The notes under the pieces were generated by a model that had not been told where the DNA came from, did no database searches, and saw only the letters and a program-made list of their open reading frames with translations. A stretch of DNA of 64,000 nucleotides from the NCBI RefSeq assembly GCF_021431925.1, contig NZ_CP090371.1, forward strand, positions 2,604,001 through 2,668,000, read 5' to 3'. Origin of the DNA: Halobaculum sp. CBA1158. Its GTDB lineage: Archaea; Halobacteriota; Halobacteria; Halobacteriales; Haloferacaceae. Positions 1 to 64,000 of this stretch are shown here, one piece after another; position 1 is the first letter of the stretch, and the number at the start of each line of letters is the position of its first letter. Made by a program: the position numbers and the translations under genes.

Positions 1-1
1 C

Positions 2-2110
2 GACGTGGACCTGGAGTCGGTCCGCGACGGGGTCCGCGACGTCGACGTGGTCGCGTCCTCGGAGCAGTTGTGCCGGGACGCGCTTCCGGCCGTCGACGGA
101 CTGATCGACGAGTACGACCTCGACCAGTTGATCGTGGGTGCCTGCGACGACGGCTGTAAGTCGAAGCTGGACGACCTGGTCGAGCGCAAGGGGCTCCACC
201 CGGACGCGGCCGCCTACGTCGACCACCGCGAACGGGCCGGCTGGGTCCACGAGCGCGACGACGCGACCGACAAGACGGCGCGGCTGATCAACGCCCGCCG
301 AACCGGCATCGAGTACGAGGCGGCCACGCGCACAGTCTCCCGGGAGGCCGGCGAGGAGGTCCTCGTCGTCGGCGACGCCGAAACCGCGGCCGCGCTCGCC
401 GACACCGCCGACGTGACCCTGCTCGCGGACGGCGCGGAGTACGCGGACGCCGACGCGGATCTCTCGGACGTGAGCGTCGAGCGCGGCCGCCTCGCCGCCG
501 TCGAAGGGCGGTTCGGCGAGTTCGAGGTGCAGGTGGAGGCGCGCGTCACCGAGGACTGTATCTCCTGTATGAAGTGCGTGAAGGAGGGCCCGGACGGGAT
601 GGTGACGCGCCGCCCAGTCGACATCCACCCGGACGCCCCGGAGGGCGAGTGGACCGACTGCTGTCCGACCGACGCGATCGATCTGTCGGGCGTCACGAGC
701 ACCCTCGACGCGGATCAGGTCGTGGACCCGGCGGGCACGTCGACCGCACGAGGTGGCCGAATCGGCTACTACACCGGCCCGGTCGACGCCGGCACGATCG
801 CGTCGGTCGAGTCGCTGTTGGGCGGGGTCGAGAAGCCGAAGTACCTCGATCTGGAGATGGACGTGTGCGCCGCGGGCGACTCGGGCCAGCAGGGCTGTAC
901 CGCCTGCGTCGACGCCTGTCCCCACGACGCCGTCGACCGTCCCGCCGTCGACGAGGTCGAGTTCGACCTGACCGCCTGCGAGAACTGCGGCGCGTGCACC
1001 TCCTCGTGCCCGACGGGCGCGACGTCGCTGCGGGAGCCGTCGAACGAGCGGATCGCCCGCGAGGTCGAGGCGCTGCTCAGCCGCGAGACCGACGAGGGCG
1101 GCATCTGGCCGTTCACCGGCGGCGACGACGGCATCGAGACGCCCGTCGTCGCGTTCACCTGCGACGAGCGCGCCGCCGACGCGCTCGACGAGTACGGCCG
1201 CCGCGCGGCCGCCGGCGAGGACATCACCTACCCGCCGGTGCTCCCGGTCGAGGTGAACTGCACCGACACCGTCGGCGAGGCGCACGTCATGCACGCGCTC
1301 GCCGCCGGCGCGGCCGGCGTCGCCATCGTCGGCTGCGGGGGCTCGTGTCTCCACTCCGGCCCGGACCCGAAGGCCGAACTCGTCGAGCGGCTCAACCGCG
1401 CGACGACGGACCTGGGCCTGGGCGAGCGCGTCGGCTTCTTCGCGCCCGACCCCCGCGAACCCGCCGCGTTCGCCGAGGATATCAGCCGGTTCACCGAACT
1501 GACGCTGGACCCGACGCCCGTCCCCGAGGGCGAGCATCGTTCGACGGGCGTCGTCCGCGAGGACAAGCCCAACCCCGCGTTCAACAGCCACGACTGGACG
1601 CTCGAGTCGGTGCGCCGGATCCTCGAGTTCACCGAGCCCGAGCGCGACACGATCCGGGGGCTGAAGGACTTCGGCGTGATGTCCGTCTCCGACGCCTGCA
1701 ACCTCACGCCGACGTGTTCGACGCTGTGTCCGACGGACGCCATCCGCCGGACGAACGACGGGAACCTCCAGTTCAACCACGAGGACTGCGTCAACTGCGA
1801 GCTCTGCGAGGAGGGCTGTCCCGAGACCGCCATCACGATGGAGCAGGGATTAGACCTCTCACGACTGCCGGAGAACCGGACGGCCGGAGAGGGTGCCGTC
1901 GACGCCGACGACCCCCGCTGGGAGACCGTCCACGACGGGGAAATGCTGGAGTGCGCCCGCTGTGGCGACCCGTTCACCTCCGCGGCCTCGGCCGAGCACA
2001 TCCAGTCGGAGGTCGGCGACCTCGTCGAGGGGATCGCGCCCGACTCCGACCACAGCGTCTTCGAGTACTGCGGCGACTGCCGCGCGCAGTTGCTGTTCGA
2101 CAACCGATGA
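2..2110 (+). CDS. Polyferredoxin with HdrA/MvhD-like segments (5' partial)
   Basis: Multi-cluster iron-sulfur protein, probably an electron-transfer subunit for a cytoplasmic oxidoreductase. The reading frame is open to the left edge and the first usable codon is a GTG at 5, so the true start is probably outside. Counting from that GTG, cysteine sets lie near residues 185-191 (CISCMKC), 298-305 (CTACVDAC), 325-335 (CENCGACTSSC) and two more ferredoxin motifs in the last third (CSTLCP; CVNCELCEEGC). The middle holds an MvhD-like segment with scattered cysteines (TCDE, VNCTDT, GCGGSC). A C-terminal CARC...YCGDC pair looks like a zinc ribbon. The TorD-type chaperone follows 49 bases downstream, which suggests service to a molybdenum or tungsten oxidoreductase (often a formate dehydrogenase or DMSO-reductase relative) encoded to the left. 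The partner is inferred, not seen. Confidence 0.85.
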   Translation, partial: DVDLESVRDGVRDVDVVASSEQLCRDALPAVDGLIDEYDLDQLIVGACDDGCKSKLDDLVERKGLHPDAAAYVDHRERAGWVHERDDATDKTARLINARRTGIEYEAATRTVSREAGEEVLVVGDAETAAALADTADVTLLADGAEYADADADLSDVSVERGRLAAVEGRFGEFEVQVEARVTEDCISCMKCVKEGPDGMVTRRPVDIHPDAPEGEWTDCCPTDAIDLSGVTSTLDADQVVDPAGTSTARGGRIGYYTGPVDAGTIASVESLLGGVEKPKYLDLEMDVCAAGDSGQQGCTACVDACPHDAVDRPAVDEVEFDLTACENCGACTSSCPTGATSLREPSNERIAREVEALLSRETDEGGIWPFTGGDDGIETPVVAFTCDERAADALDEYGRRAAAGEDITYPPVLPVEVNCTDTVGEAHVMHALAAGAAGVAIVGCGGSCLHSGPDPKAELVERLNRATTDLGLGERVGFFAPDPREPAAFAEDISRFTELTLDPTPVPEGEHRSTGVVREDKPNPAFNSHDWTLESVRRILEFTEPERDTIRGLKDFGVMSVSDACNLTPTCSTLCPTDAIRRTNDGNLQFNHEDCVNCELCEEGCPETAITMEQGLDLSRLPENRTAGEGAVDADDPRWETVHDGEMLECARCGDPFTSAASAEHIQSEVGDLVEGIAPDSDHSVFEYCGDCRAQLLFDNR

Positions 2111-2159
2111 CCGCCGTCACGTCCGACCCGCCACAGCCGCCACAACTCACACAGACACC

Positions 2160-2792
2160 ATGAGCAACGACGAACTCGCCGTCTACGACGCCCGGATCGA
2201 ACTGATCGACTTCTGTATCGAGGTGTTCCACGACGCGCCGACCGAGGAGTTCCTCTCGCATCTCCTCTCGGGCGACATGCGCACCCCGGAGGACAGCGTC
2301 AACGACCACCTCGACGCCGGCTTCGAGCACGTTCGGGCGTTCGTCGACGCCCACGAGGGCGACGACGTCGAGGAGCTCCACACCGAGCTCCGCCGGAAGT
2401 ACACCGAGGTGTTCGTCGGCCCGCGCCCGCCGGTCCTCATGCACGAGACACACTACCGTGAGGACACGGAGTTCATCGGCGAGGGCCTCGCAGAAGTCGA
2501 GGCCAGCTACGGTGCCGCCGGGTGGACGCCGCCGGAGGAGTACCCCGAAGAGGACGACTTCGTCGCCGTCGAGTTGGCGTTCCTGCGGTGGCTCGTCACC
2601 AAGCAGCGCGAGGGACGGGACGAGACGTTCGGCTACGAACGCGTGTTCCTCGACAACCACCTCATGACGTGGGTCGACGACGCCGTCGCCGACATCCGCG
2701 AGGAGACGGACGAACCGCTGTTCCTGGCGGCCGCGGAGATCCTGGCGGGCCTCGTCGAGTTCGAGGACGAGATCGTCGCACAGATGGCCTAA
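2160..2792 (+). CDS. TorD/DmsD-type molybdoenzyme maturation chaperone
   Basis: All-helical 210-residue cytoplasmic protein of the TorD family, whose members bind the signal region of a molybdopterin enzyme and help cofactor loading before export or assembly. Visible family features are the acidic helical pattern, a central segment (YTEVFVGPRPPVLMHETHY) matching the conserved Y-x-x-L-F-x-GP-x-P-P-Y/H region, and a later LAFLRWLVTKQ helix. It starts at the first ATG after the polyferredoxin, in the same direction, so the two are likely co-transcribed. It supports a Mo/W enzyme just left of the window. Family assignment is good; the client enzyme is unknown. Confidence 0.8.
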   Translation: MSNDELAVYDARIELIDFCIEVFHDAPTEEFLSHLLSGDMRTPEDSVNDHLDAGFEHVRAFVDAHEGDDVEELHTELRRKYTEVFVGPRPPVLMHETHYREDTEFIGEGLAEVEASYGAAGWTPPEEYPEEDDFVAVELAFLRWLVTKQREGRDETFGYERVFLDNHLMTWVDDAVADIREETDEPLFLAAAEILAGLVEFEDEIVAQMA

Positions 2793-2853
2793 GAGGGGTC
2801 GGAGTCGGCGCACGACGCGGTTCTCGGTTCTCCGGTCTCGCGCCCGCGCAGCC

Positions 2854-3147
2854 TCAGTCGTCCGAGGGGCGTCCCGTCGACGCGCCGTTCGAGGCGGCGT
2901 CCGACGCGTCCGTCGTGTACACGATCGCGAACCCGCCCAGCACCGACAGACCGGCGAAGGTGACGGCGACGGGGGTGCCGATCGCCATCGCCTGTTCCAT
3001 CGCGAAGTACGCGCCCCACGTCTTCCGCCCGATCGACTCGGCGGCGATCGCCATCGCCGCGACGCCGGCGACCGACAGGACGAGCCCGAGCACCGACAGC
3101 CCCGCGAACGCCCGAGCGAGCCACGCGCCGGAGAGGCGATCAGACAT
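2854..3147 (-). CDS. Small membrane protein, third gene of overlapping trio
   Basis: 97 residues with two predicted membrane segments (around residues 10-33 and 52-76) and a short polar tail ending in DD. Its start overlaps the end of the preceding minus-strand gene by 8 bases (3140-3147), so translation is probably coupled. No enzyme motif is visible. It lies convergent to the TorD-like gene. I do not recognise the family; a membrane anchor or accessory subunit for the neighbouring redox complex is a guess from position only. Confidence 0.7.
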   Translation of the reverse strand: MSDRLSGAWLARAFAGLSVLGLVLSVAGVAAMAIAAESIGRKTWGAYFAMEQAMAIGTPVAVTFAGLSVLGGFAIVYTTDASDAASNGASTGRPSDD

Positions 3148-3460
3148 CGTACACCACCCGCGCGCTCAGCGAGACGAGGAGCAGCGGGACCAACAGCGCG
3201 AGCAGCCCCCCCATCAGGATGCCCATGTAGCTGATCGTCGACTCGAGGTGGATCGCCCAGTGCCAGGTGCCCTTGACCTCCGCGATGACGGCCACGGTGC
3301 CCACCATGAGCAGCGAGAGCGCGAGCAGCGACGCGAGCGTGTACGTGCCGACCCGTACCCAGTACAGCGCGCCGGCGAGTCGGCCCCGCTCGTCGCCGGA
3401 GCCGTCGGCGACCTCCCCCGAACGGGTGCCGCCCTCGGCGGGCGCGGTCGGACTACTCAT
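3140..3460 (-). CDS. Small membrane protein, second gene of overlapping trio
   Basis: 106 residues: a polar N-terminus, then two hydrophobic segments (around 33-58 and 72-100). It overlaps its upstream neighbour by 8 bases (3453-3460) and its downstream neighbour by 8 bases, an arrangement typical of subunits made in fixed ratio. An isolated His (TWHWAIHLE) lies between the membrane helices and could be of interest for haem or quinone contact, but that is speculation. Function unknown. Confidence 0.7.
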   Translation of the reverse strand: MSSPTAPAEGGTRSGEVADGSGDERGRLAGALYWVRVGTYTLASLLALSLLMVGTVAVIAEVKGTWHWAIHLESTISYMGILMGGLLALLVPLLLVSLSARVVYDV

Positions 3461-3656
3461 CGACGCCGCCCCCCGACGTGTCGTTGACGCCCCCCGTCGT
3501 GCCGCCGACCTCCCCGGCCGCGCCGTCGACGGCGTCCGCCGCGTCGTACGATCGGTACGCGTCGTACGTCGCCAGCGCGAGGACGAGCACGCCGACGCCG
3601 AGCACGACGAACGCGGGACCGAGCGCGAGCGGGAGGTTCGCGTGTGTTCCGCCCAT
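3453..3656 (-). CDS. Small membrane protein, first gene of overlapping trio
   Basis: 67 residues starting at the ATG of MGGTHANLPLALGPAF; an upstream in-frame ATG at 3686 would add only a polar, unconvincing leader. One long membrane helix (about 8-32) is followed by a Gly/Thr/Asp-rich tail. First cistron of the three-gene overlapping set. Function unknown. Confidence 0.65.
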   Translation of the reverse strand: MGGTHANLPLALGPAFVVLGVGVLVLALATYDAYRSYDAADAVDGAAGEVGGTTGGVNDTSGGGVDE

Positions 3657-3778
3657 GATAGAGGATCGCTCGGTCCGCGGACTCAAAGCGTTTGTGTCGG
3701 GACGGCCCGTGCCGCGACGGCCCGTCGGTCGGCGGCGACCGAACGCTTTTGCCCGCGTGAGCCGTGATACGTGTTAGA

Positions 3779-4972
3779 ATGCCGTCCCGACGGAGCATGC
3801 TGGGGAGGCTCGCGGTCGCGGCCGGGATCGGCGTCGCCGGCTGTACGACCGGCGCGCCGCCCGGGCTCCCGCTCGACGCCAACCCGCACTCGGTCCCGAG
3901 CAGACAGTTCGCGCAGAACGACCGGCTCCGACGCGACGCCGACGGAAACGAGCTCCAGGCGCGCCACAGACGCATCCTCCTGTTGGATCTGAAGCGCGAC
4001 CCCTCCGGGGAGGCCGCCGAGACCGTCGAGCGCGCGCTCCGGTCCCTCGAGGCGGCGTACGACTGGGCCCCCGACGGACTGTTTCACGCCCTCGCGTGGG
4101 GGTCGAAGTACTTCGACGACAACGACGCGCTCGGGCGTGTCCCCATCGAGCACCCCGAGGTCCTCACCCGCACCGACGACGAGGACCTCCAGCGCTTCGA
4201 CGCGATGCTCGTGCTGGAGTCCGACGTGGAGTCGCACCTCCCGGCCGCCGAGAGCGCGCTGTTCGGGTCGCGCGACGATCTGAACGGCGAACCGGTCGAG
4301 CACACGCTGGAGGGCGTGTTCCGCCGCCGCGACCGTCGCACGGGGTTCCTCGGCGAGGGGCTCCCCGCCGAGCACGTCGACGTGGAGGGGCTGGAGGCGG
4401 ATGCACCGATGTTCTCGGGGTTCTTTTCGGGCCGGGAAGGGTCGCAGGCGAGCGAGGACCGCGTCGCCATCGAGGACGGCCCGCTGGCCGGCGGCACCAC
4501 AGCGCACCTCTCGCACATCACGTTCGACCTTCCGAACTGGTTCTCCTTCGACGAGGAGAGCCGGATCGGGAAGATGTTCTCGCCCGACTTCACCGGCGAG
4601 GACGTGGCGGACCTCGGGACGGACGTGCCGTTCGCCGACGCGGTGCGCGAACACGCTCGCGACCACGGCAGCGTCGGCCACCACGAGAAGGTCGCGCGCG
4701 TCCGCCGAGACGGCGAGCCGCTCATGCTCCGACGCGACTTCAACACCGTCGACCACGGCCGGACGGGCGTCCACTTCCTCAGCTACCAGCGCAAGCTCGC
4801 GCACTTCCGGCGGACGCGGAAGTCGATGAACGGCTGGTACCTCCGTGACGACCACCCGGACATCACCGACCGCGAGAACAACGGGATCCTCAACTTCATC
4901 AGTACCCAGTCGCGGGCAAACTTCGTCGTCCCGCCGCGGGAGAAGCGAGCGTTCCCGCTCACGATCACCTGA
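3779..4972 (+). CDS. Tat-exported lipoprotein, possible Dyp-type peroxidase relative
   Basis: 397 residues. The start is the ATG at 3779, giving a Tat signal (SRRSMLGRLAVAAGIGVAGC) with the lipobox cysteine at about residue 22, so the protein is predicted to be exported folded and anchored outside the membrane. The body contains MFSGFFSGREGSQASEDRVAIEDG, a HLSHITFDLPNWFS block, LMLRRDFNT and a GVHFLSYQRKLAHF block, which loosely resemble the layout of Tat-secreted Dyp-type (EfeB-like) haem peroxidases. The classic GxxDG motif is not obvious, so the peroxidase call is tentative. A GTG at 15 bases upstream is less likely. Divergent from the three small membrane genes. Confidence 0.75.
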   Translation: MPSRRSMLGRLAVAAGIGVAGCTTGAPPGLPLDANPHSVPSRQFAQNDRLRRDADGNELQARHRRILLLDLKRDPSGEAAETVERALRSLEAAYDWAPDGLFHALAWGSKYFDDNDALGRVPIEHPEVLTRTDDEDLQRFDAMLVLESDVESHLPAAESALFGSRDDLNGEPVEHTLEGVFRRRDRRTGFLGEGLPAEHVDVEGLEADAPMFSGFFSGREGSQASEDRVAIEDGPLAGGTTAHLSHITFDLPNWFSFDEESRIGKMFSPDFTGEDVADLGTDVPFADAVREHARDHGSVGHHEKVARVRRDGEPLMLRRDFNTVDHGRTGVHFLSYQRKLAHFRRTRKSMNGWYLRDDHPDITDRENNGILNFISTQSRANFVVPPREKRAFPLTIT

Positions 4973-4980
4973 TCGGCGGG

Positions 4981-4986
4981 AAAAAA
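4981..4986 (-). terminator. Oligo-T terminator candidate
   Basis: Six A residues on the + strand read as a T6 tract for minus-strand transcription, 49 bases after the stop of the small acidic-protein gene. Short T tracts are typical archaeal termination signals, and such tracts are rare in this GC-rich DNA. Confidence 0.35.
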
Positions 4987-5034
4987 GCGCGAGCGGTGCG
5001 ACGGGACGGTCCGACGGAGCCGGTCGCTCGGTTG

Positions 5035-5193
5035 CTACTCGTCGTCCTCGGCGACAGCGCCGTCGATATCGACCTCGCCCTCGCTCTCGCGACGGTTCTC
5101 CTCGTGCGGGCCGCTCTCGTACTCCCAGACCTCGTGCCCCTTGTACTCCTCTACTGCGCCCTTCGGTCGCCAGCCGGTGTCCTCCGTTGCCAT
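5035..5193 (-). CDS. Small acidic protein, 52 residues
   Basis: Short reading frame beginning MATEDTGWRPKGAVEEYKGH and ending in a run of acidic residues (GAVAEDDE). The composition is that of a genuine halophilic protein, with many Glu/Asp and Trp/Tyr residues, and no other good frame occupies the span. No known motif. A T6 tract follows it. Confidence 0.6.
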   Translation of the reverse strand: MATEDTGWRPKGAVEEYKGHEVWEYESGPHEENRRESEGEVDIDGAVAEDDE

Positions 5194-5300
5194 GTGTCCG
5201 GAAACAGGATTCGAGAAGTTAACTGTTGTCCCGATGCGACCTGATACCGCGTCGTCGTGTCGGCCGGTGAACGTGCCGACCGGTCACGTGCGGATCGTTC

Positions 5301-5462
5301 TCACAGTAGCGCCGGGAGAACCCCCGCGAGGAACGTGAGCGCCGCGACGCCGAGCGCGACGTGCCCGACGATCCCCGCCGCGAGGAGAGCGCCGACGATC
5401 GCCTCAGTCTCGATTCCGATCTCGTCCAATCGAGCGAGCGGCTCGGTCGTGGTTGCCGACAT
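5301..5462 (-). CDS. Small single-span membrane protein, 53 residues
   Basis: Starts MSATTTEPLARLDEIGIE, then one long hydrophobic stretch (about residues 22-53) rich in Ala, Gly, Val and Leu, ending LPALL. A soluble acidic head with a C-terminal helix suggests a tail-anchored or small membrane protein. No function can be assigned. Confidence 0.5.
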   Translation of the reverse strand: MSATTTEPLARLDEIGIETEAIVGALLAAGIVGHVALGVAALTFLAGVLPALL

Positions 5463-5580
5463 CCGTCTTCACCCACGTGATCCTACGGCAGACGGTGAAA
5501 AACCGGGGCAGGGTGGTTCCCGACGATCGGGAACCGGCGAAGGCGTTCGCGCGACATCGTGGCCGCGCGGGTGCGGGCCG

Positions 5581-5928
5581 TCACTCGGTCGGCGGCGCGT
5601 TCGGCGGCCGCTCGGCGTCCTCGTCGAGGAACACGTTCGCGAACAGGTCGACGTGCAGTCGCAGCAGCCGTTCGACCGACAGCCCGGACTCCTCGGCCTG
5701 CCGCTCGAGAAACGTCTCGAGGTCGTCGCTGGGCGAGAACCGGACGCGCTCGCCGCCGTCCTCGAGTTCGAAGGTGACCTCCGTGCCGCCGGAGACGAGG
5801 TGTTCGATCTCCAACAGCGCCTGTTCGACCTTCACCTCCAGCGCCCGCTCGTCCTCCATCATGCGCTGGTCGGCCCACTCACCCGCGGCCTCGCGGAGGC
5901 GGTCGCTCGGCTCGAAGGAGACGGCCAT
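5581..5928 (-). CDS. Conserved-looking acidic protein, 115 residues
   Basis: Starts MAVSFEPSDRLREAAGEWADQ; the longer frame to 5967 would add a poor Arg/Gly leader. Predicted alpha/beta: a helix, a strand-turn-strand (TEVTFELEDGGERVRFSP) and a C-terminal helical part (LETFLERQAEESGLSVERLL) that resembles the helical half of CopG/RHH or HTH proteins. Its ATG overlaps the stop of the tiny zinc-ribbon gene by one base (TGATG), so the pair is probably translated together. A regulator or adaptor role is possible but unproven. Confidence 0.65.
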   Translation of the reverse strand: MAVSFEPSDRLREAAGEWADQRMMEDERALEVKVEQALLEIEHLVSGGTEVTFELEDGGERVRFSPSDDLETFLERQAEESGLSVERLLRLHVDLFANVFLDEDAERPPNAPPTE

Positions 5929-6065
5929 CAGAACGACACCCCCTCGCCCTCGAACGCGGGTTCCCACTCGGTCACGACCTCACACACCGGACACTCCCGT
6001 CGCACGTCGCCGGAGACGGGACCGATTCGGGTCATCGTTCCGCAGTCGACGCACTCGTACTGCAT
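5928..6065 (-). CDS. Tiny zinc-ribbon protein, 45 residues
   Basis: Begins MQYECVDCGTM and carries a second pair ECPVCEV, giving CxxC-x16-CxxC: a classic rubredoxin-like or zinc-ribbon knuckle pair. Haloarchaea encode many such very small zinc-finger proteins, some with regulatory roles. Translationally linked (TGATG) to the 115-residue protein downstream. Partner or nucleic-acid target unknown. Confidence 0.7.
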   Translation of the reverse strand: MQYECVDCGTMTRIGPVSGDVRRECPVCEVVTEWEPAFEGEGVSF

Positions 6066-6163
6066 GGGCGGGTACAGGGTATCCCGGCTGTTAGCCTTGT
6101 CCCTCGCGGCGACGCGGCGGCGGTTCCCGCCTCGTCACGGGATCGGTTCCGCTCGACGGGCAC

Positions 6164-6430
6164 TCACTCCTCGGGCGGCCAGGCCTCCGGGCTGGGGTCG
6201 GACTCGCCGAGTTCGCCCAGGAGGACGAACAGCAGCGCCACGAACGCGACGAGCACGGCCACGCCGACGAGGCCGCCGACGGCGTTGGTCCCGACGTACG
6301 AGCCGTCGAACGCCCAGATGTTCTCGCTGAGGGCGAACGCCTGGACGGCGTGGTAGCCGGCCCACAGCGCGAACGCGGTCGCCATGGTTGTCAGCACCCA
6401 GCTTTGCGAAACGGCGGTTCGAAGTCCCAT
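6164..6430 (-). CDS. Two-span membrane protein, 88 residues
   Basis: Start chosen at MGLRTAVSQSWVLTTM; the region upstream to 6457 is out of character. Two hydrophobic helices (about 12-36 and 50-76) are separated by a short loop with aromatic residues (NIWAFDGSYVG), with a Pro/Glu tail. No motif recognised; probably a small inner-membrane accessory protein. Confidence 0.6.
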   Translation of the reverse strand: MGLRTAVSQSWVLTTMATAFALWAGYHAVQAFALSENIWAFDGSYVGTNAVGGLVGVAVLVAFVALLFVLLGELGESDPSPEAWPPEE

Positions 6431-6481
6431 AGGGGTATCACGCACGGCCCGCGTCAAAAATGTACCTGCGATCCCGTGCGG

Positions 6482-7432
6482 TCAGTCACCGTCGCCGTCG
6501 ACGGTGTCGTCGGCGTCGCCGTCGGCAGTCGACTCCGGCGCGTCGGCGTCCGCGTCGTCGACATCGTCGGCGAGCGCCCAGCCCGAGGCCTCCGCGGCCT
6601 CCGCCAGCGGAACGAACTCCCACCCGGCTCGCTCGGCCCACGCGCGCTCACCGTTCGACTCGACGCCGACCAGCACCATCCGGTCGGCGTAGAACATCGA
6701 GTTCGGACCGACCTCCTCCAGGCGCTCGCCCGGGCCGGTGCCGGTCCCGTTGAAGAAGTCCAGGTCCAGCTTGTTGTCGCGTTGGAACTTGTTGATCACG
6801 TGAGCGTCCACGTCGCCGACGATGCCGACGTAGTCGGTCCACGTCTCGGCGTCGGCCAGGGCGGCGTGGAGGTTCGCGAGCGACCGGATCGCGGCGTACG
6901 ACACCGCCATCGTCATCTCGCTTTTTGTCTCGCCGTGCGGGCCGGTCGCCTCCGGCTGCTCTTGGGTCTCGGACTCGCGCGCGTCGGCGGGGACGCCGCC
7001 CCCGCCCCCGCCCTCGCGGGGAATACCGACGGGCCTGTCGTCGTCGGCGTACGGGACCCGCGGCGTCGACGACTCCAGGTCCGCGCCGAGGTCGTCGTCG
7101 TACTCCGGCGGGTCGGGTTCGTCCGCGCCCAGCTCGTCGGCGCGGGCCGCGCCCGAACGCCAGCCGTCTGTGCCGGCGTCGCTGCCGGCGGTGTCGGCGG
7201 TGTCGGCGGTGTCGGCGGCATCGATGGCATCAGCGGCGTCGGCGGCGGTATCGCCAACCGAGTCGGCGTCCTCGCCGGCGTCGAGGTCGTCGCGCTCGGA
7301 GTCGTCGGGAGTTCCGTCGGCGTCGAGGTCGTCGCTCTCGGAGTCGTCGCCCCAGAACCAGTCGCCGCGGTTCGGTCGCTCCTCGTCGTCGGGCTGTACG
7401 TCCAGTTCGTCGAGGTCGATCTTGTCGGGCAT
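6482..7432 (-). CDS. Acidic protein with C-terminal globular domain, 316 residues
   Basis: The first half is very acidic and low in complexity, including near-exact repeats (DAADAIDAADTADTADTAG). A more structured domain spans about residues 170-280 (SYAAIRSLANLHAALADAE, VGIVGDVDAHVINKFQRDN, SMFYADRMVLVGVESNG), which looks like a conserved haloarchaeal domain, then an acidic tail. It begins two bases beyond the stop of the AOR-like gene on the same strand, so the two are likely co-transcribed. A regulatory or cofactor-related role is possible from position; function unknown. Confidence 0.7.
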   Translation of the reverse strand: MPDKIDLDELDVQPDDEERPNRGDWFWGDDSESDDLDADGTPDDSERDDLDAGEDADSVGDTAADAADAIDAADTADTADTAGSDAGTDGWRSGAARADELGADEPDPPEYDDDLGADLESSTPRVPYADDDRPVGIPREGGGGGGVPADARESETQEQPEATGPHGETKSEMTMAVSYAAIRSLANLHAALADAETWTDYVGIVGDVDAHVINKFQRDNKLDLDFFNGTGTGPGERLEEVGPNSMFYADRMVLVGVESNGERAWAERAGWEFVPLAEAAEASGWALADDVDDADADAPESTADGDADDTVDGDGD

Positions 7433-7433
7433 G

Positions 7434-9197
7434 TCAGTCGTCGGCCCGTGAGGGCTCGGGGTGTCCGTCGAGCACGTCGGTCGGCAGGTCCAGCGATCGG
7501 CACCGCTCGGGCGTCGGGAGGCCGTCGTCGTCCCACTCGCGGGCGGCGTAGTAGGCGTCGAGCAGGCGCGCGAACGCCGCGGGGTCGACGGCGCGGCCCG
7601 CCGCGGGGGCGTCGCCCTCGGGCAGCGGGTCGGCGAACCGCGGCGGGAGCTCGTCGTCCGCGCGGTCGAACCCCTCGCGGGCGTTGAACAGCCGCACGAG
7701 CGTCCAGATCCGCTCTCCGGTACGGGCGAGGTCGTCGTGGGCGACGCCGAGCGCGTCGAGCCACTCCGCGCCCAGATCGCCCCACAGCGTCTCGCCGGCG
7801 AAGTCGTCGACGACGAGGCTCCACAGCACAGCGCGGGCGTTCTGCGCGCCCACGACGGCGGCGACCCGGCGGGCGGTGTCCCAGTCCTCGCGGAACACCT
7901 CCTCCTCGATGGGTCGCGCGCGGCGGTGACAGCCGCCGCGGTCGCTGGTCGCGTACGCGAGCGCCATCCCGAGCGCGCCGCGGGGGTCGTAGGCGGGCAG
8001 CTCCATCGACTTCACCGTCGGCACGAGGTCGTCGCCGCCGCGACGCTCGGCGGCGGCGTCGACGCCCTCCGCGAGCGCGTCCGCGAGCGCGTCGCCGTCC
8101 GCCCGGCGGGCGATCCGCTCGATCAGCCCGCGCGCGCCGTCCTCGTCGCCGAAGTCGAACTCGACCTCGTCGGCGCGCACGGCCCACGCGACGGCGTTGC
8201 CGGCGGTGATCACGTCGACGCCGAGGCGGTCGCACGCCTCGCCCAGCGCCGCGACCGCGTCGAAGTCGTCCATCCCCAGCCCCGCGCCGAGCGTCATCGG
8301 GGCGGCCCCGCGGGGCACCGTCTCGCCGTCGTCGGTCTCCACGCGGAAGCCGCCGGGCACGTCGTCTTCGGGGTGCTCGCGCCCGTCGGCGGCCTCGGCG
8401 GCCGCCTCGATCCCGATACCGTCGACCGCGGCGGCCGTGTCGCGCCAGCCGTTCGCGGGCAACACGCCCACCTCGGCGGCGAAGTCGATCGACTCCAGCG
8501 TCTCGCCGGCGGTCTGCCACCTGCCGGCGTCGTCGTCCGCGAACGCCGCCTCGTACTCCTCGTGGAGGTCGGCGAGCGCGTCGGGCACGGCCGGCGGGTC
8601 GCCGCGGGCGACGACCGCCTTGAGGTTCTTCGAGCCCATCACCGCCCCCGCGCCGCCGCGGCCGGCGTGGTGGTCGCCGGCGTCGGAGGCGATCGTCGCG
8701 TACGCGACCCCCGACTCGCCGGCGGGGCCGACGCACGCGACCGCCGCGTCGGGGTACGCCTCCGCGGTGGCGACGGTGTCAGCGTCCGCGAGGTCGCCCG
8801 CCGGTTCGAGTCGGGGGTCGCCGTCGCCGACGACCAGCGCCGTCGGCTCCTCGGCCGCGCCGGTCACGAGCACGCCGAGACAGTCGGCCAGCGAGCCCGC
8901 GAGCCGGTCGGGGAACGTCCCCCCGGAGTAGGAGTCGAGGAACGCCCCCGTCAGCGGGGACTTCGTCACCGCGGCGTATCTCGACTCGCCGGGGAGCGCC
9001 CCCGACAGCGGACCGAGCATGAACCCGAGGAGGTTCTCGGGACCGCGCGGGTCGGCCCCGGGCGACAGCTCCTCGTACAGGTACCGCGCGCCGAGTCCCT
9101 TTCCGCCGAGATAGCGGCGACGCCACTCCGCGGGGATCGGTTCGAACGCGACGGTCCCGGCCGAGAGGTCGACGCGGAGTACCCGGGTCCGTGTCAT
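7434..9197 (-). CDS. Aldehyde:ferredoxin oxidoreductase-family protein lacking Fe-S ligands
   Basis: 587 residues of the tungsten-dependent AOR family, which oxidises aldehydes to acids. The tungstopterin-binding N-terminal part is clear (YLGGKGLGARYLYEEL, GPLSGALPG, KSPLTGAF, SYSGGTFPDRL), as are later family blocks (ACDRLGVDVITAGNAVAWA; YDPRGALGMALAYATSDRGG). The CxxCxxxC cluster expected before the MDDFDAV block and the fourth cysteine near the C-terminus are absent: only five cysteines are present (ADC, VAC, EAC, GGC, RC) and none forms the motif. It probably binds a pterin but no [4Fe-4S] cluster, so its electron acceptor or activity may differ. The ATG at 9195-9197 is used; the longer frame upstream is not protein-like. 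mobA and yqeC lie beside it. Confidence 0.85.
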   Translation of the reverse strand: MTRTRVLRVDLSAGTVAFEPIPAEWRRRYLGGKGLGARYLYEELSPGADPRGPENLLGFMLGPLSGALPGESRYAAVTKSPLTGAFLDSYSGGTFPDRLAGSLADCLGVLVTGAAEEPTALVVGDGDPRLEPAGDLADADTVATAEAYPDAAVACVGPAGESGVAYATIASDAGDHHAGRGGAGAVMGSKNLKAVVARGDPPAVPDALADLHEEYEAAFADDDAGRWQTAGETLESIDFAAEVGVLPANGWRDTAAAVDGIGIEAAAEAADGREHPEDDVPGGFRVETDDGETVPRGAAPMTLGAGLGMDDFDAVAALGEACDRLGVDVITAGNAVAWAVRADEVEFDFGDEDGARGLIERIARRADGDALADALAEGVDAAAERRGGDDLVPTVKSMELPAYDPRGALGMALAYATSDRGGCHRRARPIEEEVFREDWDTARRVAAVVGAQNARAVLWSLVVDDFAGETLWGDLGAEWLDALGVAHDDLARTGERIWTLVRLFNAREGFDRADDELPPRFADPLPEGDAPAAGRAVDPAAFARLLDAYYAAREWDDDGLPTPERCRSLDLPTDVLDGHPEPSRADD

Positions 9198-9424
9198 CGT
9201 CACCGTGGAAACGGTCGACGCCGATAAGGGTTTGCCAGGGGGCGAGTCGCGCTGGCTCGCCGGCTGGTTGACTCGCTGACGCGACGGCCGCGGGCGTCTC
9301 GGCATCCCGGCGTCCCGGCGTCTCGACCGGCTCGAGCGTGGCTGTTCCCGTCGTCTGTCCGAGTCCGCTGTCCGGCGACGACCGCCCCGCAGGCGTTTTC
9401 ACCCGCGGCGATCCACCTCCGGGC

Positions 9425-10096
9425 GTGACACGCTACGCCGCCGTCGTCGCCGGCGGGCGGTCGACCCGCTTCGGCGACCGCGACAAGGCCGTCGCCGACC
9501 TGGCCGGCACGCCGATGATCCGCCGCGTCGCCGACCGCCTCGCGGACGCGACCGACCGACTGGTCGTCAACTGCCGGGCCGACCAGCGGGCGGCCATCGA
9601 GGAGGCGATGGTCGGCTATCCGAACCCCGTCCGCTACGCCGAGGACCCCGACCCGGACGAGGGACCGATGGCCGGGATACGGACCGCGCTTCGCGGGGTG
9701 GAGCGATGGGCCGGCGACGGGGACGGCGACGGCGACGCGGCCGGCGCGGACGCCGCCGCCTTCGTCGTCGCCTGCGACATGCCGTTCGTCGACCCGGCAC
9801 TCGTCGGTGCCCTGTTCGACCGACTCGAGGAGGGGTACGACGCGGCGGTCCCTCGCGTCGACGGCGAGTGGTTCCAGACGACCCACGCGGCCTACCGCGC
9901 GGGACCGATGGCCGACGCCTGCGACGCCGCACTCGCCAGGGGCGACCGGAAGATCATCGCGCCGCTGTTCGACCTCGAGTACGCGGTGCTCGACGACGAC
10001 GCGTTGGCGGACCTCGGCGTCGACGACCGGAGCTTCGAGAACCTCAACACCCGCGAGGAGTTCGAGGCGGCCGCGGAGACGTTCGCGTCCCGGTAG
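9425..10096 (+). CDS. mobA: Molybdenum cofactor guanylyltransferase MobA
   Basis: Transfers GMP from GTP to molybdopterin, giving the guanine dinucleotide form used by DMSO-reductase-type enzymes. 223 residues from a GTG start (VTRYAAVVAGGRSTRFGDRDKA). The nucleotide-binding signature AAVVAGGRSTRFGDRDK is at the N-terminus, followed by the YAEDPDPDEGPMAGIRTAL block and the metal-binding VVACDMPFVDP. An acidic insert (GDGDGDGDAAGADA) near residue 100 is probably a halophilic loop. Divergent from the AOR-like gene and convergent with yqeC. The cofactor form fits the TorD-client enzyme rather than AOR, which uses bis-pterin without nucleotide. Confidence 0.9.
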   Translation: MTRYAAVVAGGRSTRFGDRDKAVADLAGTPMIRRVADRLADATDRLVVNCRADQRAAIEEAMVGYPNPVRYAEDPDPDEGPMAGIRTALRGVERWAGDGDGDGDAAGADAAAFVVACDMPFVDPALVGALFDRLEEGYDAAVPRVDGEWFQTTHAAYRAGPMADACDAALARGDRKIIAPLFDLEYAVLDDDALADLGVDDRSFENLNTREEFEAAAETFASR

Positions 10097-10099
10097 CTC

Positions 10100-10858
10100 C
10101 TAGGCCTCGATCACGTCGACGACGCGCTCCTTCCCGAGCGCCGCGAGCACCACCCGGTCGATCCGACCGGCGTCGTCGGCCGCGAACGCCGCCGCCGCGA
10201 TCTCGCGGGCGACCGCCTCGTCGTCGGCGTCGTCGACCTTGTTCACGAGCGCGACCGCCTCGGCGTCAGCGGGCACGCCCTTCAGCCCCCCCTCGTGGGA
10301 GGCGAGCACCCGACCGACCGCCTCGGCGGTCACCCGGTCGCCCTCGTCGATGCCCGCGATCGCGGCGACGCGCTCGGGTCGGTGCACCCGCGCGTCGGTC
10401 AGCGGTTCGCCGACGACGTGCGCGGAGGCGACGGGGACGACCGCGTCGGCGCTTGCGGGGACCTGCGGCTCGCGGTCGTCGGGCGCTTTGAACTCGCGCA
10501 TCCGCGCGCCGTCGGCCTTCACGAGCACCGGGCCGTCGTGGGCGTCGGCGACCTCGGCGACGCCCGACAGATCGTAGCCGAGATAGCGGTCGTCGCGCTC
10601 GCGTTCGGGGACGAGTCCGAGCGGCCAGTCGACCCCGAGGTCGGCGTCCGCGGCGTGGCGCTCCAGCGCGGCGACCGGGTCGGCGTCGACGGCGACGCGC
10701 GCGACGTGGTCGTCGAAGATCGGGATGCGCACCGTCGCCGTGACGACCGCGCGGTCGAGCCGGTTCGCGAGCGCGTACAGCGTCGTCTTCTTGCCGCCCG
10801 CGCCGACGACGCAGACGAGTCCCTCCGTCGGGAGGGCGTCCTCGGGGTCGATGGTCAT
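10100..10858 (-). CDS. YqeC-like selenium-cofactor/Mo-hydroxylase accessory protein
   Basis: 252 residues with a glycine-rich nucleotide loop (CVVGAGGKKTTLYALANRL, residues 16-34), and later blocks VLVKADGARMREFKAPDDREP and HVVGEPLTDARVHRPERVA that match the YqeC family, linked in bacteria to selenium-dependent molybdenum hydroxylases. The ATG overlaps the stop of the upstream membrane gene (ATGA). No selenium-transfer genes (selD, yqeB) are visible in the window, so the haloarchaeal copy may serve a different Mo/W maturation step. Neighbours mobA and the AOR-like gene support a pterin-cofactor context. Confidence 0.8.
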   Translation of the reverse strand: MTIDPEDALPTEGLVCVVGAGGKKTTLYALANRLDRAVVTATVRIPIFDDHVARVAVDADPVAALERHAADADLGVDWPLGLVPERERDDRYLGYDLSGVAEVADAHDGPVLVKADGARMREFKAPDDREPQVPASADAVVPVASAHVVGEPLTDARVHRPERVAAIAGIDEGDRVTAEAVGRVLASHEGGLKGVPADAEAVALVNKVDDADDEAVAREIAAAAFAADDAGRIDRVVLAALGKERVVDVIEA

Positions 10859-11325
10859 ACCCGGTCGTTCGTCGCGGACGCCGAGTAGCTTGCGCCCCGG
10901 GCCGCCGAGACGGCCGCGCCGGCGACGCCGCCGGCGACGAACGGCACCGTCCGCTCGACGACGCCCGCGACCGCCACCCCGACCGGCCCGACGCTCCCGT
11001 CCGGGACGAGCAGGCCGAACAGCACCGTCGCGACGGCGAACGCCACGAGGCCGACGCCGGCGAACACGGCCGCGGCGCGCGCGACCGCCGCGGTCGCGTC
11101 GCCGCCGGTCTCCGCGGTCGCCCCGGCGGCGGCGGCGACGGCGACCGAGACGAGCGTCGAGACGGCTCCCGCCGCCGATATCAGCCAGACCGTGGCCGAC
11201 GAGATGCCGACGAGCGTCGGGACCAACGCCGGTGCCATGCCGGCGACGCCGGCGACGACCGCGGCCGCCAGCGCGAACGCGATCTGTCGGCCGAGGCTCC
11301 CGGCGTCGTGCGTACTGGAGGGCAT
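10855..11325 (-). CDS. Polytopic membrane protein, 156 residues
   Basis: Four predicted membrane helices rich in Ala/Val/Gly (about 14-34, 38-66, 84-106, 120-142) and a short polar tail. Ends in an ATGA overlap with yqeC, so probably one operon. No transporter motif was found. A function in cofactor or metal handling is only suggested by linkage. Confidence 0.7.
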   Translation of the reverse strand: MPSSTHDAGSLGRQIAFALAAAVVAGVAGMAPALVPTLVGISSATVWLISAAGAVSTLVSVAVAAAAGATAETGGDATAAVARAAAVFAGVGLVAFAVATVLFGLLVPDGSVGPVGVAVAGVVERTVPFVAGGVAGAAVSAARGASYSASATNDRV

Positions 11326-11436
11326 CGTCGGGGGCTCTCGGCCGCGGGTAACAAAGCTTCCGCCGGCGCGTCGCCGCCGCCGACACCGCCGACAGCGACG
11401 CCAGGAGCGACGATACCGGGGACGACGCCGCCGCGA

Positions 11437-11958
11437 TTACTCGGAGCCGACCGCCGACGCCACCGCCGCCTCCACCTCGTCGGTGTCGGGGAACGTCAGC
11501 GGCTCGGTCGCGTGCCAGGTGTAGGTCACCGTGCCGTCGGGGGCGACCACGAACACCGCGCGGTTCGCGATCCCGCGCATGATCGACTCCTCGCGCCTGA
11601 CGCCGAACTCCGCGATCACGTCGTTGTTGAACCCCGACACGAGCGGGTACCCGATGTCGTACTCGTCGATGAACGCCAGTAGCGACCACGGCGAGTCGAC
11701 GCTGACGCCGTACAGCGGCGCGTCGGTGTCGGCCAGATCCGCCTTCCAGTCGCGGAGTTCACACAGCTCCCGGGTGCAGGTGCGCGAGTAGATCCCGGGG
11801 TAGAACGCGAGCACGACCGGTCCGTCGGCGAGGGCGTCCGAAAGCGAGAACTCGCTCACGTCGTCGCTCGTGTAGCTGCCGCGCTCCGTCTCTCGCGCCG
11901 CGTCGGGTGTCGCCATTGGGGCCGTGACCTCGGGTGCCTCGTCTCCTTCCTCGAGCAT
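11437..11958 (-). CDS. Peroxiredoxin (AhpC/TSA or Bcp-like)
   Basis: 173-residue thiol peroxidase that would reduce hydroperoxides in the cytoplasm. The conserved active-site region FYPGIYSRTCTRELCELRD holds the peroxidatic Cys61; a second cysteine five residues later (Cys66) could act as an atypical resolving partner. The PLYGVSVDSPWSLLAF block and the later R in NRAVFVVAPDGTVTYTW fit the fold. About 50 residues of N-terminal sequence precede the active site, the usual distance. Single gene; no obvious reductase beside it. Confidence 0.88.
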   Translation of the reverse strand: MLEEGDEAPEVTAPMATPDAARETERGSYTSDDVSEFSLSDALADGPVVLAFYPGIYSRTCTRELCELRDWKADLADTDAPLYGVSVDSPWSLLAFIDEYDIGYPLVSGFNNDVIAEFGVRREESIMRGIANRAVFVVAPDGTVTYTWHATEPLTFPDTDEVEAAVASAVGSE

Positions 11959-12051
11959 TACCCGCGTGGTGTGCCGGCGGCGGCAAAGTCCTTCGTGCCG
12001 CGGCGGGTCAGTTGTCTCCCGCTCGTCCCGGCCGTATCGCGTGCTCTCGAG

Positions 12052-13074
12052 TCACTCCTCCGTCAGACGAATGCGGGGGATCTTCAGTACCACGGCCGTC
12101 CCGGTCGGGTCGTTCTCCTCGAAGGAGACGGACCCCCCGAGCGACTCGGTACACTGTTTGATGAGCCAGAGCCCGAGTCCCTGTCCGTGCTCCACGTCGG
12201 AATTCTGTCCCTCGAGCGCCCGCAGTTCGACCTCCGGGATCCCCGGCCCGTTGTCGACGACCCGGACGATCACGTACGACCCGCTGTGGTCCGTCGTCGC
12301 GATCACTCGAACGACGGGATCGTCGGCGTCGTTGTGCTCGAGCGCGTTACTCAGCGTGTGTTCGAGCGCGAGTCGGAACCCCTCGTCGACGCTTACCGGA
12401 ATCCCGTCCTCAAGCTCGGTCTCGATGGAAGCGTCGGGATACTCCTCGCTGATCTCCTCCGTAACGTCCATCAGCAGTTCGGCCGCGTTCGTCCGGTACC
12501 GCTCGGTCGCGTCCTGCTCCACGAGGCGTTCGAGGTTCTCGACCGACTCGCTGAACCCCCCGACCCGCTCGGCCGTCCGCCGTATCACCTCGATTTGCCT
12601 CTCGTGATCGTCACTCTCGATGGCCCGTTCCAGGTTCGAGGCGTGCCCCCGAATGACGTTCATGTCGTTCCGGAGGTTGTGCCGGAGGACGCGATAGAGC
12701 AACTGGAGACGACGGTCCTGCGCCTTGTACCTCGTCAGGTCACGGATCTCTGCGAGCACGCCGCCGCCCGACAGCTCCGACGGGCTCAACATCGCCAAGA
12801 CCCAGCGGTGCTCCCCGTTCGCCCGCCGGATCTGCCACTCGAAGGAAACGCTCTCTCCGTCCGCTGCCCGTTCCAACTGACGCCGGACCTCCGCGGCCGA
12901 ACTGTTCGCCTCCCCCGAGACGAGCGTTTCGAGCGTGTAGTCCCCGATGTCCTCGGTGGAGTACCCGAGAAACCGTTCAGCCGCGGCGTTCTGATCGAAC
13001 GGACTCCCGTCCGCATCGAACAGGAGGACACTTTCCTCTAGGTCTTCGAACGCCGGCGGGAGGCCCCCAGTCAT
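12052..13074 (-). CDS. PAS-domain sensor histidine kinase
   Basis: 340-residue soluble kinase. An N-terminal PAS domain (about 10-115; ends in a typical LAEIRDLTRYKAQD) is followed by the H-box RVLRHNLRNDMNVI with phospho-acceptor His132. The ATP-binding part has an N-box TLSNALEHN, a G1 box DNGPGIP and a G2 box GQGLGLWLIKQ. No membrane segments, so it senses a cytoplasmic signal. It starts 36 bases from a GTACC-spaced element that is repeated upstream of the second kinase of this block. Its response regulator is not adjacent. Confidence 0.9.
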   Translation of the reverse strand: MTGGLPPAFEDLEESVLLFDADGSPFDQNAAAERFLGYSTEDIGDYTLETLVSGEANSSAAEVRRQLERAADGESVSFEWQIRRANGEHRWVLAMLSPSELSGGGVLAEIRDLTRYKAQDRRLQLLYRVLRHNLRNDMNVIRGHASNLERAIESDDHERQIEVIRRTAERVGGFSESVENLERLVEQDATERYRTNAAELLMDVTEEISEEYPDASIETELEDGIPVSVDEGFRLALEHTLSNALEHNDADDPVVRVIATTDHSGSYVIVRVVDNGPGIPEVELRALEGQNSDVEHGQGLGLWLIKQCTESLGGSVSFEENDPTGTAVVLKIPRIRLTEE

Positions 13075-13110
13075 CGATGAAGTCTACACGGCGATCTCAC
13101 ATGAATATTT

Positions 13111-13126
13111 GGTACTAGAGTGGTAC
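13111..13126 (-). promoter_or_regulatory. GTACC-spaced element upstream of PAS kinase
   Basis: Read toward the kinase gene the site is GTACCACTCTAGTACC: two GTACC half-sites 11 bases apart, one helical turn. The near edge is 36 bases from the kinase ATG, and an AT-rich AAATATTCAT lies just downstream as a possible TATA region. The same arrangement occurs at 13935-13950 for the next kinase. Confidence 0.5.
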
Positions 13127-13159
13127 GGGATATCGAACTAGAGTGGTACGAAACATCGA
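13114..13159. repeat. Two tandem copies of a 23-bp unit
   Basis: Two head-to-tail copies (13114-13136, 13137-13159) both beginning ACTAGAGTGGTACG and ending ATCGA, differing at four central positions. The spacing is two helical turns, so a protein bound to each copy would sit on the same face. The unit contains the GTACC-type element, so it probably provides a second, weaker site for the same factor. Confidence 0.6.
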
Positions 13160-13214
13160 ACGAACGCGGACGTGTCGGCCGGTCGATCCGGGACGAGCGA
13201 TCTCCGTCTCTCGG

Positions 13215-13892
13215 TTATTCCGCGGTTTCGAACTCCGATACGACTGATTCGGCGAATTCGGGGACGAGCACGTCGTGGTCGTTGTCGAAGGAGACGAAGA
13301 GTCGAAGTCCCTCAGAGACGACGATGCTCAGCACGGTGAAGTCGTCGAAGTGGAGGACCTCCGACCAGCAGTCGTGTCTCGGCACATCGAACTCGCCCAA
13401 CGAGTGATCCAGGACGATAGTCCGAAGCCCCTCCTCGAACTCCTCGTCGGAGTACCTCGACAGGACGTCGGGGTCAGCGTGTACCAGCTTGATCTCCTCA
13501 CCGTCGTACACGCCGACGACGCGTAATCGGTCGTCGAACTCTCCCCGTATGAGTTCGAGGACGGACCGCATCGTCGGGTCGGTCGGCTCCTCGATGGACC
13601 ACTCGACGGTTCGGAGCTGGTCCTCCAACTCGGGCCACGCCTCTTCGCCCTTCTCCGTGAGCCCGTAGTACCTGCCGACGGTCCGTCCCTCCGGCACCAG
13701 CAGTTCGACTACTCCCCGCTCCTGGAGTTCCGAGAGGGCGCGAGAGACGTGCGGTCGAGGGTTGTCTACGCTCTCGGCGATGTCCGTCGGGGTCGCCTTT
13801 CCCGCCTCTGCGAGGTGTTTCAGTACATTAATCCGATATTTAGAACTATTAATATAGGATGTTGTAGAATTGCTATCATTTGAATCGCCCAT
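13215..13892 (-). CDS. Winged-helix transcriptional regulator, 225 residues
   Basis: N-terminal winged helix at about residues 15-85 (SSKYRINVLKHLAEAGKATP, IAESVDNPRPHVSRALSELQ, wing LLVPEGRTVGRYYGLTEKG), in the ArsR/MarR-like haloarchaeal style. The C-terminal 130 residues form an alpha/beta effector or dimer domain (LRVVGVYDGEEIKLVHADPD, LHFDDFTVLSIVVSEGLRLF). The N-terminus is Ser/Asn-rich. It sits between two histidine kinases and divergent from the second, with only 93 bases between start codons, so it is the obvious candidate for binding the GTACC element there. Local regulation of both kinases is an inference. Confidence 0.8.
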   Translation of the reverse strand: MGDSNDSNSTTSYINSSKYRINVLKHLAEAGKATPTDIAESVDNPRPHVSRALSELQERGVVELLVPEGRTVGRYYGLTEKGEEAWPELEDQLRTVEWSIEEPTDPTMRSVLELIRGEFDDRLRVVGVYDGEEIKLVHADPDVLSRYSDEEFEEGLRTIVLDHSLGEFDVPRHDCWSEVLHFDDFTVLSIVVSEGLRLFVSFDNDHDVLVPEFAESVVSEFETAE

Positions 13893-13934
13893 TTTGCCAG
13901 TTTATGTCAGCGCGACGGTTGAAAGTGGCGAGGA

Positions 13935-13950
13935 GTACCATTCTCGTACC
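13935..13950 (+). promoter_or_regulatory. GTACC-spaced element in divergent promoter region
   Basis: GTACCATTCTCGTACC lies in the 93-base gap between the winged-helix gene and the receiver-kinase gene. Its near edge is 35 bases from the kinase ATG and 42 bases from the regulator ATG. It agrees with the 13111-13126 site at 14 of 16 positions and has the same orientation and distance relative to the kinase. Confidence 0.5.
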
Positions 13951-13985
13951 AAAAGGTTATCAAACCGACTCTGGATCACACGGCC

Positions 13986-15362
13986 ATGAACGAGGGTTCG
14001 GGCGAACGGACTATCCACGTCCTTCAGGTCGATGACGAACCTCGGTTCAGCGAACTCGTGGAAGCGTACTTGGAGCGGTTGGACGAACCGTTCGAGGTGT
14101 CATCGGAGACCGATCCCCGAAAGGCGGTCGAGACGATAGCGGACGAACCCGTGGACTGTGTCGTCAGCGACTACGAGATGCTGCCGATGGACGGCATCGC
14201 CTTCCTCGAAGTCATCCGCGAGGAGTACCCGAATCTCCCGTTCGTCCTGTTTACCGGGAAGGGAAGCGAGGAGGTCGCCTCGGAGGTGACCCAGTTCACC
14301 GCCACCGAGTACCTCCAGAAGGGCGGGAGCGATGCGTACAAACTCCTCGCGAACCGCGTGCAGAACCTCGTCGACCGCCATCGGTCCGAACGGCGAGCGA
14401 AGATCGCCCGGGACCGTCTCATCCAACTGTACGAACAGACGGACGGGTTCTACACCCTCGACGAGGACTGGACGATCACGTATTGGAACCAGCAGATCTC
14501 GGACCGGACGGGGCACTCCCCAGAGGAGGTCATCGGGCAGGAGTTCTGGGACGTCTTCCCCCAGGCCGCCGAGACGTGCGTGTACGACCGGTTCCGGGAA
14601 GCGAGAGAGACCGGCGAGCGGGTGGAGTTCGAGGTCGAGTTCGAACAACGCGGCTACTGGGCGGAGATCCGCATTCATCCGGTCGACTCCCTCCTGTTCG
14701 TCCACTCTCGGGACATCACCGACAAGAGGGAGCAACAGCAGGAGTTACAGTACCGGAACGAGCTACTGGAGTCGTTCGCGAGCACCGTCTCCCACGACCT
14801 TCGGAACCCGCTCAGTATCGCCGAGGGAAACCTCCAGTTGGCACAGGAGACGGGGGATTTCCAACACCTCGAGCAGGTTGCACAGGCGCACAACCGGATG
14901 CGGAACCTCATCGACGAGTTGCTTCACGTCGCTCGCGGGGACGAACTAGATCGCTCGGAGGTCTCGCTGGCGGACATCGCCGACCGGGCCTGGGAGACGG
15001 TTTCCTCGGAGGAGACCGACCTCGTCGTGGGCGACGACGCGACGTTCGAGGCGTACGAGAGCCAGTTGCGGCGGCTCTTCGAGAACCTGTTCTGGAACGC
15101 GATCGACCACGGCGAGGCGGCGACGGTCCGGGTCGGGACGATGGCTGACGGCTTCTACGTGGAGGACGACGGGGTCGGCATCCCGCCCGACCATCGCGAG
15201 GCGGTGTTCGAGTCCGGATTTTCGACGGCGGAAGAGGGCCCGGGCTACGGACTGTCCATCGTGCGGGGGATCGTGGACATGCACGACTGGGAGATCGTCG
15301 TCACGGACGCCGACGGCGGCGGCGCGCGGTTCGAGGTCACCGGCGTCGATACCGCGCGATGA
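13986..15362 (+). CDS. Receiver-PAS-histidine kinase hybrid
   Basis: 458-residue cytoplasmic hybrid. The receiver domain (10-130) has the acidic pair in QVDDEP, phospho-acceptor Asp62 (VVSDYEMLPMDG) and the conserved TGKG and EYLQKGG segments. A PAS domain follows (about 142-248), then the H-box STVSHDLRNPLSIAEGNLQ with His270, N-box NLFWNAIDHG, and G boxes DDGVGIPP and GPGYGLSIV. This receiver-first layout is common in haloarchaea. It ends in an ATGA overlap with the HalOD1 gene, so the kinase and a HalOD1 output protein are translated together. Confidence 0.92.
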   Translation: MNEGSGERTIHVLQVDDEPRFSELVEAYLERLDEPFEVSSETDPRKAVETIADEPVDCVVSDYEMLPMDGIAFLEVIREEYPNLPFVLFTGKGSEEVASEVTQFTATEYLQKGGSDAYKLLANRVQNLVDRHRSERRAKIARDRLIQLYEQTDGFYTLDEDWTITYWNQQISDRTGHSPEEVIGQEFWDVFPQAAETCVYDRFREARETGERVEFEVEFEQRGYWAEIRIHPVDSLLFVHSRDITDKREQQQELQYRNELLESFASTVSHDLRNPLSIAEGNLQLAQETGDFQHLEQVAQAHNRMRNLIDELLHVARGDELDRSEVSLADIADRAWETVSSEETDLVVGDDATFEAYESQLRRLFENLFWNAIDHGEAATVRVGTMADGFYVEDDGVGIPPDHREAVFESGFSTAEEGPGYGLSIVRGIVDMHDWEIVVTDADGGGARFEVTGVDTAR

Positions 15363-15574
15363 CCCGGGACGACCTGCTCTATGAGATCGTCTCGTCGGTC
15401 GCCGACCGGGACGGACGAGCGATCCGGGAGTTGCCCCTGCTGGGCGAGCAGATCGACGTGGAGGCGGTGCAGGCGGCGGTCGAATCCGGAGTCGACCGGG
15501 TCGAGTTCGAGTACCTCGACTACCGGGTCGTCGTCCGGGACGGGGACGTGGAACTGCGGGAGCAGACCGAGTGA
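15359..15574 (+). CDS. HalOD1-domain small output protein
   Basis: 71 residues matching the haloarchaeal HalOD1 output domain: an N-terminal helix (LLYEIVSSVADRDGRAIREL), a PLL...IDVEAVQAAVESG middle and a two-strand end (RVEFEYLDYRVVVRDGDVEL). HalOD1 domains are usually fused to receivers; here one is free-standing but overlaps the receiver-kinase gene by four bases. It is probably the output partner of that kinase, though its biochemical role is unknown. Confidence 0.75.
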   Translation: MTRDDLLYEIVSSVADRDGRAIRELPLLGEQIDVEAVQAAVESGVDRVEFEYLDYRVVVRDGDVELREQTE

Positions 15575-15773
15575 CGTTCCAACGAGGTAAATCCATCCCG
15601 CCATGGTAGTCCGGGGTTCTGTCGACGATAGCGGACGGGAGTGAACGGTACCGCTTCGACAGTCCGACCGCGGAAGCCCCGTTTCACCCCACCCGCATCC
15701 GGACGAGGAGTGTCATCCGTAGTCGGATGGGTTCGCCCCGACAGCCCACTCGAACACGACCCGCGCCGGCGGG

Positions 15774-17567
15774 TCAGTCGTCGTCGGTCGCCGTGTCGTC
15801 GTCGGCTACCTCGTAGCCGTACCGCTCGCGCGCGGCGTCCGGGGTCAGCTTCCCGAGGCCGAGATCCCGTTCGACGGCCGCTGCGTCGCGGTCGGCGGGG
15901 TCGCCGTAGCCGCCGCCCCCGGGAGTGCGAACGCTGACGACTGTGCCCGCCGGCAGGTCGCGGGTGTGTTTCGCGGGCAGTTTCTCGATCTCGTCGCCCG
16001 CGTCATCCACCAGGTATGCGGCACCGTTCGCGCCCTCGCCGCCGCCGGCGAGGCCGTACGGGCGCGACTCGTGGCGCTCGGCGAGCAGGCTGAGCCGGGC
16101 GGTGTGGTCGCGGACGCGGACATCGCGACGGAGGCCGAGGCCGCCGCGGTGTTCGCCCGCGCCGCCGGAGTCAGGCCGGAGTTCGTACCGTTCGATCCGG
16201 AGCGGGTAGGCCGTCTCCAGCACCTCCGCGGGGGTGTTCAGCGTGTTGCTCATGTGGACGTGGACCCCGTCCATGCCGTCGCCGCCGGCGCGGCCGCCGA
16301 AGCCGCCCCCCTGCGTCTCGTAGAACGCGTACGGCGTCGGCTCCTCCTCCCGAGGGTCCGTCCCGCCGAGCGTGACGTTGTTCATCGTCCCCTGGCCCGC
16401 GGCCGCGACCGCGTCGGGGGCGGCCGTCGCGAGCGCGCCGAGCACCGCGTCGGTGACGCGCTGGCTGGTCTCCAGGTTGCCGCCGACCACGGCGGCGGGC
16501 GGCCGCGGGTTCACGATGGTCCCCTCGGGCGCGACGATCTCGATCGGGCGATAGCAGCCGTGGTTCGGCGGGATGTCCGGGTCGGTGACGCAGCGGACGG
16601 CGTAGTACGTCGCCGACGCGGTGACGGCGAGCACGGCGTTGATCGGCCCCTCGGTCTGCTCGGCCGTCCCGGTGAAGTCGACGGTCACCTCGTCGCCGTC
16701 GACGGTGAGCGCGACCTCGATCGCGAGGTCCTCGGTGCCGCGGCCGTCGTCGTCGAGCGCGTCGGCGAACTCGTAGGTGCCGTCCGGCACCGCGGCGATC
16801 TCGGCGCGCATCCGGCGCTCGGAGTAGTTCTTGATCTCCTCTAAGGCCGGCTCCAGATCCGCGCCGTGTTCGGCCGCGAGCTCGCGGAACCGCCGTCGGC
16901 CGGTCGCGTTCGCGGCCACCTGCGCGCGGAGGTCGCCGCGGCGCTCCTCCGGAGTCCTGACGTTGGCGAGGATCATCGACAGCACGTCCTCGCGCACCTC
17001 GCCCTCCGGCGTGCCGTCGTCGGCGACCTCCCCGGTCCCTTCCTCGAACTTCACCGGCGGGATGCGCAGGCCCTCCTGGTAGATCTCGGTTGAATCAGCT
17101 GCCACCGAGCCGGCCGTGGAGCCGCCGATGTCGGCGTGGTGCGCGCGGTTGGCGGCGAAGGCGATCACCTCGTCGCCTGCGGCGTCGTGTATCGGCGTCA
17201 CCAGCGTCAGGTCCGGGAGGTGTGCGCCGCCCCGGAACGGGTCGTTGAGGAGGACGGAGTCGCCGGGCGAGAGCGTCTCCGCCGGGAACGCCTCGACCGC
17301 GGCGGCGACGGAGTACGGCATCGCGCCGAGGTGGACCGGCATCGTCTCCGCCTGCGCGATCATCTCGCCCGCGGCGTCGAACAGCGCCGTCGAGCAGTCG
17401 CGCCGCTCCTTGATGTTCGGCGAGTAGCCCGTCCGCACCAGGGTCGCGTTCATCTCCTCGGCGACCGCCTCGCAGCCGTTGCGGATCACCTCGAGGGTGA
17501 CCGAGTCGACCGCGGTCCCGGAGCCGTCGGCGTCGCCGCCGGCGGCGCTCTCGCCTCGGTCGGTCAT
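15774..17567 (-). CDS. hyuB: Hydantoinase B/oxoprolinase, HyuB
   Basis: 597-residue beta-type subunit of the ATP-dependent hydantoinase/5-oxoprolinase/acetone-carboxylase superfamily. Family blocks seen: EVIRNGCEAVAEEMNATLVR, SPNIKERRDCSTALFDAAG, ETMPVHLGAMPYSV, LNDPFRGGAHLPDLTLVTP, RAHHADIGG, and GGGGYGDPADRD near the end. Its ATG overlaps the stop of hyuA (17564-17567), so the two are one operon and form a heteromeric enzyme that opens a lactam or hydantoin ring with ATP. The exact substrate cannot be told from sequence; the adjacent amidase suggests cyclic amide or amidated nitrogen compounds. Confidence 0.9.
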   Translation of the reverse strand: MTDRGESAAGGDADGSGTAVDSVTLEVIRNGCEAVAEEMNATLVRTGYSPNIKERRDCSTALFDAAGEMIAQAETMPVHLGAMPYSVAAAVEAFPAETLSPGDSVLLNDPFRGGAHLPDLTLVTPIHDAAGDEVIAFAANRAHHADIGGSTAGSVAADSTEIYQEGLRIPPVKFEEGTGEVADDGTPEGEVREDVLSMILANVRTPEERRGDLRAQVAANATGRRRFRELAAEHGADLEPALEEIKNYSERRMRAEIAAVPDGTYEFADALDDDGRGTEDLAIEVALTVDGDEVTVDFTGTAEQTEGPINAVLAVTASATYYAVRCVTDPDIPPNHGCYRPIEIVAPEGTIVNPRPPAAVVGGNLETSQRVTDAVLGALATAAPDAVAAAGQGTMNNVTLGGTDPREEEPTPYAFYETQGGGFGGRAGGDGMDGVHVHMSNTLNTPAEVLETAYPLRIERYELRPDSGGAGEHRGGLGLRRDVRVRDHTARLSLLAERHESRPYGLAGGGEGANGAAYLVDDAGDEIEKLPAKHTRDLPAGTVVSVRTPGGGGYGDPADRDAAAVERDLGLGKLTPDAARERYGYEVADDDTATDDD

Positions 17568-19675
17568 TCGCCCGCACCCCCGGTCTCGACGACGAGGTTC
17601 GCGTCGCCGTCGACGCGGGCGCGCTGGTCCGGGTGGACGACGACCGTGCTCTCGCTCCCCTCGACGACCGCCGGCCCGTCGACCGTCGCGTCCGTGGGGA
17701 GCCGGCCGCGGTCGTACACCGGCGTGTCGCGGGCGGTGCCGGCGTCGTCGCGGTTGCCGTCGGCAGCACCGCCGTCGCCGCCGGCGGTCGGGAAGCCGAC
17801 CCGCCGCGTCTCCCGGATCGCGTCGTCCGGGTCGCCGGCGCGGTCCTCGGCGGCCAGGTCCGGCGGCTCGACCAGCCCGCGCGCTCGCAGTCGCACCGTG
17901 ACCAGCTCCACCGGCTCCCCCGGCGAGGCGTGGCCGTACCGGCGCTCGTGTGCCGCGTGGAAGCGCTCGCCGACGGCGTCGAGTGCCTCGCCGTCGACCG
18001 CGCCCTCGACGGGCACGGAGAGGTCGAACGACTGCCCGGCGTACCGCAGGTCGAGCGTGCGCTCGAAGGCCATCTCGTCGTCCGTGCGACCGGCGTCGCG
18101 CAGTTCCGTCCGGCCCTCCGCCTCGAACGACTCGTAGGCGTCACGGAGGGCCGCAGGATCCACGTCGTCCAGCCGGCGCACCATCGAAGTCGAGTAGTCG
18201 TACACCACGTCGCTGATGAGCAGCCCCAGCGCCGAGAGGACGCCCGCGGCACGCGGGACGATCACCTCGGGAACGTCCAGCGCCTCCGCGAGGGCGGTCG
18301 CGTGCAGCGGCCCCGCGCCGCCGAAGGCGACGAGCGCGAACTCGCGGGGGTCGTAGCCGCGCTCGACGCTGACGACGCGAAGCGCCCGGCGCATGTTCGC
18401 GTTCGCGACCCTGAGCACGCCGCGGGCCGCCGCCGCCGTCGCGTCGGGGTCGCCGGCGACGGCCTCCGCCAGCGGGGCGAACGCGTCGCGGACGGCGTCG
18501 GCGTCGCGGCCGAGCGCGTCCGGGAGGAACCCCGAGGGGTCGATCCGGCCGAGCACGAGATGGGCGTCGGTGACGGTCGGCTCGGTCCCGCCGCGGTTGT
18601 AGCAGACGGGTCCCGGCTCGGCTCCCGCCGAGCGCGGCCCGACCCGGAGTGCACCCCCCGTGTCGACGTAGCCGATGGAGCCGCCGCCCGCGCCGACGGT
18701 GTGGATGTCCACGGTCGGCACCGAGACGGGGTAGTCGCCCACCTCGGTGTCGGTCGTCACGAGCGGGTCGCCGTCGCGGACGAGGCTCACGTCGCAGGAG
18801 GTGCCGCCCATGTCCATCGTGATCAGGTCGTCGACGCCGCGGCGGCCGGCGACGTGGGTCGCGCCGCGCACGCCCGCCGCCGGCCCCGAGAGGAGGGTGT
18901 CGACCGGGCGCTCGCGGGCGGCGTCGCTCGCCATCAGCCCGCCGTTCGACCCCATCACCCGCAGCGGCACGTCGATCCCGAAGTCGCCGACGGCCGCCGA
19001 CAGGGAGCCGAGGTACGCGTCCATCACGGGCTTGAGCGCGGCGTTCATCGCGGTCGTGAGGGTGCGCTCGTACTCGCGGATCTCCGGGAGCACCTCCGAG
19101 GAGAGCGAGACGCTGGCGTCGACGCCCTCCTCGCGGAGGATCTCGCGGACGCGACGCTCGTGGTCCGGGTGCTCGAAGGAGAAGAGGAGGGAGACGGCGA
19201 GGCTCTCCACCCCCGACTCGCGGAGGTCGCCGGCGAGGTCGCGGACGACGTCCTCGTCGAGGTCGCGGACGATCGCTCCGCGCTCGTCCACCCGTTCGGG
19301 CACCTCGAAGCGGCGGTCGCGGGGCACCACCGGTTCGGGCTTGGTCGCGTCGAAGTCGTAGATGTCGGGGCGCGTCTGGCGGCCGATCTCGACTGCGTCG
19401 CGAAAGCCCTCAGTCGTCAGGAGGGCCGTGTCGGCCCACTCGCCCTCCAGCACGGCGTTCGTCGCGACGGTCGTCCCGTGGCCGAGGAACTCGACCGAGT
19501 CGAGCGGCGCGTCGAGGCCGTGCAGGCCGGTGACGACGCCCTCGTCGGGGGACTCCGGGGTCGACGGCGTCTTGTCGACGCGGACGCGGCCGTCGCGGAC
19601 CGTCACGAGGTCCGTGAACGTGCCGCCCACGTCGACGCCGACGCGCGTGCCCGTCGGCGTGTGGTCGTCGGTCAT
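17564..19675 (-). CDS. hyuA: Hydantoinase/oxoprolinase A subunit, HyuA
   Basis: 703-residue ATP-binding subunit. The ASKHA-type phosphate loop VGVDVGGTFTDLV lies at residues 12-24, with LGHGTTVATNAVLEG, the second nucleotide motif TMDMGGTSCDVSLV, GAGGGSIGYVD and ALVAFGGAGPLHATALA. It starts at the ATG at 19673-19675; further upstream the frame runs into a repeat and is not protein-like. First gene of hyuA-hyuB. A related HyuA in bacteria phosphorylates the substrate ring oxygen before hydrolysis by HyuB. Confidence 0.92.
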   Translation of the reverse strand: MTDDHTPTGTRVGVDVGGTFTDLVTVRDGRVRVDKTPSTPESPDEGVVTGLHGLDAPLDSVEFLGHGTTVATNAVLEGEWADTALLTTEGFRDAVEIGRQTRPDIYDFDATKPEPVVPRDRRFEVPERVDERGAIVRDLDEDVVRDLAGDLRESGVESLAVSLLFSFEHPDHERRVREILREEGVDASVSLSSEVLPEIREYERTLTTAMNAALKPVMDAYLGSLSAAVGDFGIDVPLRVMGSNGGLMASDAARERPVDTLLSGPAAGVRGATHVAGRRGVDDLITMDMGGTSCDVSLVRDGDPLVTTDTEVGDYPVSVPTVDIHTVGAGGGSIGYVDTGGALRVGPRSAGAEPGPVCYNRGGTEPTVTDAHLVLGRIDPSGFLPDALGRDADAVRDAFAPLAEAVAGDPDATAAAARGVLRVANANMRRALRVVSVERGYDPREFALVAFGGAGPLHATALAEALDVPEVIVPRAAGVLSALGLLISDVVYDYSTSMVRRLDDVDPAALRDAYESFEAEGRTELRDAGRTDDEMAFERTLDLRYAGQSFDLSVPVEGAVDGEALDAVGERFHAAHERRYGHASPGEPVELVTVRLRARGLVEPPDLAAEDRAGDPDDAIRETRRVGFPTAGGDGGAADGNRDDAGTARDTPVYDRGRLPTDATVDGPAVVEGSESTVVVHPDQRARVDGDANLVVETGGAGE

Positions 19676-19761
19676 ACCCGAGGGTACGGGGGGACGGTTG
19701 TATGCGTTCGCCTCCCGGACGACCGATCGACGCGCTCCCGGTCGGGCGGCCGCCAGGAGCC

Positions 19762-19817
19762 GGAGCGATACTGGCCCGTGGTCGGAGCGATACTGGCCCG
19801 TGGTCGGAGCGATACTG
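19762..19817. repeat. Tandem 22-bp repeat in hyuA/amidase divergent promoter
   Basis: Two identical units starting GGAGCGATACTGGCCCGTGG (19762-19783, 19784-19805) and a third partial copy of the first 12 bases (19806-19817). The array ends 33 bases before the amidase ATG and begins 86 bases from the hyuA ATG. The 22-base period equals two helical turns, which suits cooperative regulator binding. Confidence 0.7.
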
Positions 19818-19850
19818 ATACGTCGGTGTGTCCGTACGGTCACACGTCAC

Positions 19851-21290
19851 ATGGTCGACGAACGCCACGTCGAGATCGCGGCCGATCGCCTGGGAGTCGC
19901 ACTCGACGCGACGGAGATCGCGAGCTACGCCGCCGACGCGAGCGACGCCGCCGCGATGGCCGGCTCGTTCGAACCGGCGACGGACGACCGCGAGCCCCGC
20001 GAGTACGCCGCCGGCGACGACGAGTACAACGCCTTCCGCTATCGCGTCGACGGCGAGAGAGGCGACGGACCGCTGGCGGACCTTCGCGTCGCCGTGAAGG
20101 ACAACATGGCCGTCGCGGGGGTGCCGATGACCTGCGGATCCGCCGGCGTCGACTTCACCCCGGAGTACGACGCGACCGTGGTCCGACGGCTCGACGCGGC
20201 GGGCGCGCGGCTCCTCGGCACCACCAACATGGACGAGTTCGCGCTGACGACGACCGGCGAGACGTGCGCGCACGGGCCGACGAGGAATCCGGCGACCGAC
20301 GACGGCGTCCCGGGCGGCTCCTCCAGCGGCAGCGGGGCGGCCGTCGCGGCGGACCTCGCTGACGCCGCGCTGGGGAGCGACACGGGCGGAAGTATCCGGA
20401 TCCCCGCCTCCTACTGCGGCGTGGTCGGCCTGAAGCCGACTCACCGGACGGTCCCGCGGTTCGGCTTCGGCGACCTCGCGCCGTCGCTCGACCACGTCGG
20501 ACCCCTCGCGTCGTCCGTGTCGACGGCGTTTCGGGTGTACGACGCGATCGCGGGACCGGACCCGCGCGACCTCTCCTCGCGCGCGGCCCGCCCGACGGCC
20601 GACACCCGCGAGGCGGTCGGCAACCCGGTCGACGGGCTGACCGTCGGCGTCGTCGACGAGGCGATGGCCGGTGCCGACGACGGCGTCCGAGACCGGGTGA
20701 CTGCGGCGCTCGAGGAACTGGCGGCCGACGGCGTCGAGACGACCCGCGTGTCCCTCCCGCGCTTCGACGAGATGGCGGCGGTCGTCGTCGCGGTCGCGAA
20801 CTGCGAGTTCGCCTCGTTGCTGGCGAACCGCGGCCTCGTCCGGGGGAGCGGCACCGGCTACGCGGACCCGTGGCGGGCGGCGGCGGCGGACCTCGACTGG
20901 GACGCGCTGGGCGAGGGCGTCGTCGACAGCGCGGTCACCTTCGAGGCGCTGTACGAGGCCACCGAGGGCCGGGCGTACGTCGGCGCACAGAACGTCCGTA
21001 CTCGGTTCACCGAGGCGGTCGACCGGGCCCTCGAGGACGTCGACGCGCTGGCGCTGCCGACGACGAGGACGACGGCCCCGGACTTCGGGCAGGTGACCAC
21101 CACCGAGGACGTGATGGACACGATCGCCCACACCGGCCCGTTCAACCTCGCCGGCACCCCCGCGCTGTCGGTTCCGGCGGGGGCCGTCGACGGCCGACCG
21201 GTCGGACTCCAGCTCGTCGCCGACTGGTTCGACGAGCCGACCCTCGCGCGCCTCGGGGCGAGCCTCGAGTCGGAGTCCGAACTCGAGTAG
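19851..21290 (+). CDS. Amidase (amidase-signature family)
   Basis: 479-residue cytoplasmic amide hydrolase. The Ser-cisSer-Lys triad is visible: Lys83 (RVAVKDNMAV), cis-Ser157 (PGGSSSGSGAAVA) and nucleophile Ser181 (SDTGGSIRIPAS), with the usual 24-residue gap between serines. The family also includes GatA of the tRNA amidotransferase, but no gatB or gatC is nearby. Divergent from hyuAB, separated by a tandem repeat, so a catabolic amidase working with the hydantoinase is more likely. Start ATG 19851; an upstream frame extension runs through the repeats. Confidence 0.88.
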   Translation: MVDERHVEIAADRLGVALDATEIASYAADASDAAAMAGSFEPATDDREPREYAAGDDEYNAFRYRVDGERGDGPLADLRVAVKDNMAVAGVPMTCGSAGVDFTPEYDATVVRRLDAAGARLLGTTNMDEFALTTTGETCAHGPTRNPATDDGVPGGSSSGSGAAVAADLADAALGSDTGGSIRIPASYCGVVGLKPTHRTVPRFGFGDLAPSLDHVGPLASSVSTAFRVYDAIAGPDPRDLSSRAARPTADTREAVGNPVDGLTVGVVDEAMAGADDGVRDRVTAALEELAADGVETTRVSLPRFDEMAAVVVAVANCEFASLLANRGLVRGSGTGYADPWRAAAADLDWDALGEGVVDSAVTFEALYEATEGRAYVGAQNVRTRFTEAVDRALEDVDALALPTTRTTAPDFGQVTTTEDVMDTIAHTGPFNLAGTPALSVPAGAVDGRPVGLQLVADWFDEPTLARLGASLESESELE

Positions 21291-21305
21291 GGGTCCGAGC
21301 CCGCG

Positions 21306-23084
21306 TCAGCGCTCCTCGCTGTGGCGCACGTCCACCGCGATCCCGCGGGTCGACGAACGCATCTCCGCGCCGTGCATCTCGGCGCGGCCGACGGCGAACG
21401 CCCGCGGTCCCTCGACGACGACCTCGTCGCCGACGCGGACCTCGTCGTCCGCGTCGACGACGCCCGGCGCGAGGACGCTCCCCTGCGGGACGAACGAGTC
21501 GATCTCGACGGTCTTGGTCGGGGCGTCGCTCTCGACCCAGCGGCGCGCGCCCGCGAGGGTGAACGCCAGCGCGCCGTAGGTGGGCACCATCGTCGCCAGC
21601 AGCTCCTCGTCGTCGTCGCGGACCTGGAGCTTCGGATACCGCGAGCGCGTGTTCAGCTCGTCGAAGAGGTCGTCGCCCGCGCCGTCGCCGAGCATGTAGT
21701 CGGCGATGGCGCGGACGGTGTTGTGCTGGCGCTCGCGCTTGGTGTACTTCAGCTCCCCGTCGAGAGCGGACATGAGGTTCGCGATTGACTCGGTCGTCGT
21801 CGGGTGATCCTCGACGGTGTACTCGAAGGGCACGTCGACCGCCGCCGCGACGCGCTCGCAGATGTCCCGGTAGCCGTCCTCGGGAACGTGCGCGATGACT
21901 CGGGGGTAGTCGTTGCGCTCCAGATACCGCCGCAACACCTCGGCGACGAACTCCTTCTCGTCTTCGGACCACCGGCCGGTCACGACGGTGTCGTAGTGCT
22001 GGGCCGGGTAGGTGAGTTCGAGTTCTTGGGGAACGACGCCGATCGGCGAGGTCATCGACGCGAGGTGCGCGCGGAACTGAATCGCGTCGTGGAACTGGCC
22101 GTGGCTCTGGCTCTCGGAGTACGGCTTGCGCGCCGAGCACGGCACAAGCACGAGGGGGTTGCGGAAGCGGTTCACGTAGCGCTCGCTCACGCGCTCGGCG
22201 AAGCGCTGGATCTCCGGGCGGCGGATCGTGTCGCTCGTCGCCGCCGCCAGCTCGTTGTTGCGGGCGACCGGCGCGCGTTCCTCGACGTAGGCGTACTGCT
22301 GGTCCAGCTCCCGGAACGCGGCGGTGAGCCACTGCTCGTGGCGGGCCTGCCCCTCGACGTAGTCGCGCAGGCGACCCTCGCGGATCCGCCGCCGGACGCG
22401 ACGCAGTTCCGCCTCGAGGGCGTTGCCGTTGTGCGCCTCGCAGGCGGCGCGGTCGAACTCCTCGCGCGGCACCTGACAGGCGGGACACGAGCACGGGAGT
22501 TCGTCCAGGTCCTCCAGGAAGCGTTCGCCCTCGTCGGTGAGGTACTTCCCCTGGCTCCCCTTCACCCGCGCCCGCTTCGCGTCGACGAGGTCGACGCCGG
22601 CGTACACGAGCGTCGCGACGTTCAGCGGGGTGGCGACCCCCGAGAGGTAGAGAGCCGTGTCGGCGGGCACCGACCCGCGCACGTCGATCACGGCCTCGGC
22701 GAACGCCGATGCGTGACCGACGACCCCCTGCGCGTTCGAGAGCGCGTACGCGTCCACGTCCGCCTCGGCGGCCCCGCCGGCGGCCGGCGCGTCGCTCGTG
22801 ATCACGGCGGCCGTCGGGCCGTCGACGGCGGCGGCCGCCTCGGCGTAGTCGGGGGCGAAGCCGTCGACCACCTCCTCGCGCGTGCCCGCCGGGTACGCGC
22901 GGTGCGGCAGGATCGTGAGGACGGAGGCGTCGCCCTCGGGCACGTCGCGGTCGGCGTTCCACAGCGACCCGGCGTCGCAGACCACGTCGTCCGCGAGCGC
23001 CGGAGTCGCGAGGGGCGAATCGAGGCGAAGCTCCCCGAGTCGGGCGGCCCCGTCCCGCTCGTGGACCTCGAAGTAGTCGGTCAT
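21306..23084 (-). CDS. arcS: Archaeosine synthase ArcS
   Basis: 592-residue TGT-like paralogue that converts preQ0 at tRNA position 15 toward archaeosine. The N-terminal half is a degenerate TGT barrel; a cysteine cluster SCPACQVP sits mid-protein. The ArcS-specific core motif LVPCSARKPYSESQSHGQFH is complete, and a C-terminal PUA domain spans about 510-590 (VEIDSFVPQGSVLAPGVVDA, VVVEGPRAFAVGRAEM). It lies directly downstream of tgtA on the same strand with 24 bases between, so both steps of the pathway are encoded together. Confidence 0.93.
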   Translation of the reverse strand: MTDYFEVHERDGAARLGELRLDSPLATPALADDVVCDAGSLWNADRDVPEGDASVLTILPHRAYPAGTREEVVDGFAPDYAEAAAAVDGPTAAVITSDAPAAGGAAEADVDAYALSNAQGVVGHASAFAEAVIDVRGSVPADTALYLSGVATPLNVATLVYAGVDLVDAKRARVKGSQGKYLTDEGERFLEDLDELPCSCPACQVPREEFDRAACEAHNGNALEAELRRVRRRIREGRLRDYVEGQARHEQWLTAAFRELDQQYAYVEERAPVARNNELAAATSDTIRRPEIQRFAERVSERYVNRFRNPLVLVPCSARKPYSESQSHGQFHDAIQFRAHLASMTSPIGVVPQELELTYPAQHYDTVVTGRWSEDEKEFVAEVLRRYLERNDYPRVIAHVPEDGYRDICERVAAAVDVPFEYTVEDHPTTTESIANLMSALDGELKYTKRERQHNTVRAIADYMLGDGAGDDLFDELNTRSRYPKLQVRDDDEELLATMVPTYGALAFTLAGARRWVESDAPTKTVEIDSFVPQGSVLAPGVVDADDEVRVGDEVVVEGPRAFAVGRAEMHGAEMRSSTRGIAVDVRHSEER

Positions 23085-23108
23085 GGCCCGAGGTGTGCGG
23101 CGCGGGCG

Positions 23109-24632
23109 TTATTCGCTTTCGCTTCGTGACTCAACCGGATCGGGGCCTTCGCCGCCGGCGCTCGCGTGGAGATCTTCCAGCGTCACCGACTCGGGGATCA
23201 CCGCGAGCGCATCGGCTCCCCAGCCCTCGTGGGCGAGCGTCACGCGTGTCTCGGGGTTCGCCTCGACGAGCGCGCGGACTCCCTGGGCCGCGGCGCGCTC
23301 GGCGGCCGCGTCCGTGCGGTCGGGAACCTCTGCGGTCAGCGGATACGTCTCCGAGAGCGCCCGGGGGAACGGCCCGAACGGCGGGACGACGCGCCAGACC
23401 TCCTCGTAGTCGTGGTCGGAGGGTTCGCCGTACTCCGAGCACAGCAGGCTGTCGGGCACGTCGAGGCGCGCGATCCGGTCGTGGTGGCGGCGTACTTCCG
23501 GTCGCCGGGCCGACTCGTGAGAGACGCCGAAGAAGGTGCCCGTAGAGGCGCTGTCGACGCGCTCCAGTCGGTCGGCGTGCTCCAGCAGGGCGCGGTAGCC
23601 GTCGGTCATCGCGGGGTGGCCGCGGGCGCGCTTCTCGACGAGTTCGAGCAGGTCGCCGTCGCGGATCGCCTGCTTCACGCGCCGGAGTTCCTCGAAGGTG
23701 ACGTGGAGGTTGTGCTCGGCGAGCAGGGACTCCCGCTCGTCGCTTGCGGCCGCACGCAACGCCTCGGGCGTGTGCTCGTGACAGATGGGACACGAACACG
23801 GGAGGTACTCGAGGTCTTCCAGCTGCTCGGTGCCCGAGACCGTGAGGTAGCGGCCGTCGCGGGCCATCAGCGCGTAGGCGGCCGAGTCGAACAGGTCACA
23901 GCCGAGCGCGACCGCCAGCGCGAACATCATCGGGTGGCCCGCGCCGAACAGGTGGACCGGGCAGTCCTCGCTCAGCCCGCGCTTGGCGGCGGCGACGGCG
24001 TCGACCATGTCGTCGTAGCGGTAGCCGTTCATCATCGGCACGACCGCGCCGACGGGGAACACGTCCAGATCCGTCGCGGCGGCCTCCCGTCCGGCCCGCT
24101 CACGCAGGTCCGGGTAGGTGCTGCCCTGAACCGGGGCGTTGACGAGCATGTCGCCGGTGTCGACGGCCTCGGCGTCCGCGAGCGCCTGCCGGGTCACGTC
24201 CAGGTCCGATTCGGCCCGCTCGCGGCTCGCGTCCGGCGGGGTGGGGATGTCGACCGGGGTGCCCACGTCGCTGCCGATGTCGCGCTGGAACTCCAGGATC
24301 TCCGTCGTCGTGGTGTCGATCTCGCCGTACTCGGCCAGTTGGAAGCTCCCCGAGTCGGTCATGATCGCGCCGTCGAAGCCGAGCAGCTCGTGAAGCCCCT
24401 CCGAGAGCGCGCGCTCGTGGAGGTCCTCGGTCGTGCGGATGATGTAGGAGTTGGTGATCAGCATGTCCGCGCCGAACTCCGACCGGAGGCGGCCCGGGTC
24501 GATCGTCTCGATGTTGGGGTTGATCACAGGGAGCAGCGCCGGCGTCTCGACGGTGACGCCCGCGCGTGGGACCTCAAGCCGGCCGATCCTGCCGGCGGCG
24601 TCGTGGTCCCGGATCTCGAAGTGCTCGCGCAT
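23109..24632 (-). CDS. tgtA: tRNA-guanine(15) transglycosylase TgtA
   Basis: 507-residue archaeal TGT, which exchanges guanine 15 of tRNA for preQ0. Catalytic Asp93 lies in [15 protein letters not shown] and the second catalytic Asp in [20 protein letters not shown]. Zinc ligands are in the CSCPIC cluster followed by a downstream His (EHTPEAL / EHNLHV). The protein ends without a PUA domain; that domain is on ArcS next door. Start ATG 24630-24632. Confidence 0.95.
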
Positions 24633-24890
24633 GGCCGGGCTTCCCGGGGCGCGCGAGTAAGGGTGTCGCTCGGCGGCGGACCGGCGACGACGCTGGCGAG
24701 CGATCCCGGAACCGTGGGTGGCGAACGGACGACACGCGATCCGATACCGGTCGGGCTCGGAGCGACCGGGCTCCGCGAGGCGGGCGTGTCGTCGCGTCGC
24801 GGCACGCCCCGCGGCCGATCAGGACACGGTGCGCCGGAGTGGATCCGGCATCGGATAAGAGGGTTCGGACGGGGAGGGGATCGGCAGCAG

Positions 24891-25730
24891 TCAGCCGAGG
24901 GGGAGCGCGATCGCGACGTCCACGAGCGCGCCGGTCGTCCCGGTCCCGCCGCCTCCGCCCTCGGCGTCGACGCCGGGGCCGTACGCCACGACCACGTACA
25001 GGAGGCCGAACAGGACCGCGTCGTACGCGCCGTGAAGCAGCGACGGGACGACGAGGTTGTCGGTGTACTCGTAGGTGACGCCGAAGACGAGGGTGATGAC
25101 CGTCAGCGAGCCGACCGTGACGAGTCGCGCGGCCGGCGCGCCCGAGAGCGCGACGTAGTGGACGGCCCCGAAGATGGCGCTGGCGATCGGGATCGCGACC
25201 CGCGCCGGGAACGCCTCCCGGAGGCGGTTCTGGACGACGCCCCGAAAGAGGATCTCCTCGCCCGGTCCGATGAAGACGAACGCCGCGGGGATCAACAGCA
25301 GCAGGACCTCCGGGTTCTCCGCGCCGAGTTCCGCCGTCTGGTTCGGCGCGCCCTCCGCGCCGACCGCGAGCAGGATCGATCCGACCCCGAACAGCAGGAC
25401 GAACGACCCGACGAACCCCGCGACCGTGATCGCAAGGTCGCGCAGCGACGGGATCGAGAACAGCGACAGCGGCGAGCGCCCGCGACGCAGGAGGTAGATC
25501 GACGCCAGCCCGCCGAAGGAGATCCCCTGGACGAACACGAGCGAGAGCGCGACCTGTGCCAGCGGCGACACCGAGAAGCCCGCCAGCACGACCGCGAGGA
25601 ACACGAGGTTCACCACGGCCGCCGCGACGACGACGCCGGCGAGCCCGAGCCCGACCGCCGCCAACACCGCCTGCGCTCGCGGGTCCAGTCCGTGATACCA
25701 CGCTCGGACCCGGCCAACTGACTCGGCCAT
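24891..25730 (-). CDS. CPBP-family intramembrane metalloprotease
   Basis: 279 residues with about eight hydrophobic segments. Three CPBP (Abi/Rce1-like) motifs are present: EE-x3-R in GPGEEILFRGVVQ, the F-x3-H in SAIFGAVHYVALSG and the final H in PSLLHGAYDAV. These place zinc in the membrane for cleavage of a membrane substrate, in archaea mostly unknown. A paralogue with the same motifs is at 60360-61103. Probably monocistronic. Confidence 0.88.
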   Translation of the reverse strand: MAESVGRVRAWYHGLDPRAQAVLAAVGLGLAGVVVAAAVVNLVFLAVVLAGFSVSPLAQVALSLVFVQGISFGGLASIYLLRRGRSPLSLFSIPSLRDLAITVAGFVGSFVLLFGVGSILLAVGAEGAPNQTAELGAENPEVLLLLIPAAFVFIGPGEEILFRGVVQNRLREAFPARVAIPIASAIFGAVHYVALSGAPAARLVTVGSLTVITLVFGVTYEYTDNLVVPSLLHGAYDAVLFGLLYVVVAYGPGVDAEGGGGGTGTTGALVDVAIALPLG

Positions 25731-25769
25731 TACGCCCGATCAGTCCCCCACGGTCAAATGCCTACCGTG

Positions 25770-26354
25770 CTACGGTCGGTCAGATCTCCGCCGCGCCTCG
25801 TACATCGCCACGCCCTGCACGGCGCGACCGTCGCGGACCTCGCCGGCGAGCACGGCGTCGCGGAACGCCGCGTAGTCGGTCCTGACGGGACGGATGCTCT
25901 CGTTGAAGTCGAGGTCCTGTCCCTCCGCGAGCGCACACCCGCGGGCGAGGAAGTAGTGGTGTACGGAGTTCGCGAAGCCGTTCGTCGGCTCGGCGGCGTG
26001 GAGTCGCTCGACCGTCTCCGCCTCGTGGCCGGTCTCCTCGCGCAGTTCCCGCCGGGCCGCGGCCGCGAGGTCCGCGTCGTCCGACTCGACGCCGCCGGCC
26101 GGCAGCCCGCGGTTCACCCGGCCGACGGCCTGTCGCCACTCCTCGACGAGGACGACCGTCTCGCCGCCGTCGGCGAACGCGAGCACGACCACAGTCTCCG
26201 GCTCGTCGACGTAGTGGAACTCGGTCTCGGTGTCGTCCGGGAGGCGCACCTCGTCGCGGCGCACGTCGAAGCCGGGACACGAGTAGTCGACGTCCGAGTC
26301 GAGCGTCTCCCACGCGAGGCCCTCGGCGTCGGATCGGTCGTCGGGGTTGGGCAT
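25770..26354 (-). CDS. NUDIX hydrolase
   Basis: 194 residues from MPNPDDRSDAEGLAWE. The NUDIX box is GLPAGGVESDDADLAAAARR with REETGHEAETVERL after it, matching Gx5Ex7REUxEExGU with the spacing extended by the halophile-typical Asp run. The N-terminal YSCPGFDVRRDEVRLPD and central VLVEEWRQAVG segments resemble the ADP-ribose pyrophosphatase subgroup. It probably cleaves a nucleoside diphosphate derivative; substrate unproven. Confidence 0.88.
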   Translation of the reverse strand: MPNPDDRSDAEGLAWETLDSDVDYSCPGFDVRRDEVRLPDDTETEFHYVDEPETVVVLAFADGGETVVLVEEWRQAVGRVNRGLPAGGVESDDADLAAAARRELREETGHEAETVERLHAAEPTNGFANSVHHYFLARGCALAEGQDLDFNESIRPVRTDYAAFRDAVLAGEVRDGRAVQGVAMYEARRRSDRP

Positions 26355-26400
26355 GGACCACGGTGGTCTCGCGGTCGCAAGAAGGTGGGCGATCGGCGTC

Positions 26401-26553
26401 CGCGTCGTCGCCGCGTCGTCGCCGCGTCGTCGCCGCGTCGTTGCCGAACCGCGCCGACGATGCACCGGCACCGGCGACCGCGACGCCGACGGCGACGGCT
26501 ACAGCATCGGCGACGGCTACAGCATCGGCGACGGCTACAGCATCGGCGACGGC
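26401..26553. repeat. Two simple tandem arrays (12-bp and 18-bp units)
   Basis: From 26401 a 12-base unit (CGCGTCGTCGCC) runs about three and a half times. From 26491 an 18-base unit (GGCGACGGCTACAGCATC) occurs exactly three times to 26544, with nine more matching bases. They lie in the 237-base gap between the NUDIX and arylsulfotransferase genes. They are open in several frames but show no start signal or conserved protein; I read them as non-coding minisatellite. Confidence 0.7.
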
Positions 26554-26591
26554 AACGAATGTGCACCGCGACGGCGACGCGGGACGCGAGA

Positions 26592-28022
26592 TCAGTCGTC
26601 GTCCTCGTCGTCGCCGCCGTCGCCGCCGTCGCCGCCGTCGCCGTCGCGGAGGCGGTCTCCGAGGGCGACGCCCCCGCCGCCGAGTACGAGCGCCGCGGAG
26701 ACGAGCGTGAGCCCCACCTGCGTCTCGCCGAACCACACCGGAGCCCACGGCGCGGCCGCCCGAACCCCGACGACGAGCGTCGAGAGCACCGGCAGACCCG
26801 ACCCCGTCGCGGTCGCGTCGACCGTGCCGCCGGCGGTCGCCGTCGGGAGGTCGCGCTCGGTGCCCTGGTACTCGCGGGGGACGCGGTCGGCCTCGTAGGG
26901 GATGCGGTCGGTCGGGAACCGCCAGACCGTGGTGCCGTTCTCGTCGACCTCGACGACCCGCTTGTTCAGCGTGTCCGTGATCAGCGTGTGGCCGTTCGAG
27001 AGTCGGTCGGCGTCGCGGGGCCAGTGCAGCGAACTCCCGTCGACGGCGGTGAGCGTCCAGGCGACCTCCCACTCGCCGTCGGCCGTGCGGTGAAGCTCGA
27101 CGACGCGGTCGTTGTCGGAGTCCGCCACGAGCACCGCGGCGTCCTCGGAGACGTGACGGTCGCCCGGTTCGCCCTCGATGGAGCCGGCGATCCACTGGGG
27201 GTTGTGCTGGTGGTCGAGTACCTCGGGGTCGCCACAGCGGATGTCCTCGTCGCCGTCGGTGTCGCGGAGTTGGTCGCCGCGCACCTGACAGGAGTCGTCG
27301 GAGGATCCCTCCTCGTCGGCGTTGATCACCTCGATGACCTCGCTGCCGCCGTCGTCGAGGCGCTCGACGAGCACCAACTGGTTGGCGTTGCGGACGGACA
27401 CGAGGAATACGTCCTCCTCGATCCGGTCGATGTCGTTGATGTGGAGCCAGTCGGTCCGCGTGGGATCCTCCGGTTCGTCGTACAGCTCTGAGGCGTTCCA
27501 CGTCCACGTCACCTCGCCGTCCTCGACGACCAGGATCCGCTCGGCGTCCATGTCGGTCATGGCGTAGCCGCCGTCGGGCAACGGCTCGGCGTCGTGGATC
27601 TCGCTGTTCGACTCGGTGCGCACGGGGAAGCCGTACTCCTCGACGACGGTCGGCCCGCCGTCGGCGTCGGGGTCGATCAGCCGGATCCCGGTGTGCGTGC
27701 ACGGCGACTCGTAGGGGCCGCAGTCCTCGTAGCCGCCGTCCATGAAGCCGGCGAGCACGCGCCCGTCGGGCAGTCGCTGCACGTCGAAGTAGCTGTCCGC
27801 CGACGCCTCGCGCCACTCCACGTCGGTCCCGTTCACCAGGTAGGCGCTTCCGTGCTCGTGCCACCCCGTGCCGCCGCCCTGCGAGCCGACGAGCGTCTGG
27901 CGAGCGTCGCCGTCGCCGCCCGGCGTGGCTCCGCGGTCGGGGGCGACCGCCGCGCTCCCAGCGACGGTCAGCCCGAACAGGAGGACGCCCGCGAGAACCA
28001 GCCCGGCCGCACGCGTGTTCAT
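26592..28022 (-). CDS. Arylsulfotransferase (ASST)-family secreted protein
   Basis: 476 residues. A signal peptide (NTRAAGLVLAGVLLFGLTVA) is followed by a beta-propeller-like body with repeated ASST-style elements (DVQRLPDGRVLAGF, HDAEPLPDGGYAMTDMD, WTWNASELY, LHINDIDRI, RLSNGHTLITDTLNKRVVEV, GTTVWRFPTD). A transmembrane helix near the end (about residues 435-455) is followed by a Gly/Asp-only tail, so it is probably anchored facing outward. Bacterial homologues transfer sulfate between phenolic compounds; catalytic His assignments cannot be made with confidence here. Start ATG at 28020-28022. Confidence 0.82.
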   Translation of the reverse strand: MNTRAAGLVLAGVLLFGLTVAGSAAVAPDRGATPGGDGDARQTLVGSQGGGTGWHEHGSAYLVNGTDVEWREASADSYFDVQRLPDGRVLAGFMDGGYEDCGPYESPCTHTGIRLIDPDADGGPTVVEEYGFPVRTESNSEIHDAEPLPDGGYAMTDMDAERILVVEDGEVTWTWNASELYDEPEDPTRTDWLHINDIDRIEEDVFLVSVRNANQLVLVERLDDGGSEVIEVINADEEGSSDDSCQVRGDQLRDTDGDEDIRCGDPEVLDHQHNPQWIAGSIEGEPGDRHVSEDAAVLVADSDNDRVVELHRTADGEWEVAWTLTAVDGSSLHWPRDADRLSNGHTLITDTLNKRVVEVDENGTTVWRFPTDRIPYEADRVPREYQGTERDLPTATAGGTVDATATGSGLPVLSTLVVGVRAAAPWAPVWFGETQVGLTLVSAALVLGGGGVALGDRLRDGDGGDGGDGGDDEDDD

Positions 28023-28199
28023 TGACGAACGGTCCCGGTGACCGAGCAAAAGCCTTCGGTCTTCCCGGATTCCGGGACGCGGATCCGACGCCCGCGCGGC
28101 ACCGAGACGGCGTCGCGCTCCGCCGCGATACGGCGCACCGTGACGGGATCCTCGTTTCGGGATCGCCGGCGGCGGTCGACCCGGTGGTCGCCCGCGGCG

Positions 28200-28697
28200 T
28201 CAGAACAGTTCCTGGACCCGAGACATCGTCGCGTCGAGGTCGCCGGAGTTGTCGACGACGACGGGGTCGTCGACGGGCTCGAACTCCTCGCGGAGGAGGT
28301 CGTACACCCGCACGTCGGCGTCGGAGGCGTCGCCCTCGCGTTCCCGGAGGCGCTCCTTCGCGACCCGCTCCTCGCAGGCGACCCGCAGCAGGTCGAACGG
28401 GACGCCGTTCCGGTCGGCGACCTCCCGCGCCCGGTTCCGGCGCGAGGCCCGGCGGAACGTCCCGTCGAGCACGACCGCGTGGCCCGCCGCGAGGGCGTCG
28501 TCGGCCCGCGCGAGCAGTTCCTCGTACGTGCGGCGCGACTCGGTGCTCGTGTACTCGGGGTCGGAGAACAGTTCCTTGCGAACCACGTCCGTCCGGAGGA
28601 GGTCGGCGTCGAGGCGCTCGGCGGCCGCCTCGGCGACGGTGGTCTTACCCGCGCCGGGAAGTCCGCAGACGGTGACGAGCCGCGCTGTGTTCGTCAT
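28200..28697 (-). CDS. P-loop kinase/AAA-type small NTPase
   Basis: 165 residues with Walker A CGLPGAGKTTVAEAAAERL at residues 11-29, a TFRRASRRNRA lid-like arginine helix, and the layout of gluconate/chloramphenicol-type P-loop kinases (AAA_33). It is likely to phosphorylate a small metabolite or modify a nucleic-acid end. Substrate unknown; 107 bases separate it from the divergent Tat-exported gene. Confidence 0.78.
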   Translation of the reverse strand: MTNTARLVTVCGLPGAGKTTVAEAAAERLDADLLRTDVVRKELFSDPEYTSTESRRTYEELLARADDALAAGHAVVLDGTFRRASRRNRAREVADRNGVPFDLLRVACEERVAKERLREREGDASDADVRVYDLLREEFEPVDDPVVVDNSGDLDATMSRVQELF

Positions 28698-28803
28698 CGA
28701 GTTCGGGTCGAGGTGAGTCGACGGCGGGTGTAATGTCCGTCGGTTCGCGGCGGCCGCGATACGGCCCGACTAACGAACCGCCCGGGCGGCGATCGGACTC
28801 GAG

Positions 28804-29871
28804 ATGACCGACCACCCAGAGGACGCGTCGACGCCGACCAGACGCCGGGTCCTCTCGACGCTCGCGGGCGCTGGCGGCGCACTCGCCGTCGGTCCGGCCG
28901 TGAGCGACCGCGTCAGCGCCGCCGACGGAACGTCGGACGCCTCCTACCACATCGAACAGGACGGGACCTGCGCGGCGGTGCGGCCGATCCGCGGGCCCGA
29001 GACCGTCGAGGCGTTCTACGAGTACGAGTTGCCTCGGCGGTTCGTCAGCGACCGCAACGGCGCGGTCGCCGGCGAGGATAACCGCTACGACTCCGCCGGC
29101 ACCGACGACCTCCAGCGCGCCGACACCAGTCTCCTGTTCCTGTATGCGGGCCCCAACGGCCTCAGCCTCGTCGCGATCCACGGCGGCGCGAACAGCGCCG
29201 ACGGCGGGTCGGTGACGCTCACCTTCCGGGGCCTCCCCGCCGACGGCGACTGGGCCGTCCGCGACGACCAGTACGACGGGGCGAGCAACTACGACGTGTG
29301 GGACCTCGACGACGAGCGCGACCGCATCAGTTGGACGTGGACCGGCACCCGGACCGACGGGGGCGCGTTCCGGCCGCTCGGCGACTCCTTCGACGTGACC
29401 GTCGAGCCGGCGTTCAACGAGGCCGCCGACCTGTACGGCGAGTTCTACGACGGCACCGTCACCGAGTGGGTGTTCCTCTCGGCGACCGACGGCGAGCCCG
29501 AGGCGATCCCGCTCTCGCGCGAGGCGGTCCTCCGGATCGCGGTCGGCGCGTGCGGCGGGGACGCGGTCGGAGACGACGACGATGACCGCGACAATGAGGA
29601 CGATGAAGACGATGACGACGGACCGGCCGGCGATGGGGACGACGACGATGACGATGATGATGGCGATGACGAGGGTGACGACGATGAGGACGAGGAGGAC
29701 GACGACGATGATGACGAGGACGATGAGGACGACGATGACGACGACGTTGATGACCGCGGGCCGCCCGATGACGCAGGGCCACCGGATGACGCCGGCCCGC
29801 CCGACGATGCGGGACCGCCGGACGACGCCGGACCCCCGGGAGGTGACGGGCCGCCCGGCCAGGGCGGCTGA
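28804..29871 (+). CDS. Tat-exported protein with poly-Asp and PPDDAG-repeat tail
   Basis: 355 residues. Tat signal RRRVLSTLAGAGGALAVG (13-30), then a globular domain of about 215 residues (VEAFYEYELPRRF, SLLFLYAGPNGLSLVAIHGG, YDVWDLDDERDRISWTWTGT). The last 100 residues are a nearly pure Asp/Glu/Gly run (Asp stretches up to 8) followed by four PPDDAG units and PPGGDGPPGQGG. Predicted cell-surface or secreted. The tail could bind calcium or form an extended stalk; the PPDDAG units are 18-base repeats in DNA. The globular domain is recurrent in haloarchaeal surface proteins as I recall them, without known function. Confidence 0.85.
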   Translation: MTDHPEDASTPTRRRVLSTLAGAGGALAVGPAVSDRVSAADGTSDASYHIEQDGTCAAVRPIRGPETVEAFYEYELPRRFVSDRNGAVAGEDNRYDSAGTDDLQRADTSLLFLYAGPNGLSLVAIHGGANSADGGSVTLTFRGLPADGDWAVRDDQYDGASNYDVWDLDDERDRISWTWTGTRTDGGAFRPLGDSFDVTVEPAFNEAADLYGEFYDGTVTEWVFLSATDGEPEAIPLSREAVLRIAVGACGGDAVGDDDDDRDNEDDEDDDDGPAGDGDDDDDDDDGDDEGDDDEDEEDDDDDDEDDEDDDDDDVDDRGPPDDAGPPDDAGPPDDAGPPDDAGPPGGDGPPGQGG

Positions 29872-30033
29872 GTGAATCGCCGGGGGTCACGATCCGCTAG
29901 GAGGTCCGGGAGGCGCTGGACGAGGGGCGCGAGGTCGTCGTTCGACTGCGAGGCGCTCGTGACGACCGGCGTGGATGCAGTACCTCGATGACAAATCCTT
30001 GAACGGCTCGCTGGGGAGGGCCACGCTCCTGCA
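29872..30033. other. Non-coding left margin of AT-rich island
   Basis: No convincing gene. The region has GC-rich fragments of apparent coding character (for example a short EVREALDEG-like stretch around 29900) with no intact frame, probably decayed sequence at the island edge. I did not find a copy of the tRNA-Pro 3' end here by eye. Confidence 0.4.
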
Positions 30034-30255
30034 TGGGTGATCCCGTCGGATACCGACTATCAGCGTGCACACGTCGCGCGTCGGTGTCGCGTGCTCGCCG
30101 AGGCGGAGTTCCTCGGATGAAAGGAACGCGAGGGCTATGCGGACGAGTGGTACATCACTAGCTGGGGCTTGCTCTATCTCGCCGGGGAACTGGACGCCGA
30201 TCTGCGTCGGCTCGATCCCGGAATGCGGCCGGGTGGACGGGTTCGGTCCGGCTAG
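30034..30255 (+). pseudogene. Broken PhiH1-repressor-like winged-helix gene
   Basis: One frame (from 30034 to the TAG at 30253-30255) reads WVIPSDTDYQRAHVARRCRV, then LAEAEFLG, a TGA at 30118-30120, then KEREGYADEWYITSWGLLYL and AGELDADLRRLDPG. This is the recognition helix and wing of the small haloarchaeal phage-repressor-type winged helix (compare RRC..LAEAG, YEIT..G..YL.GELDA). No start codon is seen in frame and there is an in-frame stop, so it is a remnant. It points to past phage or plasmid DNA at this site. Confidence 0.65.
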
Positions 30256-30331
30256 TACGCGGGATTTAGATAGCTATTGTTCAAACCGAGGTCTTTGAAG
30301 CGCCATTTTAGGAGATCATCGGTAGTGAGGA

Positions 30332-30931
30332 TTAGAAAATTGCTCGTGTAATTGGCTTTCTGACTCTCTCATCTCCGGCGAGTTCAACCAATTTTTCGTT
30401 CTTGGATTCCCTACTATCATCCTCACCGATGCCAGCGATGTCTTCGAGATCAGAGGGAAATGCTATCAGAGTGAAATTTTTAGATGGGCTACCATCTATG
30501 TGAATATTATGTACTTGTTTGTGGATATATGTTAGCCTCTCAATTCTACTATTCGGTTCTATCTTTATGCTTCGCGAAGTATTTTTCCCGCGCAATATAT
30601 CATTTATGTCAGATATAATATCGGATACCGTTCTACTATCCAAATCTACCAAGAGATAGATCTCTGGATCGTAGGTTGTAAAGTATCGAGTTAGATCCGC
30701 AAAACACCTTTTTAGGTTGGGTATTCCACCCTCTGACTTCAACAAAACGTCATATGGGCAGAATCTTCCGCCAAAGCTTCGCAATTTCTCAGATTCTTCA
30801 GGAACAGTCGCATCCGCAGGCTGGCTTTCGATATCGTACCTATCGACTTCTAGTTGATTCGCATACTCGGAGATTGACGCTTCTAGAAATTCAGTATCGT
30901 TGATCCCTTCGGTGAGAATTACCTTACTCAT
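30332..30931 (-). CDS. TOPRIM-fold protein, partner of OLD-like ATPase
   Basis: 199 residues. TOPRIM motifs are visible: the N-terminal Glu8 in KVILTEGINDTEFLEA and the D-x-D pair Asp96/Asp98 in YLLVDLDSRTVSD, in the spacing of small DUF3226/DUF4435-like TOPRIM proteins. A GG motif (KSEGGIPNLK) lies between them. The ATG overlaps the ATPase stop by four bases (30928-30931), so they are one unit. In OLD nucleases and PARIS systems a TOPRIM domain and an ABC-type ATPase work together, so a nuclease or effector role in defence is inferred. The DNA is strikingly AT-rich for this genome, which signals transfer. Confidence 0.8.
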   Translation of the reverse strand: MSKVILTEGINDTEFLEASISEYANQLEVDRYDIESQPADATVPEESEKLRSFGGRFCPYDVLLKSEGGIPNLKRCFADLTRYFTTYDPEIYLLVDLDSRTVSDIISDINDILRGKNTSRSIKIEPNSRIERLTYIHKQVHNIHIDGSPSKNFTLIAFPSDLEDIAGIGEDDSRESKNEKLVELAGDERVRKPITRAIF

Positions 30932-32256
30932 AATCCCCTAAGATCTAATCTAAGTTCGTTTAGCTGACGCTGAGCCTCTTGATAGGAATAGCTTTCAGTT
31001 ACTGGAGGATTCATTTGCAGTAGACAGAAGTTCTCAAGTAGATACTTATGTTCTTCTTGGAATATATCTTCATTGAATATAGTCCTGATAAGATCTAAGC
31101 TGTGAGTAGTGAGAAATATCTGAACGTTCTCATCCATAATTATCTTAAGGATTCGGTGTACGAACTCTGCAATGTACCCTGGGTGTAGGTGGTTCTCACC
31201 CTCCTCAATCAGTAGAACATTTCCACTATTACGGGTGTTTGAAAGCGCCCACAGCAACCCCATTATCGCATGGAATCCGGATCCCATGAAGCTGAATGGT
31301 ACCTGGTATTTGTCTCCCCTGGACTCGAAAACTAACTGGTCAAAGGAAAGCGTGTCAAGATTCTTGACAATATTGTTGTTCTTGATATATTCTTCAATGT
31401 TACTGAGGCGAACAGCAGCTTCCTCCTTGTTCATATCGATGTTTTCTGGATCCAATGACAGGGATTGTCCAATGTGTTGGATTCCATCTATCGACGTCGG
31501 TTCATCTCCGACAAATCTTCCCTTTCCAAAGCGAGGTATAAGTACGTCCTTGATAGCCGAGAGAAGACGTGCCTCCTCAATGTTCTGTTCTGGTAGCTTA
31601 TCAGATTCTACAATTTGATTTCTAATTCTATTTGCGCCTTTCTTCGCGACTGATTCGGTGTAGTTGGAGTAGAACTCTCCTAAGTAGATATATTCGTATT
31701 CTACACCGTCTACAGTAAGTATTATACAGCTTTCCTCGGCCTTCCGAGCCACAGATTCCGAATTACTTGTGACGAGGTCTTTTATTGTATCAATTATAAT
31801 TTCACCCAGTACGTTCGACTCATCTTCAATATCTAATGTTTGTCCGGCAAAACGATCCACAAAATATCTAGAATCTGGACTATTCTCCACAATGTCAAGT
31901 ACAGATGAGATGAAAATCTCAGTTACTCGGTCTGGTTCTGGCTTCTTTATTTCTAGTGCACGAGTTTTTGTTCGTGCCACGTTTCCATCACCGTCAAAAT
32001 CCCTTAGCGACAATTGGGTACCTTTTTGATATTCGCAGGAGAGAACAGCCTTCTCGGACTTTGCGTTTACTAATTTTCCGACAAGATCATCGTATTGCTT
32101 GATCTTGGATGGATTGAATAACAGATCTATTGCTTCCAAGACTGATGTCTTGCCAGAGTTGTTCCTACCGGTGATAAGGGTGAGATTGTTTGGCTGAAAT
32201 TCTAGTTCTTCGACAGCTTTGAACCCCGTGATAGATACGTTCCGAAGATACGTCAT
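30928..32256 (-). CDS. OLD/PARIS-like ABC-type ATPase of putative defence pair
   Basis: 442-residue SMC/ABC-like ATPase. Walker A is at residues 30-38 (GRNNSGKTS), a signature-like SFMGSGFHAIMGLL, a Walker B variant VLLIEEGENHLHPG near residue 350 (Glu-Gly in place of the usual Glu-Pro) and H-loop LTTHSLDLI. Codon use differs from its neighbours (many AT-ending codons; a sampled 60-base line is about 40% GC). It lacks a fused TOPRIM; that is supplied by the overlapping small gene. Resembles the ATPases of OLD, PARIS and retron-type defence. Function in phage defence is inferred from family and island context. Confidence 0.88.
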   Translation of the reverse strand: MTYLRNVSITGFKAVEELEFQPNNLTLITGRNNSGKTSVLEAIDLLFNPSKIKQYDDLVGKLVNAKSEKAVLSCEYQKGTQLSLRDFDGDGNVARTKTRALEIKKPEPDRVTEIFISSVLDIVENSPDSRYFVDRFAGQTLDIEDESNVLGEIIIDTIKDLVTSNSESVARKAEESCIILTVDGVEYEYIYLGEFYSNYTESVAKKGANRIRNQIVESDKLPEQNIEEARLLSAIKDVLIPRFGKGRFVGDEPTSIDGIQHIGQSLSLDPENIDMNKEEAAVRLSNIEEYIKNNNIVKNLDTLSFDQLVFESRGDKYQVPFSFMGSGFHAIMGLLWALSNTRNSGNVLLIEEGENHLHPGYIAEFVHRILKIIMDENVQIFLTTHSLDLIRTIFNEDIFQEEHKYLLENFCLLQMNPPVTESYSYQEAQRQLNELRLDLRGL

Positions 32257-32514
32257 TACCAGTAAGTAGCTTAACTGGATACTCGGAAGGGGCGTACAAA
32301 AACGCTCGGTTAGCGTAACGCCCTATGAAAAATCCTCCAGCATCTAATTCGCTATTGTGTACTGGACTACAGTCCTGCGCGCAGTGGCCCAACGTATCCC
32401 CGCTTCCACGCCGTAACTCGTTATCAAGCTGTTTAACGACGAAATATTGGACACTACCGTGAACGCAGGTTCGGAGGAGGAGGCTTGGCAGAGTGTCTCC
32501 ATAGATGCTGCCCG

Positions 32515-32907
32515 TTACTCGCGCAGGTTCGTCACGGTGAGGTACGACTCCAACACCTCCGTCTGGAAGTCGCTATCAGCGACGACGAGGTGGTCACCGG
32601 TCGAGCGTGCCGTCGCGGCGATAAGGAGATCACGGGCGGCCATGCGCTGTCCGTCGTCGAGGAGCTGATCCTGAAGCCGGGCCGCTTCGAGCGAGAGCGC
32701 CTCCGTCAGATCGAGTGCGGTGACACCGCCGAAGTCCTCGCGAGCAGCCGCCACGTCCGTCGATTCCGCACCCAGTTTTCCCTCCAATACCTCGTACACA
32801 CAGACCGTCGATGTGAGATACGGCCCGCCTTGATCCTCGACGAACGCAACCGTCTCGTCGACGCCGGCGAGCATGTCGATGATGACCGAGGAGTCGAGGA
32901 ACGTCAC
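32515..32907 (-). CDS. vapC: PIN-domain toxin VapC (module 1)
   Basis: 130-residue PIN RNase of a type II toxin-antitoxin pair. Acidic residues expected for the metal site are present: Asp5 (FLDSSVIID), Glu39 (VYEVLEGK), Asp93 (ARDLLIAATA) and Asp111 (VVADSDF). The gene overlaps its antitoxin by four bases (32904-32907). VapC toxins generally cut tRNA or rRNA when antitoxin decays. GC-rich again, so a different origin from the ATPase module. Confidence 0.9.
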   Translation of the reverse strand: MTFLDSSVIIDMLAGVDETVAFVEDQGGPYLTSTVCVYEVLEGKLGAESTDVAAAREDFGGVTALDLTEALSLEAARLQDQLLDDGQRMAARDLLIAATARSTGDHLVVADSDFQTEVLESYLTVTNLRE

Positions 32908-33101
32908 CGCTCGAAACTCTCCCGCGAGCGGTCGACCGCGTCACGCGCACGCTCGGCTTCCTCGTCGGACCACGCACCGACGTTGATCGGCTCCTCGTTG
33001 TTCGCGAGCCGATCGAGAAACTCGTCCCACGTCTCGTCGTCGCGTTTCAACTTCGACAGCTTCCGCTTCGTCTCGTCGGTCACTCGGATGCTGGTACTCA
33101 T
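32904..33101 (-). CDS. vapB: VapB-type antitoxin (module 1)
   Basis: 65 residues from MSTSIRVTDETKRKLSKLKR; the longer frame adds seven residues that overlap the operator. Short strand-helix N-terminus as in ribbon-helix-helix or AbrB antitoxins, then a C-terminal tail (EEAERARDAVDRSRESFER) that would cap the toxin. Its promoter holds a GTATGC/GCATAC palindrome directly upstream of the ATG. Confidence 0.85.
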   Translation of the reverse strand: MSTSIRVTDETKRKLSKLKRDDETWDEFLDRLANNEEPINVGAWSDEEAERARDAVDRSRESFER

Positions 33102-33103
33102 GC

Positions 33104-33120
33104 GTATGCGTACTGCATAC
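33104..33120. promoter_or_regulatory. Palindromic operator of VapBC module 1
   Basis: GTATGC, five bases, GCATAC: a perfect six-base inverted repeat, beginning two bases upstream of the vapB start codon. Together with the GCATGAGTAC that follows toward the gene it closely matches the operator of module 2, so each antitoxin may also bind the other promoter. Confidence 0.6.
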
Positions 33121-33175
33121 ATAGTGGAGAACGTTTCGGGACCTGTCCTACTAGTGGATCGCGAGGAGAGGTCGT

Positions 33176-33562
33176 TCAGTAAGCTTCGACGGGTACCCCG
33201 TGGCGTTCGAAATCGTCGACGTTCCGTGTAACGACTGCATCGCCTTCCACTTCGGCGGTTGCCGCGATCACCGCGTCACCCTTCTTTCGCTTGTACTTCG
33301 AGGGGTCCAAACGGCCGATCATCCGACCTGCTTCCTCGGCAATTTGCTGATCCATATCCACCCGTGGGACACCGCGCAGGATCCGACGTATCTCACGGGC
33401 TTCCTCCGTCCCTGTGTACGCTTCGATGCCGATGTACAGTTCCAGCAGAGTCATCGTAGAGAGTTTCAATACAGCACCGTTCGCCTCCAACTCGTCCAGT
33501 TTCTCGTGTGCCTCCGGCAGATCGGCCATCAGGTCGAGAATAAACGCGGTATCGAGGATCAT
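33176..33562 (-). CDS. vapC: PIN-domain toxin VapC (module 2)
   Basis: 128-residue PIN RNase. Catalytic acids: Asp4 (MILDTAFILDL), Glu41 (LLELYIGIE), Asp in KKGDAVIAATAE, and Asp in VTRNVDDFERHG. Only distantly similar to module 1, so this is a separate acquisition or old duplication. Its ATG overlaps the antitoxin stop (33559-33562). Confidence 0.9.
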   Translation of the reverse strand: MILDTAFILDLMADLPEAHEKLDELEANGAVLKLSTMTLLELYIGIEAYTGTEEAREIRRILRGVPRVDMDQQIAEEAGRMIGRLDPSKYKRKKGDAVIAATAEVEGDAVVTRNVDDFERHGVPVEAY

Positions 33563-33792
33563 TCGAATCGCTCGGCGACCGCTTCGACCTCCTCGGCGTC
33601 GTCGTCCTCGGCCGCCTCGACGTTCTCGCGCATCGTCTCGACGGTATCGCTGTCGAGGATTCCCCCGAGGTCCCGCAGCGACGGTCCGCCGATCAGCCGC
33701 TCGATTGCTTCCGAGAAGGTCTCGTCGTCGCGTTTGTGGGCCTCGATCCGATTGTATACGTCCTCCTCCAGCCGAACTGGTTTCGTACTCAT
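33559..33792 (-). CDS. vapB: VapB-type antitoxin (module 2)
   Basis: 77 residues from MSTKPVRLEEDVYNRIEAHK, the first ATG after the operator; the frame beyond it upstream is not protein-like. RHH-like N-terminus (short strand, then RDDETFSEAIERLIGG) and an acidic C-terminal tail. Shares KRDDET with module 1 antitoxin, which supports a common origin of the two. Confidence 0.85.
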   Translation of the reverse strand: MSTKPVRLEEDVYNRIEAHKRDDETFSEAIERLIGGPSLRDLGGILDSDTVETMRENVEAAEDDDAEEVEAVAERFE

Positions 33793-33794
33793 GC

Positions 33795-33810
33795 GTATAC
33801 GTTCGTATAC
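33795..33810. promoter_or_regulatory. Palindromic operator of VapBC module 2
   Basis: Two GTATAC half-sites (each self-complementary) four bases apart, just upstream of the vapB start codon. Toward the gene both modules read GCATGAGTAC across the ATG. The spacer differs by one base from module 1. Confidence 0.6.
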
Positions 33811-34061
33811 AGCAACTTTGAATCTTCCGCCGAAATGGACGGACACGGCTCGACGAGATCGCCGGTCGTTCGTCCGTTCGACTGAGAGACTGCTACATAT
33901 AAATCGTTCAACTATTCGTGTCGAACTCATCCCCGATCCGAGACCACCCACCGCAGTAGTCGCGAAGTAGTGGATCGCCAGCGTCGCCGACGCCTATGTC
34001 GACCACCTCACAGAGCGGAAGCTACCTGTCACGTACCCATCCAAGCCGAATGCGGGAGAAG
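33811..34061. other. Gap between VapBC module 2 and tRNA-Pro, no gene
   Basis: 251 bases with no supported gene. A TATA-like ACATATAAAT lies near 33896. From about 33973 a short open stretch (YVDHLTERKLPVTYPSKP) continues into the tRNA without a start and follows a stop; it could be the tail of a lost integrase or transposase, but I cannot show it. This is where an attachment site is expected. Confidence 0.4.
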
Positions 34062-34134
34062 TGGGCCGGCACGAATTTGAATCGTGGTTACGGCCACCCG
34101 AAGGCCGAAGGATACCAAGCTACCCCACCGGCCC
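34062..34134 (-). tRNA. tRNA-Pro (anticodon CGG)
   Basis: 73 bases fold as a standard cloverleaf. Acceptor GGGCCGG pairs with CCGGCCC (plus discriminator A); D arm GGGT...TCCT contains G18-G19 and A14; anticodon stem CGGCC/GGCCG carries loop TTCGGGT, so the anticodon is CGG; T stem CACGA/TCGTG carries loop TTCAAAT. No intron and no encoded CCA. Reads CCG codons. Its 3' end faces the AT-rich island, the classic integration position. Confidence 0.93.
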
Positions 34135-34162
34135 GCATGTGAGCGCAGGCGAGCCGTTCTGT

Positions 34163-34171
34163 TAAGGCTTC
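34163..34171 (-). promoter_or_regulatory. Possible TATA region of tRNA-Pro
   Basis: On the minus strand CCTTAACAG lies about 29-37 bases upstream of the tRNA 5' end, in the position and composition of a haloarchaeal TATA element. Confidence 0.35.
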
Positions 34172-34237
34172 CGAACGGCGGTCGCAACCCCGTCGCGCCG
34201 GTCGATCCGCCGGGATCACTCGCGCCCGGCGATCGAC

Positions 34238-34828
34238 TCAGTAGCGCTCGTAGCCGTCGGTGTCGAGGTAGTTGTTCGCCACCGCGATCGCGTGGTCCGC
34301 GTGGATCGCCTCCGGCCCGAGTCGGACGCGCCGGTCCGCGTGCTCGGCGAGCAGGTCCGCCTCCGCGGCCGTGAAGTCGTGGTGATCCGAGAGCACGAAG
34401 ATCGGATCCGCCGGCGGCGACGCCTCGGCGACGGGGTCGCCGTCCTCGTGGAGGTGGACGACCGTTCCGTCGAGCGAATCGAGCGTCTCCGCGAGGCCCA
34501 TCCGATAGAGTTCGACGCCGGGGGACACCTCGGCGGGCATGTGGCCGATGGCGTCCTCGCGGGCGTCGAGCGCGTCGCGTACCCGCGCGGCGGTGGTGCG
34601 CTCGTCCGGGTGAAGCCCGCGGGCGGTCGCACCCGAGAAGCGGACGGTGTACTCGTCGCCGAGAACGAGGTGGACGCGGCTGTCCTCGCGGATGCCGTGC
34701 GAGAGGAACAAGCCGGCGTTCACGCAGCGACACAGCAGATCCAGCCGTCCGGCTCCGCCCGCGAGGTCGTCGAGGCTGAACTCGGGCGTCGTGGGGGCGT
34801 CGTGACCGCTGACGACGAACTGGCGCAT
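34238..34828 (-). CDS. trmY: tRNA pseudouridine(54) N1-methyltransferase TrmY
   Basis: 196-residue SPOUT methyltransferase that adds a methyl group to pseudouridine-54 of tRNA, giving m1-pseudouridine. Starts [20 protein letters not shown]; the family signature includes [20 protein letters not shown], the GLHPDERT segment and the knot-forming C-terminus [15 protein letters not shown], where SAM binds. Works after Pus10, also encoded in this window (50157-51584). The start at 34826-34828 is supported; the longer upstream frame is spurious. Confidence 0.93.
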
Positions 34829-34962
34829 ACGCACCCGCCGAGGTGACTCCTGTTTGCGGTTTCGATCCGGCGACGCCCCGGCGTGGCGATAGTCGAACCC
34901 TACCAGTAAAATTGGCGACAGTATAATCCACCGATAGCCGAAAGTGCGACCGCAGTAACAAC

Positions 34963-34976
34963 AATTATATATAGAA
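34963..34976 (+). promoter_or_regulatory. TATA element of ABC importer operon
   Basis: AATTATATATAGAA is the clearest AT-rich promoter box in this neighbourhood, 42 bases before the substrate-binding protein ATG at 35019, implying a short leader. It follows a second A/T patch (GTATAATCC at 34921). Confidence 0.5.
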
Positions 34977-35018
34977 CTATGAGCGAACGGATGGTATCCC
35001 ACGGTGGGTAGACGAACC

Positions 35019-36719
35019 ATGACAAACGACGACATCAAGCGTGTGTTCGACCGTATGGACCGCCGGACGTTCCTGAGCGGTACCGGGGCCGCGGGCGTCG
35101 CGGCCGTGTCCGGCTGTATCGGCGGCGGCGACGACGGCAGCGACGGGACCGACAGCGGCTCCGACGACGGCAGCGACGGGACCGACAGCGGCTCCGACGA
35201 CGGCGACTCCGGGGGATCGAGCGGCGGCACGCTCAACCTCGCGCTCGTCAAGAGCCCGCTGGAGTTCGACCCGATCGTGCTCAACGACGTTCCGTCCGAC
35301 CAGGTCGCCTCACAGATCTTCGAGGGGCTGTACACGTACGACGAGAGCACAGGCGTCGTCCCCGAGCTCGCGACCGGCGAGCCGGAAGTCAGCGACGACG
35401 GCACCACCTACACGGTGACGATGACGACGGACGCGACGTTCTCGAACGGCGACCCCGTCACCCCCGAGGACGTGAAGTACAGCTTCGAGGCCCCGGTCGA
35501 CGAGGAGACCGAGAACGCCTCGGAGTTCAACATGATCGACTCCATCGAAACGGAGGGCGACGACACGCTCGTGTTCAACCTCTCGTACCCGTACGGGCCG
35601 TTCATGAACACGCTCGCGGCGGGTCGGATCGTCCCGATGTCCGTCCGCGAGGAGGACAAGGAGGCGTTCAACACGGAGAACCCCGTGGGCTCCGGTCCGT
35701 TCGTCTTCGACAGCTGGCAGGAGGGCGACTACGTGGACCTCGTGCGCAACGAGGACTACTGGGGCGAGCCGATGGCGAACCTCGAGACGGTCCACTACAC
35801 GCCGATCACGGAGGCGACGACCCGCGTCACCACGCTTCAGAACGGCGAGAACGACGTGATCGAGGAGATCCCGCCGAAGCTGTACTCGACGGTCCGCGGG
35901 ATCGACGACGCGAGCATCGACGAGGTGCCCGGAATCGGCTACTTCTACCTCGCGTTCAACTGCAACGAGGGTCCGACCGCGGACCCCATGGTCCGCGAGG
36001 CGATCGACTACTGCTTCTCGATGGACACCGCAGTCGAGCAGTACGTCGAGCCGACCGGCGTCCGGCAGTACGCGCCGACGCCCGCGTCGATCACCGAGGA
36101 GTGGGGCTTCCCGATCGACGAGTGGGAGCAGATCCCCCACGACAAGAACATCGACGAGGCGACCGCGCTGTTCGACGAGGCCGGCGTCTCGATGGACTAC
36201 AACTGGAAGATCATCGTCCCGCCGGACGACAAGCGCGAACAGATCGGAGTCTCCGTCTCGAACGGCCTCAAGGAGGCCGGGTTCAGCAACGTCGAGGTCC
36301 AGCGGCTCGACTGGGGTGCGTTCCTCGAGGCGTACGTCACGGGGAACGAGGACGACTACAACATGTACACGCTCGGCTGGTCCGGTACGCCCGACCCCGA
36401 CGCGTTCACCTACTACATGTTCGGTCGCACCGACGACACGCTCGGCGTGACGAACGGGACCTACTACGGCGAGAACAGCGAGAGCGGCATCGAGGCCACC
36501 GAGAAGATCGTGGAGGCTCGCCAGTCCGCCGACCGCGAGGAGCGCAAGCAGCTGTACACGGAAGCGATCACTACGATCCTCGAGGATCGCGCGCACCTGC
36601 CCGCGTACAACCTCAAGAACAGCTTCGGCGTCAAGGAGTACGTCAACGACTTCACGTCGCACCCGGTGGACTCGTTCCACCTGGTGACCGACCACAACAA
36701 CGTCTTCGTTGACAAGTAA
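35019..36719 (+). CDS. ABC importer substrate-binding lipoprotein (peptide/nickel type)
   Basis: 566 residues of the SBP_bac_5 family. Tat signal [19 protein letters not shown] with lipobox cysteine near residue 33 (lipid-anchored outside). A 35-residue Gly/Asp/Ser linker follows, built from a perfect 33-base DNA duplication, then the binding domain: [66 protein letters not shown], near-end [10 protein letters not shown]. It captures oligopeptides, dipeptides or related solutes for the two permeases and two ATPases downstream. Ligand not predictable. Confidence 0.93.
35130..35195 (+). repeat. 33-bp tandem duplication in lipoprotein linker
   Basis: Two identical 33-base units (35130-35162, 35163-35195) encode two copies of [11 protein letters not shown], in frame, in the flexible acidic linker that tethers the binding protein to its lipid anchor. 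A recent duplication; the linker length could vary between strains. Confidence 0.75.
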
Positions 36720-36751
36720 CTCACACGCTGAAATGGGCGAAAACCGACACG

Positions 36752-36770
36752 AGCGGTCGTAACGACCGCT
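36752..36770 (+). promoter_or_regulatory. Perfect inverted repeat after binding-protein gene
   Basis: AGCGGTCGT, one base, ACGACCGCT: a nine-base perfect inverted repeat 32 bases after the binding-protein stop, followed by TTATATAC at 36780-36787. It may stabilise or end the abundant lipoprotein transcript, or act as an operator for a second promoter that drives the permease genes. Confidence 0.5.
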
Positions 36771-36778
36771 TCCGCGAA

Positions 36779-36787
36779 GTTATATAC
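36779..36787 (+). promoter_or_regulatory. Second TATA element, upstream of permease genes
   Basis: GTTATATAC, 38 bases before the permease ATG at 36826, matches the spacing of the first promoter of the operon. It would let permeases and ATPases be made from an internal promoter. Confidence 0.45.
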
Positions 36788-36825
36788 ACCCGTGGGAAAC
36801 CAGGTCACACATCAGTAGGGACACT

Positions 36826-37821
36826 ATGGGACGTGCACAGTATACGATCCGACGAATCCTGCAGGCGGTGCCTGTGCTGCTCGGGGTCGTCACGATCACG
36901 TATTTCCTGATGGAGGCGATGCCGGGCGACCCGGTGAGCATCATGCTCGGGCCGTCGCCCAGCGCCCAACAGGCCGCCGCCATCAGAGCGAAGTACGGAC
37001 TCGACCAGCCGCTGTGGCTCCGCTATCTGAACTACCTCTGGGACGTGATACAGCTCGATCTGGGTACGAGTCTGTACTACGAGGTCCCCGTCACCCAGAA
37101 GATCATGGAGCGGCTGCCGGTGACGGTGCTGCTGCTCGTATCGAGCTTCACGTTCGCCATCGTGACGTCGATCCCGCTGGGGATCATCTCGGCCAAGCGG
37201 CGCAACAAGCCGACCGACCACGTCGCTCGGGTCGTGGCGCTGCTGGGCGTTTCAACGCCCTCCTTCTGGATCGGCCTGGTCCTCATCATCCTGTTCGCCT
37301 ACCAGGTCAGTTGGTTCCCCGCGACGAACCTCGTCCTCCCGTGGGCGTCGCCCGCGGAGGTGGGCGTCGACAGTCAGTTCGACGTGCTCGTCACGTCGCT
37401 GCACCACCTCGTGTTGCCGACGATATCGCTCGGCACGCTCCAGATGGCGGCGCTCACGCGGATCGAGCGCTCCTCGATGCTGGAGGTGCTCGGCGAGGAG
37501 TACGTCAAGCTCGCGCGAGCCTACGGCGTCAAGGAGACGACGATCCTCCGCAAGCACGCCTTCCGTAACGCACAGCTCCCGCTCATCACGCTGTTGGGGC
37601 TCCAACTCACCAGCGCCATCGGCGGAGCGGTGCTGACCGAGACCGTCTTCTCCATCAACGGGATGGGGACGCTCATCATCACCGCGATCAACAACCAGGA
37701 CTTCGCGCTGGTCGTCGGCACGACGCTCGTGCTCGGCTTGGTGTTCGTCGTCGGGGTCATCGTCACCGACCTCTCGTACGCGTACATCGACCCGCGAGTC
37801 ACCTTCGAGGACGCAGACTGA
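36826..37821 (+). CDS. ABC importer permease 1 (DppB/OppB type)
   Basis: 331 residues with six membrane helices. The N-terminus RRILQAVPVLLGVVTITYFL is typical of the B subunit, with the exposed loop MPGDPVSIMLGPSPSAQQAA. The EAA-type cytoplasmic loop that contacts the ATPases is EEYVKLARAYGVKETTILRK. Ends at 37821 in a TGATG overlap with permease 2. Confidence 0.95.
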   Translation: MGRAQYTIRRILQAVPVLLGVVTITYFLMEAMPGDPVSIMLGPSPSAQQAAAIRAKYGLDQPLWLRYLNYLWDVIQLDLGTSLYYEVPVTQKIMERLPVTVLLLVSSFTFAIVTSIPLGIISAKRRNKPTDHVARVVALLGVSTPSFWIGLVLIILFAYQVSWFPATNLVLPWASPAEVGVDSQFDVLVTSLHHLVLPTISLGTLQMAALTRIERSSMLEVLGEEYVKLARAYGVKETTILRKHAFRNAQLPLITLLGLQLTSAIGGAVLTETVFSINGMGTLIITAINNQDFALVVGTTLVLGLVFVVGVIVTDLSYAYIDPRVTFEDAD

Positions 37822-38825
37822 TGGCGACGACAACCGGATCCGACACGGACTCGCGAACCGAGAGCGAATCACAGCCCGTCGACTCCGATCCCGAACAGCC
37901 CGCCGCGAACGTCGGGTGGCGCTACACCGTCTCACAGGTCCGTCGCGACCCGACGGCGCTCGCGGGACTGGGGATCATCGGAGTCGCGACGCTCGTCGCG
38001 GTCATCGCGTTCTTCGATCAGACCGTCCTCCCGATACTCGGGGTGGAACAGTACGCCATCGCGCAGGCCGTGTGGCTGAGTCCCAACGCCGAGGTCGCCC
38101 CTCAGCTGCTCCCGCCGGCGTGGACGACCAACGTCTTCGGCGAGGGGACGTGGGCCCACCCGCTGGGCACCGACGACCGCGGGCGCGACATCCTCGCGCG
38201 GGTGTTCTACGGCACGCGCATCGCCATGTCCGTCGGCGTCATCGCGACGACCATCGCGCTGGTGGTCGGGATGCTCGTCGGGTCGGTCGCGGGCTACTAC
38301 GGCGGTCGCATCGACGACGTGCTGATGCGCGCCGTCGAGACGCTGTACGCCATCCCGTTCCTCGTGCTCGTCATCGTGTTCATGGTCGCGTTCGGTCGCA
38401 ACCTCACGTTCGCGATGATCGGCGTCGGGATCGCCAACATCCCGACGTTCGCCCGGCTCATCCGCTCGCGGGTGCTGTCGGTGCGCGAAGAGGACTACAT
38501 CGAGGCGGCGCGAGCGGCCGGCGTGCGCGACCGTAACATCATCTTCAGACACGTCATTCCGAACAGCTTCGCGCCCGTTCTGGTACAGGCGACCCTGCAG
38601 ATCGGCGTGGCGATCCTCATCGTCGCCGGGCTGTCGTTCCTCGGCTTCGGCGCACAGCCGCCCACGCCGTCGTGGGGACAGATGCTCTCGCAGTCGCGCG
38701 ACTACATGCTGCCCGACCCGTGGTTCAGCATCTGGCCCGGGATGGCGATCCTCATCACCGTGGTCGGCTTCAACCTGCTCGGCGACGGGCTCCGCGACGC
38801 GCTCGACCCCCGTATCAACAACTGA
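37821..38825 (+). CDS. ABC importer permease 2 (DppC/OppC type)
   Basis: 334 residues with six helices. The early HPLGTDDRGRDILARVFYG segment is diagnostic of C-type permeases, and the EAA loop is EEDYIEAARAAGVRDRNIIF. Starts within the stop of permease 1 and ends within the start of the first ATPase, so all are translated as a chain. Confidence 0.95.
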   Translation: MATTTGSDTDSRTESESQPVDSDPEQPAANVGWRYTVSQVRRDPTALAGLGIIGVATLVAVIAFFDQTVLPILGVEQYAIAQAVWLSPNAEVAPQLLPPAWTTNVFGEGTWAHPLGTDDRGRDILARVFYGTRIAMSVGVIATTIALVVGMLVGSVAGYYGGRIDDVLMRAVETLYAIPFLVLVIVFMVAFGRNLTFAMIGVGIANIPTFARLIRSRVLSVREEDYIEAARAAGVRDRNIIFRHVIPNSFAPVLVQATLQIGVAILIVAGLSFLGFGAQPPTPSWGQMLSQSRDYMLPDPWFSIWPGMAILITVVGFNLLGDGLRDALDPRINN

Positions 38826-39982
38826 TGTCCGAACCACTACTCACAGTCGAGAACCTGAAGACCCAGTTCTTCACCGAGGAAGGCACCGTCCGCGCGGTCG
38901 ACGGCGTGAGCTTCGAGGTCAACGAGGGCGAACTCGTCGGCCTCGTCGGCGAGTCCGGTGCCGGGAAGTCGGTCGCCGCCCAGTCGATCATGCGGCTCGT
39001 CGAGGAGCCGGGGCGGATCGTCGACGGCACCGTCACGTTCGACGGGGAGAAGCTGGTCGACATCGTGGAGACCCCCGACGGCCGGATGGAACAGTCCGAC
39101 GAGATGCTCTCGAACCGGGAGATGCGCGAGCGGATCCGCGGCCGCGAGATCGCGATCGTCTTTCAGGACCCCATGGAGTCGCTCAACCCCGTGTTCAAGG
39201 TGGGCGCTCAGCTCCGAGAGTTCATCGAGTTGAACCGAGAGGTGGGCGAGTCGGAGGCGAAGACGATCGCCGTCGACATGCTCCGGGAGGTCGGTATCCC
39301 CGAACCCGAGACTCGCTACGACGACTACCCCCACGAGTTCTCCGGGGGGATGCGCCAGCGCGTGCTGATCGCGATGGCGCTGGCGTGTGAGCCGCGGCTC
39401 ATCATCGCCGACGAGCCGACGACCGCGCTCGACGTGACCGTCGAGGGGCAGATCCTCGATCTGGTCAGCGACCTCCAAGAGCGGTACGACACGGCGTTCC
39501 TGTGGGTCACCCACGACATGGGCGTCGTCGCGGAGATCTGCGACCGGGTGAACGTCATGTACCTCGGCGAGGTCATCGAGGAGACCGAGGTGGACGACCT
39601 GTTCCACGACACGAAACATCCGTACACCGAGGCGCTGCTGCGGTCGATGCCCCGACCCGACCGATCGGTCGAGTCGCTCGACCCGATCAAGGGGGTGATG
39701 CCGGAGGCGATCAACCCGCCCTCCGGCTGCCGGTTCCACACGCGCTGCCCGGAGGCCCGGGAGGCGTGCAAGGAGTTCCACCCGGAGTACCAGGACGTGA
39801 GCGACGCCGGCGAGGCACCGCACTCCGTGTCGTGTATCAAATACGAGCGCGTCGGCTACGAGGACAGCGCCCCGCTTCAGACGGAGGCGACCGACGCCTT
39901 CGCCGGCGGACTCGCCGACATGCGGGGCGACGACGACGGTCGGGACCCCGCCGGCGTCCCCGGGGGTGAGGCCGATGAGTGA
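38825..39982 (+). CDS. ABC importer ATPase 1 (DppD/OppD type)
   Basis: 385 residues: Walker [12 protein letters not shown], signature [15 protein letters not shown], Walker [14 protein letters not shown]-loop THDMG. The C-terminal oligopeptide-transporter extension has four cysteines (SGC, TRC, AC and SC), which in some bacterial relatives hold a [4Fe-4S] cluster. Its end overlaps the start of ATPase 2 (39975). Confidence 0.95.
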
Positions 39983-41279
39983 GGCCGACGGGACCGGCGC
40001 GCTCGACACCGGATCCGGCGGGACCGACGACGACACGATCCTCAGCGTCCAGGGGCTGACGAAGCACTTCAGCCAGTCCGACGGAATGCTGTCGGCGCTG
40101 TTCGACGAGCCGCCCGTGCGTGCCGTCGAAGACGTGAGCTTCGACGTGAAACGCGGCGAGACGCTCGGGCTGGTCGGCGAGTCCGGCTGCGGGAAGTCGA
40201 CGCTCGCGCGCACCATCCTCCGACTCGTCGATCCCACGGACGGCGCGGTGTACTTCGAGGGCGACAACCTCGCGGAGCTGTCGGGGTCGGACCTCCGCGA
40301 GCGCCGCCGCGACCTGCAGATGATCTTCCAGGACCCGCAGTCGAGCCTGGACCCGCGGATGAAGGTCGGCCCCATCGTCGAGGAGCCGATGAAGGCCCAC
40401 GGGCTGTACAAGGGCGAACGCGAGGAACGCGCCCGCGAGCTGCTGGAGAAGGTCGGCCTCGACCCGCACCACTACAACCGCTACCCGCACCAGTTCTCCG
40501 GCGGGCAACGCCAGCGGATCAACCTCGCGCGGGCGCTGTCGGTGAACCCGGACTTCATCGTCTGCGACGAGCCGGTGTCGGCGCTCGACGTGTCGATCCA
40601 GGCGCAGGTGCTCAACACGATGCAGGAGCTGCAAGACGAGTTCGGCCTCACCTACCTGTTCATCGCCCACGACCTCAGCGTGATCCGGCACATCTCCGAC
40701 CGCGTCGCCGTGATGTACCTCGGTCAGCTGGTCGAGCTCGCGGAGACCGAGGAGCTGTTCGAACACCCCAAACATCCGTACACCGAGGCGCTGCTCGAGT
40801 CCATTCCTGTTCCAGACCCCCGCGTGTCGGGCACTCGGAGCGTGCTGGAGGGGGACGTTCCGTCGCCGATCGAGCCGCCGTCGGGGTGTCGCTTCCGGAC
40901 GCGGTGTCCGAAGCTCATCCAGCCCGACGAGTTCTCGATGGACGCGGACTCGTGGGCGGCCGTCCGGGCGTTCACCCGCGCTGTGAAGCGTCGGTCCTTC
41001 GAGGCGACCGACCGCGCCGCCGTCCGCGCGGAGTTCTTCCCCGACGGAACCCCCGGCGGGAGCGCGGGGTCGACCGTCGACGCCGCCATCGATCGAGTCC
41101 TCGACGACGAGTGGGACGACGCGACCGATCAGCTCATCTCCACGTTCGCGGAGACGAGCATCTGTGCGACGGAGAAGCCGTCGTACTCGGTCGAGTCCGA
41201 GGTCGGCGACGGCGAGCACTTCGCCGCCTGTCACCTCCACCGTGAGGGCGTTGAGGGCCCCGCGCTCGCCGACGACTGA
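39975..41279 (+). CDS. ABC importer ATPase 2 (DppF/OppF type) with long C-terminal insert
   Basis: 434 residues. Walker [12 protein letters not shown], signature [15 protein letters not shown], Walker [14 protein letters not shown]-loop IAHDLS. The extension begins [11 protein letters not shown] and reaches its last two cysteines (ICATEKP; AACHLH) only after about 80 extra residues ([14 protein letters not shown] through LISTFAET), against roughly 25-30 in bacterial relatives. The insert is acidic and predicted helical. Its role is unknown; it may be a haloarchaeal regulatory addition. Confidence 0.93.
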
Positions 41280-41304
41280 TCGGGGCGGTCATCGGCGAGA
41301 GCGG

Positions 41305-41796
41305 TCACTCCACGCGGATCGTGGTCCGCGATTCGGGCCGCTCTCGCTCGGTCGCGACGAACGCGCGGATCTCGTGGTCGCCGCGTGACAGCGGCGTCGA
41401 CCTGTTCCTCCGTCCCTCCTGACGGGTCACGCGTCCGTCCCAGGTCCACTCGTGGGTCTTGCGCTCGCGGGCGCGAAACGTGAGCACGCCCGAGCCGCCG
41501 GGGTCGCGGCGGGGCTCCTCAGTAGCCTCCAGCGCGCCGTCGACCTCCCACCCCCACAGCCGGCGGGAGGGCGTCGATACGGCGATCGGGACGGGGAGTC
41601 GGTTTCGGATCTCGACCCGAAGCGAGACGGGATCGCCGGGCGCGTACACCGCCCGGTCGGTCTCGACGGAGACCGAGACTCCGCGCGTGACCACCGACGA
41701 GGGGAGGAGGGCGGCGACTGCCGCACCGAGATAGTCGCGCGTCTCGTCGAAGCCGAGGCGGTCGCGGTCGTCGTGGCTCCGCGGCGACTGCGGCAC
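41305..41796 (-). CDS. BsuPI-like Ig-fold domain protein, 163 residues
   Basis: Convincing beta-sandwich pattern with alternating strands (VSVSVETDRAVYAPGDPVSL, EIRNRLPVPIAVSTPS, GVLTFRARERKTHEWTWDG). It resembles the intracellular proteinase inhibitor (BsuPI) type domain seen in many haloarchaeal proteins. No signal peptide, so cytoplasmic. Alternative: a structural domain for protein contacts. Convergent with the ABC operon. Confidence 0.6.
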   Translation of the reverse strand: MPQSPRSHDDRDRLGFDETRDYLGAAVAALLPSSVVTRGVSVSVETDRAVYAPGDPVSLRVEIRNRLPVPIAVSTPSRRLWGWEVDGALEATEEPRRDPGGSGVLTFRARERKTHEWTWDGRVTRQEGRRNRSTPLSRGDHEIRAFVATERERPESRTTIRVE

Positions 41797-41912
41797 GGAC
41801 GCCGGAAGGGTCGACGAGCGAATGAGGGTGTCGGTTCGGCCGGCAGTAGAGTGAAGACGGGAACAGGGAGATCCGTCGCGGCCGCGTCCCCGGAGGCGAC
41901 CGGCTTCGGGGC

Positions 41913-43550
41913 TCAGTACCCCTGCGCGTTACCGTCCTTCCGTGGCTCGGTGGCCGCCGAGAGGACGCCGTCGGCGCTGCGGACGATCTGCGCGCCGCCG
42001 AACAGCGCCGGCGGGAGCGTCTTCACGTCGTGGCCCTTACGAACCAGCTTCGAGGCGGTGTTGCCGTCGAACTGCGGCTCCAGCGCGAGGCTCCCCTCCT
42101 CCCGGTAGCGCCAGCGCGGGCGGTCGAGCGCCGCCTGCAGCGGGAGGTCGTAGTCGACGACGTTCGAGATCACCTGCACGTGCCCCTGCGGCTGCATGTA
42201 CCCGCCCATGACGCCGAAGGCGGCCCAGTCGTCCGTCGCGTCGTCGTCGGGGGCGAAGTCCGCGAGCGCCGGGATCAGGGTGTGGAACGGGCGCTTTCCC
42301 GGCTCCAGCGAGTTCGGGTGGTCGGGGTCCAGCGAGAACGACGACCCGCGGTTCTGGAGCGCGATGCCGGTGTCGCCGGCGACGAGTCCGGAGCCGAAGC
42401 CGGCGAACCGGGAGTTGATGAACGAGACGACGTTGCCCTCGTCGTCGGCGACGCACAGGAGCACGGTGTCAGCGTCCTCGGCGTTCGCCTCGGGGACGCC
42501 GAACGTCACGTCGTCGTTGCACTCCTCGCCTATCTCCTCGGCGCGGTTCGCGGCCCACTCCTTCGACCCGAGCGGCGGGTGGTCCTCGAACTCCGGGTCG
42601 GTGATGTAGCGGTGGCCGTCGTGGAACGCGAGCTTCAGCGCCTCCGAGAAGTAGTGGACGCGCTCGGGGGAGTCGTAGTCGTGCTCGCCCGCGCCGATCG
42701 CCTCGGCGACGTTCAGCGCCTCCAGCGCGATGAGCCCCTGGTTGTTCGGCGGGAGCTCGTACACCTCCGTCCCGTTGTAGGTGGTCGAGACGGGATCGGG
42801 GAACTCCGGTTCGAAGTCCGCGAGGTCGTCGACCGTGAGGAAGCCGCCCTGGTCTTGGACCTCCCCCGCGATCTGTTCTGCGATCTCGCCCTCGTACACC
42901 ACGTCCGCCCCCTCCTCCGCGATCCGGCGCATCGACTCGCCCAGTTTCGGGAGCGTCACGTGCTGGCCCACGTCGGGGGCCTCGCCGTCGAACAGGAACG
43001 CCTCGCGGGCGTTGTCGGTCTCGAACAGTTCCTCGCCGTGTTGCCACTGTGCGGAGACGACCTCCGACACCGGGTAGCCCTCGGTCGCGTACCGGATCGC
43101 CGGCTGCAGCAGTTCCGAGAGCGACTCCTCGCCGAACCGCTCGGCGGTGACCTCCCACCCGCGGGCGGTCCCCGGAACCGTCACCGCGTGCGGGCCGGTC
43201 CCGGGCATCTCCGCGTCCGCGGGGTCAACGCCCTCCTCGTCGGCGACCGCCTCGCGGACGGCATCGATCGTCGCGTCCGCGGGCGCGGGCCCGCACGAGC
43301 GCATCGCGCCGACCTCGCCGTCGGCTGTGCGGTAGAGCGCGAACACGTCGCCGCCGAGCCCCGTCGACGTGGGTTCGACGACGTTCAGCGCCGCCGCGGT
43401 GGCGACGGCCGCGTCGAAGGCGTTGCCTCCGTCCTCCAGCACGGATATTCCCGCCTGCGAGGCGAGCGGCTGGCTGGTCGCCACGACGCCGCGCTGGCCG
43501 TACACCGTCGACCGTCTGGATCCGAACTGATCGACATCCGGTTCGTCCAT
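41913..43550 (-). CDS. ggt: Gamma-glutamyltransferase family protein
   Basis: 545-residue Ntn-hydrolase that removes or transfers the gamma-glutamyl group. Blocks seen: GVVATSQPLASQAGISVLED, PTSTGLGGDVFALY, VPGTARGWEVTAERFG. The self-cleavage Thr362 is in DADTVLLCVADDEGNVVSF and the C-terminal subunit ends GKRPFHTLIPA...MGGYMQPQGHVQV. Start ATG 43548-43550. No clear signal peptide, so a cytoplasmic role is likely. Confidence 0.92.
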   Translation of the reverse strand: MDEPDVDQFGSRRSTVYGQRGVVATSQPLASQAGISVLEDGGNAFDAAVATAAALNVVEPTSTGLGGDVFALYRTADGEVGAMRSCGPAPADATIDAVREAVADEEGVDPADAEMPGTGPHAVTVPGTARGWEVTAERFGEESLSELLQPAIRYATEGYPVSEVVSAQWQHGEELFETDNAREAFLFDGEAPDVGQHVTLPKLGESMRRIAEEGADVVYEGEIAEQIAGEVQDQGGFLTVDDLADFEPEFPDPVSTTYNGTEVYELPPNNQGLIALEALNVAEAIGAGEHDYDSPERVHYFSEALKLAFHDGHRYITDPEFEDHPPLGSKEWAANRAEEIGEECNDDVTFGVPEANAEDADTVLLCVADDEGNVVSFINSRFAGFGSGLVAGDTGIALQNRGSSFSLDPDHPNSLEPGKRPFHTLIPALADFAPDDDATDDWAAFGVMGGYMQPQGHVQVISNVVDYDLPLQAALDRPRWRYREEGSLALEPQFDGNTASKLVRKGHDVKTLPPALFGGAQIVRSADGVLSAATEPRKDGNAQGY

Positions 43551-43732
43551 GCGATCGATACGTCCACACGTGACCCAAAACGTGAACCCAAACATATCCG
43601 GTGTGTCGGCGGCGGCACGCCCGATCGCCCGCGGCGGCAACCCGGACCGCCGACCCGCCGGCCACGATCGAACGACGGCGGCAGGACGGGGGTTTGATAC
43701 GCCTCGGACGGGCGTGCACCCCGAGCGAACGT

Positions 43733-43739
43733 TCATATG
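43733..43739 (+). promoter_or_regulatory. TATA-like box of HTH_10 gene
   Basis: TCATATG about 22-28 bases before the ATG at 43761, the position expected for a leaderless haloarchaeal transcript. Confidence 0.35.
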
Positions 43740-43760
43740 CGATGTCGTTCACGGTATGGC

Positions 43761-44489
43761 ATGGCAGCCGACGAGGACGGTGCGGGACCGATCCGTCCGA
43801 TGCGGGAGGTCACCCTGAAGATCCGCCACGCCGGTCAACCGGAGACAGTCGCCTCCGAGCGGTACCCGGAGGTGACGATGCGCTCGGTGTCGTCGATGAC
43901 GGGACGCAGCGACGAGCGCAAGCGGATCGTGGAGATCACCGGCGATCCCGACGACGTGGAGGGGTTCATCGAGGTGTACGCCGGGTGCGACCCCGTCGAC
44001 GCCGCCGAGCCGATCAGCCCGCTGGGCGAGCCGCGGGTGTTCGTCGCGCTGACGATACGGGTACCCGAGTGGGACAGCATCGCAGAGCTGTTCGCGGATC
44101 ACGGCGTCCACCACCGGACGGGGACCGTGATCGCCGGCGGCTGGGAGCGGTGGACGCTGTATCTCGACGCCGACACCGACCTCTCGACGGTCATCGACGC
44201 CATCGAAGACCGCGGGAACGACGTGAAACTCCTCCGGCAGGTGGAGATGGACGAGATCAGCGCGAGCGCGCGGTTTGAGGCCGCCGGCGCGCTCCACGAC
44301 CTCACGCGTCGCCAGCGCGAGGCGCTCGCGGCGGCGATCCGCGCGGGCTACTACGGCCACGAGAAGGACGCCGGCGTCGAGGACATCGCCGCCGAACTCG
44401 ACATCGGGACGACGACCGCGTGGGAGCACCTCGCGCGAGCCGAGGGGAAGGTGATGAACGACCTCGGCGACTTCCTCGGCGAAGAGTAG
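43761..44489 (+). CDS. Bat-like HTH_10 transcriptional regulator
   Basis: 242 residues from MAADEDGAGPIRPMREVT. An N-terminal alpha/beta sensing portion (VTLKIRHAGQPETVASERYP to LLRQVEMDEISASARFE) precedes the C-terminal HTH_10 domain (LTRRQREALAAAIRAGYYGH, IAAELDIGTTTAWEHLARAE), the hallmark of the bacterio-opsin activator (Bat) family. Such regulators control redox, light or nutrient genes in haloarchaea. Target unknown; divergent from ggt. Confidence 0.88.
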   Translation: MAADEDGAGPIRPMREVTLKIRHAGQPETVASERYPEVTMRSVSSMTGRSDERKRIVEITGDPDDVEGFIEVYAGCDPVDAAEPISPLGEPRVFVALTIRVPEWDSIAELFADHGVHHRTGTVIAGGWERWTLYLDADTDLSTVIDAIEDRGNDVKLLRQVEMDEISASARFEAAGALHDLTRRQREALAAAIRAGYYGHEKDAGVEDIAAELDIGTTTAWEHLARAEGKVMNDLGDFLGEE

Positions 44490-44506
44490 TCGAGCGACCG
44501 GGCGGC

Positions 44507-45853
44507 TCAGCCGTCGTCGTAGGGCCAGCGCCCGCCCATCCGAAGCTCCTGTTCGTACCCCTCGTCGATCGCCTCGCGCATCTCGGCGCGACTCCGTCCG
44601 GGCGTCTCGACGCCGTCGGCGGCGAGGCGGACGACCGCCTCCGCGACCTGGAGTCCGACCTCGCGCAGGTCCCGGGGGTCGAGTTTGTCCAGCGTGTCCG
44701 CGTGGGTGTGTCCCCACCCGCGCCCCGACTGCTCGGAGGTGGTCGAGGTCATCACGGCGGGGACGCCCTCCTGGACGAACGCCCACTGGTCGCCGTGCGG
44801 GGAGATGGTGTCGTCCGTCGACAGCGTCGCCGCCAGGTCGTCGGTCGTCGCCTCGAACGCGGCGGCGACCGACTCGAAGCCGTTGGTGCCGAGTCGGAGG
44901 TTCCGGGAGCTACACGCGCCGTCGAGGTTGACGACGCACTTCGTGTCGTCCAGGTCGGTCGTCTCCGCGCAGTGATATGCGCCCCACAGCCCGATCTCTT
45001 CGGAGCCGAACGTGACCAGTCGAACCCGGGTGTCGAGGTCCACGTCGTCGCGGGCGAGCAGGCGACCCACCTCCGCGACGAGCGCCGAGCCCGCGCCGTT
45101 GTCGTTGGCCCCGTCGGCGATGTCGTGGGCGTCGACGTGGGCGGTGACGAGCACGTGCTCGTCGGTGTCGGGGCCGACCGCCGCCTCGACGTTCACCGAG
45201 GTCGTCGGCTCGTTCCGACACTCGACGGAGACGGTCGCCTCACAGCCCTCCTCGGCGTAGCGCGCGAGGCGCTCGCCGACCTCACGGGAGACGCCGACTG
45301 CCGGGATCGGCCCGGGGCGCTCGTGGTAGCCGACCTCGCCGGTCGGCGGCACCGACCCCTCGATGTGGTTGCGGAAGACGAACGCGCTCGCGCCGTGATC
45401 GGCGGCGTTGACGTACTTCTCCATCCGGTGGATCCAGCGGTCGGCCTCCTCGGGAGTCGCCGACGACGCCATCGCGATCGCTCCCTCGAGTTCGTCGGCC
45501 TTTGCCTCGAACGCCTCGTAGCCGCCGTCGCCCACGTCGACGACGCGGCCCGTCACCTCGCCGGCGGGACACCCCGGCAGCGCGAGCACGTCCTGTTGTC
45601 CGTCGTGGACCCGCTCGTGGGGCTCGTGGACCGTCAGCGACGACGACCCGCGCCACCATCCCGGGATCTCGAACTCCTCGAGCCGGGCGTTTCGAGCGCC
45701 CCCCTCCTCGAGGGCGTCGCGGACGACCGCCGCGCCCTCCCGCTCGCCCGCCTGACCCGCCATTCGACTCCCCACGTCCACGAGGTCGGTGAGCACGTCC
45801 CACGAGAAGTCGCTCGTGCGCGCGTCGCCGACGGCCGCGTTCGACAGTCGCAT
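44507..45853 (-). CDS. M28-family zinc aminopeptidase
   Basis: 448 residues. Metal-binding residues are visible: His/Asp in VTAHVDAHDIADGANDNGAG, catalytic Glu-Glu in FGSEEIGLWGA, Asp in VVNLDGA, and the late His in GHTHADTLDKLD. An insert before the catalytic core (VEPTTSV...PDTDEHVLV) is PA-domain-like (IPAVGVSREVGERL). No signal peptide, so intracellular peptide breakdown is likely, consistent with the peptide importer and Ggt nearby. Confidence 0.9.
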   Translation of the reverse strand: MRLSNAAVGDARTSDFSWDVLTDLVDVGSRMAGQAGEREGAAVVRDALEEGGARNARLEEFEIPGWWRGSSSLTVHEPHERVHDGQQDVLALPGCPAGEVTGRVVDVGDGGYEAFEAKADELEGAIAMASSATPEEADRWIHRMEKYVNAADHGASAFVFRNHIEGSVPPTGEVGYHERPGPIPAVGVSREVGERLARYAEEGCEATVSVECRNEPTTSVNVEAAVGPDTDEHVLVTAHVDAHDIADGANDNGAGSALVAEVGRLLARDDVDLDTRVRLVTFGSEEIGLWGAYHCAETTDLDDTKCVVNLDGACSSRNLRLGTNGFESVAAAFEATTDDLAATLSTDDTISPHGDQWAFVQEGVPAVMTSTTSEQSGRGWGHTHADTLDKLDPRDLREVGLQVAEAVVRLAADGVETPGRSRAEMREAIDEGYEQELRMGGRWPYDDG

Positions 45854-45988
45854 AGCCCGGAGTTCGCCGCGGCCGCCTTGAGTCCCAGGGTATCGGTCGG
45901 GTGCGCCGACGGACGGCGTCGGGGGGATGCCGGTGGACGCCGCCGGCGACGACAGGTTCATGTACCGTGGTAACTAATGACATAGAAG

Positions 45989-46294
45989 ATGCCCGAGCCA
46001 ACGAGCCTCTCGGACGCCGACGAGCGAGTGCTACGCCACCTGAGCGGGACGGGCGTGGACTACCCCGCGCTCGTCGCCGCCAACACCGGTCTCCACATCC
46101 CGCTCGTGGAGCGTCGGCTGGCGACCATGGAGGAGCGCGGGTTCGTCGAGGCGGCCACGGGCGAGCGGATCTACCGGATCACCGACGCCGGAACCGCGGC
46201 GCTCTCGGACGGCTCCCCCACCGCGACCGAGGAGCGCGTCGTCGAGGAGTCCCCCACGGCCGCCGACGGCGGCGAGCCGATCGACCTGGAGTGA
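45989..46294 (+). CDS. Small winged-helix protein, 101 residues
   Basis: MPEPTSLSDADERVLRHLSG opens a winged helix (LVAANTGLHIPLVERRLATM, wing FVEAATGERIYRITDAGTAA) like the haloarchaeal PhiH1-repressor group, followed by an acidic tail. Intact, in contrast to the remnant at 30034-30255. Probably a local transcription regulator. Confidence 0.75.
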   Translation: MPEPTSLSDADERVLRHLSGTGVDYPALVAANTGLHIPLVERRLATMEERGFVEAATGERIYRITDAGTAALSDGSPTATEERVVEESPTAADGGEPIDLE

Positions 46295-46391
46295 CCCGCA
46301 CTCGGGTCCGGTCCCCGCGGTCGGATCGTCCTCCCCGATCGGTCGGTCCCCGCCGCCGAGATTGCTTCCCCGCTCGATCGGCCCCGACCGG

Positions 46392-47741
46392 TCAGTCGTC
46401 GGCCGTCGCGGCCTCGACGGCGGCGGCGGAGTCGTCGCGCAGCGTCGTCGCCGCGATGACGATGGCGACGAGCACGAGGCCGGCGCAGGCGAGGTACTCC
46501 CCGGAGAGCCCGATCCGAGCGGCCAGCGGGAGCGCCACCAGCGGCCCGAGCGTCGAGCCCAGGTCGCCGAAGACGTTGTAGACGCCGCCGAGTTTGCCCA
46601 CGTCGCCGTCGGGGGCGATGTCGCCCAGGTACGCCAGAAGCGGCGGTCCCGCGAGGCCCGCGCCCGCGCCGACCAGACCGACGCCGACGAGCACGCCCCG
46701 TGCGGTCGGCACGAGCGCCGCGAGCGCGAAGCCGGCGGCGAACACCCCCAGCCCCGGAACGACGGTCGTCGTCCGGCCGAGGCTGTCCGAGAGGCGGCCG
46801 ACCGCGAGGTTCGACGCCGACAGCGCCAGCACCGACACCGCCATCACGACCCCGCTGGTCCCGGTGCCGGCGAAGCCGCCCAGCGAGATGTCGTTCGCCT
46901 CGGTGTACAGCACGACCGTCGACAGCAGGACGCCGGCGTAGAGGAACCGGATCGTGAAGTTGACCGCGCCGACCGCGCCGATCCGCGGGTCCGCGCGCAC
47001 CAGCGTCGGCACGTCGCGGAGGCGGCTCTTCTCGCCCACGTCCGGCGAGACGTTCGGGAGCACCCGGTAGGCGACGGCGGCCGCGAACAGCCCCGCGACC
47101 CCCGCGACGGCGAACGCCTCGGCGTAGCCGTACAGTTCGGTGACGATCCCACCGAGGATCAGCCCCGTCGGGAACCCGAGGCTCTGTCCGCCCCGCATGT
47201 ACCCGACCCACCGGCCCCGGTTCGCCGCGGTGGTCACGTGCGTCACCGTGGAGAACGCCCCGACGAACACGAACGCCGAGCCGATCCCCCACGCCGCCCG
47301 CGAGACGAGAAACACGGCGGACGACGGGATCCCGAGCGGGGGACTCAGCCCGACGAGGTAGCCGAACGGGACCAGCCCCTGGACGGCGAACCCCGCGATC
47401 ATCGGCCGGCGCGTCCCCATCCGGTCGAGCACGCTCCCCGCCGGCGTCGACATGAGCAGGCGCGTGAACCGGTTGATCGAGAGGATCACCCCGACGAGAA
47501 GCGGCGCGATCCCGAGCACCGACCCCAGCGCGGGGATCGTCGGGAACGCGACGCCGCCGCCCATCCCGCCGAAGAACACGCCGGCGACGAGGCTGAGGAC
47601 GACGGTGCGGACCTCCGACTCCGAGTACGCGGGGGCGGAATCGGCGTCGTCGGTCCCAGAACCTGACTCGACGGCATCGATCTCGCGATCAGATTCGACG
47701 GCGTCGGTCCCGGGGTCGGGCGTGTCGGATGCGTCGGTCAC
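46392..47741 (-). CDS. MFS transporter
   Basis: 449 residues with an acidic N-terminal tail then 12 membrane helices. MFS motif-A traces: RFTRLLMSTPAGSVLDRMGTRRPMI after helix 2 and ASNLAVGRLSDSLGRTTTV in the second half. Such D-x-x-G-x-R sequences mark drug or metabolite permeases. Substrate not predictable. Confidence 0.88.
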   Translation of the reverse strand: MTDASDTPDPGTDAVESDREIDAVESGSGTDDADSAPAYSESEVRTVVLSLVAGVFFGGMGGGVAFPTIPALGSVLGIAPLLVGVILSINRFTRLLMSTPAGSVLDRMGTRRPMIAGFAVQGLVPFGYLVGLSPPLGIPSSAVFLVSRAAWGIGSAFVFVGAFSTVTHVTTAANRGRWVGYMRGGQSLGFPTGLILGGIVTELYGYAEAFAVAGVAGLFAAAVAYRVLPNVSPDVGEKSRLRDVPTLVRADPRIGAVGAVNFTIRFLYAGVLLSTVVLYTEANDISLGGFAGTGTSGVVMAVSVLALSASNLAVGRLSDSLGRTTTVVPGLGVFAAGFALAALVPTARGVLVGVGLVGAGAGLAGPPLLAYLGDIAPDGDVGKLGGVYNVFGDLGSTLGPLVALPLAARIGLSGEYLACAGLVLVAIVIAATTLRDDSAAAVEAATADD

Positions 47742-47984
47742 GTCGGGGGGACTCCAGTCGAAGGCGGGGGCGACCGTGACAGTCGACGATCGGCAGTCGG
47801 TCGAAACCTGGTCGAAAGCGCCGACATGGGGCGCTGGACTCGCGTCCCGCTCGTACTCACGGGACGCTTCGCTTGACCGCGCTCCTGCTCGCGGGTCGCA
47901 GGGGCCCCCGGTCGCTCCGCGGTCTCCCTTCGCGGGACTCGCTCCGCTCGCGTTCCCGAGGCCCCCGCTTCGCTCCGGCCTCGC
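47742..47984. other. Intergenic, CGCTC-rich, no gene
   Basis: 243 bases holding near-palindromic CGCTCCGC/GCGGTC and CTTCGC motifs that could form hairpins, typical of haloarchaeal 3' regions between two same-strand genes. No coding sequence supported. Confidence 0.5.
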
Positions 47985-49196
47985 TCACCACGCGTACTCC
48001 TCTCTCGGGTCCACGTCGTCGCGCTCGCGGTCGAACACGACCTCGCCGTCGACCACGACGTACTGACTCCGCGTCCCCATCTCGTGGAACGGGCCGTCCC
48101 AGACGACGAGGTCGCCGTCGGTCCCCTCGGCGAGGTCGCCGACGCGGTCGCGGATCCCGAGGATCTCCGCGGGGTTGGTCGTCACGGCGTCGAGCGCGTT
48201 CGCCTCGGGGAACCCCTCGCGGACCGCCAGCCCGACGCACACGTCGAGGTGCTGTTGGGGGAGCACGGGCGCGTCCGTCTGGATGGCGACCGTGACGCCC
48301 GCCTCGTGGAGGATCGCCGGCGTCTCGAAGGTGATGTTGCGGAGCTCGTACTTCGAGGCCGAGGAGAACGACGGGCCGACGATCGCGGGCACGTCGCGCT
48401 CGGCGAACTCCTCGGCGATCACGTGGCCCTCCGTCGCGTGTTCGATCGAGAGCCGGTCGATGCCGAACTCCTCGGCGATGCGGAACACCGTCGCGATGTC
48501 GTCCGAGCGGTGGGCGTGCACCCGCAGCGGGAGGTCTCCCTCGAGGACGCGCGCGAGGTTCTCCCGACCCAGATCCCGCTCGAACGGCTCGTCGTTCTCG
48601 CGGGCGTGCTCGCGCGCCTCGAGGTAGTCCTCCGTCGCCATGAACTCCTCGCGCAGCGTCGCGGCGACGCCCGGGCGCGTCGAGGGCTGACGGCCCTCGC
48701 GCTCGCCGTGGAAGCGCTTGGGGTTCTCGCCCATCGCGGCCTTCATGCCGTCTTCCGCGATCAGCATCCGGTCGGCGACTGTGCCGTACGTCTTCATCGA
48801 ACAGATGATCCCGCCGATCACGTTGCCCGAACCCATCCGCGCGGAGACCGTGGTGACGCCGTTCTGGAACGCCCCCTTCAGCTCCTCGTCGCGGGGATGG
48901 AAGCCGTCGAGCGCGTTGACGTGCGGCGTCGTCGCGCTCGTCCCCTCGTTGAAGTCGCCGTCCTCGGGCTCCGCCCACTCGGCCATCCCGGCGTGGCTGT
49001 GGGCGTCGATCAGGCCCGGAGTGACCTCCATCCCCGTCGCGTCGACCTCGGTCGCGTCCGCGGGCGCGTCGACCTCGCCGACGGCGGCGATCTCGCCGTC
49101 GACGACGAGCACGTTGCCCTCGATCGTTCCCCGCTCGGTCTGCGTGTGCACGGTCCCGCCGCGAACCACGACCGCGTCGCCGTCTGCGTCGCTCAT
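47985..49196 (-). CDS. Amidohydrolase (imidazolonepropionase-like)
   Basis: 403 residues. Metal-dependent hydrolase fold: the HxH motif in GLIDAHSHAGMAEW, later DLPLRVHAHRSDDIATVFR and RLSIEHATEGHVIAEEF, and the Asp in VAIQTDAPVLPQQH. C-terminal block ILGIRDRVGDLAEGTDGDLV closes the composite beta domain. Cytoplasmic. A C-N bond hydrolase of unknown substrate; it fits the region's amide catabolism. Confidence 0.88.
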   Translation of the reverse strand: MSDADGDAVVVRGGTVHTQTERGTIEGNVLVVDGEIAAVGEVDAPADATEVDATGMEVTPGLIDAHSHAGMAEWAEPEDGDFNEGTSATTPHVNALDGFHPRDEELKGAFQNGVTTVSARMGSGNVIGGIICSMKTYGTVADRMLIAEDGMKAAMGENPKRFHGEREGRQPSTRPGVAATLREEFMATEDYLEAREHARENDEPFERDLGRENLARVLEGDLPLRVHAHRSDDIATVFRIAEEFGIDRLSIEHATEGHVIAEEFAERDVPAIVGPSFSSASKYELRNITFETPAILHEAGVTVAIQTDAPVLPQQHLDVCVGLAVREGFPEANALDAVTTNPAEILGIRDRVGDLAEGTDGDLVVWDGPFHEMGTRSQYVVVDGEVVFDRERDDVDPREEYAW

Positions 49197-49391
49197 TGCA
49201 CCGCGGTTGGCGGAGCGCTCGGAAAGTATTTCGGTTCGAAACGGACGGTCGGGCCCGTCCGGCGTCCGGCGGATCGTCGTGACGGGATCCCAGCGGTTCA
49301 CGTAGCCGTATGAGACGTGGTACCACCCCTGAGCAACAGTTAAGAATTCCCCCCGTAACGTGTGAACCACGACGAGAGTCGGAGGACCCCG

Positions 49392-49589
49392 ATGACCGAT
49401 CACATCACCGTCACCGCTCGGCCGCCGCTCGGCACCGGCGGGTACGCGTGGTGGTCGGCCTCCGACGCAGTCGCCCCGTCCCGTGCCGCGTTCGCCGCCC
49501 CGACGGCGACCGCGAACGGGACCGGCGACGGCGTCGGAACGGGGTATGCCGCCTCCGCGCTCGTACCGTCCGCCTCAGTCGCCGCGTGA
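49392..49589 (+). CDS. Possible small protein, 65 residues
   Basis: MTDHITVTARPPLGTGGYAW with a Gly/Ala/Ser-rich remainder. A weak AT-rich TTAAGAATT lies 52 bases upstream. The composition is less acidic than usual and there is no recognised motif, so this may be a leader peptide or spurious. Confidence 0.3.
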   Translation: MTDHITVTARPPLGTGGYAWWSASDAVAPSRAAFAAPTATANGTGDGVGTGYAASALVPSASVAA

Positions 49590-49779
49590 CGCGGCGACGG
49601 TGCGCCGGGTCGACCCGGGCGGAGGCGGACGCCACCACGTTCTGCATACCGCTCAGGTCGTCGCTCACCGTCGTCGACAGTCGCGCGGCCGACCCGCTCC
49701 CCCGGGCCGGCCCGCTCGCGCGTTCGAGTCGCGCAGGGAGTCTATGTCGGTCCACCGACATCGACTGGCCGACGCCAGC

Positions 49780-50082
49780 ATGACGATCAGCGTGTCCCGA
49801 TCGGCCCCCGGCGACCTCGCCGAGGGTGCCGAAACGAAGCTCCGCCGCGCCGACGCCGTCGAGGCGGTGGAGTCGCTCGACATCCGGGCGATCAGCCCCG
49901 GCCTCAACGACCTCACGGTCGAGGCCGAGACGACGGTCGCACTCGCGGCCGACGCCGGCGACGAACGCGAGGCCGTCGCCGCCGCGCTCGCCGAGCGGTT
50001 CGGCGTGAGCGACGTGGCGGTCGCGGCCGTCCGCTCGGTCCCCCCTGACGCCGCAGAGCACGCCGCCGTCGCCGGCGAGTAA
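49780..50082 (+). CDS. Unknown acidic alpha/beta protein, 100 residues
   Basis: MTISVSRSAPGDLAEGAETK, with a beta-alpha-beta flavour (VESLDIRAISPGLNDLTVEA, LAERFGVSDVAVAAVRSVPP). An in-frame ATG at 49744 would add 12 residues; the shorter start keeps the strand at the N-terminus. Lies 74 bases before pus10 on the same strand, so possibly co-expressed with it. Family not recognised. Confidence 0.6.
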   Translation: MTISVSRSAPGDLAEGAETKLRRADAVEAVESLDIRAISPGLNDLTVEAETTVALAADAGDEREAVAAALAERFGVSDVAVAAVRSVPPDAAEHAAVAGE

Positions 50083-50156
50083 CGGCGCGGGGCGACTTCG
50101 CACCGTCGCCGCGACGCGACCGAAAGGGCCTACCGCCCGCCGCGACGAGACCGGGT

Positions 50157-51584
50157 ATGACCGACTCCGACGCGCCCGCCGACGCCGGCGGCGACGACGC
50201 CGGTTCCACCGAGGGGGGCGGCGTCCCCAACGTTCTCGACGCCGCCCGCGACCTCCTGGCGACCGGCCCGCTGTGTGACCACTGCCTGGGCCGCCCGTTC
50301 GCCGAGCGCTCGTTCGGCCTCGGCAACCACGAGCGCGGCCGCGGCCTCCGCGTCGCCGTCGCGCTCGCGGACGACGCGGACTACGAACCCGGGGACGCCG
50401 GCGACTGCTGGGTGTGCGAGGGCGTCTTCGAGCGCCTCGACGAGTTCGCCGAGCGCGCCGCCGACGCCGTCGCCGACTACGAGTTCGCCACCTACCAGGT
50501 CGGCACCCGGGTGCCGCCGCTGGCCGAGGAGAACGACCGTCTCCTGCGCGAGGACGCCGGGATGGACCCCGATGCGGGCGAGCCGCTGCGCAAGGAACTC
50601 AACAGGGAGGTCGGCAAGCGCGTCGGGCGGGTCACCGGCACCGAGGTCGACTTCGACCGCCCGCACGTCCAGTTCCTCCTCGACGTGGACGCCGACCGCG
50701 TCGAGGCGACCGTCAACTCCGCGCACGTGTACGGCCGCTACCGGAAGCTGGAGCGGGACATCCCCCAGACGGAGTGGCCATGCTCGGACTGCCGCGGCTC
50801 GGGCCGGCAGGGCCGCGAGCCGTGTGACACCTGCGACGGCTCCGGGTATCTGTACCCCGAGAGCGTCGAGCAGTTGACCGCCCCCGTCGTCGAGGAGGTC
50901 ATGGAGGGCGTCGACTCCACCTTCCATGGCGCGGGCCGCGAGGACGTGGACGCGCTGATGCTCGGTACCGGCCGCCCGTTCGTGATCGAGGTGGACGAAC
51001 CGCGCCGCCGCGAGGTCGACGTCGAGCGTCTGGAGGCCGACATCAACGCTTTCGCCGACGGAAAGGTCGAGGTCGAGGGGCTCCGACGCTGCGCTCACGA
51101 CATGGTCGAGCGGGTGAAGGAACTCGACGCGACCAAGCGCTACCGCGCGAGCGTCGAGTTCGCGGACGACGTGGCTGACGAGGACCTGGCCGACGCCGTC
51201 GACGCCCTCGACGGCGCGACGATCGAACAGTACACCCCCAACCGCGTCGACCACCGCCGCGCCGCGAAGACCCGCACCCGCGTCGCCCACGAGGTGACCG
51301 CCGACCGCGAGGACGCGCGCCACGCGACAGTCGAGGTCCACGGCGCGGGCGGCCTCTACATCAAGGAGCTGATCTCCGGCGACGAGGGGCGGACCGAACC
51401 CAGCCTCGCGGGCCTGCTCGGCGTCGACGCCGCGGTGACGGCGCTGGACGTGCTCGTCGTCGAGGGGCGCGACGAGCCGTTCGAGGACTCCGGCTTCTTC
51501 CTGAAGGACGGTCGCGCGGACGGCGACGGCGGCGAAGCCGGCGGCGACGACGACAGCGACGACGGGAACGGAGACGAGGAGTAG
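50157..51584 (+). CDS. pus10: tRNA pseudouridine(54/55) synthase Pus10
   Basis: 475 residues. N-terminal THUMP-containing part with Cys pairs LCDHCLGRPF and CWVCEGVF; a mid-protein zinc-type cluster CSDCRGSG...CDTCDGSGYL; catalytic Asp in GAGREDVDALMLGTGRPFVI; C-terminal synthase blocks KRYRASVEF and LYIKELISGDEGRTEPSLAG. The tail is a Gly/Asp run. In archaea it makes pseudouridine 54 (and 55), the substrate of TrmY. Confidence 0.95.
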   Translation: MTDSDAPADAGGDDAGSTEGGGVPNVLDAARDLLATGPLCDHCLGRPFAERSFGLGNHERGRGLRVAVALADDADYEPGDAGDCWVCEGVFERLDEFAERAADAVADYEFATYQVGTRVPPLAEENDRLLREDAGMDPDAGEPLRKELNREVGKRVGRVTGTEVDFDRPHVQFLLDVDADRVEATVNSAHVYGRYRKLERDIPQTEWPCSDCRGSGRQGREPCDTCDGSGYLYPESVEQLTAPVVEEVMEGVDSTFHGAGREDVDALMLGTGRPFVIEVDEPRRREVDVERLEADINAFADGKVEVEGLRRCAHDMVERVKELDATKRYRASVEFADDVADEDLADAVDALDGATIEQYTPNRVDHRRAAKTRTRVAHEVTADREDARHATVEVHGAGGLYIKELISGDEGRTEPSLAGLLGVDAAVTALDVLVVEGRDEPFEDSGFFLKDGRADGDGGEAGGDDDSDDGNGDEE

Positions 51585-51644
51585 CCTGCCGACCGGCCCG
51601 ACCGCGAACCGCACGCTTTTGACCGCGCTCGCCGACCGACAGCC

Positions 51645-52334
51645 ATGCTCGGCGCGGACGAGGCGGGGAAGGGGCCGGTGCTGGGACCGATGGTCGCCGC
51701 CGCGGTCCGCGCCGATCCGGGGGCGATCCCCGACGCGGTCGACGACTCGAAGCGGCTCTCGTCGGGCAGGCGCGAGGAGCTCGACGCCGCCCTCCGCGGC
51801 GACGACCGCGTCGCGGTCGGCGTCGCCGTCGTGTCCGTCGAACGCATCGACGACCCCGCTACGGACATGAACGCCCTCACCGTCGCGGGGCAGGCGGAGG
51901 CGCTCGCCCGTGTCGCCGCCGACGGCGACCGCGCGGTCGTCGACGCCGGCGACGTGGACGAGGACCGATTCGCCCGCCGGGTCGCCGACGCGGTCGCGGA
52001 CGGCGGTCGCGATGGGGACGCGGGGAACGAGGGCGGCGTCGCAGTCGACGTGACCGCCGAACACGGGGCCGACGAGTCGTACCCCGTCGTCGCCGCCGCG
52101 AGCGTGATCGCGAAGGTGGAACGCGACCGGATCGTCGCCGAGTTGGACGCGACCTACCGCGACCGCGGCTACGACGGCGTCGGCAGCGGCTACCCCTCGG
52201 ACCCGACGACGCGGGCGTTCCTGCGGGAGTACGTCGACAGAGAGGGCGACGTGCCGGGGTGCGCACGCCGCTCGTGGAGCACCTGCGACGACGTGCTCGC
52301 GGCCGCCGAGCAGTCGGCGTTGGGGGAGTTCTGA
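51645..52334 (+). CDS. rnhB: Ribonuclease HII
   Basis: 229 residues. MLGADEAGKGPVLGPMVAAA carries the catalytic Asp4-Glu5; further acids in VVDAGDVDEDRF and HGADESYPVVAAASVIAKVE. Conserved SKRLSSGRREEL and GSGYPSDPTTRAFL complete the signature. Removes RNA from RNA-DNA hybrids and single ribonucleotides. Acidic inserts (DGGRDGDAGNEGG) are halophile-type loops. Confidence 0.95.
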   Translation: MLGADEAGKGPVLGPMVAAAVRADPGAIPDAVDDSKRLSSGRREELDAALRGDDRVAVGVAVVSVERIDDPATDMNALTVAGQAEALARVAADGDRAVVDAGDVDEDRFARRVADAVADGGRDGDAGNEGGVAVDVTAEHGADESYPVVAAASVIAKVERDRIVAELDATYRDRGYDGVGSGYPSDPTTRAFLREYVDREGDVPGCARRSWSTCDDVLAAAEQSALGEF

Positions 52335-52364
52335 TCCGAACCCGATACGGGACGAATTGTCGCC

Positions 52365-52496
52365 TCAGTCCGGTCTGATATCGAGGTTCAGCGCTCGGTT
52401 CCGTGATCGCCTACGGCCTGCTTCGATGGCGGTTTCGAGGTCGTCGACCGCTCCCTTCCAGATCCCGGCGACGGATAGCCACGACCGCTCTTTCAT
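52365..52496 (-). CDS. Possible small protein, 43 residues
   Basis: MKERSWLSVAGIWKGAVDDL then ETAIEAGRRRSRNRALNLD; an alternative ATG at 52517 adds MHRHSTD. Helical, mixed charge. It occupies the gap between rnhB and the membrane protein, with no better candidate frame, but without a motif I cannot be sure it is expressed. Confidence 0.35.
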   Translation of the reverse strand: MKERSWLSVAGIWKGAVDDLETAIEAGRRRSRNRALNLDIRPD

Positions 52497-52554
52497 ATCA
52501 GTCGAGTGACGGTGCATCGACAAATAGATCGGGTCGGATTGAACTGCCGTTCGG

Positions 52555-52875
52555 TCACCGGAACGGCGGCAGCCGCCAGCCGTAGGCGACGAGCGCGGCC
52601 GCGGCGAGCAGGCTCGCGACCGCGAGGATCGGGAGCGGAACGCCGGCGTCCGCGAGCGCCGAGAGGGCGATTCCCGACACCGGAAGCAACACGAGGACCC
52701 CCACGAACGCCCCGGCGAGGAGAGTCCACACGGAACCGCTGCGGCGGTCGCGGGCGTCGAGTTCCTCGCGGACGACGCGGCGGACGATGCGCTCGACGTC
52801 GGCCTCGGTGAGCGGTTCCTCGTCGGCGTCGGAACGGTGGTCCAGTTCTGACCGGTCGGCGGACTCGGAGGGCAC
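52555..52875 (-). CDS. Small membrane protein, 106 residues
   Basis: Acidic cytoplasmic head (EEPLTEADVERIVRRVVREEL, a likely coiled-coil helix) followed by two membrane helices (SVWTLLAGAFVGVLVLL and LPILAVASLLAAAALVAYGW). Resembles other haloarchaeal small membrane proteins of unknown function. Lies downstream of secD on the same strand, 76 bases away. Confidence 0.7.
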   Translation of the reverse strand: MPSESADRSELDHRSDADEEPLTEADVERIVRRVVREELDARDRRSGSVWTLLAGAFVGVLVLLPVSGIALSALADAGVPLPILAVASLLAAAALVAYGWRLPPFR

Positions 52876-52951
52876 ACGCGTCGGGTCACACGAACGGGAG
52901 AAAAACGTTCGCCGTGTCGGGACGGGCCGGGTCAGAGGGCCCGGGACGGGT

Positions 52952-54520
52952 TCAGCGGTCCGTCAGCAGCGCGCGGAGGATGTCGCCGTAGGCGGGCCGG
53001 GTGATGAGCACCCCGACGAGCACGCCGAGGATCGTGAAGATGGCGAAGCCCTGGAGGTCGCCCAGCGAGAGGAACGCCAGCGGCGACATGGCGACGATGG
53101 TCGTCGCGGCGGCCGCGCCGATGACCCAGAACGCCTTGCGGAAGCGTGACTGGAACACCTTCCGGGAGTTCACGTCGCCCTGGGCCATCACCTCGTCGGC
53201 GATGATCACCAGGTCGTCGACCCCGGTCCCGATGACGGCGATGAATCCCGCGATGACCGACAGGTCCAGCGGGTACCTGATGAACGCTGCGAACCCGAGG
53301 AGGACGACCACCTCGGACAGCGCCGTCACCACCATCGGCGCGGCGACCTTCGGGTCGCCGTAGCGGAGGAAGACGACGCCGGCGACCGTGAACACCGCGA
53401 GCACGCCGATGATCAGCGAGTCGCGCTTGAAGTCGTCACCCTGGGCGGCGCTGATGGAGGTCGCGCTTCCCTCGTCGAGCGCGAGGCCGGCCGGGAGCGC
53501 GCCGGCGCGCAGGTCGACCGAGACCTGCTGTGCGCGCTCGAAGGAGCCCGTGACGAGGATGAACTGCGGGTCCTCGGCCCACTCGCCGTCCTGCATCGAC
53601 TGCGCGAGGTTGGGGTTCATTCCGAACGAGGAGACGACCTGTCCGTCGCGAATGACCAGGATACACGGGTCGGTGGTGTCCGGCCCGTTCTCCTGGCCGT
53701 ACGTGCACTCGGTGCCGCCCTGCCCGGCGACGCCGGTCTCGACGAACAGCCGCTGGACGCGCTCGGCCTCGCTTTGCTGGACGGAGACGGGGACATTCGG
53801 ACCGGGGCCCTGCTCGCCCTGCTGTGCGGTGCCGACCGTCTGGAAGTCCTCCTGCCGGATGACTGTCGTGTTCACGTACTCGGTCGTGTTGTTCCGGGTG
53901 ACCTGGTGGTACGCCGCGATCTGGACGGTCCCGCGGGAGTTGACGAGCTCGATCACCTCGCTGCGGTCGTCGTTGGGCACCTCGATGAGGACGAAGTTCT
54001 CCCCGCCTATCGTCTGGACCGTCCGAACGCTTCCGCCGGAGAGTCCGGCGGCGTTGATCTTCGAGGTCAACACGTCGACTGTGTCCTCGCGGGTCGTCTC
54101 CGTGACGCCGTCGCGGACGGTGTCGTACTCGTAGCCGGCGTCGTCGAGTGCGGCCGAAAGCCCCTCCTGGGTGCCGTTCTCGGCCACCAGCTCGACGGTG
54201 CCGCTGGTGTTCGTCTGGTACCTGGCGATCACGTCGGAGCTGTCGGCGTCCGGTAGCTCGTCTGCGACCGCGCGCTCCACGTCGGCGGTGCTTTGCTCGC
54301 CGAACTGCACCTCCTCGGCGGTGACGCCGTGAAGCGGCGCGCGAACCCGCGTGCCGCCGGACAGCTGTAGCCCGTACTGGATGTTCGTCGCCGTCTCCTG
54401 GGCGGCCGGTCCCTCCTGGGGCTCGAACGCCGGGGCGAACAGGAACAGCGACGAGAGCACGAGCATGAACGCCAGCAGGACGACCCGCCAGTTGCCCTTG
54501 ATCGTCTCCCACGCGCTCAT
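52952..54520 (-). CDS. secD: Protein-export membrane protein SecD
   Basis: 522 residues. One N-terminal helix, a large extracytoplasmic P1-type domain, then five helices ending ILGVLVGVLITRPAYGDIL. The diagnostic SecD block GLQLSGGTRVRAPLHGVTAE and the conserved D(D)LVI in GTGVDDLVIIADEVM are present. With SecF it pulls secreted chains outward using ion motive force. The start overlaps the SecF stop (54517-54520), so order is secF-secD. Confidence 0.93.
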   Translation of the reverse strand: MSAWETIKGNWRVVLLAFMLVLSSLFLFAPAFEPQEGPAAQETATNIQYGLQLSGGTRVRAPLHGVTAEEVQFGEQSTADVERAVADELPDADSSDVIARYQTNTSGTVELVAENGTQEGLSAALDDAGYEYDTVRDGVTETTREDTVDVLTSKINAAGLSGGSVRTVQTIGGENFVLIEVPNDDRSEVIELVNSRGTVQIAAYHQVTRNNTTEYVNTTVIRQEDFQTVGTAQQGEQGPGPNVPVSVQQSEAERVQRLFVETGVAGQGGTECTYGQENGPDTTDPCILVIRDGQVVSSFGMNPNLAQSMQDGEWAEDPQFILVTGSFERAQQVSVDLRAGALPAGLALDEGSATSISAAQGDDFKRDSLIIGVLAVFTVAGVVFLRYGDPKVAAPMVVTALSEVVVLLGFAAFIRYPLDLSVIAGFIAVIGTGVDDLVIIADEVMAQGDVNSRKVFQSRFRKAFWVIGAAAATTIVAMSPLAFLSLGDLQGFAIFTILGVLVGVLITRPAYGDILRALLTDR

Positions 54521-55395
54521 CGCGCCACCCCCTCGAACTGGTACCAGCGAAGCAGCGACACGTTCAGCAGGTACGTGTTCATCAGGTCCGCAGCCAGCCC
54601 GAACACCAGGATGGTGCCGATGCTCGCGAGCAGCCCGATGCTGAAGATCGACGCGACGATCGCCATCACGGCCATCGCCGCCAGCGACGTGAGCGTCATC
54701 GTGACGCCGGTGCGCATCGCGCGGTACGTCGACTCGTAGAAGTCGCCCGAACGACGGAGTACGCTGTTGTTCAACAGGATGTCGGAGTCGACGGAGTAGC
54801 CGATGAGCATCAACAGCGCCGCCACGGTCCCCAGGGAGAGTTCGATCCCGAGGAGGTTCATCAGCGCCACCGGGATGACGATGTCCGAGAACGCCGAGAC
54901 GACGACGGCGACGCTCGGCACGAACGTCCGGAACAGCGCGAACACGAGCGCCGCCATGCCCGCGAACGCGACGCCCACGCCCAACAGCGCGAGCTGTTGG
55001 GTGTCGGCCCCGAAGTTCGCCGACACGGAGTCGATCGACCGGATATCGAAACCGGCGTCATCGGCCTGCGCCTCCAGTTCGTCGGTACTCGCCTCCGACG
55101 ATTGGAACGTCACGACGTACACGTCACCCGCCCCGACCCGCTGAACGCTGTCCGGTGTCGCCGTGAACGCCGAACGGATGTCCTCGCGTGCCTGTGCGTC
55201 GTTCGGGGCGTCGACGGCGATGCGAAGCTCCGTCCCGCCCGTGAAGTCGAGTCCGGGGTCGACCGGCGCGCCCGTGACGGCGTAGGAGCCGCCGATGACG
55301 AGGAGGGCCGCGGCCAACACCGCCAGCGGGATCGCCGCGAGCTGCCGGTTACTGTACCGGGTGTAATCGACCTCCGGTACCTCGAATCGAGCCAT
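54517..55395 (-). CDS. secF: Protein-export membrane protein SecF
   Basis: 292 residues with six helices. Diagnostic DPGLDFTGGTELRIAVDAPN after helix 1, the YSVDSDILLNNSVLR loop and a terminal FGLAADLMNTYLLNVSLLRW. First gene of secF-secD. Confidence 0.95.
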   Translation of the reverse strand: MARFEVPEVDYTRYSNRQLAAIPLAVLAAALLVIGGSYAVTGAPVDPGLDFTGGTELRIAVDAPNDAQAREDIRSAFTATPDSVQRVGAGDVYVVTFQSSEASTDELEAQADDAGFDIRSIDSVSANFGADTQQLALLGVGVAFAGMAALVFALFRTFVPSVAVVVSAFSDIVIPVALMNLLGIELSLGTVAALLMLIGYSVDSDILLNNSVLRRSGDFYESTYRAMRTGVTMTLTSLAAMAVMAIVASIFSIGLLASIGTILVFGLAADLMNTYLLNVSLLRWYQFEGVAR

Positions 55396-55820
55396 GGGTT
55401 TCGCTCCCCCCGCGCCCCGAATAAGCCTTCTTCTTCGCCGCTATCGACGTTTCAGCCGGATCCGTCGACCGCGACACCGATCCCGGTCGATCCGCGGTCC
55501 CGTGTCCGCGTCAGCTTTCCGGCCGTCCGCAGTCCGTTCGAGGTCCATCTCCGGTCGCGTTCTCCGGTCACCTGCGGTCGCGTTCTCCGGTCACCATCGG
55601 CGCTCGATGCGGGCACACGCCGTCCCCGGTCTCCGATCAGTACAGTGAATTCCGCGATATAAAAGCGGCCGGCCGCCGGGTGAGACGTCACCGACCCGAC
55701 CGCGACTCGAGTCGGAGCGCATCCGTATCCCGTCGATCCGTCTCGGAACGCCCGGTCCGACCGACAGCCAGCGAACACACGGGCGACAGGTCGATGTGGC
55801 GGCGGTACCTCATCAGAGAT
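55396..55820. other. Intergenic with 21-bp direct repeat and TATA-like site
   Basis: 425 bases without a supported gene. Two identical 21-base units beginning CGGTCGCGTTCTCCGGTCAC sit at 55552-55572 and 55575-55595, and a strong TATA-like GATATAAAAG at about 55657-55666. It could drive the gene at 55821 with a leader of some 130 bases, or read toward secF. An Arg-rich frame starting GTG 55680 is unlikely to be real. Confidence 0.5.
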
Positions 55821-56132
55821 ATGAGCAGCGAGGCGGCGCGCGTGGTGCTCTCGTTCCCCGACGGACTGAGCGAGTGGGGCCGCGACCAGATCCGAACGGA
55901 CCGGTACCGTGGCTACCTCCGGCGGATGCTCGACGAACCGACCGTCGGCGACGAGCGCGAGGAGTTCGTCGACGTGGGCTGTTGCGGCGACTCCCTCGAT
56001 CTCACGTTTCGCGTGGAGGCCGTCGATGGCGGCCCGCGCGTGAGCGAGGAGACCGCCGTCGAGTTGGTCGAGCGATCCGGCGACGTGGACGGCGGGTGGC
56101 GCGTGCAGTCGGCAGCGGGACCGACGGAGTAG
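55821..56132 (+). CDS. Conserved-looking acidic protein, 103 residues
   Basis: MSSEAARVVLSFPDGLSEWG; conserved-looking core WGRDQIRTDRYRGYLRRMLD and EEFVDVGCCGDSLDLTFRVE (adjacent cysteines). The ATG at 55821 is preferred over 55794 (MWRRYLIRD). Appears to be a haloarchaeal protein of unknown function; the CC pair could bind metal or act in redox. Confidence 0.7.
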   Translation: MSSEAARVVLSFPDGLSEWGRDQIRTDRYRGYLRRMLDEPTVGDEREEFVDVGCCGDSLDLTFRVEAVDGGPRVSEETAVELVERSGDVDGGWRVQSAAGPTE

Positions 56133-56192
56133 TCCGATTCCCGGCGCTTCGACCGACGTAGGGACTTTCATACCCGCCATCGATGTGCGCAC

Positions 56193-56378
56193 ATGGCATC
56201 CGAGACGTGGGAATACGAAACGTTACAGCCGCCACGCGGGGCGACTCAGAAGGAGGCGGTCGATCCGAAGGCCGAGCTGAACGAGCTCGGCGAGGAGGGG
56301 TGGGAGCTCGTCGACACCGTCGACTACGTCGGCGGCGGGACGAAGTACCTCGTGCTCAAGCGGCCCGCCGAGCGATGA
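56193..56378 (+). CDS. DUF4177-like small protein
   Basis: 61 residues: WEYETLQPPRG, then ELNELGEEGWELVDTVDYVG and KYLVLKRPAER. The E-x-x-GWELV core and closing KR are the signature of the DUF4177 fold. Ends in an ATGA overlap with the next membrane gene, implying a shared operon. Confidence 0.8.
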   Translation: MASETWEYETLQPPRGATQKEAVDPKAELNELGEEGWELVDTVDYVGGGTKYLVLKRPAER

Positions 56379-57445
56379 GCGTCGAACCCGACGCCGAGGT
56401 CGACGCCGACGCGGGCACCGACACGGAGATCGAGACCTCGGGGGACACCGACATCTCCACGGCGAACACGATGCGCGAGCGGGCCGACGAGAGCCGGATC
56501 AAGCTGTGGGTGTTACTCAAGGCGAACAGGCTGCTCATCGCCGGCGTGCTCGGGCTGGCGGTCTTCCTCGCGCTGGTCGGGGTCGGGACGATGGCCGGGA
56601 TCGCCGGGAACCTCGAGTCCGGGGACACGAAGGGGACGATCTTCTCGACGTTGCTGGGGGCGATCATCACCGGCACCACGCTGGTTGTCACGATCAGTCA
56701 ACTGGTCGTCTCTCAGGAGAACGGACCGCTCGGGGACCAGCACGAACGCATGAGCAACACGATGGACGTGCGCGAGTACGTCGGCGACCTGTACGACGGG
56801 CCGACGCCGGTCGACCCCTCCGCGTTCCTCCGGCGGCTGGTCGAGGAGACCGGGCGTCGGGCGGAGGCGCTGCGCAACTCCGTCGCCGACAGCGACGACG
56901 ACGACCTCCGCGCGGAGGTCGACGAGTTCACCGAGAGCCTCACGGGGAACGCGGAGACGGTGAGCGACCGCCTCGACGGCGCGACGTTCGGCAGCTTCGG
57001 GGTGGTGTTCGCCGCGCTGGACTTCAACTACGGCTGGAAGATCTTCCAGGTCGAGCGGATCGGACACGACCACGCGGACGCGATCGACCCCGACACCGAA
57101 CGCCTCCTATCGGATCTGCGGACGGCCCTCTCGATGTACGGCCCCGCACGCGAACACATCAAGACGCTCTACTTCCAGTGGGCGCTCGTCGACCTCTCGC
57201 AGCTCATCCTCTACGCCGCGCTGCCGGCTCTCGTCGTCGCCGGGGCCACGCTCGCGTTCTTTGGGAGCGGACCCGTTCCCGGCGAAACCCTGGGAGTCGC
57301 GAACGTGCTCTGGCTGGTCGCCGCCGGGTTCACCGTCTCGGTGCTCCCGTTCCTCATCCTCGTGTCGTATATCGCGCGGATCGCCACCGTCGCCAAGCGG
57401 ACGCTCGCGATCGGGCCGCTCATCCTCCGCGGGTCGCAGCGGTAG
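56375..57445 (+). CDS. Four-span membrane protein with long loop, 356 residues
   Basis: The N-terminal acidic head is followed by two helices (RLLIAGVLGLAVFLALVGVG; IFSTLLGAIITGTTLVVTIS), a 120-residue soluble loop (EETGRRAEALRNSVADSDDD to ERLLSDLRTALSMYGPAREH) and two more helices near the C-terminus. Reminds one of bestrophin-type or DUF2254-like channels without the hallmark motifs. Starts inside the DUF4177 stop. Confidence 0.75.
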   Translation: MSVEPDAEVDADAGTDTEIETSGDTDISTANTMRERADESRIKLWVLLKANRLLIAGVLGLAVFLALVGVGTMAGIAGNLESGDTKGTIFSTLLGAIITGTTLVVTISQLVVSQENGPLGDQHERMSNTMDVREYVGDLYDGPTPVDPSAFLRRLVEETGRRAEALRNSVADSDDDDLRAEVDEFTESLTGNAETVSDRLDGATFGSFGVVFAALDFNYGWKIFQVERIGHDHADAIDPDTERLLSDLRTALSMYGPAREHIKTLYFQWALVDLSQLILYAALPALVVAGATLAFFGSGPVPGETLGVANVLWLVAAGFTVSVLPFLILVSYIARIATVAKRTLAIGPLILRGSQR

Positions 57446-57565
57446 GCACGACCCGATCTGCCGCGGTCGACCGATTCGATATCGCGTTAAAAGGTTTATC
57501 TCTGGAGTGACAGGACTCGGGTTCGGACCGGTCGTTCGCGCCGGAGAAGTCGGACGGGGGCCGTT

Positions 57566-58129
57566 TCAGGGCATATACCGCACGACGACGACGCCCGGGG
57601 CCGATCGGATCTCGACGCGATTCACGCCGAGCCTCGCGGCCCGCGAGCGCGCGGCGTCGTCGTCCGCGAGCACGTCGGCGACCGCCTCGTCGGTCTCGCC
57701 CTCCGGGACGGTGATGACGTGGAGTTCCCCGTCGCCGGCGCGGTCGGTGCGGGTGAGTTCGCCGACGGCTTGGTCGTCGGCGAGGTCGAGCGACTGTCGC
57801 GTCGGTCGCTCCTCGCTCTCTTCGACGGGGACGTAGCGGCTCTCGTGGACTTCGATCAGCTGCCAGGAGACGTTCATCGGTGGGTCGGGCGCGACGACGC
57901 CCTCGACGACCTCGCCCTCGTCGACGCCGGGGTTCGACGAGAGCGCGTGCACCTGTCCCGAGTCCACGTCGCGCAGGACCGCGGAGTCCTCGTCGGCGTG
58001 GGTGACGACGAAGACGCCGTCCTTCTCGCCGGTCGCGGTGTCGGCGGGCCCGGCGTCGTCGGGGCCGGCTCGGTCGAGCGCGTCGCGGATCGCGTCCATC
58101 TCGGAGGCGTCGGGGTCGCGGTCGGTCAT
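57566..58129 (-). CDS. Acidic conserved protein, 187 residues
   Basis: MTDRDPDASEMDAIRDALDR, a strand-rich middle (GVFVVTHADEDSAVLRDVDS, VVEGVVAPDPPMNVSWQLIE) and an alpha/beta end (LGVNRVEIRSAPGVVVVRYM). Resembles the small haloarchaeal DUF5812-type protein as I remember it; function unknown. Cytoplasmic. Confidence 0.7.
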   Translation of the reverse strand: MTDRDPDASEMDAIRDALDRAGPDDAGPADTATGEKDGVFVVTHADEDSAVLRDVDSGQVHALSSNPGVDEGEVVEGVVAPDPPMNVSWQLIEVHESRYVPVEESEERPTRQSLDLADDQAVGELTRTDRAGDGELHVITVPEGETDEAVADVLADDDAARSRAARLGVNRVEIRSAPGVVVVRYMP

Positions 58130-58283
58130 GGCAGTCGGTACGAGAGGGAGGCTTTTCCCGGTTTCGTGCGTCGCGAGGTCGAGCGGTGCGAGGTTGGCCG
58201 GTGCGAGGCCGACTGCGAGCGGGAGGACCGGCCCGCGATCGAAGCGAGCCCTCGACTGCGGCGGGACCGCGCAGGCGACGCCG

Positions 58284-58862
58284 CTACCGGCGGAGTCGGT
58301 GAACCGCCGGGACCGCGCAGGCGACGACCGCGGGGATCACGAGCCCGGCAATCCGCGGGAGCGCGTACAGCAGTTCCACCGCGGGCGCGAACGCGCCGGC
58401 GGGCGTCGGCCGGGCGGTCGTCTCGCCGTCGAGGACGAACGTCTCGGGCAGCGCGGCGACCATACCGACGTACAGCGACAGGATGAACAGGTAGCCGGCG
58501 ATCGCGAGCCCCGCGTCGTACCCGGGGCGGCGGGCGATCCCGCGGCGGTGCGAGCGCGCGACCAGCAGGACCGGCGAGACGATGGGCACGACCGCGCCGA
58601 GCGCGACGACGACGTAGAACGCCCGGACGACCGAGAAGCGCGCCTGCGCGGTCGCGCCGAAGAGCGTGACGAGCGCGAGGAGGAACAGCACTCCCAACAG
58701 GGCGGCCGCGAGCCCGCCGAACACGACGAACGACTTGAACGTCAGCGAGCCGCTGGCGCGGAAGGCGTACGGGAACGCCCCGAACAGCCCGCGGTATCCG
58801 CCCTCGGCGTCGGTGACCCCGGCCCGGTCGTCCGCGACTCGAGAGCCCTCGGCGTCGGTCAT
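58284..58862 (-). CDS. Yip1-like multi-span membrane protein, 192 residues
   Basis: Four to five helices (SFVVFGGLAAALLGVLFLLA, AFYVVVALGAVVPIVSPVLL, AGLAIAGYLFILSLYVGMVA, IAGLVIPAVVACAVPAVHRL). The start follows an upstream 18-bp repeat array that keeps the frame open further out; the ATG at 58860-58862 is chosen because the extension is Ala/Val repeat only. No enzyme motif. Confidence 0.7.
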   Translation of the reverse strand: MTDAEGSRVADDRAGVTDAEGGYRGLFGAFPYAFRASGSLTFKSFVVFGGLAAALLGVLFLLALVTLFGATAQARFSVVRAFYVVVALGAVVPIVSPVLLVARSHRRGIARRPGYDAGLAIAGYLFILSLYVGMVAALPETFVLDGETTARPTPAGAFAPAVELLYALPRIAGLVIPAVVACAVPAVHRLRR

Positions 58863-58938
58863 CGGCGGGCGTTGGACCGCGTCGGGGTTAAGCCCCCCGT
58901 CACCGGTTCCGTCGCGGGCGCGGACGGCCGGCGAGAGC

Positions 58939-59005
58939 GCGACCGGGACGGGAGCCGCGACCGCGACGGGAGCCGCGACCGCGACGGGAGCCGCGACCGC
59001 GACAC
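58939..59005. repeat. 18-bp tandem repeat, about 3.6 copies
   Basis: Unit GCGACCGCGACGGGAGCC; first copy (58939-58956) has one substitution, the next two (58957-58974, 58975-58992) are identical and a fourth runs 12 bases. It lies just before pgi on the + strand. Non-coding minisatellite in appearance. Confidence 0.7.
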
Positions 59006-59071
59006 CGACGGCGACGCCGGACGCTCCCGGCGGACGGCAGGGTTTTGCCGACGGGGACCACCGGATCCCGC

Positions 59072-60358
59072 ATGAACGTCGACATCGGCGGCGCGCTCGA
59101 CGGGGACCTCGGATTGGACCGGGCGTCCCTCGACGCGCTAGACGAGCGCGTCGCCGACGCACACGACCGCATCGAGCGCGGACGCGACGACGCCGAACAC
59201 GGCTACGCCGCGTTGAACCTCCCCGAGACGTGCGACCCCGACTCGATCCGCCGGGTCGCCGACGGCTTCGACCCGAATCACCTGCTCACGGTCGGCATCG
59301 GCGGGAGCGCGCTGGGGGCGGCGACGCTCACCGACGCGCTGGGGACCGGCGTCGACTGCCGCTACCTCGACAACGTCGACCCCGTCTGGGTCGAGGCGAT
59401 CCTGGACGAGGTGGACCTCTCCTCGACCGTCGTCAACGTCGTCTCGCGGTCGGGAACGACCGCCGAGACGCTGTCGAACTTCCTCGTCGTCCGCGAGGCG
59501 ATGGAGACGGCGGGCGTCGACTGGACCGAGCGCACGGTCGTCACGACCGGCGAGGCGGGCAACCTCGCGGCGATGGCCGACGAACGCGACTTACCGCGGC
59601 TGGCCGTGCCCGAGGGCGTGCCCGGGCGGTTCTCCGCGCTGTCGACGGTCGGCCTGTTCGCGGCGGCGCTGGCGGACGTGGACCTGGACGCCGTCCTCGC
59701 GGGCGCGGCCGAGGAGGCCGACCGGCTCGCGGGGTCGCTGTTCGAGTCGCCCGCTTACGCCTACGGCGCGACGACGTACGCGCTGGCCGAGCGCGGCGCG
59801 GCGACGAACGCCGTGATGCCGTACGCCGAGTCGCTGGAGCGGTTCGCCGAGTGGTTCGCCCAGCTGTGGGCGGAATCGCTCGGGAAGGACGGTCGCGGAC
59901 AGACGCCCGCTCGCGCCCTCGGCGCGACCGACCAGCACAGCCAACTCCAACTGTACCGCGCCGGACCGGCCGACAAGCTGGTGACGCTTGTGCGACCGCG
60001 GGAGACCGACGGCGAGTGCGCGATCCCCGAGACGGACCTGGAGGGGCTGTCGTACCTCGGCGGATCCTCGCTGGACGCGCTGCTGGACGCGGAGTTCCGC
60101 GCGACCGAGGCGAGCCTCGCGGCCGCCGGCCGCGAGACCGTCCGTGTGGAGATCGACCGCGTCGACGCGCGCGGCCTCGGCGAACTGCTGTACGGCATGG
60201 AGGCCGCCTGCGTGCTGTACGGCGAACTCGCCGGTGTCTCGACGTTCACCCAGCCGGCCGTCGAGTGGGGAAAGAAGGCCGCGCGCGGACTGCTCGGCGG
60301 CGGCGACTTCTCGGAGGCGGACGCCGTCGGCGACCGACGGAGCCTCGAGGTGAACTGA
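59072..60358 (+). CDS. pgi: Glucose-6-phosphate isomerase
   Basis: 428-residue cytoplasmic PGI-superfamily isomerase (fructose-6-phosphate and glucose-6-phosphate). SIS-domain phosphate loops are clear: LTVGIGGSALGAATL and VNVVSRSGTTAETLSNF; active-site His in ATDQHSQLQLYR. C-terminal block QPAVEWGKKAARGLL. Size fits archaeal PGI of the bacterial-type superfamily rather than the small cupin PGI of Pyrococcus. Confidence 0.93.
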   Translation: MNVDIGGALDGDLGLDRASLDALDERVADAHDRIERGRDDAEHGYAALNLPETCDPDSIRRVADGFDPNHLLTVGIGGSALGAATLTDALGTGVDCRYLDNVDPVWVEAILDEVDLSSTVVNVVSRSGTTAETLSNFLVVREAMETAGVDWTERTVVTTGEAGNLAAMADERDLPRLAVPEGVPGRFSALSTVGLFAAALADVDLDAVLAGAAEEADRLAGSLFESPAYAYGATTYALAERGAATNAVMPYAESLERFAEWFAQLWAESLGKDGRGQTPARALGATDQHSQLQLYRAGPADKLVTLVRPRETDGECAIPETDLEGLSYLGGSSLDALLDAEFRATEASLAAAGRETVRVEIDRVDARGLGELLYGMEAACVLYGELAGVSTFTQPAVEWGKKAARGLLGGGDFSEADAVGDRRSLEVN

Positions 60359-60359
60359 G

Positions 60360-61103
60360 GTGAGCACCGAACTCGGCCTCCCCGAGGAGGGGATCGAGGC
60401 GCGGGCGGTGGTCGTACGGGGCGGACAGGCGCTGTTGGCGATGCTCTCGGCGGTCGTCGCCGGATCGGTGCTCACGCCGACGTTCGAGTCCGCCGGGACC
60501 GCGCTGGGGTTCGCCGCCGACTCCGCGACGGTGGCAGTGTTCGGTACCGCCGGCAACGCCGTCGGACTCACAGCCGCGGGCCTGTTGTTCCTGCTGTACG
60601 CCGGGGACCTCGATATCCTCCGGTTCCGGATGCCGACGCGCCGGGAAGCGCTCGTCGCCGTCGCCGGGGCCGCCGGGCTCACGGTCGCGGGGTACGCGAT
60701 CCTCTACGGCTTCGCGGCCCTCGGGCTCACCCCGAGCACGAACCGCGCGCTGGAGAACCCGCCGGCGTACTTCCTCGCCATGATCCCGCTGTCGTTCGTC
60801 ACCGTCGCCGTCGCCGAGGAGGTCGTCTTCCGCGGCGTCGTCCAGGGCGAACTGCGTCGCGCGCTCGGCCCGGCCGGGGCGGTCGCCGGGGCGTCGCTGC
60901 TGTTCGGCACGCTCCACTACCTCGCCGGCGTCGGCACCCCGACCCAACGGGCCGTCTACGTCGCCGTCGCGGCGACGCTCAGCCTCGGGCTGGGAGCCCT
61001 CTACGAGTACACGGACAACCTCGTCGTTCCGATCGTCGTCCACGGCGCGTACAACGCGGTGCAGTACGTGATCCAGTACCTCTCTGCGACCGGGGGCGCG
61101 TAG
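60360..61103 (+). CDS. CPBP-family intramembrane metalloprotease (second copy)
   Basis: 247 residues from a GTG one base after pgi's stop. Motifs: AEEVVFRGVVQGELR, LLFGTLHYLAG and VVHGAYNAVQYV, the same three zinc motifs as the protein at 24891-25730, and both share the YEYTDNLVVP run before the last motif, so they are paralogues. Eight hydrophobic segments. Function unknown. Confidence 0.88.
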   Translation: MSTELGLPEEGIEARAVVVRGGQALLAMLSAVVAGSVLTPTFESAGTALGFAADSATVAVFGTAGNAVGLTAAGLLFLLYAGDLDILRFRMPTRREALVAVAGAAGLTVAGYAILYGFAALGLTPSTNRALENPPAYFLAMIPLSFVTVAVAEEVVFRGVVQGELRRALGPAGAVAGASLLFGTLHYLAGVGTPTQRAVYVAVAATLSLGLGALYEYTDNLVVPIVVHGAYNAVQYVIQYLSATGGA

Positions 61104-61363
61104 GCGACGACGGGCGTTCCGGGAAACCGGGTGATCGGCGGGAGGGATACCAGTCGACGATCGACCGAGATCCCCTGCAGGGTTGCGGTCCTGTTTCGAT
61201 CCGAGAGATCAGAGAAACCGCACGACTCCGACGCGAATCGGAGACTTGGGACGCGACGAGTCGTGGGCGACGCAGTCGCGCTCTCCGAGTCTCGGCCGCC
61301 GGGTCGCCGGCGGCGTAGTCGCGGTCGTCGGGTCGCGGACCGCGCAGCCACGGACGGCGTCGC

Positions 61364-61822
61364 CTACGCCGGATTCTTCCGGGAGAGGTCGCTCCCGCAG
61401 ACCGGACAGCGGTCCCGGTTCTCGTCGAACGTCCGTCCGCAGCCGACGCATTGGAACCGCCACTCGCGTTCGTCGTCGATGCCGTCGCGGGCGATGACGT
61501 GAACGGGAACGTCCATGCGCTGGGCGACGTTCTGCATCGCGTAGTCGTCGGTGACGAGCGTCGCGTCCAGTTCGAACGCGGCCGCGAGCAGTCGGACGTC
61601 CGTGTCGGACAGCTCCGCCAGGTCGCCGGTCTCGCCGGCGGCGCGTCGAACCCGACCGACGGCCCCCTCGTCGGGGACATGGATGTGCATTCCGGCACCC
61701 TCCTCGGCGTCGAATCGGAGCGCGGTCTCGCTGGTGAGTTCGGACTGCACGGCCGGGATCGAGGCGGTTCGGTCGTCGCTGTCGTAGCCGTGGATGAACG
61801 CCGACGAGTCGAGGACTTCCAT
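61364..61822 (-). CDS. nob1: rRNA endonuclease Nob1
   Basis: 152 residues: N-terminal PIN domain with Asp5 (VLDSSAFIHG) and late acids in LATLVTDDYAMQN-like LVTDDYAMQNVAQRMDV; C-terminal zinc ribbon with CVGCGRTF and CPVCGSD. Cuts the 3' end of 16S rRNA precursor at the mature D site. Its ATG overlaps the PRC-barrel gene stop by one base (TGATG). Confidence 0.92.
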   Translation of the reverse strand: MEVLDSSAFIHGYDSDDRTASIPAVQSELTSETALRFDAEEGAGMHIHVPDEGAVGRVRRAAGETGDLAELSDTDVRLLAAAFELDATLVTDDYAMQNVAQRMDVPVHVIARDGIDDEREWRFQCVGCGRTFDENRDRCPVCGSDLSRKNPA

Positions 61823-62067
61823 CACGTGGAGACGACGATGTAGTCCTTCACCGCCTGTACCGTGCTCACCGGGACGTGAAAGCGTCCCGCCTCGTCGCGG
61901 TCGAACGGCACCTGCGCGGGCGAGAGCTCCTCGTTGGGCGTGACGAGCAGGTCCGACAGCGACCCCGTCTTCAGGTCCATCGTGATGTTGTACAGCATGC
62001 CGAGTTCGGTGCCGTCGGAGCCCATGACGGCTTTTCCCGAGAGGTTCTCGGCGAGGATGTCTGCCAT
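61822..62067 (-). CDS. PRC-barrel domain protein
   Basis: 81-residue single PRC barrel (LSGKAVMGSDGTELGMLYNI; LVTPNEELSPAQVPFDRDEA; FHVPVSTVQAVKDYIVVS). This domain is related to RimM and is often next to nob1 in archaea. Starts at the ATG 62065-62067 and is translated in line with nob1. Likely acts in ribosome assembly, but not proven. Confidence 0.85.
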   Translation of the reverse strand: MADILAENLSGKAVMGSDGTELGMLYNITMDLKTGSLSDLLVTPNEELSPAQVPFDRDEAGRFHVPVSTVQAVKDYIVVST

Positions 62068-62224
62068 ACCCACGACCACAGACGCGACGGTCATAAACGC
62101 CACGCTGGCGTCCGTCCGACCGGCCCGACGGGGCGACGGCGTCGCCGGAGTCGAAAATACCGTATCGGGTACGGTGAACAGATCCCACAGATATATCGAC
62201 CGACGGGGGTACACACGGTCACAG

Positions 62225-63385
62225 ATGGGTAGGCCAGACCCGCCGGATGGCGGGACGTCGAGTCGACGAACGCTCCCGCTACCGTCGCTTATCTCGGCCG
62301 GCGGCGGACTCCTCCTGCTGGTGGCGATCGCGCAGGGGGTCCGCGCGTTCACTACGGGGGAGGAAGCGCTGGTCGTGCTGCTGGATTTCGTGTTCGTCGC
62401 CGCCCCCGCCGTGGCCTTCGTGTACACCGGCCTGTGGATGCCGCGATCGGCGATCGCCAGGACTCGGTATCCGCGTATCCTCGCGTGGTCGTTCGGCGGG
62501 ATCGCGGTCATGTACGGCTTCATCCTGTTGCGCGACGTGCATCCCGGCGTCAGCGCCGAGTGGACGGTCGGGACGCAGGCGATCGCGTTGACGATCGGCT
62601 CGATCGGGGGGTTGCTGATCGGCGTCGAGGAGACGAAGGCGACGATACGCACCGAACAACTGGAGGAACGCACGCGCGAACTCGAGGCGAACGAGCGGGA
62701 GCTCACCCGCCACAACGAGCAGCTGGAACGCTTCGCGAGCGTGATCTCTCACGACCTCCGCAACCCGCTGAACGTCGCGCAGGGTCACCTCGCGCTGGCC
62801 CGCGAGGAGCGCGACGACGAGCGCCTGCGGACCGTCGCGGACGCACACGACCGGATGGAGGCGCTGATCGAGGACGTGCTGGAGCTCGCGCGCCAGGGCG
62901 AGGGGATCAGCGACACCGAGCCGGTCGGGCTCGCGGGGCTTGCGGACCGCTGCTGGGAGACGGTGGCGACCGCCGAGGCGACGCTGTCGGTCGAGACGGC
63001 CGCGACCGTCCGGGCCGACTCCGACCGCCTGCGGCAACTCCTCGAGAACCTGTTCGGGAACGCCATCGAGCACGGCGGCTCCAACGTGACCGTGACCGTC
63101 GGCGCGATCGAGGGTGACAGCGGCGACGGCGACAGTAACGGCGACAGCGACAGCGACGGCGACGGCTTCTACGTCGCCGACGACGGGCCCGGGATCCCCG
63201 AAGGCGTCCGGGAATCGGTGTTCGAGAGCGGCTACTCGACCGACGACGACGGGACCGGGTTCGGCCTCGCGATCGTCGCGGAGATCGTCGGGGCCCACGG
63301 GTGGGAGATCCGCGCGACCGAGAGCGCCGAGGGCGGGGCCCGCTTCGAGATCACCGGCGTCACGGTCGACGCTGACGGCGAGTAG
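62225..63385 (+). CDS. Membrane sensor histidine kinase
   Basis: 386 residues. Four N-terminal helices (SLISAGGGLLLLVAIAQGVR, VVLLDFVFVAAPAVAFVYTG, ILAWSFGGIAVMYGFILL, QAIALTIGSIGGLLIGV) form the sensor, then a coiled-coil (RTEQLEERTRELEANERELT), H-box SVISHDLRNPLNVAQGHLAL with His176 and ATPase boxes LFGNAIEHG, DDGPGIPEG and GFGLAIV. A microsatellite of GGCGAC-type codons adds a Gly/Asp/Ser loop (EGDSGDGDSNGDSDSDGDG) between the N-box and the G1 box. Start ATG 62225. Confidence 0.88.
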   Translation: MGRPDPPDGGTSSRRTLPLPSLISAGGGLLLLVAIAQGVRAFTTGEEALVVLLDFVFVAAPAVAFVYTGLWMPRSAIARTRYPRILAWSFGGIAVMYGFILLRDVHPGVSAEWTVGTQAIALTIGSIGGLLIGVEETKATIRTEQLEERTRELEANERELTRHNEQLERFASVISHDLRNPLNVAQGHLALAREERDDERLRTVADAHDRMEALIEDVLELARQGEGISDTEPVGLAGLADRCWETVATAEATLSVETAATVRADSDRLRQLLENLFGNAIEHGGSNVTVTVGAIEGDSGDGDSNGDSDSDGDGFYVADDGPGIPEGVRESVFESGYSTDDDGTGFGLAIVAEIVGAHGWEIRATESAEGGARFEITGVTVDADGE

Positions 63386-63544
63386 CCGGCGACGGCGACG
63401 ACGACGGACCGACCCGCCCGCGACGGACTGGCCCGCCGGCGACGCCGCGTCGCGTCCGGCGGTCGACGGAGTCGAAGCCCTTACTTCGCGTCCGCGGTTC
63501 GGTACCCACAGGAACCGTTCTTCGCCGCAGAGAGGGATTCAGCC

Positions 63545-64000
63545 ATGTCAGACACCAACTCGGACGCCGACGCATCGACCGACGCCGGCCCGCTTCGCAC
63601 GCCGATCGTGGCGGTGCTGGGCCACGTCGACCACGGAAAGACCACGCTGCTCGACCGCATCCGCGGCTCCGCCGTCCAGGAGGGCGAGGCCGGCGCGATC
63701 ACCCAGCACATCGGGGCGACCGCGGTCCCGCTCGACACCATCTCGGAGATGGCCGGCTCGCTGGTCGATCCGACGGACTTCGACCTGCCCGGGCTGCTGT
63801 TCATCGACACGCCGGGACACCACTCCTTTTCGACGCTCCGGTCCCGAGGCGGCGCGCTGGCGGACATCGCCGTGCTCGTCGTCGACGTGAACGACGGCTT
63901 CCAGCCACAGACCGAGGAGGCGATCAACATCCTCAAGCGCACCGGCACGCCGTTCGTCGTCGCCGCCAACAAAGTCGACACGACGCCCGGGTGGAATCCG
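63545..64000 (+). CDS. infB: Translation initiation factor aIF5B/IF-2 (3' partial)
   Basis: First 152 residues; frame runs off the right edge. Near the start lies the GTPase P-loop [20 protein letters not shown] (G1), then [12 protein letters not shown] (switch I), [18 protein letters not shown] (G3) and [15 protein letters not shown] (G4). Helps join the ribosomal subunits at initiation. The Ser/Asp-rich head is halophile-typical. Confidence 0.96.

Follow-up and report, generated by a model that had tools for sequence, protein, structure and literature searches.

The ligands that hold the cofactors of tungsten oxidoreductases (WORs) are described as nearly fixed: in the main text of a 2026 classification of about 4,000 of these proteins, the ligands of the [4Fe-4S] cluster and of the pterin vary very little, and the simplest class consists of a large subunit with one cluster (PMC13328260). 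The usual active-site set of the aldehyde-oxidising members comprises Thr243, Glu313, Tyr427 and His448 (main text of PMC13328260; PMC12096430), and Glu313 has been described as universally conserved among known aldehyde:ferredoxin oxidoreductases (AORs; PMC12096430). A cluster-free class is not seen in the main text of the classification (PMC13328260), and a search of the main texts in PMC found no published cluster-free AOR. Members of the family have also been connected with cofactor maturation: MobA can turn the bis-Mo-MPT taken from YdhV, an AOR-family protein, into bis-MGD, and the apo form of YdhV takes up bis-Mo-MPT again but not bis-MGD (PMC9103625). Among accessory proteins of related enzymes, FdhD is required for the last steps of the tungsten formate dehydrogenase (FDH) of Methylorubrum extorquens (PMC13197769), and YqeC was proposed in 2008 as an accessory protein of selenium hydroxylases (PMC2276186).

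The window analysed here is a 64,000-nucleotide stretch of Halobaculum sp. CBA1158, and it contains, at 7434..9197 on the minus strand, a gene for a 587-aa protein of this family. AFOR_N (E 4e-61) and AFOR_C (E 6e-76) span the entire product, and the two Pfam domains together with a predicted AOR fold place it in the AOR/WOR family. The frame is open and free of stops, with a GC3 of 0.95. Exactly five cysteines are encoded (residues 106, 155, 322, 423 and 566); the columns of residues 155, 322 and 423 are near-invariant in the cluster-free clade described below and are mostly Cys in cluster-bearing relatives too. No CxxCxxxC motif occurs in any of the three coding-strand frames of the gene, so no hidden frameshift masks one. 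Two further AOR-family genes of the same genome keep the motif (L001, PTCHSCPVACKK; L002, GTCSACAFACK).

Aligned with Pyrococcus furiosus AOR (1aor), whose numbering is used for alignment columns, the protein has lost all four [4Fe-4S] ligands, C288, C291, C295 and C494. The stretch that carries the first three corresponds to residues 273-284 (REHPEDDVPGGF; 8346..8381, minus strand), in which the cysteines are replaced or deleted, and Asp464 (7806..7808, minus strand) stands in place of the distal ligand Cys494; the CxxCxxxC and distal Cys by which Class I WORs hold their cluster are thus both absent. When 98 distinct cluster-free sequences were compared column by column with 36 cluster-bearing ones, each cluster position was Cys in all 36 of the latter, the proximal motif was present in 0/98 of the former, and Asp occupied position 494 wherever the distal site aligned (97/98, with one gap). 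The initial annotation had reported that the CxxCxxxC and the distal cysteine were missing and that none of only five cysteines formed a motif, and both points hold: the alignment with AOR reveals no overlooked cysteine at the cluster positions, the loss is common to all 98 orthologues rather than unique to this sequence, and the frameshift artefact it had allowed for is excluded. In some genomes (L053, L066-L069, L071 and others) tens of residues, variable and for the most part acidic, are inserted where the motif was lost, as would be usual in a surface loop free of structural constraint.

Besides the four cluster positions, only four columns are strictly divergent between the two groups: E311 becomes Arg, Y312 Gly, G106 Leu and N260 Gly. 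Position 313 is Glu in 36/36 cluster-bearing sequences and Ala, Gly or Ser in 98/98 cluster-free ones, so that the triad Glu311-Tyr312-Glu313, conserved in 36/36 or 34-35/36 cluster-bearing relatives, is replaced in the protein of the window by Arg-Gly-Ala (residues 296-298; 8304..8312, minus strand), with Arg and Gly each in 98/98 members. Both Glu313 and the second-shell residues Glu311 and Tyr312 of Class I WORs are therefore absent. The other active-site residues of that class are retained: Thr243 (Thr233 here; 8499..8501, minus strand) and His448 (His424; 7926..7928, minus strand) in 98/98, and Tyr427 in 92/98, the rest having Phe. Asp343 is likewise kept in 98/98 (Asp328; 8214..8216, minus strand), within CDRLGVD, the first pterin-binding motif. 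T243, G95, D343 and H448 are identical across both groups except for one T-to-S change, the segments GAVMGSK and TKSPLTG are nearly invariant across the cluster-free clade, and new arginines appear at 311 (invariant) and at 452 (87/98). The view that the pterin-binding parts are intact therefore stands for R76, G95, D338 and D343 and fails for the triad, which is gone in every member; the loss of Glu313 and its neighbours had been overlooked. Absence of Asp489 was considered as a further special feature and rejected, since 489 is also Phe, Trp, Asn or Cys in many cluster-bearing AORs and hence is not diagnostic. These comparisons show a joint loss of catalytic acid and electron exit, with the remaining pocket kept, and judged from the known mechanism, the loss of both cluster and Glu313 excludes standard AOR chemistry.

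Orthologues with 56-89% identity turned up in most genera when 148 genomes from the family of the source organism were searched, and a subfamily profile matched 157/292 Halobacteria genomes at about E < 1e-260 (a count from the table of matches), compared with about 1e-90 to 1e-105 for canonical AORs; G166, G251, G318 and G309 gave scores between the two groups. Carriers include Halobaculum, Haloarcula, Haloferax, Natrinema, Halorubrum, Natronomonas and Haladaptatus, and a loss confined to the source lineage was rejected on finding the same loss in orthologues across genera. No cluster-free member was seen outside the haloarchaea, all non-haloarchaeal relatives recovered having kept the four cysteines. 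In a quick tree built without the trait columns, and with long branches elsewhere, the cluster-free proteins form one clade (SH-aLRT 100) within a larger cluster-bearing tree, and their sister group consists of cluster-bearing haloarchaeal AORs (L064, L065, L118 and L119; branch 100), which makes the loss of the cluster derived. It probably happened once; independent repeated losses were rejected, as the tree requires one change only. Pairwise dN/dS between close orthologues is 0.17-0.30 by NG86 and about 0.03-0.06 by YN00, dS being near saturation in some YN00 pairs, and 135 alignment columns are nearly invariant in the clade. The cluster-free proteins are thus a haloarchaea-specific, monophyletic subfamily of the AOR/WOR fold under purifying selection.

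An AlphaFold2 model of the 587-aa protein (mean pLDDT 79) has the AOR fold, matching 9mqx (Z 41.8), 1aor (Z 39.3) and 1b25 (also within Z 39-42) over 534-542 residues. The model drops under pLDDT 50 at residues 230-298, 394-402 and 421-429; the cluster-bearing L064, modelled as a control (33 rows), has a mean of 92 and no segment below 50, a comparison confounded by the more diverse control alignment (A2 against A1), so that the drop is a hint only.

The neighbourhood of the gene points away from aldehyde oxidation and towards the biogenesis of molybdenum and tungsten cofactors and of FDH. Starting 1 base past its stop, a DUF7124 protein (6482..7432, minus strand) with a long acidic N-terminal part occupies the same place and strand in 28/87 cluster-free loci. 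On the other side lie a divergent MobA-like nucleotidyltransferase (NTP_transf_3; 9425..10096, plus strand), whose L091 orthologue matches TIGR02665 MobA below the cut-off, and a YqeC family protein (PF19842; 10100..10810, minus strand), whose L097 orthologue scores above the TIGR03172 cut-off. Near the 87 loci, which are partly related so that the counts are not independent, we found FdhA 39 times, YqeC 38 times, DUF7124 28 times and MobA 24 times, and at least one of FdhA, YqeC and MobA near 65/87. Among the other neighbours are NuoF-like subunits and a formaldehyde dehydrogenase-like zinc dehydrogenase. Farther off in the window, a polyferredoxin with FlpD/HdrA-like parts (5..2110, plus strand; 23/87 loci; domains from the L036 orthologue) is followed by a NarJ/TorD-type molybdoenzyme chaperone (2202..2792, plus strand; 17/87 loci; domains from the L091 orthologue), a conserved pair near the cluster-free gene in several genera. 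A DUF7405 protein (3764-4972) with a weak C-terminal match to Dyp-type peroxidases recurs in 15/87 loci. No conserved electron-transfer partner subunit adjoining the cluster-free gene was found in the 87 loci.

As a control for proximity, canonical AORs from the same 38 genomes were examined with the same 10 kb window (39 cluster-free genes, 103 canonical). YqeC lay within 10 kb of 16/39 cluster-free genes versus 3/103 canonical AORs (p 4e-8), FDH of 13/39 versus 1/103 (p 1e-7), and MobA of 12/39 versus 3/103 (p 1e-5); in 18/38 genomes none of the three was within 10 kb of the cluster-free gene. That the arrangement of the genes varies from genus to genus favours a functional link rather than an inherited order. 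All 80 haloarchaeal genomes surveyed have members of the DUF7124 family, whether or not they carry the cluster-free protein, and the copy tied to the cluster-free gene is a second paralogue, which lies directly downstream of it in some genomes; DUF7124 as an obligate partner was accordingly rejected.

These 80 genomes were picked from a sample of the class by AOR status, not at random: 38 have the cluster-free protein, 25 canonical AORs only and 17 no AOR. YqeC is present in 38/38, 16/25 and 0/17 of them, respectively, and an Fdh-alpha above the TIGR01591 cut-off in 36/38 (the exceptions being G154 and G223), 15/25 and 4/17. When correlated change was assessed with independent pairs on an rpoB' tree, the cluster-free protein and YqeC changed the same way in 12.6 pairs versus 0 opposite (p about 2e-4), and the cluster-free protein and FDH in 10.2 versus 1.2 (p about 0.01); among AOR-bearing genomes only, the figures were 6.0 versus 0 for YqeC (p about 0.03) and 6.1 versus 0.4 for FDH (p about 0.06). 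YqeC is the more universal partner: it tracks FDH in haloarchaea, occurring in 51/55 FDH genomes and in only 3 genomes without FDH, and a role as pure marker of selenium hydroxylases was rejected on this ground. Formate dehydrogenases normally need FdhD; no match to FdhD/NarQ (PF02634) was obtained in any of the 80 genomes, 55 of which have an above-cut-off Fdh-alpha, and among the controls Haloferax volcanii was also silent and eight others were positive. Many haloarchaeal Fdh-alpha proteins carry a C-R-[LM]-C-H motif. Given the genomes that have FDH and lack the cluster-free protein, the latter is not required for every haloarchaeal FDH and is no general substitute for FdhD by itself.

What the protein does has to be judged from these patterns. 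The loss of Glu313, taken with a gene context of Mo/W cofactor and FDH genes, shifts the likeliest role from aldehyde oxidation, and we infer that the protein is not an aldehyde:ferredoxin oxidoreductase. A genuine AOR with its Fe-S cluster housed in another subunit or bound through non-Cys ligands would account for the AOR fold and the kept H448, but with Glu313 gone from all members, and with no co-conserved small Fe-S subunit adjoining save the polyferredoxin, usually several kb off, it is very improbable. The decayed paralogue that had been suggested, or a sequencing artefact, would explain the missing catalytic and cluster residues; it is refuted by dN/dS far below 1, the near-invariant columns, the spread of the clade through the class with the same changes in 98 orthologues, the open frame, the absence of a hidden motif and the high GC3. 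More credible, though still unlikely, is a cofactor-free pseudoenzyme in which the AOR fold, perhaps with DUF7124, serves as a protein-binding or regulatory module for FDH or for the YqeC/MobA machinery: catalytic centre and cluster are both lost, the regions round the former active site are predicted to be disordered, and DUF7124 lies directly downstream on the same strand in 28/87 loci, but the near-invariance of T243, G95, D343, H448, GAVMGSK and TKSPLTG is hard to explain unless the pocket has a ligand.

The reading that we tentatively favour, from linkage and co-occurrence, is a putative role in handling the bis-pyranopterin cofactor for FDH biogenesis; gene linkage, the need for FdhD in M. 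extorquens and the haloarchaea's lack of FdhD together tip the balance this way. Bis-MPT is the cofactor form held by AOR-fold proteins, and MobA adds GMP to it, so that the linkage would point to the late cofactor steps; the conversion of YdhV-derived bis-Mo-MPT by MobA is a precedent. Given its conserved state, the pocket may still hold Mo or W as a bis-pyranopterin (bis-MPT) cofactor, and the part above the former cluster would have turned flexible, allowing the cofactor to be loaded and released. Against a carrier, catalytic T243 and H448 are strictly kept, which would not obviously be required of a pure one. Close behind in likelihood, and a serious if doubtful candidate, is a redesigned Mo/W enzyme that dispenses with Fe-S and uses a bis-pyranopterin metal cofactor on a small, probably anionic substrate of C1 type, in a pocket formed by Arg296, His424 and the CHRRAR arginines, with no net redox change or with electrons swapped directly with a soluble donor or FDH. 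The kept T243, Tyr427 and H448, the new arginines at 311 and 452, and FDH, NuoF-like subunits and the zinc dehydrogenase as neighbours speak for such an enzyme, and cluster-free molybdenum enzymes are known from other families, the DMSO reductase of Rhodobacter being one. It is weakened by the loss of a glutamate universal in known AORs, by the lack of a conserved adjoining electron-transfer subunit, and by a linkage to YqeC and MobA at least as strong as that to FDH. The tungsten enzyme with another electron path and the pterin-only enzyme put forward in the initial annotation are both possible. It is also conceivable, if improbable, that FdhD-less haloarchaea mature their Mo/W FDH through a former tungsten oxidoreductase turned bis-pyranopterin carrier acting with YqeC and MobA. 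The absence of FdhD and the link of the clade to YqeC, MobA and FDH raise a testable question: how does FDH receive its finished cofactor without FdhD?

A class-wide haloarchaeal clade that lacks both the cluster ligands and Glu313 breaks the rule of little variation given in the main text of the WOR classification (PMC13328260), and its members would be annotated automatically as aldehyde oxidoreductases. Like Class I WOR/AOR proteins (1aor; Haloferax WOR83, 9q1t), they are single large subunits with AFOR_N and AFOR_C and a full-length fold, and 1aor shares with the window protein 32% identity (Z 39), T243, D343, H448 and most pterin-pocket motifs; unlike that class, they have no [4Fe-4S] ligands, Arg-Gly-Ala/Gly in place of Glu311-Tyr312-Glu313, and linkage to YqeC, MobA and FDH. 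The sister AORs resemble them in identity (43-49%), in the TSDRG(A/G)CH segment and in an aromatic residue at 489, but CYxCPVAC, C494 and the EYE triad are all still present in them. YdhV of Escherichia coli and BamB are AOR-fold proteins described, as is seen here, without the usual second-shell residues (PMC12096430); both have a Cys metal ligand and, in contrast to the proteins described here, an association with Fe-S clusters, and BamB is only about 21-25% identical in sequence to the modelled protein. With chaperones of the FdhD/XdhC type, to which they are unrelated as proteins, the cluster-free proteins would, in the proposed role, share the task of handling the pterin cofactor of one dedicated molybdoenzyme; FdhD itself transfers sulfur and has bis-MGD as the form on which it acts.
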